From contig NZ_JAFKIC010000163.1 of NCBI RefSeq assembly GCF_017306585.1, positions 1 through 33,936 on the forward strand: a stretch of DNA of 33,936 bases, in the 5' to 3' direction. The notes beneath the pieces are model-generated. The model did no database searches and had not been told where the DNA came from. It saw nothing but the letters and a program-made list of their open reading frames with translations. Origin of the DNA: Mesorhizobium sp. (GTDB lineage: Bacteria; Pseudomonadota; Alphaproteobacteria; Rhizobiales; Rhizobiaceae). Positions 1-33,936 of the stretch are shown here, piece after piece. The position numbers and the translations under genes were made by a program. Within the stretch, counting starts at the first letter, position 1, and each line of letters begins with the position of its first letter.

Positions 1-1013
1 TGGTCTACGACACCGGCAACGACGTGCCGCGCAAGACCATGAAGGCGCTGATGCAGCGCTCCGACGGCCCGGCGATCCGCGACACGGCCATATGGCTCGC
101 CGCCCTCATTATCAGCGGCGCCGGCGGCGCCTGGTTCTGGGGCACTTGGTGGTGCGTGCCGTTCTTCTTCGTCTATGGCGTGCTTTACGGCTCATCCACC
201 GATTCCCGCTGGCACGAATGCGGCCATGGCACGGCTTTCCGTACCCAATGGATGAATGATGCGGTCTATCAGATCGCCTGTTTCATGATCATGCGCAATC
301 CGGTGACCTGGCGCTGGAGCCATACGCGTCATCACACCGACACCATCATCGTCGGCCGCGATCCGGAAATCTCGGTCATGCGGCCGCCGGACCTTGTGCG
401 CGCGCTTCTTGGCTTCGTCGGGGTGCTCGATGCCTGGCACGCGATGTCGGACATGCTGCGCAACACCGCCGGAAATATCAGCGCGGCCGAAAAGACCTTC
501 ATTCCCGAGCAGGAACAGAAGAAGGCGATCCGCATCGCCCGCATCTGGACCGCGATCTATGCCGCGACCGTCGTCCTGGCGCTGTATTTCGGGTCTTTCC
601 TGCCCTTGATGCTGGTCGGCCTGCCCAGGCTCTATGGCGCCTGGCATCACGTCATGGTCGGGCTGCTGCAGCATGGCGGCCTGGCGGACAATGTCACCGA
701 CCATAGGCTCAACAGCCGCACCGTCTACATGAACCCGGTCAGCCGTTTCATTTACTGGAACATGAACTATCACGTCGAGCATCACATGTTCCCGATGGTC
801 CCCTATCATGCGCTGCCCAGGCTGCATGAGCTGATCAAGCACGATCTGCCGGCGCCGACCCCGTCGATCCTGGCTGGCTACCGCGAGATGATCCCGGTGT
901 TCCTGCGCCAGCTGCGCAACGAGGACTATTTCCTCAAGCGAGAGCTGCCGCCGACCGCCAGGCCCTACCGCGAGGAATTCCACAATGACGCCGTCGCCGC
1001 TGCGGCGGAATGA
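1..1013 (+). CDS. mocD: MocD-like membrane di-iron desaturase/hydroxylase (5' end cut off)
   Basis: The reading frame is open to the left edge of the window, so the true start probably lies upstream; a GTG at 24 is only an internal candidate. The product belongs to the membrane fatty acid desaturase/hydroxylase superfamily. Counting from that GTG, it shows the three histidine clusters that bind the di-iron centre: HECGH near residues 64-68, HTRHH near 100-104 and HVEHH at 250-254. Hydrophobic segments lie around residues 22-57 and 175-200. A Rieske ferredoxin and a ferredoxin reductase follow directly, so electrons probably flow NAD(P)H, reductase, ferredoxin, oxygenase. This order matches mocD-mocE-mocF of Sinorhizobium meliloti, which demethylates the rhizopine 3-O-methyl-scyllo-inosamine. 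The family and the three-part system are clear; the substrate is inferred from gene order, and a lipid or other methoxy compound remains possible. Confidence 0.8.
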   Translation, partial: VYDTGNDVPRKTMKALMQRSDGPAIRDTAIWLAALIISGAGGAWFWGTWWCVPFFFVYGVLYGSSTDSRWHECGHGTAFRTQWMNDAVYQIACFMIMRNPVTWRWSHTRHHTDTIIVGRDPEISVMRPPDLVRALLGFVGVLDAWHAMSDMLRNTAGNISAAEKTFIPEQEQKKAIRIARIWTAIYAATVVLALYFGSFLPLMLVGLPRLYGAWHHVMVGLLQHGGLADNVTDHRLNSRTVYMNPVSRFIYWNMNYHVEHHMFPMVPYHALPRLHELIKHDLPAPTPSILAGYREMIPVFLRQLRNEDYFLKRELPPTARPYREEFHNDAVAAAAE

Positions 1014-1040
1014 CACCGAACGACCGCATGGGAGGATGAA

Positions 1041-1355
1041 ATGAGCGACTGGGTCGAGGCCTGCGCCGCCGACGATATCGACGAAGAGGACGTGATGCGC
1101 TTCGACCATGGCGGGCGCACCTTCGCCATCTATCGCAGCCCCGACGACGAGTTTTTCGCCACCGATGGCCTGTGCACGCATGAGAAGGTGCATCTGGCCG
1201 ACGGGCTGGTGATGGACGACATCATCGAATGCCCCAAGCACAATGGCCGCTTCAACTACAAGACCGGTGCGGCCAGGGGCGCCCCCGTCTGCGTCAACCT
1301 CAGAACCTATCCGGTCAAGGTCGACGCGGGCAAAGTCCTCATTCAGATCGGATGA
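1041..1355 (+). CDS. mocE: MocE-family Rieske [2Fe-2S] ferredoxin
   Basis: A 104-residue soluble Rieske-type ferredoxin. The cluster ligands are C45-x-H47 and C64-x2-H67, the standard CxH...CxxH pattern, and the protein has the length of stand-alone Rieske ferredoxins. It should carry single electrons from the downstream flavoprotein to the upstream di-iron oxygenase. A GGAGG ribosome-binding site at 1031-1035 sets the ATG at 1041. The stop overlaps the ATG of the reductase in an ATGA arrangement, so the two are probably translationally coupled. Sequence and context fit the MocE ferredoxins of rhizopine catabolism; the family assignment is strong and the physiological substrate of the system is inferred. 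Confidence 0.9.
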   Translation: MSDWVEACAADDIDEEDVMRFDHGGRTFAIYRSPDDEFFATDGLCTHEKVHLADGLVMDDIIECPKHNGRFNYKTGAARGAPVCVNLRTYPVKVDAGKVLIQIG

Positions 1356-2590
1356 CCGAGATGGCGCGGGGAATGGTCATCATCGGCGCCGGCGAATGCG
1401 GCGGGCGGGCCGCGCTCGCGCTGCGCGACCTCGGCTATGACGGGCCGGTGACACTGGTCGGCGACGAGCCGCATTTGCCCTACGAAAGGCCGCCTCTGTC
1501 GAAAGAGGCAATGGCGAGCGACGCGCCCGAGATCAAGGCGATCGCCAGCGACGACCTGCTGGCCGAAAAATCGATCCGGCATCTCCATTCCGTGCGCGCA
1601 GTGGCGATCGACCGAGCGGCGCATGAGGTGCGCCTTTCGGACGGGTCTTCGCTTTCCTATGACAAGCTCCTGCTGGCGACAGGTTCGACCCCGCGCAAGC
1701 TGCCGATGCCCGGCCTTGGCGCGCGCTGCGTTTACCTCAGAACCTTCGCCGACGCGCTCGCCATCCGCGCCCACCTTCGGCCCGGCAACCGTGTCGCTGT
1801 CATCGGCGGCGGCTTCATCGGTCTCGAACTCGCCGCGTCCGCCCGCAAACTGGGCTCTTCTGTCACCGTCATCGAGGCGCAGCCGCGCATCCTGATGCGT
1901 GGCGTCCCGGCCGAGATCGCGGCAGTCGTTCATGACGCGCATGTCGCCCAGGGCGTCGACATCCTCTGCGGGGACGGCATTGCCGCCATTGCCGACAACG
2001 GCAAGGAGGTGTGCGTAACGCTTGCCGGCGGCCGGGAAATCACGGCCGATCTCGCCATCATCGGCATCGGCGCCGTGCCGGTCACCGGTCTCGCCGCTGA
2101 AGCCGGCCTGGCGATCGACAATGGCATATCAGTCGACGCGCAACTCCTTACCAGCGATCCAGACATCTTCGCCGCCGGCGACTGCTGTTCGTTCCCGCTC
2201 GCCGTCTATGGCGGCCGCCGCGTGCGGTTGGAAGCCTGGCGCAACGCGCAGGAACAGGGCGCGCTGGCGGCCAGGAACATGCTCGGCGCTGGCGAGGCGC
2301 ATGCCGATGTGCCGTGGTTCTGGTCGGATCAGTATGGCCTGTCGCTGCAGATCGCGGGGCTTACCGATGAAGGCCGCACAATGGTGCGCCGCGATCTCGG
2401 CGAAAGCGCCTTCATTCTCTTTCACCTTGCCGGGGATGGCAGGCTGGTGGCGGCCAGCGGCATAGGTCCGGGCAATGCGGTGGCGCGCGATATCAGGCTG
2501 GCCGAAATGCTGATCGCCAGACGGGCCAGCCCGGCGCCGGAGGCGCTTGGATCGCCCGAAGTCAAGCTGAAGGCGTTGCTGGCGGCCTGA
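1352..2590 (+). CDS. mocF: FAD-dependent NAD(P)H-ferredoxin reductase, MocF-like
   Basis: A 412-residue reductase of the class that serves Rieske ferredoxins in oxygenase systems. The N-terminal FAD-binding fingerprint is GAGECGG near residues 12-18, the NAD(P)-binding fingerprint GGGFIGLE lies near the middle, and the second FAD motif FAAGDC follows. The C-terminal part resembles the reductase C-terminal domain. The frame stays open upstream to 1229, but that extension lies inside the ferredoxin gene in another frame; the ATG at 1352 in the ATGA overlap is the natural start. It should reduce the MocE-type ferredoxin with NADH or NADPH. The operon appears to end here, since a 39-base gap precedes the next small gene. 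Confidence 0.9.
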   Translation: MTEMARGMVIIGAGECGGRAALALRDLGYDGPVTLVGDEPHLPYERPPLSKEAMASDAPEIKAIASDDLLAEKSIRHLHSVRAVAIDRAAHEVRLSDGSSLSYDKLLLATGSTPRKLPMPGLGARCVYLRTFADALAIRAHLRPGNRVAVIGGGFIGLELAASARKLGSSVTVIEAQPRILMRGVPAEIAAVVHDAHVAQGVDILCGDGIAAIADNGKEVCVTLAGGREITADLAIIGIGAVPVTGLAAEAGLAIDNGISVDAQLLTSDPDIFAAGDCCSFPLAVYGGRRVRLEAWRNAQEQGALAARNMLGAGEAHADVPWFWSDQYGLSLQIAGLTDEGRTMVRRDLGESAFILFHLAGDGRLVAASGIGPGNAVARDIRLAEMLIARRASPAPEALGSPEVKLKALLAA

Positions 2591-2629
2591 GGCGTGCTAG
2601 CTTGAGCAGGTTCCTCAAGGTCGCCGCTC

Positions 2630-2839
2630 ATGCCCTATTCGGTTCTCTATGGCCTCTCGATCGCCCAGATCATGGATGATTTCGCCACCGCCGAAGAGGC
2701 GATCGCGCGGCTCGCAGCGTTGCGGAGCGGGAATGCCGCAGGCATCATGATCCTGGACGGAGAGGGCGCCGAAATCACCGAGGCAGATCTGAACGCGCGC
2801 GCCGCAACCGAAGGCGGCGACGGCCGGAAACAGGTCTAG
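2630..2839 (+). CDS. small hypothetical protein, 69 residues
   Basis: A possible small acidic cytoplasmic protein with no signal peptide or membrane segment and no family I recognise. The first half looks helical (DDFATAEEAIARLAAL); the second half has a short DGEGAEITEADL stretch. A weak CAAGG ribosome-binding site at 2616-2620 stands nine bases before the ATG. It follows the reductase after 39 bases and could be a late member of that operon. Its TAG at 2837-2839 overlaps the TAG of the convergent DUF1402 gene within one CTAG palindrome. Whether it is translated is uncertain; conservation in related genomes would decide. Confidence 0.45.
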   Translation: MPYSVLYGLSIAQIMDDFATAEEAIARLAALRSGNAAGIMILDGEGAEITEADLNARAATEGGDGRKQV

Positions 2840-3795
2840 AACAGCGCCTTCAGCTCCGGCAGCTTGTCGTTGACCAGCCAGCCATAATAATTTTCTTCGG
2901 GCAGCTTCGCCTGTTCGCCGGCGGCGCGGCGCTTGTCGTTTTCGGCTTTCAGCGCATAGGCGCGCTGCTCCGGATTGCCGACATTGTAGAGCGTGGCGGT
3001 GAGGCCCGGATTGCCCGAAATGTCGAAGCCGGCGATGCTCTTATAGGCGTCGATCGATTTCCTGATCGTCGCCGCGACGTAAGGCAGCGTCAGATCGGGA
3101 TCCATGATGGTCTTGTAGACCGAATTGGGGTCGGCGACGTCGAGCTTCGGCAGGCCGGAAACCTTGTGCACGAGGTCGCTCATCTGCAGGGCGGTCAGGG
3201 GATTGAGCTGGCCGAGGCCGAAGGTCTGGCCGGCATAGTAGGGCTGGAAGAAGGTGGCGCCGAAGCGGTTGTCCGGAAAGTCCTCGCCGCCGACGGTCTT
3301 GCCGCGAAACGCGCGGTTCCAGACCTGCTCGCGGCATTCCCACAGATCATAGCTGTCGGACATCGAGGCGCATTTCTTGAATTCCGGCCGCTGCACGAAA
3401 TCGCTGACATCCTCGCCATTATAGGCGAAGGACAGCTTGCTCGAGAGATACGAGATCGCCTTGACGTAATAGGTCTGCAGCCGGTCATAGGCGTCGACAT
3501 TGTAGGTGTGTTCGCCGACGATGGCGCCGACGATATGCATGGGATCGATGCCGTAGGCACTCGCCGCCTTCTTGATCTTGGCGCGCAGGTCGGGGTCGTT
3601 CTGCAGCAGGGCATAGACCTTGCGATACTTGGCCTGGAAGGTGGTGTTGGTGGCCTGCGTGCGCCGGCTGGACGCGCCGGGAATGTCCGGCTGCTCGGCA
3701 TTGCGATTTCCCGGCGGCACCAATGTCGCCGCCTCGGCGGCAAAAATCGTCGCCGCCAGCGTCAAACCGAGAATGACCAGCACCAGTTTTTTCAT
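2836..3795 (-). CDS. secreted DUF1402 family protein
   Basis: A 319-residue protein with a clear N-terminal signal peptide: MKKLVLVILGLTLAATIFA, with probable cleavage after AEA. The mature part contains ASAYGIDPMHIVGAIVGEH and TFGLGQLNPLTALQMSD, which recall the fold of lysozyme-like lytic transglycosylases, where a Glu after the first helix and a GLxQ motif form the active site. This is the family known as DUF1402, conserved in Hyphomicrobiales and with no proven function. A periplasmic role in peptidoglycan turnover is my inference. The frame could start 30 bases earlier, but the ATG at 3795 begins the signal peptide and is preferred. The gene is monocistronic and convergent with the small gene at 2630. 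Confidence 0.8.
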   Translation of the reverse strand: MKKLVLVILGLTLAATIFAAEAATLVPPGNRNAEQPDIPGASSRRTQATNTTFQAKYRKVYALLQNDPDLRAKIKKAASAYGIDPMHIVGAIVGEHTYNVDAYDRLQTYYVKAISYLSSKLSFAYNGEDVSDFVQRPEFKKCASMSDSYDLWECREQVWNRAFRGKTVGGEDFPDNRFGATFFQPYYAGQTFGLGQLNPLTALQMSDLVHKVSGLPKLDVADPNSVYKTIMDPDLTLPYVAATIRKSIDAYKSIAGFDISGNPGLTATLYNVGNPEQRAYALKAENDKRRAAGEQAKLPEENYYGWLVNDKLPELKALF

Positions 3796-3881
3796 GCGCC
3801 CGCCGCCTGCATATATCGCGGGCAAACTAGGTAAAGCTCAGGGTTGAGTCGAGAGCGCCACTTCGCCCGGCAAGACGAAAG

Positions 3882-3907
3882 GTGGCCAGATGGTACCATC
3901 TGGCCAC
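3882..3907. repeat. perfect 26-bp palindrome upstream of the DUF1402 gene
   Basis: The two 13-base arms, GTGGCCAGATGGT and its exact reverse complement, meet with no spacer. It lies between the hslU terminator and the start of the DUF1402 gene, 87 bases upstream of that start. It could be a regulator binding site or a second transcription stop; on the minus strand it is followed by CTTTCGTCTT, which has some T content but no clean T tract. Confidence 0.7.
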
Positions 3908-3933
3908 AGTGCGGATGTCGGAGGCAAAGACCG

Positions 3934-3953
3934 GCGCCGGGAGGTGCCGGCGC
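3934..3953 (-). terminator. probable intrinsic terminator of the hslV-hslU operon
   Basis: Seven-base GC arms (GCGCCGG and CCGGCGC) enclose a six-base loop, starting seven bases past the hslU stop. On the minus strand the hairpin is followed by CGGTCTTTGCC, a short T-rich run. Confidence 0.6.
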
Positions 3954-3959
3954 TGTTCT

Positions 3960-5270
3960 TCAAAGGATAAAGCGCGACAGATCGGTGTTCCTCGAGAGGT
4001 CGCCGACATGCTTCTGCACATAGGCGGCGTCAATGGTGACCGCGGTGCCGTTGCGGTCGGGCGCGTCGTAGGAAATCTCGTCCAGCACCCGCTCCATCAC
4101 CGTCTGCAGCCGTCTCGCGCCGATGTTCTCGACGCTGGCGTTGAGATCGACCGCGATGCCGGCCAGCGAATCGATGGCATCGTCGGTGAAGGTCAGTTCG
4201 ACGCCTTCGGTCTTCATCAGCGCGATATACTGCTTGATCAGGCTGGCCTCGGTCTCGGTCAGGATGCGGACGAAGTCTTCCTTCTCCAGCGCGCGCAGCT
4301 CGACCCGGATCGGCAGGCGGCCCTGCAATTCCGGCAACAGGTCCGACGGCTTGGAAACGTGGAACGCGCCCGAGGCGATGAACAGGATGTGGTCGGTCTT
4401 CACCGGTCCATACTTAGTCGCCACCGTTGTGCCCTCCACTAGCGGCAGCACGTCGCGCTGCACGCCTTCGCGCGAAGGCCCACCCGAAATGTCCGACCGC
4501 GCGGCGATCTTGTCGATCTCGTCGAGGAAGACGATGCCGTCATTCTCCGTTGCGTCGAGCGCCCGGCGCACCACCTCGTCCTGGTCGAGCAGCTTGTCGG
4601 ATTCGTCGTTGACCAGAAGGTCGTAGGATTCCTTGACCGTCGTCTTGCGCTGCTTGGTCTTCTTGCCGCCCATCGCCTTCGACAGCATGTCGTTGATGTT
4701 GAGCACGCCGATATTGGCGCCCGGCATGCCGGGGATCTCGAAGCCGGGCATGCCGCCGGTGCCGGTGTCGGCGACCTCGATCTCGATCTCCTTGTCGTCG
4801 AGTTCGCCGTCGCGCAGCTTTTTGCGGAAGGAGTCCTTGGTCGCCGGGCTCGCCGTCTTGCCGACCAGCGCTTCCAGCACCCGTTCCTCGGCGTTGACAT
4901 GGGCGCGCGCCTTGACGTCCTCACGCATCTTCTCGCGCACCAGGCCGATGGCGACCTCGACAAGGTCGCGTACGATCTGCTCGACATCGCGGCCGACATA
5001 GCCGACCTCGGTGAACTTGGTGGCCTCGACCTTGACGAAAGGCGCGCCGGCGAGCCGCGCCAGGCGGCGCGATATCTCGGTCTTGCCGACGCCGGTCGGC
5101 CCGATCATCAGGATGTTCTTCGGCATCACCTCTTCGCGCATCTGGCCCTGCAACTGCTGGCGGCGCCAGCGGTTGCGCAACGCAATGGCCACGGCGCGCT
5201 TGGCGTCCTTCTGGCCGATGATGAAACGGTCGAGTTCCGAAACGATTTCACGGGGGGAGAATGTGCTCAT
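3960..5270 (-). CDS. hslU: HslU, ATPase subunit of the HslVU protease
   Basis: A 436-residue AAA+ unfoldase that feeds proteins to the HslV peptidase in the cytoplasm. The Walker A motif GPTGVGKT is at residues 57-64, the pore motif GYVGRD at 90-95 and the Walker B region IVFLDEID at about 246-253. The stretch between them forms the I domain. The protein ends in LSRFIL, the conserved C-terminal tail that inserts into HslV. The length matches the family. The frame is open further upstream, but that part lies inside the preceding gene; [10 protein letters not shown] at 5270 is the family N-terminus and begins five bases after the DUF2585 stop. It is the last gene of a minus-strand operon headed by hslV. 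Confidence 0.97.
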
Positions 5271-5275
5271 ATCAC

Positions 5276-5875
5276 TCAAATTCCACTTTGCCACTGCTTG
5301 ATGGCCTCGAACGGATGCAGCAGCATGATCACGTTGAGTGTCAGATTGTCCCGGATGAGGTAGCCGGTACCCAGTTCGAAAAGGATGGCGAGGCTGACGA
5401 TCACCCATATAGGTAGCTTTCGCGCCATCACAAATCCCAGCACCATGGCCAGTGTGTCGGACACCGAATTGATGATCGAGTCGCCGTAATAGTCGAGCGA
5501 GATGGTGCCGGCGCGGTAGCGGTCGATGATGAACGGGCTGTTCTCCAGCAGCTCCCAGCCGCCTTCGATAAGCACGGCGAATGCCAGCCTGAGCCCGATC
5601 GGCGAACGCGGGAACAGGAAGCGCGCCAGCGCATAGAACAGGAAGCCATGGATGATGTGCGAGAAGGTGTACCAGTCCGAAATGTGCTGGGAATTCTCCG
5701 AGCTGTTCACCACGCCATGCCAGAGCTTGACGTAGCCGCAGGTGCAGATCGGCGGATGACCCATCAGGTAGAGCGTCACCGCCTGGACGACGATCAGGCC
5801 GGCGACGATCAGCAGCCCCATCCGCCAGCTGTTTTCGTAGGCCGAGAGGTCCTTATCCTCGCCGGATGCGTTCAT
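5276..5875 (-). CDS. DUF2585 family membrane protein
   Basis: A 199-residue protein with about four to five membrane segments ([19 protein letters not shown], the [13 protein letters not shown] region, [27 protein letters not shown]). It belongs to the family called DUF2585 and has no known function. Conserved-looking polar stretches sit between the segments: [36 protein letters not shown] and DRYR. This density of His, Asp, Glu and Trp could mean an enzymatic site at the membrane, which is speculation. The start at 5875 has a strong AGAGGGGG ribosome-binding site, and the gene begins one base past the stop of the acetyltransferase. It lies between hslV and hslU, so it should be co-expressed with the protease. 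Confidence 0.85.
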
Positions 5876-5876
5876 G

Positions 5877-6419
5877 CTATTCCCCCTCTTGCGCGTCGAC
5901 GTCTTCGGCATCGCCCTCTTCGGCATCAATCGCCATCAGCACGACGTCGCCATAGATGGAATGCCTGCGGTCGACGGCCCGGAACCCGGCCTTTTCATAG
6001 GCGCGGATGGCCCTGATATTGGCGGGATCGGGATCGATGATGACGCGCGGCACGCCTTCCTCGAACAGCTCTTCCACGAACTGGCGCACAATTGCCGAGC
6101 CATGGCCGATGCCAACCAGCTCCGGCGGCCCGATCATCAGATCGATGCCGAGCGTGCCGAACGGCTGGTCGGCATAGGGATGATCGTCCTCCAGGTGCGG
6201 ATCGTAGCTCTGCAGATAGGCGATCGGCATGCCGTCGAGCTCGACGATCAGCGGCTCGACCGACACGGAATCGATGTGCTCGCGGATATCAGCGATTTCC
6301 TTGTCCGCATCGTCCCACCACTGCGCCGCATGCGGCTGTCTGAGCCAGCCGGCGATCATCGGCAGGTCCTTTTGCGTGACCGGCCGAAAATCGTATGGCT
6401 GAAAATGTTCAGGCGGCAT
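5877..6419 (-). CDS. GNAT acetyltransferase, AAC(6')-like
   Basis: A 180-residue GNAT-fold N-acetyltransferase. The N-terminus ([16 protein letters not shown], then AAQWWDD) and the central [20 protein letters not shown] region resemble the aminoglycoside 6'-N-acetyltransferase/siderophore acetyltransferase subgroup. The segment [18 protein letters not shown] is the usual acetyl-CoA-side motif near the C-terminus. Resemblance does not show drug resistance; chromosomal members of this group often have unknown amine substrates. The C-terminus is strongly acidic ([14 protein letters not shown]). The start at 6419 lies 11 bases inside the end of hslV, and longer starts would lie deeper in hslV. 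It is the second gene of the hslV-hslU operon. Confidence 0.85.
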
Positions 6420-6960
6420 CGAGCGTTTCGACGACGAAATTGTTGTTGGTGTAGACGCAGATGTCGGACGCGATCTGCATCGCCTTGCGGGCGATCTCCT
6501 CGGCATCCTTGTCGGTGTCCATCAGCGCGCGCGCCGCGGCCAGCGCGTAATTGCCGCCCGAGCCGATGGCCATGACGCCATGTTCGGGTTCGAGAACATC
6601 GCCATTGCCGGTCAGCGCCAGCGACACCGATTTGTCTGCCACCAGCATCATCGCTTCCAGCCGGCGCAGATAGCGGTCGGTGCGCCAGTCCTTGGCGAGT
6701 TCGACGCAGGCGCGCGTCAACTGGTCGGGATACTGTTCAAGCTTGGCTTCCAGCCGTTCCAGCAGCGTGAAGGCGTCCGCCGTGGCGCCGGCGAAACCGG
6801 CGATGACATTGCCGCCCTTGCCGATGCGGCGCACCTTGCGGGCATTGCCCTTCATGATGGTCTGGCCAAGGCTGACCTGGCCGTCGCCGGCGATCACCAC
6901 CTTGTTGCCCTTGCGCACCGTCACGATGGTCGTGGCGTGCATGGTCAGTTCATTGGACAT
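6409..6960 (-). CDS. hslV: HslV, peptidase subunit of the HslVU protease
   Basis: A 183-residue N-terminal-nucleophile threonine peptidase of the proteasome beta family. The catalytic threonine is expected at residue 10: the propeptide MSNELTMHA is removed and the mature enzyme starts TTIVTVRKG. The family stretches [13 protein letters not shown] and [12 protein letters not shown] are present. The frame is open far upstream of 6960, but the upstream translation is unrelated to the family and lies in the intergenic region and hisB. A GGAG ribosome-binding site stands close to the chosen start. HslV forms the proteolytic core for HslU, encoded three genes on. It is the first gene of its operon, divergent from the histidine operon. 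Confidence 0.97.
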
Positions 6961-7026
6961 GTCCTGGCTCCGATTCGCGCGATCCCAAAAAGGCGATTGG
7001 CGCGGTACGAGTAAAGTTTGATCGGC

Positions 7027-7056
7027 CATATGTATGCATGGGGCCAATGATTGCAA
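7027..7056 (-). promoter_or_regulatory. possible hslV promoter
   Basis: On the minus strand TTGCAA (7051-7056) and CATATG (7027-7032) are separated by 18 bases and stand 66 bases upstream of hslV. They could be the -35 and -10 boxes of a housekeeping or RpoH-type promoter. Both hexamers are palindromic, so the strand is not fixed by sequence alone. The divergent gap 6961-7201 must also hold the promoter of the histidine operon, for which I see no convincing boxes. Confidence 0.25.
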
Positions 7057-7201
7057 ATCGCGTCCCCGGCACGGCCGATAGCCCGGCGCAACGCAACTGG
7101 CAATCGCCGGATCATGCTGATAGAAGGCTTTCGTTTTCAAGCCCGCGGGCACTTGAAGCCCGTGAACCGGCCACCATGTGAACCACTGGGACAAGGATGA
7201 A

Positions 7202-7804
7202 ATGATGGCGCCCCGTTCCGCCGAAGCAAGCCGCAAGACCAGGGAAACCGACATTTCCGTGTCGGTCCATGTCGACGGCTCCGGCAAGTCGGACATCGCA
7301 ACGGGCGTCGGCTTCTTCGACCATATGCTGGACCAGCTCTCGCGCCATTCCCTGATCGACATGACGGTCAAGGCCAAGGGCGACCTGCATATAGACGACC
7401 ACCACACCGTCGAGGATACCGGCATCGCGCTTGGCCAGGCGCTGACCAAGGCGCTGGGCGAGCGGCGCGGCATCATGCGCTACGCCTCGATCGACCTCGC
7501 CATGGACGAGACGCTGACGCGTGCGGCGATCGATGTCTCGGGCCGCCCCTTCCTGGTCTGGAACGTGTCGTTCTCGTCGCCCAAGATCGGCACTTTCGAC
7601 ACCGAGCTGGTGCGCGAATTCTTCCAGGCGCTTGCCCAGAATGCCGGCATCACGTTGCATGTCACCAACCATTACGGCGCCAACAACCATCATATCGCCG
7701 AAACCTGCTTCAAGGCGGTGGCGCGCGCGCTGCGTGCGGCATTGGAACGCGACCCGCGCCAGCCGGACGCGGTTCCTTCCACCAAGGGTTCGTTGAAGGG
7801 ATAG
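7202..7804 (+). CDS. hisB: imidazoleglycerol-phosphate dehydratase HisB
   Basis: A 200-residue enzyme that dehydrates imidazole glycerol phosphate to imidazole acetol phosphate, the sixth reaction of histidine synthesis. The two manganese-binding histidine motifs are present as DDHHTVED and NNHHIAE, along with FFDHML near the N-terminus. It is the single-domain form, with no phosphatase fusion. Possible starts are a GTG at 7178 and ATGs at 7202 and 7205; an AAGGA site at 7193-7197 supports the ATG pair, with 7205 having the better spacing. It is the first gene of a plus-strand histidine operon. Confidence 0.97.
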
Positions 7805-7808
7805 CGTC

Positions 7809-8285
7809 ATGGCTGCCTACGTCGTCATGGAACCGCCCGGCCGCAGCGAGAAGGTCGACACTACGGCCTTCATCCGCGACGGCTTCACCTGGCTGGGGTT
7901 TCTGGTGCCGCCGCTGTGGCTTGCCTGGAATCGGCTCTGGGTCGAGGCAGGATTTGCCTTTGTTGTCATGGGCGCGCTTTCCATGCTCGGCCAGAAGCTT
8001 GGCCTGGGTGTCGCCGGTTCGCTCCTGTCCTTGCTCGTCTCGCTCTATGTCGGTTTGGAAGGGCAGGGCCTGCGCATCTCGGCCCTGCGTCGGCGCGGGT
8101 GGCATGAATGGGGCGTGGTTCATGCCGGCCGCATCGATGACGCGGACACGCGCTATGCCCTCGAAGTCGAAGGCCATGCCGACGAAGCCGCGGCCGCGCC
8201 CCGCATGGTCCCGGATGCCGCATTGGCGCGCCCGGCGCAGCCCGGCATGGCGCTGGGACTGAATCACATTCCGGGACGGCCCTGA
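7809..8285 (+). CDS. DUF2628 domain membrane protein in the histidine operon
   Basis: A 158-residue protein with about three hydrophobic segments: [35 protein letters not shown] and [19 protein letters not shown] hydrophilic, alanine/proline-rich C-terminal tail follows. The pattern FxxxGFxWxxFLxPPLWxxW marks the DUF2628 family. Its function is unknown. It starts four bases after hisB and ends one base before hisH, a position that I recall is shared by several Hyphomicrobiales. Nothing in the sequence suggests a role in histidine synthesis itself. Confidence 0.88.
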
Positions 8286-8286
8286 G

Positions 8287-8937
8287 ATGCGGGTAGCAAT
8301 CATCGACTACGGTTCGGGCAATCTGCGCTCGGCCACCAAGGCCTTCGAACGCGCCGCGCGCGAAGCCGGCATAGAGGCGCAGATCGACCTGACGGCCGAC
8401 GCCGACCGGGTGCGCACAGCCGACCGCGTCGTGCTGCCCGGCGTCGGCGCCTATGCCGATTGCGCGGCCGGCCTGCGCGCGGTCGACGGCATGTGGGAAG
8501 CGGTCGAGGACGTCGCTGTTCGTAAGGGGCGGCCGTTCCTGGGCATCTGCGTCGGCATGCAATTGATGTCCGGTCGCGGGCTGGAGAAGACCATCACCAA
8601 CGGCTTTGGCTGGATATCGGGCGACGTCAAGGAGATCACGCCGGCCGATCCCGCGCTGAAAATCCCGCAGATCGGCTGGAACACCATCGAACTCAGGCGC
8701 GAGCACCCGCTCTTTGCCGGCATTCCGACAGGACCTGCGGGGCTGCACGCCTATTTCGTCCACTCCTATCATCTCGATGCGCTCAAGGCGGACGAGGTTC
8801 TGGCCGTCGCCGACTATGGCGGTCCGGTGACCGCCGCCGTTACCCGCGACAACCTCGCCGGCACGCAGTTCCATCCGGAAAAGAGCCAGACGCTTGGCCT
8901 GGCGCTGATCACCAATTTCCTGAGATGGAGGCCGTGA
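8287..8937 (+). CDS. hisH: imidazole glycerol phosphate synthase, glutaminase subunit HisH
   Basis: A 216-residue class I glutamine amidotransferase that releases ammonia for HisF. The nucleophile is C88 in [10 protein letters not shown], and the His/Glu of the triad are H196 and E198 in FHPEKSQ. The N-terminal [11 protein letters not shown] is typical of HisH. Length is normal. The stop overlaps the start of a 27-codon ORF that leads into hisA. It works as a heterodimer with the product of hisF, three genes on. Confidence 0.97.
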
Positions 8938-9020
8938 TGAGCCACTCGCGCCGGACGATGGCGCTGTCCCTCATTGGCAATTCTGGCGCCCAGGCTTTCA
9001 AGGAGCGCAGCGCAGCATGA
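8937..9020 (+). CDS. 27-codon ORF coupled to hisH and hisA
   Basis: A short frame starts with ATG at 8937, overlapping the hisH TGA in an ATGA, and ends with a TGA at 9018-9020 that overlaps the hisA ATG at 9017 in another ATGA. The predicted peptide is basic ([19 protein letters not shown], then FKERSAA) with no recognised family. The hisA ribosome-binding site AAGGAG (9000-9005) lies inside it. It could let ribosomes pass from hisH to hisA, or be the remnant of a lost gene. The coordinates are certain; translation is not shown. Confidence 0.4.
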
Positions 9021-9766
9021 TCCTGTTTCCCGCCATCGACCTCAAGGACGGCAAATGCGTGCGCCTCAAGCACGGCGACATGGCGACCGCGACCATTTAC
9101 AACGATGATCCCGCCGCGCAGGCTAGGGCTTTCGAGGATCAGGGCTTTGAATGGCTGCACGTGGTCGACCTCAACGGCGCCTTCAAGGGCCAAAGCGTCA
9201 ACAGTGCCGCGGTCGGCGCCATCCTCAAGGCGACGAAGAACCCGGTGCAGCTCGGTGGCGGCATCCGCACGCTCGAACAGATTGAGGACTGGCTCGACCG
9301 GGGGCTTGCCCGCGTCATCCTGGGCACCGTGGCGGTGCGCGATCCAGACCTCGTCAAACAGGCCTGCAAGGCTTTCCCGGGCAAGATCGCCGTCGGCATC
9401 GACGCCAAGGGGGGCAAGGTGGCCGTCGAGGGCTGGGCCGAGGCCTCCAGCCTCGGCGTCGTCGAACTGGCGAGGAAATTCGAGGGCGCCGGCGTCGCCG
9501 CCATCATCTACACCGATATCGACCGTGACGGCGTGCTGACCGGCATCAACTGGGATGCCACCATCGATCTCGCCGAGGCCGTGTCGATCCCGGTCATCGC
9601 CTCGGGCGGGCTCGCCTCGATCGCCGATATCGTGCGCATGACCATGCCGGACGCGCAAAAGCTCGAGGGCGCGATATCGGGCCGCGCGCTCTATGACGGC
9701 CGCATCGATCCGGCCGAGGCGCTGGCGGTCCTGCAAGGCCGGGCAGCAATGGAGGCGCGGCCGTGA
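9017..9766 (+). CDS. hisA: ProFAR isomerase HisA
   Basis: A 249-residue (beta/alpha)8-barrel enzyme that opens the ribose of ProFAR by an Amadori rearrangement to give PRFAR, the substrate of HisFH. The catalytic acid/base is D8 in [12 protein letters not shown], and a second Asp lies in YTDIDRDG. The phosphate-binding glycine stretches QLGGGIR and ASGGLAS are present. The AAGGAG site at 9000-9005 supports the ATG at 9017. The stop overlaps the GTG start of the arginase-fold gene. Confidence 0.97.
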
Positions 9767-10599
9767 ACATCACCATCATCCTGGCCTCCTATGACAGTGG
9801 CCACTATCACGGCGGCATGGGCCAGGGCCCGGATGCGCTGATCGCGGGCGGTCTCGTCGACGCGCTGACCATGGCCGGCCATGACGTGACCGTCCAGGAC
9901 ATCGGCAAGGTCGGCGACGCCCAGGAGCGCGAGATCGCCACTGGTTTCGCCGTCTGCAACGCCGTCTCGGGCGAGGTCCGCATTGCCCGTGACCGGGGCC
10001 GGTTTCCCATCGTGCTTGCCGGAAACTGCCTGACATCGGCCGGCGCGGTCGCCGGCGAAGGGGCCGATGCCATCATCTGGGCCGACCAGCATGGCGACCT
10101 CAACACGCCCGAAACCTCCATATACGGCTTTCTCGACGGCATGGCGCTGTCGACGGTGCTCGGCCTGTGCTGGCGCCCGATGGCCGGGGCCATCCCGGGT
10201 TTCCAGCCGATCGATCCCTCGCGCTGCGTCCTCGTCAACGCGCGCGATCTCGACCCGGCCGAGGAAAAACTTCTCCAGACCTTGCCGGTCATCCGCACCG
10301 AATGTCCAGGCGTGGCGCGCGCGACGGAGACATTGCAGGCCGCCGGCGCCAGGCGCGTGCACATGCATCTCGATCTCGACGTGCATGACCCCAAGGAATT
10401 GCAGGCCAACCGTTACGTCACTCCTGGCGGGCCGAACCCGGAGCAACTGCGCGATGCGGCCTGCGCCATGGCGCTTGCCGTGCCGATCGTCGGCATCACC
10501 GTGTCCGCCTACGACCCGGCCTTCGACGCCCAGGCCGACGTGCCGCCGCTGGTCGGCCAGCTGCTCAACGATCTCATCGCCACGATAGAGGGCCGCTGA
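9763..10599 (+). CDS. arginase-fold (ureohydrolase-like) protein with altered metal site
   Basis: A 278-residue member of the arginase/agmatinase/formiminoglutamase superfamily. Most manganese ligands are visible: D108-x-H110-x-D112 in ADQHGDLN, and D204 and D206 in HLDLDVHDP. The first ligand motif, usually GGDHS or GGNHS, reads AGNCLTS, so C89 replaces the histidine. The late Glu of the usual EVSP-type motif is also absent (VSAYDP). The GTG at 9763 overlaps the hisA stop and has a GGAGG site at 9751-9755; the stop shares one base with the hisF ATG. It is therefore tightly coupled inside the histidine operon, between hisA and hisF. The substrate is unknown. Activity on a guanidino or formimino compound, or a non-catalytic role, are both possible. 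Confidence 0.8.
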
Positions 10600-11390
10600 T
10601 GCTGAAGGCCCGCGTCATCCCCTGTCTCGACGTCAAGGACGGCCGTGTCGTCAAGGGCGTCAATTTCGTCGACCTCATCGACGCCGGCGACCCGGTCGAG
10701 GCGGCCAAGGCCTATGACGCGGCCGGCGCCGACGAACTATGCTTCCTCGACATCACCGCGTCGTCGGACAACCGCGAAACCATTTTCGACGTCATCGCCC
10801 GCACCGCCGAGCAATGCTTCATGCCGTTGACCGTAGGCGGCGGCGTGCGCCAGGTCGCCGATATCAGGAAGCTGCTGCTGGCCGGCGCCGACAAGGTGTC
10901 GATCAACACGGCGGCGGTGAAGAACCCGGATTTCGTCGCGGAAGCCGCCGACAAATTCGGCAACCAGTGCATCGTCGTGGCCATTGACGCCAAGAAGGTG
11001 TCCGGGCCGGGTGAGGCCGCTCGCTGGGAGATTTTCACCCATGGCGGGCGCGAGAAGACTGGCATCGACGCGGTCGAATTCGCCCGTAAAATGGTCGATC
11101 GCGGCGCCGGCGAGATCCTTTTGACCTCGATGGACCGCGACGGCACCAAGGCCGGCTACGACATCGCCCTGACGCGTGCGATCGCTGACGCAGTGCGCGC
11201 GCCGGTCATCGCTTCGGGCGGCGTCGGCACGCTGGACCACATGGTCGAGGGCATTCGTGACGGCCATGCCGGCGCTGTGCTGGCGGCCTCGATCTTCCAT
11301 TTCGGCACCTACACGATCGCCCAGGCCAAGGCGCACATGGCCGCAGCTGGCCTGCCGATGCGGCTGGACTCGTCGGCTGATCGGCCCTAG
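10599..11390 (+). CDS. hisF: imidazole glycerol phosphate synthase, cyclase subunit HisF
   Basis: A 263-residue (beta/alpha)8-barrel that closes the imidazole ring, using ammonia from HisH, to give imidazole glycerol phosphate and AICAR. The catalytic aspartates are D11 in [10 protein letters not shown] and the one in [16 protein letters not shown] and IASGGVG are phosphate-binding stretches. Length is normal for the family. The start overlaps the stop of the arginase-fold gene by one base (TGATG). Confidence 0.97.
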
Positions 11391-11425
11391 AGGCATTCCG
11401 GCTAAGAAAAAAGGCCTTGGACGCC

Positions 11426-11749
11426 ATGGCGGGATTTTCGCTCTCCGATCTGGAGACAATCATCAGAGAACGCGCCGATTCCGGCGACCCTGACTCGTGG
11501 ACGGCGAAACTGTTCGCGCGCGGCATCGACAAGGCGGCGCAGAAGCTTGGCGAAGAGGCTGTCGAGACGGTGATTGCCGCTGTCAAGGCCGACAGGCAAG
11601 GCCTCGTTTCGGAAAGCGCCGATCTTATATATCATTGGCTTGTCGTTCTCGGCATCTCGGGGGTGCCGTTGAGCGACGTGCTCAAGGAGCTCGAAAGCCG
11701 CACCGGGCGTTCGGGCATCTCCGAGAAGGCGTCGCGGCCGAAGGGCTGA
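11426..11749 (+). CDS. hisE: phosphoribosyl-ATP pyrophosphohydrolase HisE
   Basis: A 107-residue all-helical pyrophosphohydrolase that converts phosphoribosyl-ATP to phosphoribosyl-AMP, the second reaction of the pathway. The MazG-like metal-binding residues are in [13 protein letters not shown] and [11 protein letters not shown]. It is not fused to HisI, whose gene is not in this window. A TTG at 11417 could add three residues, but the ATG at 11426 gives the usual [10 protein letters not shown] start. It lies 35 bases after hisF. Confidence 0.95.
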
Positions 11750-11773
11750 CCGCGAGGGAGGACAGGAAGCTCG

Positions 11774-12733
11774 ATGGACCAGCTCGCGCCGACCGAGAAA
11801 TATTCCCCCTTTCGTTTCTTCTCCGCCGAGCAATGGTCGCAGTTCCGCGCCGACACGCCGCTGACGCTGAGCGACGATGAATTCCGCCGCCTGCGCTCGC
11901 TCAACGACCCGGTCGATCTTGCGGAGGTCGAGCGGATTTACCTGTCGCTGTCGCGGCTTTTGTCGGCGCATGTCGAGGCGAGCCAGCTCTTGTTCCGGCA
12001 GCGCCAGGCCTTCTTCAACGCGGTCGACGTGGTCAAGACGCCTTTCATCATCGGCATTGCCGGTTCCGTCGCGGTCGGCAAATCGACCACGGCCCGCGTG
12101 CTGAAGGAGCTTCTGACGCGCTGGCCGTCGAGCCCGAAGGTCGATCTCATCACCACGGACGGCTTCCTCCTGCCAAACGAAGTCCTGCGTCGCGAAAACC
12201 TGATGGAACGCAAGGGCTTTCCCGACAGCTACGATGTCGGCGCGCTGCTGCGCTTCCTCTCGGGCATCAAGTCGGCGCAGCGCGATGTCCGCGCGCCGGT
12301 CTATTCCCACCTCACCTATGATGTCATCCCCGGCGAGTTCGTCACCATCGACCGGCCCGACATCCTGATCTTCGAGGGCATCAATGTGCTGCAGCCCGGC
12401 AAGCTGCCGCAGGACGGCAAGATCGTGCCTTTCCTGTCCGACTTCTTCGACTTCGCCATCTATATCGACGCCGACGAGAAGCTGATCCACCAGTGGTATA
12501 TCTCCCGCTTCATGCGGCTGCGCGAGACGGCGTTCCGCAATCCGGACTCCTTCTTCCACCGCTACTCGCAGCTGTCAGAGGATGCGGCCAAGGCGATCGC
12601 CGAGGGCCTGTGGACCAACATCAATCTGAAAAACCTGCGCGAAAACATCCTGCCGACGCGTGCTCGCGCCGACCTGATCCTGCGCAAGGGCGCCGACCAC
12701 CTGATCGAGGAAGTGGCGCTGCGCAAGCTTTGA
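11774..12733 (+). CDS. coaA: type I pantothenate kinase CoaA
   Basis: A 319-residue prokaryotic type I pantothenate kinase, which phosphorylates pantothenate in the first and usually rate-limiting step of coenzyme A synthesis. The P-loop is [10 protein letters not shown] near residues 95-104, followed by TTDGFLLPN and the KGFPDSYD stretch of this family. Bacterial members are usually feedback-inhibited by CoA. A GGGAGGA site precedes the ATG. It follows hisE by 24 bases, so it is probably the last gene of the histidine transcript, an order common in Hyphomicrobiales. Confidence 0.97.
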
Positions 12734-12830
12734 AGTCTAGGCTGCGTTCAACTGCCAGTTAGAACGGCCTTAACTCACCGTTTGCTACATGTCCTGCTTG
12801 ACTGCTGCTTTGGTGGTGAGGATCGCGGCC

Positions 12831-14432
12831 ATGGACGCGCCATTCGTTGCTTCCGACGAACCGGTCGGCTTGCGGTCCGTCAGCACCGTACCGGCTGGCC
12901 GTCTCGTCTGGCCGGTCATCGTCACGCTGTTGATTGCCGCCTATGCGGTCCTTGCCTCCTTCCTTGTGCTGCCCGGCAATGTCGACGTGTCCTGGCTGCT
13001 GACGATCGGCGAACGCGTGCTCGACGGCGAGCGCCTTTCGGTCGACATCATCGAGGTCAACCCGGCCTTTTCGATCTGGCTCTATCTGCCCTTCGTGCTG
13101 CTCGAGCGGCTGACCGGCCTGCCGGCCGAGTTTTGGGTGAGCGCCGGCGTGGCCGCCCTGGCGATTGCCTCGGTCTGGTACTCGGCGCGCATTGTAGCGC
13201 GTTCGGATCAAACGCTGAAACCTCACATCTGGATGGTTCCGGCCGCGGTTTTCTTCGTGCTGTTCCTGTTTCCCGTCGATTTCGGCCAGCGCGAACAGAT
13301 AGCCGTGATCATGCTGCTGCCATGGCTAGCCCTGTTTTCGGCCCGCGACCGGACTATCGATTTCGACGCCGGCAGTCTGGCCGAGCGGATCGTCGCCGGC
13401 GTGGGCGCCGGCATCTTCGTCATGATCAAGCCGCCCTACAGCGTTCTTGCCCTGGCTTTGCCGGCGCTGGTCGTCGCGCTGAGGCGGCGTTCGCTGCATC
13501 CGCTTTTCACGGCCGAGAATGTCATCGGGGCTATCCTTACCCTGGCCTATCTCGCCGCGCTCGCCGTGTTCATGCAGCCTTTCTTCACCGACGTGATGCC
13601 GTTGCTGCGTCAGGTCTATCTGCCGATGCGCATGTCAACGGTCGACGTGCTGATGCTGTGGCAGGTGACGATGTTCGTGGCCATGACGGTCGCCACGCTG
13701 GCCATGGCCTATCCCGGCGGGCCTGATCGCCATGCCGGGATAATGCTGCTGGCGGGAGCCGCCTATATCCCGGCCTTCGTCATCATGGGCAAGGGCTGGA
13801 CCTATCAGGCGATACCGTTCCTGACGCTGGGCGTGCTGGCGCTGATGCTGCAATATAGCAGGCTGAGGCCGTTCCGAAGCCTGCCGCTGCCGGTCAAGGC
13901 GGGCGCTGCCCTCGGCCTGTTTTCGATCGTGCTGTTGACGGCGTTGCAGCAAGGGCTCGCCTATACGCAGCCACGCCGCAACCTCGATGCGGCGACCGCC
14001 GCGATCGTGCGCGCGGTCGATCATCCCACCATGATCTCGATCGCTTCGCAGCTGCAGTTCAGCAACCCGCTCACCCGCATGGCGGGCGGCCGCTTCGTGG
14101 GGCGCCAGCAATCCGGCTGGATGATCAACGACGCCGCGATATTGATGGCGATCGAACCCGATCCGGAGGTGCGCCAGGCCCTGGCGGATCTCAGGCAAAA
14201 GTATACGGCCTCTATCGCGGATGAACTCGCGGCCAAACGGCCCGATATCATCATCGACGATGGAACGACCGGACCGCGTCCGCCGGTGCTGCTGAACCTG
14301 AAGGACCAGCCCACCGTGCCGTCCCTGCACGACGCTCCGGCGATCGCGCAAGTGCTGCGAAACTATCGCCTTCTGCACCAAAGTCCTTCGGTGACGGTGT
14401 TCATCCGCGCCGACATCGCCGATCGCGGCTGA
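12831..14432 (+). CDS. multi-pass membrane protein, GT-C glycosyltransferase-like
   Basis: A 533-residue integral membrane protein with roughly ten hydrophobic segments in the first two thirds and a soluble C-terminal part of about 150 residues. After the first segment it reads NVDVSWLLTIGERVLDGERL followed by an EVNPAF stretch; an Asp in this first periplasmic loop is a hallmark of GT-C enzymes, which move sugars from polyprenyl-phosphate donors. The C-terminal part includes GRFVGRQQSGWMI and RPDIIIDD. I cannot name donor or acceptor. The ATG at 12831 has a GTGAGGA site eight bases upstream and is preferred over an ATG at 12789. The gene is monocistronic, 97 bases after coaA, and convergent with the protease gene. 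Confidence 0.75.
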   Translation: MDAPFVASDEPVGLRSVSTVPAGRLVWPVIVTLLIAAYAVLASFLVLPGNVDVSWLLTIGERVLDGERLSVDIIEVNPAFSIWLYLPFVLLERLTGLPAEFWVSAGVAALAIASVWYSARIVARSDQTLKPHIWMVPAAVFFVLFLFPVDFGQREQIAVIMLLPWLALFSARDRTIDFDAGSLAERIVAGVGAGIFVMIKPPYSVLALALPALVVALRRRSLHPLFTAENVIGAILTLAYLAALAVFMQPFFTDVMPLLRQVYLPMRMSTVDVLMLWQVTMFVAMTVATLAMAYPGGPDRHAGIMLLAGAAYIPAFVIMGKGWTYQAIPFLTLGVLALMLQYSRLRPFRSLPLPVKAGAALGLFSIVLLTALQQGLAYTQPRRNLDAATAAIVRAVDHPTMISIASQLQFSNPLTRMAGGRFVGRQQSGWMINDAAILMAIEPDPEVRQALADLRQKYTASIADELAAKRPDIIIDDGTTGPRPPVLLNLKDQPTVPSLHDAPAIAQVLRNYRLLHQSPSVTVFIRADIADRG

Positions 14433-14454
14433 AGGCTAGCGTTCTCAAGCAAAA

Positions 14455-14485
14455 CCGGCCTGCCACCATTCGGGTGACGGGCCGG
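14455..14485 (-). terminator. strong hairpin between convergent genes, terminator of the DegP gene
   Basis: Thirteen-base arms with one mismatch and one G-T pair enclose a five-base loop (ATTCG). On the minus strand the stem is followed by TTTTGC, so it fits an intrinsic terminator for the protease gene; it may also stop transcripts from the left. Confidence 0.7.
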
Positions 14486-14500
14486 CTGCATCATCAGGTC

Positions 14501-16024
14501 TCAGCCGTTGGCGAACGGCACGGCGACATAGATCTGGCTGCCGTCGCGTTCGACCAGCAACAGCACCGACTTGCGGCCCGACTTGCTGGCCTGCGCGATT
14601 GCCTGCGTGACCTGCCTGGCGTTCTTCACCGGCGCCTGGTTGACGGCGACGATGATGTCGCCCGGCTGGATGCCGGCGGCGGCCGCCGCCTTGTCCGGAT
14701 TGACGCGGGCGACCACGGCGCCGTGCTCGTTGTCGGCAAGGTTCATCTGCTGGCGGATGTCGGGCGTGATATCCATCAGCCCGAGGCCGATGGCCGGCGC
14801 GCGCGAGCCCTGGTCGGCGCTCGGCGTGTCGGAATCACCGGCCGAAGCGGTCTTCACATCGTCGCTGTTGCGCCCGACGTCGACCGAGATCTGCATGGCC
14901 TTGCCCTTGCGCCACACATCGATCGATTCCTTGGCGCCGGGAGCGACATCGGCGACGGCCCGCGACAGGTCCTTCGGATCCTTCACGTCCTGTCCGGCGA
15001 AGGCGGTGATGACGTCGCCGGTCTGGACGCCGGCGCTGGCCGCGGGCGAGCCGTCATTGACCTGCGAGACCAGCGCGCCTCCGGCATGGTCGAGCCCGAT
15101 GGCGCTCGCCACGTCAGGCGTGACCGGCTGGATCTCGACGCCGAGATAGCCGTACTGGATCGAACCGTCCTTCATCAGCTTGGCGACCACTTTCTGGGCC
15201 TGGTCGGACGGTATGGCGAAGCCGACGCCGACGCTGCCGCCATTGGGCGAATAGATCGCCGTGTTGATGCCGACGACATCGCCATTCACATCCACCAGCG
15301 GCCCGCCCGAATTGCCGTGATTGATCGGGGCGTCGATCTGGATGAAATCGTCGAACGGCCCGCTGTGCAGGTCGCGGCCGCGCGCAGAGACGATGCCGGC
15401 GGTGACCGTGGTGCCGATGCCGAAGGGATTGCCGATCGCCAGCACCTGGTCGCCGGTCATCAGCTTGTCGGAATCGCCCCATTTGACCGTCGGCAGCGGC
15501 TTGTCGGCCTTGATCTTGAGCACTGCAAGGTCGTTCTTGGCGTCGCGGCCGACCAGCTTGGCGGGAAGTTCGGTTCCGTCATCGAGCGTCACCTTGATCG
15601 AGGAAGCGCCGTCGACGACGTGATTGTTGGTGACGATCGTGCCGTCGGCGCCGACGATGAAGCCTGAGCCCAGCGCCTCGGCGCGTTGCGCCTGCTGCGG
15701 CGGCGTCTGCGGAGCGGGCATGCCCTGGTCACCGAAGAACTGGCGGAAATACTGGTCGAAGGGCGAGTTGCCGAGAGGCATGCCGTCATCGGCGCTTGCC
15801 GGCTGCGCCTTCATGACGGTGGTGACCGTCACCACCGCCGGCTTGTCGGCGGCCACGATCGGCGCGAACGAGCCGTTGGGGGCGGTAACGCCGGCGACAG
15901 GGGTCATGGTCCCGGCCACGGCATGATTGGTCCTGACGACGGAAAAGGCGACAGGGCTGATGATGAGGGCGGCGCCCAGCAATGCGGCGACGCGATGTCT
16001 GCGAAGAATGTTGAGGGATGACAT
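14501..16024 (-). CDS. DegP/Do-family periplasmic serine endoprotease
   Basis: A 507-residue HtrA-type protease. The N-terminal hydrophobic segment VAALLGAALIISPVAFSVV acts as a signal peptide or anchor for export. The catalytic triad is H135 in TNNHVVD, D165 in KNDLAVLK and S239 in GNSGGPL. Two PDZ domains follow, the first opening with GYLGVEIQPV and the second with GLGLMDITPDI, as in Do/DegP; DegS has only one. A low-complexity stretch near residue 100 (PAPQTPPQQAQ) precedes the protease core. It should degrade or refold damaged envelope proteins. The start at 16024 is the only one that gives the signal peptide. I could not see a clear extracytoplasmic-sigma promoter upstream. Confidence 0.95.
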   Translation of the reverse strand: MSSLNILRRHRVAALLGAALIISPVAFSVVRTNHAVAGTMTPVAGVTAPNGSFAPIVAADKPAVVTVTTVMKAQPASADDGMPLGNSPFDQYFRQFFGDQGMPAPQTPPQQAQRAEALGSGFIVGADGTIVTNNHVVDGASSIKVTLDDGTELPAKLVGRDAKNDLAVLKIKADKPLPTVKWGDSDKLMTGDQVLAIGNPFGIGTTVTAGIVSARGRDLHSGPFDDFIQIDAPINHGNSGGPLVDVNGDVVGINTAIYSPNGGSVGVGFAIPSDQAQKVVAKLMKDGSIQYGYLGVEIQPVTPDVASAIGLDHAGGALVSQVNDGSPAASAGVQTGDVITAFAGQDVKDPKDLSRAVADVAPGAKESIDVWRKGKAMQISVDVGRNSDDVKTASAGDSDTPSADQGSRAPAIGLGLMDITPDIRQQMNLADNEHGAVVARVNPDKAAAAAGIQPGDIIVAVNQAPVKNARQVTQAIAQASKSGRKSVLLLVERDGSQIYVAVPFANG

Positions 16025-16280
16025 GGTCGTTGTCCGTGCGAGACATTGGGTTCGGCGCCGTGGCTGTCTGGGGAGGGAAACGGCCCATTCGGCGTATCGG
16101 CCGTCACGGCTGCCTGTCTCGCTTCATGCGGCGGCCGCTCAGGTCGATGAAACCGGAATCTAGGACGCGGATGCGGACGAATTAGGTTTTTTCGATTATA
16201 TTACAAAGATTTAATTCTGCGCGCAGGGTTGGTAATGTTTGGAGCGTAGGGCTTGCCCCGCCACAATGGCGCCGGCAAGC
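16025..16280. other. intergenic region upstream of the DegP gene
   Basis: This 256-base gap is GC-rich near the protease gene and turns AT-rich at about 16180-16220 (TTTTTTCGATTATATTAC). It must hold the promoter of the protease gene on the minus strand. I see no EcfG-type or other clear promoter pair and no convincing gene. Confidence 0.5.
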
Positions 16281-17054
16281 TCAAACGTCGCCGGCCTGCC
16301 CTATGTAAGCCCTTGCAATCTCTCGCATACGCTTGCCGTCGAAACTCGGCCCATGGCCGCCATGGCCGATGCAGACCGGCAGGTCGAGCAGGCGCTGCAT
16401 TGTGTCGACATAGGCGCTACGGTCGGAATCCGGCAGGCTGTCGATCAGCGTATCGTCATAAATGGCGTCGCCGCTAAACAACAAGCCATCGGCCTCGTCG
16501 AACAGCGCGATCGAATCCGGCGAATGCCCGGGCAGATGCAGCACGCGGAACTGGCGGTCGCCGAGATCGATAACGTCGCCTTCGTCGAGCGTCCGCGTCA
16601 GCGGCGCCGGCGGTATCCGGTAGTCGGCCGATTTCCAGCCCGGCTCGGGCAGTTTCGAGACCGCGCCTTCGAGGTCGTGGAACATGTAGGCGTAGGTCGC
16701 CGCGTCATCCATGGTCTCGAATTGCGCGGCGCTCATCCTCGGGCCCGCCCGCCACGGGAATTCGTGCAGCGAGCCGACATGGTCGAGATGGATATGGGTG
16801 GCGACGACCAGCAGCGGCTTGCCGGCGGGCGTCTCTATCAGCGGCGCCAGCGGACAGATGCCCATGCCGGTGTCGACCAGAAGGTCGGCGTCCTTGCCCG
16901 TGAAGTGCCAGATGTTGGCCCGTACATAATCGTGCACGAACGGCTCGGTAAGCATCGTCGTCCTGTCGTCGACGATGTGCTTGCTGAACCAATCCGGCAC
17001 GGACCGCGACATGGACATCGGATGCGCGCCCGGCATCAGGTGTGAGCCGGGCAT
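16281..17054 (-). CDS. metallo-beta-lactamase-fold hydrolase
   Basis: A 257-residue MBL-fold protein. The metal-binding signature THIHLDH is at residues 86-92 (H87, H89, D91, H92); later ligands are in LPGHSPDS, FSGDAIYDD and the C-terminal IGHGGHG. This group includes glyoxalase II-like thioesterases, lactonases and other hydrolases, and the substrate cannot be read from sequence. The ATG at 17054 shares one base with the stop of the phosphofructokinase gene (TGATG), so translation is probably coupled. ATGs at 17036, 17018 and 17012 are alternatives, and the methionine-rich N-terminus (MPGSHLMPGAHPMSMS) may not all be translated. Confidence 0.88.
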   Translation of the reverse strand: MPGSHLMPGAHPMSMSRSVPDWFSKHIVDDRTTMLTEPFVHDYVRANIWHFTGKDADLLVDTGMGICPLAPLIETPAGKPLLVVATHIHLDHVGSLHEFPWRAGPRMSAAQFETMDDAATYAYMFHDLEGAVSKLPEPGWKSADYRIPPAPLTRTLDEGDVIDLGDRQFRVLHLPGHSPDSIALFDEADGLLFSGDAIYDDTLIDSLPDSDRSAYVDTMQRLLDLPVCIGHGGHGPSFDGKRMREIARAYIGQAGDV

Positions 17055-18220
17055 CAGACGAACGGCTTTCCGACCTTGTACTTCTCCGGTACCAGCCGCC
17101 GGAGATAGGCCATGCCAGCCTCAGACAGCTGGTTGGCGTCGGGCTTCATGAAATTGTCGGGCATGTGGCGCGTCTTGCCGGCGACATTCTTCAGCGGGAC
17201 TTTCTTGAGCACGGTCTTGCTGCCGTCATATTGCAGCGCGACCGAGCCGCCGCCCTGTTCCGCGACGCTGACGGCGAAGGCGCCGGCATCGAAGGCTTCC
17301 TGCGCGTCGACGGCGCTGATCGCGCCGACATAGCCGCGCGGCATGTAGCCGAGCGCATCGACGCGGGCCCGTTTGCCCGGCAGGCCTTCGGCCAATGCGC
17401 GCTCAAGCGCGGCCGGCAGGTCGCTGCCCGATAGTTTGACATTGCCGTGCTGGTCCCGTTCCAGCTTTTCCGGCGGCACCAGGCTTTCGACCAGCGCCTT
17501 GCCGTCGGCGGTGCTGACGCCTTCCGAGACGGCGACGATGCAGCGCTTGTGGCGGTCGAGCGAGGCGCGCACGTCGTCGATGAAGCCGGCGGCCGAGAAC
17601 GGCCGTTCCGGCACATAGACGAGGTGCGGGCCGCTGTCGGGGTCGAGCTGCCAGGCGGCGGCCGCGGCGGTCAGGAAGCCGGCGTGCCGGCCCATGACGA
17701 TGCCGACATAGATGCCGGGCAGGGCGCGGAAATCGAGATCGACGGACAGGAAGGCGCCGGCGACGAACTCAGCCGCCGAGATGAAGCCCGGCGTGTGGTC
17801 GTTTTCCTCGAGATCGTTGTCGATGGTTTTCGGCGCATGCACGAAAGCGATCTTGCCGCCGGCCGCGTCGGTCAGGATCTGCTGCGTGCCCGACGTGTCG
17901 TTGCCGCCGATATAGATGAAGGCATCGGCGCCCGCCTTCTGCAGGCCCTTGAGGATGACCTCGCAATAGGCGGCGTCCGGCTTGTCGCGCGTCGAGCCCA
18001 GTGCCGCGCTCGGCGTGCCAGCGATCAGCCGCAGCCGGTCCTCGGGGATGGCGGAAAGGTCGACATAATTGCCGTCGCGAATGCCGCGCACGCCGTGGAT
18101 CGAGCCCAGCACCTTGGCGCCGGGATGCCGCTTGCGGATTTCGAGCGTGGCGCCAACGACCGTCTGGTTGATGACGGCGGTCGGGCCGCCGCCCTGCGCG
18201 ATGACGAAGGTTCCGGCCAT
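17054..18220 (-). CDS. pfp: pyrophosphate-type 6-phosphofructokinase
   Basis: A 388-residue phosphofructokinase-family protein. Two positions separate PPi- from ATP-dependent enzymes. The phosphoryl-donor loop reads IGGNDTS (residues 104-110), with Asp108 where ATP enzymes have Gly, and the catalytic loop reads PKTIDND (130-136), with Lys131 where ATP enzymes have Gly. Both point to reversible, pyrophosphate-dependent conversion of fructose 6-phosphate and fructose 1,6-bisphosphate. MGRHAGF is the substrate-binding stretch. Many rhizobia depend on the Entner-Doudoroff route, so the enzyme may serve gluconeogenesis or another sugar phosphate. A GGGAGAG site supports the start. It is the first gene of a two-gene unit. 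Confidence 0.92.
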   Translation of the reverse strand: MAGTFVIAQGGGPTAVINQTVVGATLEIRKRHPGAKVLGSIHGVRGIRDGNYVDLSAIPEDRLRLIAGTPSAALGSTRDKPDAAYCEVILKGLQKAGADAFIYIGGNDTSGTQQILTDAAGGKIAFVHAPKTIDNDLEENDHTPGFISAAEFVAGAFLSVDLDFRALPGIYVGIVMGRHAGFLTAAAAAWQLDPDSGPHLVYVPERPFSAAGFIDDVRASLDRHKRCIVAVSEGVSTADGKALVESLVPPEKLERDQHGNVKLSGSDLPAALERALAEGLPGKRARVDALGYMPRGYVGAISAVDAQEAFDAGAFAVSVAEQGGGSVALQYDGSKTVLKKVPLKNVAGKTRHMPDNFMKPDANQLSEAGMAYLRRLVPEKYKVGKPFV

Positions 18221-18295
18221 TGTTCAAGCTCTCCCGGCAGTGGATCTGGCAGGCACATTCGCCTGTCTTGCGGGATCACGCAACGGGAGTTTCGA

Positions 18296-18313
18296 GCGGC
18301 GTCACCACGCCGC
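18296..18313 (-). terminator. possible terminator hairpin of the L,D-transpeptidase gene
   Basis: Seven-base perfect arms (GCGGCGT and ACGCCGC) enclose the loop CACC, eight bases past the transpeptidase stop. There is no T tract on the minus-strand side, so termination is only a possibility. Confidence 0.35.
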
Positions 18314-18320
18314 GGAAGGA

Positions 18321-19094
18321 TCACATGACGACGACCGGGTTTTTCTTCGAAACGCGGCTGTAGAGGTCGATGATGTCCTGGTTGATCAGGCGCACGCAGC
18401 CCGACGACATTGCCTGGCCGATGCTCCACCATTCGGGCGAGCCGTGGATGCGGTAGCCGGTGTCCCTGCCGTCCTGGTAGATGTAGAGCGCACGCGCGCC
18501 GAGCGGATTGGTAAGGCCGCCGGGCTGGCCGCCCTGCCACTTCACCAGTTCGGGTTTGCGCTGGATCATTTCGGGCGGCGGCGTCCAGGTCGGCCATTCC
18601 CTTCCGTACTGGATGTTGGCGCGGCCGGACCAGCGGAAGCCGTCCTTGCCGATGCCGACGCCGTAGCGGATGGCGTCGCCGCCCGGCTGTACGAGATAGA
18701 GCATGCGCTCGTTTAGATGCACGACGATGGTGCCGGGCGCCTCACCTGTGGTGTCGACGACGATCTGGCGGCGGAACTCCGGCTTGACCTTCAGATAGGG
18801 CACTTCGGGCACGTTGAAGCCGTTATCGGTCAGGGCGGCGTACATCACATCGGGGCTGGTGATGTTCTTGTCGACGCTGATCGAAGGCCGGATCGGCCGC
18901 ACCGAGCCGGTGACGGTATCGTCGAGCTGGAGCGCCGGCAGGTCGCCACCGCCGCCCGAGGTCGAGCAGCCGGCGACGCCGAGCAGGGCCAGAGCGCCTG
19001 CACCGGACAGAACGGCGCGGCGGGAAAGAAGAAGATCGGTTTCGATTGCGTCGCCGTTTCGTGGCGGCGTCAGACCTTGCGGCAACTCACGCAT
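18321..19094 (-). CDS. L,D-transpeptidase (YkuD) lipoprotein
   Basis: A 257-residue cell-wall enzyme. The N-terminus combines a twin-arginine-like SRRAVLS (R25, R26), a hydrophobic run and the lipobox GVAGC with C43, so it is predicted to be exported and lipidated. The YkuD catalytic domain carries H217 in the HGSPEWW motif and the nucleophile C233 in SSGCVRL. It should form 3-3 cross-links in peptidoglycan or attach proteins to it; in related Hyphomicrobiales such enzymes link outer-membrane proteins to the wall. The ATG at 19094 is preferred; a GTG at 19127 would add 11 residues. Confidence 0.93.
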   Translation of the reverse strand: MRELPQGLTPPRNGDAIETDLLLSRRAVLSGAGALALLGVAGCSTSGGGGDLPALQLDDTVTGSVRPIRPSISVDKNITSPDVMYAALTDNGFNVPEVPYLKVKPEFRRQIVVDTTGEAPGTIVVHLNERMLYLVQPGGDAIRYGVGIGKDGFRWSGRANIQYGREWPTWTPPPEMIQRKPELVKWQGGQPGGLTNPLGARALYIYQDGRDTGYRIHGSPEWWSIGQAMSSGCVRLINQDIIDLYSRVSKKNPVVVM

Positions 19095-19332
19095 ATACCC
19101 AAACCCTACGCTGTCGGCGGGAAGCACGGTCCGGCCGGATGGAAGGCATTTTCATCATTCATGGTTGATAAAGCGTGAACGCCTTGCCCTGTCTGCGTTT
19201 GGGCCCTATCCGGCGGTGCCCGGCCGCCCGCGATGGCCGCCGGCGGGGCGTTCCTGCACAAATGGACCTAGCTCAGGCCATAATCCCGGCGCGGCCGTTT
19301 CCTACCCGTCGGGCGACCAGCGAGGGGCCTCC

Positions 19333-19455
19333 ATGTGCAAGACGTTAAAAGCCGACATCACGCTATTTGCGGCCGCCATTGTCGCGGCGGCCACGGTCCT
19401 CGGTGCCGATGTCAGCCTGGCCGACATCCTGAGCGCGCTGAGCGGCGTGAACTGA
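19333..19455 (+). CDS. possible 40-residue hydrophobic peptide
   Basis: An ATG at 19333 opens a 40-codon frame after a GAGGGG stretch. The peptide has a positively charged start (MCKTLKAD) and then a hydrophobic run, ITLFAAAIVAAATVLGADV, that would span or enter the membrane. No family is recognised. It stands alone between a divergent lipoprotein gene and the LysE-type gene. It could be a real small membrane protein or a chance frame. Confidence 0.4.
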   Translation: MCKTLKADITLFAAAIVAAATVLGADVSLADILSALSGVN

Positions 19456-19602
19456 CGCCCATCTGCCGCTGGCGAAATTGACGCGGGCAATTCCGGGAGA
19501 GGTGCGTGCGATTTCTGCCCCGAAATTGCGCGAAAACAAAACGCTTTACATTCTCCCGGACCCAAGGATTTATCCTCTTCTTTGAGCTCAAGGGAGACAG
19601 AT

Positions 19603-20226
19603 ATGTCCTTCGAAAACTGGGCCGCCTTCGCAGCCGCCTCGACCATTCTCCTCATCATTCCCGGCCCGACCATCCTGCTGGTCGTGTCCTATGCGCTGGG
19701 CCAGGGCTGGCGCACGGCCCTGCCGATGGCCGTCGGCGTGGCGCTCGGCGACTTTACCGCCATGACATTGTCGATGCTGGGTATCGGTGCTCTGCTGGCG
19801 GCTTCGGCAACGGTCTTCACCATCCTGAAGCTGATCGGCGCCGGCTATCTGATCTATCTCGGCGTAAAACTGTTCCGCGCCGGCGGCGCGTTGAAGGCCG
19901 AGCCGCGCACCGATGCGGTGTCTTCCGCCAGGATGATGGCGCATGCCTGGCTGGTCACCGCGCTCAATCCGAAAAGCATCACCTTCTTCGTCGCCTTCCT
20001 GCCGCAGTTCCTCGACCGGCATGCCGACTTCTGGACGCAGATGCTGATCTTCGAGACGACCTTCCTGGCGCTCGCCTTCGCCAATGCCTTCGGCTACGCG
20101 CTGATCGCGGCGCGCGCCCGCAACGTCGTGCGCAACCCCAAGGCGATCCGCATCTTCAACCGCACCGGCGGCACGCTTTTGGTCGGCGCCGGCATCGCCA
20201 CCGTGGCAATGCGCTCCGGCAATTGA
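19603..20226 (+). CDS. LysE/RhtB-family amino acid exporter
   Basis: A 207-residue inner-membrane protein with about six hydrophobic segments. The family signature near the N-terminus is IIPGPTILLVVSYALGQG, followed by AVGVALGD, and NPKSITFFVAFLPQF lies in the middle. These mark the LysE/RhtB efflux family, which exports amino acids or homoserine lactones. The specific substrate cannot be predicted. The ATG at 19603 has an AGGGAG site; an upstream start at 19582 lacks one. The gene appears to stand alone, with its promoter in the AT-richer stretch around 19530-19590. Confidence 0.92.
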   Translation: MSFENWAAFAAASTILLIIPGPTILLVVSYALGQGWRTALPMAVGVALGDFTAMTLSMLGIGALLAASATVFTILKLIGAGYLIYLGVKLFRAGGALKAEPRTDAVSSARMMAHAWLVTALNPKSITFFVAFLPQFLDRHADFWTQMLIFETTFLALAFANAFGYALIAARARNVVRNPKAIRIFNRTGGTLLVGAGIATVAMRSGN

Positions 20227-20287
20227 AGAGGGCCAATTTTCTTGGGCTGTGAGCCTGGGAGCGACAATGGCCTTGAAAGGATCTCCG

Positions 20288-21613
20288 ATGGCGATCAAGG
20301 ACGCATTCGGCCTGACCTTGTCGGGAGCAACGCAAGCAGGTTTCGCGCCCTACAGCCAGGCGGTAAGCCAGTTGCAGTGCTTCATCGGTGATCCCGTCGG
20401 CTCCGTCGACCGCGCCATCGCGGAAAATCCCGGTTTTGTCATGGCGCATGTCTTCAAGGGCTATCTCTACGGGCTCGCCACCGAACGGGAGGCGATGGTT
20501 GTCGCAAGGGCTTGCCACGAGGCGGCCTTGCCGCTGGCCGCAACAGTGCGCGAGCAGGCGCATGTTTCGGCTCTTGGCCACCTCGCGAGCGGGCGCTGGC
20601 ATGAGGCCTCGTCCATTCTCGAAGCCGTCGCGGCGGACCACCCGCTCGATGCCGTGGCGTTGCAGGTCGGCCACCAGATCGATTTCTTCACCGGCAATGC
20701 CCTCATGCTGCGCGACCGCATCGGCCGCGCGCTGCCGTCCTGGCAAAGCGGGATGCCGGGCTACCACGCCATTCTCGGCATGCAGGCCTTCGGACTGGAG
20801 GAGATGGGTGAATACATCGCGGCCGAAAAGCTCGGCCGCACGGCGGTCGAACTCGAACCGCGCGATGGCTGGGCGCAGCATGCGGTGGCCCATGTCATGG
20901 AAATGCAAAGCCGGCAAAGGGATGGCATCGCCTGGATGCGCGCGGATCCCGAAGCATGGACGAAGGAAAGCTTTCTCAAGGTGCACAATTGGTGGCATCT
21001 CGCGCTGTTTCACTACGATCTCGGCGAGACGGACGAGGTTCTGGCTCTCTATGACGGTCCCATCTATGGCGCCGGGTCGACGCTGGCGCTCAACATGGTC
21101 GACGCATCGGCGATCCTGTGGCGGCTCCATCTTGGCGGCGTCGATGTCGGCGAGCGCTGGGCGGCGCTGGCGGCCAACTGGGCGCCCAAGGCCGGGGCCG
21201 GGAATTACGCCTTCAACGATGCCCACGCGATGATGGCCTTTGTCGGCGCAGGGCTGGACGAGCCCGCCCGGGCCTTGCTCCAGGCGCAGGGTGAGGCCAT
21301 GCATGGCAGTGACGACAACGCGGCTTTCACACGCGATGTCGGCAATCCGCTGACGCTTGCGATCAAGGCGTTCGGCGAGCGCAACTACGCCGAAACCATA
21401 CGCCTGATCCTGCCGATCCGGGCGATCGCCCACCGCTTCGGCGGCAGCCACGCGCAACGCGACGTCATCGACCTGACGCTGATCGAGGCGGCGCTGCGGG
21501 CCGGTGACGGCGCACTGGCAAGGGTACTTGCGGCCGAGCGTTCGGCGGCGCGGCCCGACAGTCCGCTGTCCGCACTGTTCTCGCGGCGCGCGGCCGATTT
21601 GTCGGAGAATTGA
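20288..21613 (+). CDS. tetratricopeptide-repeat protein, TTC38-like
   Basis: A 441-residue soluble helical protein built of degenerate TPR-like repeats, similar to the TTC38 family found in bacteria and eukaryotes. Typical segments are GDPVGSVDRAIAENPGFVMA at the first repeat, RDGWAQHAVAHVMEM in the middle and VHNWWHLALFHYDLGE further on. No enzymatic motif or signal peptide is seen. The function is unknown. Starts at 20267 and 20249 are possible; the ATG at 20288 has an AAAGGA site six bases upstream. A terminator follows the stop. Confidence 0.82.
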   Translation: MAIKDAFGLTLSGATQAGFAPYSQAVSQLQCFIGDPVGSVDRAIAENPGFVMAHVFKGYLYGLATEREAMVVARACHEAALPLAATVREQAHVSALGHLASGRWHEASSILEAVAADHPLDAVALQVGHQIDFFTGNALMLRDRIGRALPSWQSGMPGYHAILGMQAFGLEEMGEYIAAEKLGRTAVELEPRDGWAQHAVAHVMEMQSRQRDGIAWMRADPEAWTKESFLKVHNWWHLALFHYDLGETDEVLALYDGPIYGAGSTLALNMVDASAILWRLHLGGVDVGERWAALAANWAPKAGAGNYAFNDAHAMMAFVGAGLDEPARALLQAQGEAMHGSDDNAAFTRDVGNPLTLAIKAFGERNYAETIRLILPIRAIAHRFGGSHAQRDVIDLTLIEAALRAGDGALARVLAAERSAARPDSPLSALFSRRAADLSEN

Positions 21614-21638
21614 CCCGAAGCCGATCTTGCCTTAAAAA

Positions 21639-21658
21639 CTGGCTCGGCCAGATTTTTT
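21639..21658 (+). terminator. intrinsic terminator after the TTC38-like gene
   Basis: CTGGC and GCCAG pair around the loop TCG, preceded by five A and followed by ATTTTTT. This is a compact intrinsic terminator 25 bases past the stop. Its T tract is also the left end of the operator-like palindrome that follows. Confidence 0.7.
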
Positions 21659-21673
21659 CGAGACTCGAAAAAA
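21653..21673. promoter_or_regulatory. operator-like palindrome upstream of xylB
   Basis: Ten-base perfect arms, TTTTTTCGAG and CTCGAAAAAA, flank a single A. The site ends 21 bases before the xylB start. Its shape fits a dimeric repressor site, for example of a ROK-type XylR. No regulator gene is in the window and the identity is inferred. Confidence 0.55.
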
Positions 21674-21694
21674 ATAATGGCGTGGGAGGAAAAC

Positions 21695-23149
21695 ATGTAT
21701 CTCGGCCTCGACCTGGGCACTTCGGGCGTCAAGGCGCTGCTGATCGATGGCGAACAGGCCGTCATCGGCTCCGGCCATGGCTCGCTTGACGTTTCGCGGC
21801 CGCACCCCGGCTGGTCCGAACAGGACCCGGCCCATTGGGTCCGCGCTTGCGAGGACGCGATCGCCGAGCTCAAAGCTTCCCATCCGGCGCAGCTTGCCGC
21901 GGTCAAAGGCATAGGTCTCTCCGGCCAGATGCATGGTGCGACCTTGCTGGACGCCGCCGACAGGGTGCTGCGCCCCTGCATTCTCTGGAACGACACCCGC
22001 AGCCACGTCGAGGCGGCGGCGCTCGATGCCGATCCGCGCTTCCGCAAGCTGACCGGCAACATCGTCTTTCCCGGTTTCACCGCACCCAAGCTTGCCTGGG
22101 TAAAGAACAACGAGCCCGCCGGCTTCGCGAAAGTGGCAAAGGTGCTGCTGCCGAAGGACTTCCTGCGGCTTTGGCTCGCCGGCGAATACATCTCGGAAAT
22201 GTCTGACTCGGCCGGCACGTCCTGGCTCGACGTCGGCCAGCGCCGCTGGTCGCCCGATCTGCTGGCCGCTACGTCGCTCGACGAGAAGCAGATGCCGTCG
22301 CTGGTCGAAGGCACCGCCAGGGCCGGCGGTCTGCGCGCCGAGCTCGCGTCGAAATGGGGTATCGCGGCCGGCATCCCCGTGGCCGGCGGTGCCGGCGACA
22401 ATGCGGCTTCCGCTTGCGGCATGGGCACGGTCGGCGCCGGCCATGCTTTTGTCTCGCTGGGCACGTCCGGTGTGCTGTTTGCCGCCAACGCTTCCTATCT
22501 GCCCAACCCGGCAAGCGCGGTGCACACTTTCTGTCACGCGCTGCCCGACACCTGGCATCAGATGGGCGTTATCCTGTCGGCCACCGATTCGCTCAATTGG
22601 CTTTCCGAAATCACGGGCAAAAGCGCGGGTGACCTGACATCGGAGCTGGGGGACTCCCTGAAAGCGCCGACCGGCGTGTCCTTCCTGCCCTATCTCTCGG
22701 GCGAGCGCACGCCGCACAATGATTCGGCCATTCGTGGCTCCTTCACCGGTCTGGCGCATGAATCGAGTCGCGCCGTCCTGACCCAGGCGGTGCTCGAAGG
22801 TGTGGCCTTCGCCTTCCGCGACAGCCTGGAGGCCCTGAAGACAGCCGGCACGGAATTGACTCGCGTGACGGCGATCGGCGGCGGCTCGCGCTCGCGCTAC
22901 TGGCTGAAGGCCATCGCCACCGCGCTGCGGTTGCCGGTCGACATTCCGGCCGACGGCGATTTCGGCGCCGCCTTCGGTGCGGCGCGGCTGGGGTTGATCG
23001 CGGCGACGGGGGCCGATCCGCTCGCGGTGTGCTCGGCGCCGAGGACGGATGCGACGGTGGAACCGGATGCTGGCCTGGCTGATGCTTTCGCCGATGCCTA
23101 TCAGCGCTATCGGGCTCTATACCCGGCGATAAGAGCTGTAATAGCGTGA
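21695..23149 (+). CDS. xylB: xylulokinase XylB
   Basis: A 484-residue FGGY-family sugar kinase that phosphorylates D-xylulose with ATP to feed the pentose phosphate pathway. The N-terminal phosphate motif DLGTSGVK is at residues 6-13, the xylulokinase stretch GLSGQMHG at 74-81, and the catalytic base is D235 in GGAGDNAASA. AIGGGSRSRYW near residue 390 is the adenosine-binding motif. The ATG at 21695 follows a GGGAGGA site; an earlier ATG at 21677 would place that site inside the gene. xylA lies 674 bases downstream on the same strand, separated by an inverted repeat and a small opposite-strand gene. Confidence 0.96.
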   Translation: MYLGLDLGTSGVKALLIDGEQAVIGSGHGSLDVSRPHPGWSEQDPAHWVRACEDAIAELKASHPAQLAAVKGIGLSGQMHGATLLDAADRVLRPCILWNDTRSHVEAAALDADPRFRKLTGNIVFPGFTAPKLAWVKNNEPAGFAKVAKVLLPKDFLRLWLAGEYISEMSDSAGTSWLDVGQRRWSPDLLAATSLDEKQMPSLVEGTARAGGLRAELASKWGIAAGIPVAGGAGDNAASACGMGTVGAGHAFVSLGTSGVLFAANASYLPNPASAVHTFCHALPDTWHQMGVILSATDSLNWLSEITGKSAGDLTSELGDSLKAPTGVSFLPYLSGERTPHNDSAIRGSFTGLAHESSRAVLTQAVLEGVAFAFRDSLEALKTAGTELTRVTAIGGGSRSRYWLKAIATALRLPVDIPADGDFGAAFGAARLGLIAATGADPLAVCSAPRTDATVEPDAGLADAFADAYQRYRALYPAIRAVIA

Positions 23150-23158
23150 GCTGGCGTC

Positions 23159-23322
23159 AGGCCCCCCTCTCTGCCCTACCGGGCATCTCCCCCTCAAGGG
23201 GGGAGATTGGCAGTTCGGGCGCCCCGCTCATTCCTGCGACGCTGGAGATTGGCGAAAGCCGAAGTGACATCCAATCTCCCCCCTTGAGGGGGAGATGGCC
23301 GGCAGGCCAGAGAGGGGGGCCT
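23159..23322. repeat. large GC-rich intergenic inverted repeat
   Basis: Two 52-base arms, at 23159-23210 and 23271-23322, are reverse complements with three mismatches and are separated by 60 bases. Each arm carries CCCCCCTCTCT at its outer end and ATCTCCCCCTCAAGGGGGG toward the inside. Repeats of this kind are widespread between genes in rhizobia. It fills the gap between the convergent xylB and SnoaL-like genes and may act as a transcription barrier. Confidence 0.85.
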
Positions 23323-23346
23323 CGCACCGCCCCTCCGAAATTGCCT

Positions 23347-23709
23347 TCACTGCGCCGGCACCTTGTCCAGAAACCCGGTAACGCTCTTCAGGCGGCCGTT
23401 CTCGATGATGCCGATATCGGTTCCTTCGATGACCGAGGGCACGCCCTCAGGTCCGAGGTTCCAGGAAAAGCGGATCTTGTCGCCGAACCCGTCCGGCGTA
23501 CCCTTCAGCGAAAACCGGAAGCCGGCAAAGCGCTGCTGCACGCCGTCGATCAGCGCCGCGACGCCTTCGTGGCCGTCGCCCTGCATGATCGGGTCGCGAT
23601 AGCTGACGTCTTCGGTGAAGGTCGCCTTGAGCAATTCGGCGCGGCGGCCGGCATCGCTTTCGTTCCAGGCGGTGATGTAGCCCTCGGCGATCTTGTTGAG
23701 GTCGGTCAT
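23347..23709 (-). CDS. SnoaL-like (NTF2-fold) protein
   Basis: A 120-residue single-domain protein of the SnoaL/NTF2-like fold. The N-terminal helix EGYITAWNESDAGRRAELL, then FTEDVSYRDP and the final VTGFLDKVP are typical. Members bind small hydrophobic ligands or act as isomerases or hydrolases; the function here is unknown. An AGGAG site supports the ATG at 23709. It is divergent from xylA and convergent with xylB, with no obvious link to xylose use. It may have entered the xylose locus later. Confidence 0.85.
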   Translation of the reverse strand: MTDLNKIAEGYITAWNESDAGRRAELLKATFTEDVSYRDPIMQGDGHEGVAALIDGVQQRFAGFRFSLKGTPDGFGDKIRFSWNLGPEGVPSVIEGTDIGIIENGRLKSVTGFLDKVPAQ

Positions 23710-23823
23710 GGTCTGTCTCCTGTGTTTGACGGTTTTGACATGACCCTTTTCGGCCGATGCGGGAGCGAAACCAATTACGCCTGAGGTAATCAGGACGAAC
23801 TATTCGAGAGAGGACAGGAAATC

Positions 23824-25149
23824 ATGAGCAGCGGATTTTTCGGCGACATCCAGAAGATCAAATATGAGGGGCCGGATTCGACCAATCCGCTCGCCTACCG
23901 GTTCTACAATCCCGATGAGGTGGTGGCCGGAAAGCGTCTTGAAGACCATCTGCGCTTCGCCGTCGCCTATTGGCACTCCTTCGCCTGGCCGGGCGGCGAT
24001 CCGTTCGGCGGCCAGACCTTCGACCGCCCCTGGTTCCCCAAGGCCGGCGGCATCGACACGATGGAACTGGCCAAGCTCAAGGCCGACGTCGCCTTCGAGA
24101 TGTTCTCGCTGCTCGGCGCGCCCTATTTCTGCTTCCACGATGCCGATGTGCGGCCCGAGGGCAAGGATTTCTCCGAAAGCGCCGCCCGTCTCGACGAAAT
24201 CGCGGATTATTTCGCCGGCAAGATGAAACAGACCGGCGTCAAGCTGCTGTGGGGTACGGCCAATCTCTTCTCGCACCGCCGTTTCATGGCGGGCGCCGCC
24301 ACCAATCCGGATCCGGATGTGTTTGCCTATGCGGCGGCGACAGTGAAGGCCTGCATCGACGTCACCAAGCGCTTGAAGGGCGAGAACTACGTGCTGTGGG
24401 GCGGCCGCGAGGGCTATGAGACGCTGCTCAACACCGACCTTGCCCGCGAGCAGGAACAGGCCGGCCGCTTCCTCAACCTCGTCGTCGACTACAAGCACAA
24501 GATCGGCTTCAAGGGCACAATCCTGATCGAGCCGAAGCCGCAGGAGCCGACCAAGCACCAGTATGATTACGATGTCGCCACGGTCTACGGCTTCCTCAAG
24601 CGCTTCGGTCTGGAGAAGGAAGTCAAGGTCAACATCGAGCAGGGCCACGCCATCCTGGCCGGCCATTCCTTCGAGCACGAACTGGCGCTGGCCAACGCGC
24701 TTGGCATTTTCGGCTCGATCGACATGAACCGCAACGATTACCAGTCGGGCTGGGACACCGATCAGTTCCCCAACAACGTACCTGAAATGGCGCTGGCCTA
24801 TTACCAGGTCCTGCAGGCCGGCGGCTTCAAGACCGGCGGCACCAATTTCGACGCCAAGCTGCGCCGCCAGTCGCTCGACCCGCAGGATCTGCTGATCGGC
24901 CATATCGGCGGCATGGATTCCTGCGCGCGGGGCCTCAAGGCGGCGGCGAGGATGGTCGAGGACAAGGCGCTGTCGGGTCCGCTCGCCGAGCGTTATGCCG
25001 GCTGGAACAGCGCCGAGGCCAAGGCGATGCTGTCGGGCAAGCGCACGCTGGAAGACATCGCCGAGCGCGTGGTGAAAAAGAAGATCGAGCCGCAGCCGCG
25101 CTCCGGTCGCCAGGAACTGCTCGAAAACATCGTCAACAGATACGTCTGA
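23824..25149 (+). CDS. xylA: xylose isomerase XylA
   Basis: A 441-residue class II xylose isomerase that converts D-xylose to D-xylulose in a TIM barrel with two divalent metals. The catalytic histidine is H105 in [12 protein letters not shown], and metal/catalytic residues E236 and K238 are in [10 protein letters not shown]. The [17 protein letters not shown] and SIDMNRND stretches complete the site. Length is normal. A GAGAGGACAGGA stretch precedes the start. Its product feeds XylB, encoded upstream on the same strand. The 114-base gap to the divergent SnoaL-like gene should hold the promoter; I do not see a second copy of the xylB palindrome there. Confidence 0.97.
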
Positions 25150-25179
25150 GGGCGCGCCTGATATCTGGACCTATATCTG

Positions 25180-25206
25180 CCTGAGGTGGCCGAAAGCCAC
25201 CTCAGG
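25180..25206 (+). terminator. terminator hairpin after xylA
   Basis: Eleven-base perfect arms, CCTGAGGTGGC and GCCACCTCAGG, enclose the loop CGAAA, about 30 bases past the xylA stop. It is followed by TCCGTTCTGTT, only moderately T-rich. Confidence 0.65.
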
Positions 25207-25256
25207 TCCGTTCTGTTAATCAAAAAGTGTTCTTTGCCTAGCCAAAGGACATTTTG

Positions 25257-25751
25257 ATGGAGCGGAAAGCAATGCAAAAAGCGCGGATCATCGTGCGCCC
25301 CGCACAGGCCGGGGATATCCCGGCGCTGAAGCAGGTGCTGCGGGAAACCTTCGAGGGCACCTGGCTGCCGCACATCACCGAGGCGACGGCCCGGCGCTAT
25401 GTCGAGACCGACATTGGCGGGCGCTATGTCGAGGAAAGCTGGCCTGAGTTCACCGTCGCCGAAATCGATGGCGACATTGCCGGCATGATTCACTGGCGCG
25501 GCGACTTCATCGAGGCCGTCCATGTCGGAGCAAGCCATCAAGGGGAGGGTGTCGGCGGCAGGTTGCTGTCGCACGCCGAACAGGCAATTCGTGCCGGCGG
25601 TTTCCAGCAGGCTCGGCTCGAGACCGATACGTTCAACGAGCGCGCCCAGAGCGTCTACAAGGCGGTCGGCTACGTCGAGAAAGACCGTTATCCCGACGAT
25701 GAATGGGACAGCGGGTTCACCACGGTGCTGTTTGTCAAGCAACTCGTCTGA
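25257..25751 (+). CDS. GNAT-family N-acetyltransferase
   Basis: A 164-residue GNAT acetyltransferase. The acetyl-CoA pyrophosphate-binding motif is HQGEGVGGRLL, preceded by the beta4 stretch FIEAVHVGAS and followed by the C-terminal RAQSVYKAVGYVEK. The substrate is unknown; RimI-type or small-molecule amines are both possible. An AAAGGA site lies before the ATG at 25257; an ATG at 25272 is an alternative. It appears monocistronic, after the xylA terminator. Confidence 0.9.
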   Translation: MERKAMQKARIIVRPAQAGDIPALKQVLRETFEGTWLPHITEATARRYVETDIGGRYVEESWPEFTVAEIDGDIAGMIHWRGDFIEAVHVGASHQGEGVGGRLLSHAEQAIRAGGFQQARLETDTFNERAQSVYKAVGYVEKDRYPDDEWDSGFTTVLFVKQLV

Positions 25752-25927
25752 TCGAGGTTGATTCGGGCGTTTCGCGTCAGGAATCGATTTGCTTGGAAAG
25801 GTGTATCGGACGACAAGGTTTTGCCCTCCGCCGCCCCTCAATGACCTCGCTCTTGCCTTCAAACTGCCGTCACGTATCTCGTATAAAGACGATGCGTGGC
25901 GGGAGAGGAAGAAGGAGGCGAACCGAT

Positions 25928-26137
25928 ATGCAGAACGAACGTGAAATCGACGCCCTGCTCTCACCTGAAGCGGCCGGGTCGATCATCGACCGGCTGATGG
26001 CGATGCCGCATCCGAAGGACGGCGCGCGGCGGCTGAACGAATGGGATCGCGCCGTTGCCAGCCGTTTCGAGACTCATCTGGCCAGACAGATGCGCTCGCA
26101 GATCGACGCCGGCTCGGACCGGCAGAACGCTGCCTGA
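25928..26137 (+). CDS. small hypothetical protein, 69 residues
   Basis: A strong AAGGAGG site at 25912-25918 stands nine bases before the ATG, which argues for a real gene. The product is soluble, charged and probably helical: MQNEREIDALLSPEAAGSII, then RRLNEWDRAVASRFETHLAR. No family is recognised. The frame runs further upstream to 25703, but that extension overlaps the acetyltransferase and has no start signal. It ends facing the regulator gene, with a hairpin between them. Confidence 0.65.
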   Translation: MQNEREIDALLSPEAAGSIIDRLMAMPHPKDGARRLNEWDRAVASRFETHLARQMRSQIDAGSDRQNAA

Positions 26138-26145
26138 TATTCCTG

Positions 26146-26174
26146 TTGCGCACGCCGCGGTCCGGCATGCGCAA
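26146..26174. terminator. hairpin between convergent genes
   Basis: Twelve-base arms with one mismatch (TTGCGCACGCCG and CGGCATGCGCAA) enclose the loop CGGTC. It lies between the 69-residue gene and the end of the regulator gene and may terminate both, although neither side has a T tract. Confidence 0.5.
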
Positions 26175-27152
26175 TCAGCCCCGGCGCAATCTGACCGGGG
26201 CTTCACCGAAAGCCCGTGAAAAAGCCCTCGAAAACGCCGCGGCGGACGAAAATCCGGTCCGCCCGGCAATGTCGGCCATCGCCACCCTTGTATCGACCAC
26301 GAGGCGCCGCGCAGCGCTGAGGCGCAGCCTGAGATAGTAGGCGCCCGGCGTTTCGCCGATCGACTTGCGAAAGATGCTCTCCAGGGTGCGCGCCGTGACA
26401 CCGGTGCGCTTTGCCACCGCTTCGATGGTGAGTGGCTGGTCGATATGCGATTCCATCAGCCGGATGGCCTGTGCCAGGCGCGGATCGTATCCGTCTAGCC
26501 GGCCGAGCGAGACCAGCGGCTGCGCATCGGTCGCCGCGCGGGCCTGGTCGTAGATGAAGACGCTGGCGACATCGAGCGCGGCCGCCATGCCGAGCCTTGT
26601 GCGCACGAGATGCAGCATCAGATCGAAGGTCGGCGAAGCGCCGCCGCAGGTGAAGACCGGCCCGTCGATCACATAGCGGTCCGGCCGCACGTCGACGCCC
26701 GGGAACGCCGCGGAAAAATCCTCCATGTCCTCCCAATGGGTGGTGGCGCTGCGGCCCTCCAACAGGCCAGCTCGCGCCACCAGCCAGGTGCCGGCCTCGA
26801 CACCGCCGCAGGCGCGGGCCGCGCGCGCCGCTCTCCGCAACCCCGCGAGCAGCGCCGATGTGGCATAATTCTGGGTGCCGAAACCGGCGACGACGACAAG
26901 GACGTCGGTCGGCTCGGCAGCATCGAAACGGCCGCTGACCGCGACAGGCAGGCCACACGTGGTGACCGGCGCCTCACCGGTCACCGAGACCAGCTTGAAG
27001 TCGAAGAGAATCTCGCCGGAGATGCGGTTGGCGGCGCGCAGGGGATCGACTGCCGATGCGACACACATGATGGACGAGCCGGAGAACACCAGGAATGTCA
27101 CCTTGAGTGTCTCGCGCTCCGGACGAAACACGGATCTTTCGCTTTTGATCAT
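26175..27152 (-). CDS. GlxA-family AraC-type regulator, CdhR-like
   Basis: A 325-residue transcription factor with an N-terminal DJ-1/PfpI-like ligand domain (TFLVFSGSSIMCVASAVDPL; VLVVVAGFG) and a C-terminal AraC helix-turn-helix domain (TIEAVAKRTGVTARTLESIF, then MADIAGRTGFSSAAAFSRAF). This architecture includes CdhR, the activator of carnitine catabolism in Pseudomonas, and GbdR of glycine betaine use. It is divergent from an operon for carnitine breakdown, so it probably activates that operon in response to carnitine or a related betaine. The frame is open for 87 codons upstream, but that part reads through the divergent promoter region; the ATG at 27152 has a GAAGG site. Confidence 0.88.
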   Translation of the reverse strand: MIKSERSVFRPERETLKVTFLVFSGSSIMCVASAVDPLRAANRISGEILFDFKLVSVTGEAPVTTCGLPVAVSGRFDAAEPTDVLVVVAGFGTQNYATSALLAGLRRAARAARACGGVEAGTWLVARAGLLEGRSATTHWEDMEDFSAAFPGVDVRPDRYVIDGPVFTCGGASPTFDLMLHLVRTRLGMAAALDVASVFIYDQARAATDAQPLVSLGRLDGYDPRLAQAIRLMESHIDQPLTIEAVAKRTGVTARTLESIFRKSIGETPGAYYLRLRLSAARRLVVDTRVAMADIAGRTGFSSAAAFSRAFSRAFGEAPVRLRRG

Positions 27153-27231
27153 ATCGCCTTCGTAAAACGCAAAGCAGTCGCGATCAAGTCGAGCGATGCT
27201 TGGCGCCTGTTTCGATTGGGAGGAGAATTCC
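27153..27231. promoter_or_regulatory. divergent promoter region of the carnitine/betaine operon
   Basis: These 79 bases separate the regulator gene from the first operon gene and should hold both promoters and the regulator site. GGGAGGAG at its right end is the ribosome-binding site of the BKACE gene. I see no clear inverted or direct repeat that would mark the operator. Confidence 0.5.
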
Positions 27232-28149
27232 ATGCCGCTTGCGATGAACCGCGAGGTTTTCATTACCTGTGCCGTGACCGGGTCCGGCGGTTCGCAGGAC
27301 CGCAGCCCGCATGTGCCGCGCTCCCCCAAGCAGATCGCCGATTCGGCGATCGACGCCGCCAAGGCGGGTGCGGCGATCGTCCATTGCCACGTGCGCGATC
27401 CCGAGACCGGCAAGCCCAGGCGTGATGTGCATCTCTACCGCGAGGTCACCGAGCGCATCCGCGACGCCAATGTCGACGTGGTGCTCAACCTCACCGCCGG
27501 CATGGGCGGCGACATGGTGTTCGGCTCGCCGGAAGCGCCGCTGCCGCTCAACGAGAAGGGCACCGACATGGGTGGCGCCACCAACCGCATGGAGCATGTG
27601 CGCCAGTGCCTGCCTGAAATCTGCACGCTCGACTGCGGTACGATGAATTTCGCCGAGGCCGACTATGTCATGACCAACACGCCCGGCATGCTGCGCGCCA
27701 TGGGCGGCATGATGACGGCGCTGGGCGTCAAGCCCGAGATCGAGGCCTTCGACACCGGCCATCTCTGGTTCGCCAAGCAGCTGGTCGAGGAGAAGGTGCT
27801 GAACGCCGATGCGCTGGTGCAGCTCTGCATGGGCGTGCCGTGGGGTGCGCCCGACGACCTCAACACCTTCATGGCCATGGTCAACAACGTGCCCTCGACC
27901 TGGAACTGGTCGGCCTTCTCCATCGGCCGCAACCAGATGGCTTATGCCGCAGCGGCGGTGCTGGCCGGTGGCAATGTCCGCGTCGGGCTGGAAGACAATC
28001 TCTGGCTCGACAAGGGCGTGCTCGCCACCAATGCGCAGCTCGTCGAACGCGCCGCCTCGATCGTGACCAATCTCGGCGCCAGGGTCATCGGGCCGGAGGA
28101 AGTGCGCAAGAAACTCAACCTGACCAAGCGGGCGCCGATAGCTGCATAA
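27232..28149 (+). CDS. BKACE-family enzyme, probable 3-dehydrocarnitine cleavage enzyme
   Basis: A 305-residue member of the beta-keto acid cleavage enzyme (BKACE, formerly DUF849) family, a zinc-dependent TIM barrel that uses acetyl-CoA to cleave beta-keto acids. The zinc-binding HCHVRD motif lies near residues 51-56, and LDCGTMNFAEADYV and VGLEDNLW are family stretches. Next to a carnitine 3-dehydrogenase, the likely reaction is 3-dehydrocarnitine plus acetyl-CoA to glycine betaine (trimethylated) plus acetoacetyl-CoA, as for CdhC of Pseudomonas. Specificity within this large family depends on a few pocket residues, so the substrate rests on context. A GGGAGGAG site fixes the ATG at 27232. 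It is the first gene of the operon. Confidence 0.9.
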   Translation: MPLAMNREVFITCAVTGSGGSQDRSPHVPRSPKQIADSAIDAAKAGAAIVHCHVRDPETGKPRRDVHLYREVTERIRDANVDVVLNLTAGMGGDMVFGSPEAPLPLNEKGTDMGGATNRMEHVRQCLPEICTLDCGTMNFAEADYVMTNTPGMLRAMGGMMTALGVKPEIEAFDTGHLWFAKQLVEEKVLNADALVQLCMGVPWGAPDDLNTFMAMVNNVPSTWNWSAFSIGRNQMAYAAAAVLAGGNVRVGLEDNLWLDKGVLATNAQLVERAASIVTNLGARVIGPEEVRKKLNLTKRAPIAA

Positions 28150-28173
28150 GTCGATCTTGGGGAGGAGGTCCGA

Positions 28174-28803
28174 ATGACGTCAGTCAAGTTCACCGCGATG
28201 AAGGACGGCGACAAGGAAGACTACGAATTCCTGACCGCCCATGAGATCGACTATGCCGCCAAGACCGGCGACCGGCTGCTGGATGCGCTTGTCCAGCTCG
28301 ACGAAGGTCTGTCCGGCTACAAGATCACCCGGCTCGGCCACTCGCTCCAGGCGGCGACGCGCGCCTGGCGCGACGGCGCCGACACCGACTGGATCGCCTG
28401 CGCGCTGCTGCACGACATCGGCGACATCTACGCGCCCTACAATCACGACGAATACGCCGCCTCGATCCTGAAGCCCTTCGTGCGCGAGCAATGCACCTGG
28501 GTGGTGGAAAAGCACGGCGACTTCCAGCGGCTCTATTACGCCCATCATCTCGGCGGCAATCGCCATGCGCGAGACCGTTTCGCCGGCCACGCCTATTTCG
28601 ACGACTGCGACCAGTTCTGCGAACGCTGGGACCAGTCGAGCTTCGATCCAGACTACGAGACGCTGCCGATAGAGTTCTTCCGGCCCTTCGTGCTCGAAGT
28701 CTTCGCCCGCAAGGCCTACGACCCGGCGGTGATCCGCGCCGGCGAGCGCGTGCCCCTCATCGATCCCCAGACAGCCAAGACAAGAACCGGAGCTTCCGCA
28801 TGA
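28174..28803 (+). CDS. HD-domain protein, possible hydrolase or di-iron oxygenase
   Basis: A 209-residue soluble protein with a full set of HD-domain metal ligands: H56 in RLGHSLQAA, H80-D81 in LLHDIGD, H91 in YNHDEY, H114 in EKHGDF and D153 in ERWDQSSFDP. The H...HD...H...H...D order, the GHSLQAA opening and RWD-x4-DP are reminiscent of PhnZ and TmpB, mixed-valent di-iron oxygenases that cleave hydroxy-phosphonates. However, the Lys that PhnZ carries four residues after its last histidine ligand is absent (Gln118 here), and the MIOX Lys after HD is also missing. An ordinary phosphohydrolase remains possible. The gene has a strong GGGGAGGAGG site and overlaps the dehydrogenase start by four bases, so it belongs to the operon. 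Its reaction is unknown. Confidence 0.85.
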   Translation: MTSVKFTAMKDGDKEDYEFLTAHEIDYAAKTGDRLLDALVQLDEGLSGYKITRLGHSLQAATRAWRDGADTDWIACALLHDIGDIYAPYNHDEYAASILKPFVREQCTWVVEKHGDFQRLYYAHHLGGNRHARDRFAGHAYFDDCDQFCERWDQSSFDPDYETLPIEFFRPFVLEVFARKAYDPAVIRAGERVPLIDPQTAKTRTGASA

Positions 28804-29903
28804 GCATCATCAACAAGGCAGCCGCCATCGGCGGCGGTGTCATCGGCGCCGGCTGGGTCGCGCGCCTGCTGCTTAACGGCATCGACGTGGCGATCTTCGA
28901 TCCCGATCCCGAGGCGTCGCGCAAGGTTTCGGAAGTGATGAAGGGCGCGCGCCGGGCCTACAAGCAGATGGTGCCGGGCGGGCTTCCCAAGGAAGGCAAG
29001 CTGACCTTCGCCAAGACCATCGCCGAGGCGGTGGCCGATGCCGACTTCATCCAGGAAAGCGTGCCGGAGCGTCTCGACCTCAAGCACAAGGTGCTGGCCG
29101 AGATCGACGCCCACGCGCCGGCCAATGCCATTGTCGGTTCCTCCACCTCCGGCATCAAACCGACCGACATGCAGGTGGCGATGAAGAAGCATCCGGAGCG
29201 GCTGGTCGTGGGCCATCCGTTCAACCCGGTCTATCTCCTGCCGCTGGTCGAGATCGTCGCCGGCGACCAGACCTTCCCCGAAGCGGTCGAGGTCGCCAAG
29301 GAAATCTATGCCTCTATCGGCATGAAGCCGGTCGTCATCCGCAAGGAGATCGAGGCCTTCGTCGGCGACCGCCTGCTCGAGGCGGCATGGCGCGAGGCGC
29401 TGTGGCTGATCAAGGACGGCATCTGCACGGTCGAGGAACTCGACGACATCATGCGCTACGGCTTTGGCCTGCGCTGGGCGCAGATGGGCATGTTCCAGGT
29501 CTATCGCGTCGCCGGCGGCGAAGCCGGCATGCGCCACTTCATGGCCCAGTTCGGACCCTGCCTGAAATGGCCGTGGACCAAGCTGATGGACGTGCCGGAG
29601 TTCAATGACGAACTGGTCGACCTCATCGCCACCCAGTCTGACGATCAGGCGTATGGCCTCTCGATCCGTGAGCTGGAAAAGATCCGCGACGACAATCTGG
29701 TCGCGATCATGGATGCGCTGTCCAAGCAGAACAAGGGCAAGGGCTGGGGCGCCGGCGCGCTGCACAAGGACTACACCAGGCAGCTCGCCAAGCTGGCGGC
29801 GAAGAAGCCGGTGGCGTCAAAGGCGGCCGAGAAGGCCAAGGCAGGCAAGCCGGTGAAGAAAGCCGAAAAGCCGAAGAAGAAGACCGGCAAGAAGAAGGGC
29901 TGA
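28800..29903 (+). CDS. carnitine 3-dehydrogenase with lysine-rich C-terminal tail
   Basis: A 367-residue NAD-dependent enzyme of the 3-hydroxyacyl-CoA dehydrogenase superfamily, predicted to oxidise L-carnitine to 3-dehydrocarnitine. The Rossmann fingerprint GGGVIGAGW is near residues 12-20, followed by IFDPDPEA; SSTSGIKPTDMQ and VVGHPFNPVYLLPLVEIV form the active-site region. The catalytic part ends near residue 325. The last 37 residues or so are rich in Lys, Ala and Pro (about 15 Lys), like a histone H1 tail. Sinorhizobium homologues instead carry a C-terminal thioesterase domain, and Pseudomonas enzymes end at about 320 residues. The ATG at 28800 overlaps the HD gene stop (ATGA), so translation is probably coupled. 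Confidence 0.9.
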   Translation: MSIINKAAAIGGGVIGAGWVARLLLNGIDVAIFDPDPEASRKVSEVMKGARRAYKQMVPGGLPKEGKLTFAKTIAEAVADADFIQESVPERLDLKHKVLAEIDAHAPANAIVGSSTSGIKPTDMQVAMKKHPERLVVGHPFNPVYLLPLVEIVAGDQTFPEAVEVAKEIYASIGMKPVVIRKEIEAFVGDRLLEAAWREALWLIKDGICTVEELDDIMRYGFGLRWAQMGMFQVYRVAGGEAGMRHFMAQFGPCLKWPWTKLMDVPEFNDELVDLIATQSDDQAYGLSIRELEKIRDDNLVAIMDALSKQNKGKGWGAGALHKDYTRQLAKLAAKKPVASKAAEKAKAGKPVKKAEKPKKKTGKKKG

Positions 29904-29907
29904 GAGC

Positions 29908-31071
29908 ATGGATTTCGGTCTGTCGGAAGAACAGAAGCTCATCGTCGAGACGACACGCGCCTTCGTCGAAAACGAGCTCTACCCGCATGAACGCGAGGTG
30001 GAACGCACCGGCGTTCTGCGCCGCGATTTGATCGAAGAGCTCAAGGCCAAGGCCATTGAGGCCGGTCTCTACGCCGCCAACATGCCGGCCGATGTCGGCG
30101 GCGCGGGGCTCGATACGGTGACCTGGCTGCTCTACGAGAAGGAACTCGGCCGCGCCAATTACGCGCTGCACTGGACCTGCGTGGCGCGCCCCTCCAACAT
30201 CCTGCTCGCCGGCACGCCGGAGCAGCGCGAAAAATACCTGTTCCCTTGCATACGCGGCGAGAAATGGGATTGCCTGGCGATGACCGAGCCGGGCGCCGGG
30301 TCCGACCTGCGCGGCATGAAGGCATCAGCTGTGCAGGACGGCGACGACTGGGTGCTGAACGGCACCAAGCACTTCATCAGCCATGCCGACCTCGCCGATT
30401 TCGCCATCGTGTTCATGGCTTCAGGCGAGGAAGAGACCTCGCGTGGAAAGCGCAAGAAGATCACCGCCTTCTTCGTCGACAAGGGCACCAAGGGATTTAC
30501 GGTGCGTGACGGCTATCGCAACGTTTCGCATCGCGGCTACACCAACGCCATTCTCGAATTCGACGACTGCCGGTTGCCGGCCTCACAGGTGCTTGGCGAG
30601 GTCCACAAGGGTTTCGACGTTGCCAATTCCTGGCTCGGCGCCACGCGCCTGCAGGTTGGCGCCACCTGTCTCGGCCGCGCCGAGCGGGCGCTTGGTCATG
30701 CCATCGAATATGCCGCGCAGCGCCAACAGTTCGGCCAGCAGATCGGCAAGTTCCAGGGCGTCTCGTTCAAGCTCGCCGACATGGCGACGGAGCTGAAGGC
30801 CGCCGACCTGATGGTCTTCGAAGCCGGCTGGAAGTACGATCAGGGCACCGTCACCGACCAGGACATGGCGATGGCCAAGCTCAAGGCCACCGAAATGCTG
30901 GCTTACGTTGCCGACGAGGCCATCCAGATCCACGGCGGCATGGGGCTGATGGACGACTTGCCGCTGGAGCGTATCTGGCGTGATGCGCGCGTCGAGCGTA
31001 TCTGGGAAGGCACGTCGGAAATCCAGCGTCACATCATTTCGCGGGCGCTGCTGCGCCCGTTCGGAGCCTGA
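29908..31071 (+). CDS. acyl-CoA dehydrogenase, probable gamma-butyrobetainyl-CoA dehydrogenase
   Basis: A 387-residue FAD-dependent acyl-CoA dehydrogenase of normal length. The N-terminal LSEEQKLIVETTRAFVENEL, the signature MTEPGAGSDL, the flavin-side QQFGQQIGKFQ and the C-terminal IHGGMGLMDDLPLERIWRD are all present. The catalytic Glu is expected at E367 in WEGTSEIQR. With a CoA ligase and a CaiD-like hydratase following, it could oxidise gamma-butyrobetainyl-CoA to crotonobetainyl-CoA, the reverse of CaiA in enteric bacteria. The substrate is inferred from neighbours. It starts four bases after the carnitine dehydrogenase stop and ends three bases before the ligase gene. Confidence 0.92.
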   Translation: MDFGLSEEQKLIVETTRAFVENELYPHEREVERTGVLRRDLIEELKAKAIEAGLYAANMPADVGGAGLDTVTWLLYEKELGRANYALHWTCVARPSNILLAGTPEQREKYLFPCIRGEKWDCLAMTEPGAGSDLRGMKASAVQDGDDWVLNGTKHFISHADLADFAIVFMASGEEETSRGKRKKITAFFVDKGTKGFTVRDGYRNVSHRGYTNAILEFDDCRLPASQVLGEVHKGFDVANSWLGATRLQVGATCLGRAERALGHAIEYAAQRQQFGQQIGKFQGVSFKLADMATELKAADLMVFEAGWKYDQGTVTDQDMAMAKLKATEMLAYVADEAIQIHGGMGLMDDLPLERIWRDARVERIWEGTSEIQRHIISRALLRPFGA

Positions 31072-31074
31072 TTC

Positions 31075-33153
31075 ATGCATAAACTTGAGCGTCTCCTGCG
31101 GCCGAAATCGATTGCCGTCTTCGGCGGGGTACAAGCCGCCGCTGTGGTCGCGCAGTCGATCAAGATGGGTTTTGCCGGCGAGATCTGGCCGGTGCACCCG
31201 ACCAAGGACGAGGTCGCCGGCCGCAAGGCCTATCGTTCCGTGGCCGACCTGCCCGGCGCGCCGGACGCCGCTTTCGTCGGCGTCAACCGGCATCTGACCA
31301 TCGAGGTGATCAAGGCGCTGGCCGAGCGTGGCGCGGGCGGCGCCGTCTGCTTCGCCGCCGGCTTTCTCGAAACGGAAGCCTATGACGACGATGGCGAACG
31401 GCTGCAGGCCGAGCTCGTCGCCGCCGCCGGCCAGATGCCGATCATCGGTCCGAATTGCTACGGCCTGATCAACTATGCCGACGGCGCGCTTTTGTGGCCC
31501 GACCAGCATGGCGGCATCCGGCTGGAGGAGGGCGGCAAGGGCGTCGCCATCATCACCCAGTCCTCCAACATCGCCATCAACATGACGATGCAGAAGCGCG
31601 GCTTGCCGATCGCCTTCCTGATGACGGCGGGCAACCAGGCCCAGACCGGCCTTTCCGAAATGGCGCTCGGCCTGATCGAGGACGAGCGCGTCACATCGCT
31701 CGGCCTGCACATCGAGGCGTTCGACTCGGTAGCCGGCTTCGAAAGGCTCGCGGCACGCGCCCGGGAGCTGAAGAAGCCGATCATCGCCATGAAGGTCGGC
31801 CGTTCCGAGCAGGCGCGGCAGGCGACGGTGTCGCATACGGCATCGCTTGCCGGATCGGACGCAGCGTCCGGCGCCTTCCTGAAACGGCTTGGCATTGCGC
31901 GCGTCGATTCCATTCCCGCCTTCATCGAGGCGCTGAAACTGCTGCATATCACCGGCCCGCTGCCCGGTTATAAACTGTCATCGATGAGCTGCTCGGGCGG
32001 CGAGGCTTCGGTCATGGCCGACAGCGCGGAGGGGCGCTGGGTGCACTTCCCCGCCCTGACCGAGCAGCATCGCGCCCATGTCAAGTCGACGCTCGGGCCG
32101 CTGGTAGCGGTCGCCAATCCGCTCGACTATCACACTTTCATCTGGAACAACGAGCCGGCGATGACCGCAACCTTCACCGCCATGGTGTCGGGTGGTTTCG
32201 ACCTCAACATGCTGGTGCTCGACTTTCCGCGCCCCGACCGCTGCTCGGTCACCGACTGGTGGGCGACCCTGCGCGCCTTCGAATCGGCGCTGAAGACCAA
32301 CAAGGCGCATGGCGCCATCGTCTCCTCGCTGCCGGAGAACCTGCCGGAAGAATATACGGCCGAGCTGATGGCGCGCGGCATGGTGCCACTGTTTGGCATT
32401 TCCGAGGCCATGGACGCCGCCCAGGCGGCAGCCTTCATCGGCTGGGCATGGCGCGAGCCGCAGGCTCAGCCGGTCGACACGACGGCGGCGGGCGGATCCG
32501 ACTCCAGGCGCGTGACGCCCGACGAAGCCGAGGCAAAAAGCAGGCTGATCAAGGCCGGCCTGCCGGTGCCGAAGGGTGAGCGCGCCGGCAATGCCGTCGA
32601 GGCGGTGATCTCGTCCATGACGCTGGGCTTCCCGGTGGCGCTGAAGGCACTGGGCGTCGCGCACAAGTCGGAAGTCGGTGCCGTCAGGCTGAACCTCAAG
32701 GATGCCGAGTCCGTCAGCGCCGCCGCGCATGACCTTTTGCCGCTGGGCACGGGCCTCTACGCGGAGCGCATGGTCCGCGACGGCGTCGCCGAACTGATCG
32801 TCGGCTTTACCCGCGACCCGATGTTCGGCGTGGTCATGACCCTCGGCACCGGCGGCGTTTTGGTCGAGTTGCTGCGTGACAGCGTGACCCTGATGCTGCC
32901 GGCGAGCCGTGACGATATCGAGGCGGCGTTGCGCGGCCTGAAGCTGTTCCCGCTGCTCGAAGGCTATCGCGGCCGGCCGAAAGCCGACGTCAAGGCGGCC
33001 ATCGACGCCATATCGGGCATTGCCGACTTCGTACAGAAGAATGCCGGCGAGATCGAGGAACTCGACATCAACCCGCTGATCGTCTGCGCCGAAGGCAAGG
33101 GCGCCTGGATCGCCGACGCCCTGCTCGTGCTTGGAGAAAACAAGAATGTCTGA
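31075..33153 (+). CDS. ADP-forming acyl-CoA ligase (fused alpha-beta)
   Basis: A 692-residue protein of the acetate-CoA ligase (ADP-forming) family. It has a CoA-binding Rossmann domain (KSIAVFGGVQAAAVVAQSI), a succinyl-CoA synthetase-like ligase region with GPNCYG at 125-130, and a C-terminal ATP-grasp domain (FPVALKALGVAHKSEVGAV; TLGTGGVLVELLRD; ELDINPLIVC). The probable phospho-histidine is H254 in SHTASLAGSD. It should couple acyl-CoA formation to ATP, ADP and phosphate reversibly. Here the likely acids are gamma-butyrobetaine, crotonobetaine or carnitine, a role played in enteric bacteria by the AMP-forming CaiC and CoA-transferase CaiB. The stop overlaps the hydratase gene by eight bases. 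Confidence 0.9.
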   Translation: MHKLERLLRPKSIAVFGGVQAAAVVAQSIKMGFAGEIWPVHPTKDEVAGRKAYRSVADLPGAPDAAFVGVNRHLTIEVIKALAERGAGGAVCFAAGFLETEAYDDDGERLQAELVAAAGQMPIIGPNCYGLINYADGALLWPDQHGGIRLEEGGKGVAIITQSSNIAINMTMQKRGLPIAFLMTAGNQAQTGLSEMALGLIEDERVTSLGLHIEAFDSVAGFERLAARARELKKPIIAMKVGRSEQARQATVSHTASLAGSDAASGAFLKRLGIARVDSIPAFIEALKLLHITGPLPGYKLSSMSCSGGEASVMADSAEGRWVHFPALTEQHRAHVKSTLGPLVAVANPLDYHTFIWNNEPAMTATFTAMVSGGFDLNMLVLDFPRPDRCSVTDWWATLRAFESALKTNKAHGAIVSSLPENLPEEYTAELMARGMVPLFGISEAMDAAQAAAFIGWAWREPQAQPVDTTAAGGSDSRRVTPDEAEAKSRLIKAGLPVPKGERAGNAVEAVISSMTLGFPVALKALGVAHKSEVGAVRLNLKDAESVSAAAHDLLPLGTGLYAERMVRDGVAELIVGFTRDPMFGVVMTLGTGGVLVELLRDSVTLMLPASRDDIEAALRGLKLFPLLEGYRGRPKADVKAAIDAISGIADFVQKNAGEIEELDINPLIVCAEGKGAWIADALLVLGENKNV

Positions 33154-33928
33154 TGTCATTTCGACCCGCCGCGAGGGCTCGATCCTCGAAGTCACGCTCG
33201 ACCGCCCCAAGGCGAATGCCATCGACCTCAAGACGTCGCGGCTGATGGGCGAAACGTTCAAGGCGTTCCGCGACGATCCGGACCTGCGCGTCGCCATCGT
33301 CAAGACCGCCGGCGACAAGTTCTTCTGCGCCGGCTGGGACCTCAAGGCCGCCGCCGGCGGCGATGCGGTCGACGGCGACTATGGCGTCGGCGGTTTCGCC
33401 GGCCTGCAGGAACTGCGTGACCTCAACAAGCCGGTCATCGCCTGCGTCAACGGCATGGCGGTGGGCGGCGGTTTCGAGCTGGCGCTCTCCTGCGACCTCA
33501 TCTACGCCTCGGACCATTCCTCCTTCGCGCTGCCCGAGATCCGCGCCGGCACGCTCGCCGATGCCGCGACGATCAAACTGCCCAAGCGCATTCCCTACCA
33601 TGTCGCCATGGACCTGCTGCTCACCGGCCGCTGGATGGATGTCGCCGAGGCGCATCGCTGGGGCCTGGTCAACGAGGTGTTGCCCAAGGAGAAACTCGAG
33701 GACCGCGTCTGGGAGATCGCTCGCCTGCTCGCCGGTGGCCCGCCGCTGGTCTTCGCCGCCATCAAGGAGACCGCGCGAGCGGCGGAGGCGCTGACTTTCC
33801 AGGACGCAATGAACAAGGTGACACGCCGTCAGCTCGCGACCGTCGATGCGCTCTACGGTTCCGAAGACAATATGGAAGGGTTCCGGGCGTTTGCCGAGAA
33901 GCGCGACCCGGTGTGGAAGGGGAAGTGA
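33146..33928 (+). CDS. CaiD-like crotonobetainyl-CoA hydratase
   Basis: A 260-residue crotonase-fold enzyme very like CaiD of Escherichia coli (about 261 residues): GWDLKAAAGG, VGGFAGLQEL, AVGGGFELALSCD and the C-terminal AFAEKRDPVWKG all match my memory of CaiD. The two acidic residues of the crotonase site are at E111 and E131, with the 20-residue spacing of classical enoyl-CoA hydratase. It should hydrate crotonobetainyl-CoA to L-carnitinyl-CoA. The ATG at 33146, with a GGAG site before it, lies inside the end of the ligase gene. It is the last gene seen; a carnitinyl-CoA thioesterase or transporter could lie beyond the window edge. Confidence 0.9.
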   Translation: MSDVISTRREGSILEVTLDRPKANAIDLKTSRLMGETFKAFRDDPDLRVAIVKTAGDKFFCAGWDLKAAAGGDAVDGDYGVGGFAGLQELRDLNKPVIACVNGMAVGGGFELALSCDLIYASDHSSFALPEIRAGTLADAATIKLPKRIPYHVAMDLLLTGRWMDVAEAHRWGLVNEVLPKEKLEDRVWEIARLLAGGPPLVFAAIKETARAAEALTFQDAMNKVTRRQLATVDALYGSEDNMEGFRAFAEKRDPVWKGK

Positions 33929-33936
33929 CCTGCTGA

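Follow-up and report, generated by a model that had tools for sequence, protein, structure and literature searches.

A putative third branch of HD-domain oxygenases represented in a Mesorhizobium carnitine operon

A carnitine operon of Mesorhizobium carries a gene for an HD-domain protein, P0001, which together with its relatives likely forms a third, uncharacterised branch of HD oxygenases, sister to PhnZ/TmpB. P0001 probably has oxygenase chemistry. The best explanation, to which we give a probability of about 0.5, is that P0001 is an HD oxygenase of this third branch, most likely acting on a hydroxylated trimethylammonium carboxylate and accessory in the carnitine operon. Taken alone, a trimethylammonium substrate in Mesorhizobium is possible, at somewhat less than even odds. 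What we observe is the sequence, predicted fold, ligands, residue replacements, phylogeny and gene order, and we infer the di-iron site, O2 chemistry, substrate and product.

A 2020 review counted three HD-domain oxygenases (MIOX, PhnZ and TmpB), to which a 2023 review, in its accessible part, adds a methylphosphonate-type PhnZ and a fungal PhnY-PhnZ fusion, all acting on phosphonates. No naming of the P0001 family was found in a literature search that included the accessible text of PMC8177086, PMC10574752, PMC12482172 and PMC8751395, a weak negative given its incomplete coverage of primary papers. A widespread branch with the same ligands and a rebuilt pocket would take HD-oxygenase chemistry to substrates other than phosphonates and inositol. 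It would also reveal the residues that distinguish oxygenases from hydrolases within the HD superfamily, and indicate a step not yet recognised in how bacteria metabolise carnitine, choline and betaine. P0001 itself may reveal a new bacterial route for oxidising choline- or carnitine-type compounds.

The HD gene and its operon

The window is the whole stretch of 33,936 nucleotides analysed here (contig C211 of genome G000, Mesorhizobium, in the genome set compared). Behind a divergent regulator, genes follow in the order BKACE, HD, carnitine dehydrogenase (CDH), acyl-CoA dehydrogenase, ADP-forming-type acyl-CoA synthetase and crotonobetainyl-CoA hydratase-like enzyme (Table 1).

Table 1. Genes of the carnitine operon in the window and codons of the P0001 metal ligands.
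Feature	Position	Strand	Remarks
Divergent AraC-family regulator	26175..27413	-	nearest NCBIfam model GbdR, 206.7 bits (below cut-off 480); coordinates of the listed ORF; true start probably lies further inside
BKACE (beta-keto acid cleavage enzyme)	27196..28149	+	probable true start ATG 27232 (listed ORFs of HD-less relatives begin MPLAMN)
P0001, putative HD-domain di-iron oxygenase (branch uncharacterised)	28174..28803	+	209 aa
Metal ligand H56 codon	28339..28341	+	R53 codon 28330-28332, three residues earlier
HD dyad H80-D81 codons	28411..28416	+
Metal ligand H91 codon	28444..28446	+
Metal ligand H114 codon	28513..28515	+	Q118 (28525-28527) in place of PhnZ/TmpB lysine
Metal ligand D153 codon	28630..28632	+
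Carnitine 3-dehydrogenase (CDH)	28800..29903	+	PRK07531, 592 bits, exactly the model's cut-off
Acyl-CoA dehydrogenase	29908..31071	+
ADP-forming-type acyl-CoA synthetase	31075..33153	+	CoA-binding, Succ_CoA_lig and ATP-grasp domains
Crotonobetainyl-CoA hydratase-like enoyl-CoA hydratase	33131..33928	+	318.6 bits (below cut-off 500); probable start ATG 33146

A sequence-only reading of this DNA had described an HD protein with six metal ligands and an RWD-x4-DP stretch, translationally coupled to carnitine dehydrogenase within a carnitine operon. Its ORF, coordinates and ligand numbering (H56, H80, D81, H91, H114, D153) were confirmed, and the stretch is present as R151-W152-D153...D158-P159. 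The operon setting was borne out by the two neighbours of the HD gene, BKACE and a carnitine 3-dehydrogenase-type enzyme. GGAGG lies just 5′ of the P0001 ATG, and the coupling is seen in the overlap of the HD stop TGA (28801-28803) with the CDH start ATG (28800-28802) as ATGA (28800-28803).

The gene is under purifying selection (median dN/dS 0.07 over 80 pairs, the window against 80 Mesorhizobium orthologues). Fifteen checked positions, ligands included, are identical in 81/81 Mesorhizobium sequences, and all six ligands are likewise invariant in 45 aligned family sequences, namely P0001 and 44 relatives at 30–95% identity to it. P0001 exceeds the Pfam cut-off of the HD superfamily (PF01966, 23.5 bits against 22), and the predicted model and fold search support a helical HD fold around the dyad.

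The CDH of the window matches only positions 1-336 of its 495-position model, a Lys-rich tail replacing the thioesterase part, and no thioesterase family was found among the scanned operon genes. The C-terminal thioesterase part is present in relatives from other rhizobia (L264-L270) and absent here as in L258-L263 and L271. P0001, directly beside the truncated CDH, might then replace the missing betainyl-CoA thioesterase; the Sinorhizobium CDH performs both steps (PMC12482172, accessible part). This explanation is very doubtful, as an unfused CDH also occurs without the HD gene, both in L258 and L259, from Mesorhizobium genomes lacking any family member, and in the HD-less operons L260-L263 and L271, although in two of these five genomes (G006, G029) a family gene is present at another site. 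We know of no HD-fold thioesterase. One idea for glycine betaine release here is the ADP-forming-type synthetase running backwards.

Relation to PhnZ, TmpB and the phosphohydrolases

By fold, as judged from the predicted model and a fold search, the nearest solved structures of P0001 are HD-domain di-iron oxygenases. PhnZ, the (R)-2-amino-1-hydroxyethylphosphonate oxygenase (PDB 4n6w, 4n71, 4mlm, 4mln), is 26% identical over the aligned part, and TmpB, the (R)-1-hydroxy-2-trimethylaminoethylphosphonate oxygenase (PDB 6npa), is the second-closest solved relative. The sequence-only reading had proposed such a structural comparison with PhnZ, TmpB and MIOX, and a phylogeny of HD oxygenases. Solved phosphohydrolases appeared only far below the oxygenases in the profile search, Foldseek and VIA, with none near PhnZ/TmpB (next profile E-value 0.1, next Foldseek 0.1, next VIA Z 7.4). 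In a tree of 111 proteins, a branch supported at 100/100 separates 20 PhnZ/TmpB rows from 91 family rows, the P0001 family being the sister branch.

By model cut-offs, P0001 lies outside PhnZ/TmpB and MIOX. It falls below the PhnZ/TmpB NCBIfam cut-offs (TIGR03276, 33.1 against 214.6 bits; NF049941, 22.6 against 300; NF052439, 28.2 against 300). It is also 16% identical to MIOX, myo-inositol oxygenase (PDB 2huo, 2ibn), and scores below the MIOX Pfam cut-off (PF05153, 18.8 bits against 25). The MIOX lysine, which we take to be the K of HDxGK, corresponds to D84 in P0001 and is thus absent, as had been claimed. The claimed absence of the PhnZ lysine was also verified (Q118, see below).

To locate the differences, the 45 family sequences were aligned with 20 proteins of PhnZ/TmpB type that TIGR03276 had retrieved, seven of which exceed the cut-off of that model. 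Both sets share all six ligands without variation, and they differ on the substrate side. The E of YxxE, present in 20/20 PhnZ/TmpB-type proteins, is Y, F or L in 45/45 family sequences, with an aromatic residue in 44/45 at this amine-binding position; the Y of the motif is L in P0001. HDxGH (H in 20/20) becomes HDxGD in 41/45 family sequences, with E or K in the other four, and reads HDIGD in P0001. The lysine four residues after the second single histidine (K in 20/20) is Q in 45/45. The arginine three before the last aspartate gives way in the family to E (27), A (9), H (4) or D (4), being R in one of the 45. P0001 therefore carries D84, Q118 and E150 where all 20 PhnZ/TmpB-type proteins have H, K and R; the latter two positions presumably correspond to K108 and R158 in PhnZ/TmpB numbering. 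With the equivalents of YxxE, HDxGH, K108 and R158 replaced, PhnZ/TmpB oxygenase activity is not simply transferable to P0001. The loop inserted in PhnZ/TmpB (LSxAS..LQGG in PhnZ) is absent from P0001 and from the family rows displayed. Conversely, an arginine three residues before H56 (R53) is found in 43/45 family sequences, against Q or M in the PhnZ/TmpB-type set. The interpretation offered by the sequence-only reading is partly supported: P0001 has the six ligands and the nearest fold of HD oxygenases, and departs from PhnZ/TmpB in the YxxE, HDxGH, lysine and arginine marks and in its clade.

In the accessible part of a review (PMC8177086), YxxE is given as the mark of PhnZ/TmpB and an Arg at the third position ahead of the first His as that of phosphohydrolases. 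By these marks, R53 and the lost YxxE conflict with the fold grouping, and R53-x-x-H56 speaks against our best explanation. P0001 might instead be a metal-dependent phosphohydrolase of nucleotides or small phosphoesters that keeps a six-ligand site like YqeK and binds phosphate through R53. It shares the HD motif and the Arg position with YqeK and other HD phosphohydrolases, and the H-HD-H-H-D ligand set with di-metal hydrolases such as YqeK (same review, accessible part), and the family also adjoins varied metabolic genes. Most HD phosphohydrolases have a mononuclear H..HD..D site; both extra histidines are present in 45/45 family sequences. Given the fold and profile rankings above and the recurrence of 2-oxoglutarate hydroxylase partners in the family, we regard a phosphohydrolase as unlikely.

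The altered residues also argue against a phosphonate substrate. On an oxygenase reading, R53 could hold a carboxylate instead of a phosphonate, and cation-pi contacts at the former Glu site could hold the quaternary ammonium group.

Hydroxylase partners of the family

The strongest pointer to a second-step oxygenase is the pairing of family members with TmpA-like hydroxylases that form a clade apart from TmpB-paired TmpA, a parallel to TmpA-TmpB. A 2-oxoglutarate hydroxylase lies immediately upstream in 10/92 sampled family loci (91 and the window), the other 82 having no adjacent one. PhyH- or TauD-type hydroxylases account for 10/94 adjacent same-strand genes, 0/89 adjacent opposite-strand genes and 3/1038 more distant genes (Fisher p = 2e-9), a count biased by HMMs built from clusters adjoining the HD gene, which may under-detect distant hydroxylases elsewhere. 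All 10 adjacent hydroxylases were confirmed by Pfam. The nearest PhyH-coupled relative, in L176, has 75% identity to P0001. The six hydroxylases of PhyH type fit no models but those of chlorinating enzymes and ectoine hydroxylases, at scores far under the cut-offs. The TauD types reach 422.5 (L215), 356.3 (L188), 350.1 (L171), 347.5 (L340), 331.0 (L159) and 317.7 bits (L189) with the TmpA model, and only the first exceeds its cut-off of 400.

In a tree of 37 TmpA/GBBH-like hydroxylases, the six family-associated rows form one clade (100/98), 17 rows beside a PhnZ/TmpB-type HD gene fall in the other clade (fork 93/83) and 14 belong to neither. Five of the six were chosen for adjoining an HD gene; that of L171 is counted with them though two genes separate it from its HD gene, and that of L215 has a long branch. 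HD partners were assigned by HMM in 27 TmpA-search loci, four plasmid loci and six family loci: a PhnZ/TmpB-type partner was present in 17 loci and a family-type partner in 7 (among them L296 and L188, which are the same gene), and the sequence retrieved around the other 13 (about 1.5 kb on each side for 12, 4 kb for L367) contained none. The 14 ungrouped rows are these 13 and the second hydroxylase of L215. L296, dropped from the tree as a duplicate of L188, was the only family-paired row that the unselected TmpA search had turned up as well. This distinct TmpA-like clade linked to the P0001 branch provides concrete gene pairs for assay.

Several pairs lie among genes of trimethylammonium metabolism. 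In L340 (plasmid pF045_1), the TauD and HD genes lie with genes for a choline-binding protein (over cut-off), a choline dehydrogenase (over the PRK02106 subfamily cut-off, under that of betA) and a BADH-like gene (425 of 669). L215 has OpuAC, a second hydroxylase closest to the gamma-butyrobetaine model, BKACE and CDH; L188 has GbcA-like (422 of 670), choline-dehydrogenase-like (579 of 605) and sarcosine-oxidase-like (123 of 529) genes. No clear trimethylammonium gene was found among the checked neighbours of L159 and L189.

Partners this close to TmpA suggest a betaine in which a carboxylate replaces the phosphonate. The family might act with O2 as the second enzyme in a so far undescribed pathway that runs parallel to TmpA/TmpB, cleaving off a carboxylate or carbon fragment rather than a phosphonate; we consider this general scheme rather unlikely. 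A TmpA-like or PhyH hydroxylase would hydroxylate a betaine and the HD oxygenase would cut next to the hydroxyl, with glycine betaine or a shorter betaine as the product. One example is beta-alanine betaine, which is the carboxylate isostere of TMAEP: 2-hydroxylation followed by cleavage would turn it into glycine betaine and CO2. If so, the Mesorhizobium enzyme would act on a hydroxylated carnitine-derived betaine in an oxygenolytic branch of carnitine catabolism.

That P0001 is a second TmpB, converting 1-hydroxy-2-trimethylaminoethylphosphonate to glycine betaine and phosphate, is most improbable. TmpB is a close solved relative and the L215 hydroxylase above the TmpA cut-off is coupled to a family member, but P0001 scores far below the TmpB cut-off, the substrate-side residues conserved in PhnZ/TmpB are changed, and its own genome already has a TmpA gene followed by a TmpB gene (G000:C231:15931-17594; L287, L321), both over their NCBIfam cut-offs (558.6/400 and 328.8/300 bits).

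Unlike PhnZ, P0001 has no hydroxylase gene beside it in the window. A carnitine-derived compound may carry the hydroxyl from the outset, or the hydroxylase may be encoded elsewhere. At E<=1e-60, the TmpA search of this genome matched only the true TmpA and a second, weaker gene that has no clear name and scores 249 bits with TmpA and 222 with the gamma-butyrobetaine model.

For our best explanation, we propose that P0001 would combine the six-ligand site of PhnZ/TmpB with a different substrate pocket. The substrate hydroxyl, with a neighbouring carboxylate, would bind Fe1 of a mixed-valent di-iron site and O2 would bind Fe2; the resulting superoxo would abstract hydrogen from the carbinol, and cleavage of the bond adjacent to the carbinol carbon would leave a carboxylate, no external reductant being needed. 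The substrate would most likely be a carnitine-related hydroxylated trimethylammonium carboxylate; it would yield a shorter betaine, for example glycine betaine, that enters the BKACE/CDH route. Carnitine itself is a beta-hydroxy acid, for which a PhnZ/MIOX-like chelate and a leaving group are not obvious; this counts against the explanation, as do the lack of a hydroxylase gene beside P0001, the 82 family loci with no adjacent hydroxylase, the replaced substrate-side residues, the diverse contexts of the family and the rarity of BKACE near it outside Mesorhizobium.

Distribution and link to carnitine dehydrogenase

Own genus included, the family occurs in 43/297 order-level genomes (E<=1e-10) and 59/398 phylum-level genomes (E<=1e-8). 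Within Mesorhizobium, 128/146 genomes have an HD match (E<=1e-20; G785 only as a 70% copy) and 142/146 have CDH (E<=1e-120). The four genomes without CDH all lack the HD gene, which 14 CDH-positive genomes also lack. The order BKACE-HD-CDH was found in 80/80 Mesorhizobium loci, these having been fetched by the HD gene. The operon also exists without it, both in L258 and L259, from two fully read Mesorhizobium genomes, and in further genera of the order, so that individual lineages have either acquired or lost the HD gene in this operon. Our best reading is that P0001 is accessory to the carnitine operon in Mesorhizobium, an operon from which the gene is missing in many relatives.

Outside Mesorhizobium, BKACE is near the HD gene in only 1/89 sampled loci (L215), a count that leaves out L226 and L139 (Mesorhizobium) and L227 (a TmpB locus). 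Beyond the genus the family is thus mostly absent from carnitine operons, and its contexts are very diverse. A CDH-like gene nonetheless lies directly upstream in L140 and L141, scoring 322 and 315 bits against a cut-off of 414 with the L-carnitine dehydrogenase model. These two loci sit on a different branch of the family tree, and the tree requires that the CDH linkage was gained or lost at least twice.

These data bear on whether P0001 is a hitch-hiker, a PhnZ-like oxygenase for an unrelated hydroxylated compound merely sharing the carnitine promoter. The conservation of the operon without the HD gene, the diverse contexts of relatives and the second copy described below would fit; its absence from the CDH-less Mesorhizobium genomes, the constant gene order in loci chosen by HD and the CDH-like neighbour on a different branch of the tree weigh against it, and we hold it to be quite unlikely.

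Other neighbours of the family include an M20 amidohydrolase (L143, L146, L148, L150), an M24 peptidase (L154, L164), EamA, MFS and class II aldolase genes. The M20-linked loci fall in one clade, which suggests another substrate; of these, L143 and L146 were scanned, the M20 protein of L146 being CpsA/DoeB2-like, and L150 also has an agmatinase-like neighbour.

A second family copy, 69-72% identical, lies elsewhere in 21/146 Mesorhizobium genomes, as an additional copy in 20 and the sole one in G785; in L139 it is outside the carnitine operon. The HD match of G695:C12 is split over two frames and that of G701:C22 ends at residue 138; some strains may therefore be able to do without the gene. 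L258 and L259 carry an ORF (242 aa in L258, listed at 285 aa in L259) between the acyl-CoA dehydrogenase and acyl-CoA synthetase genes.
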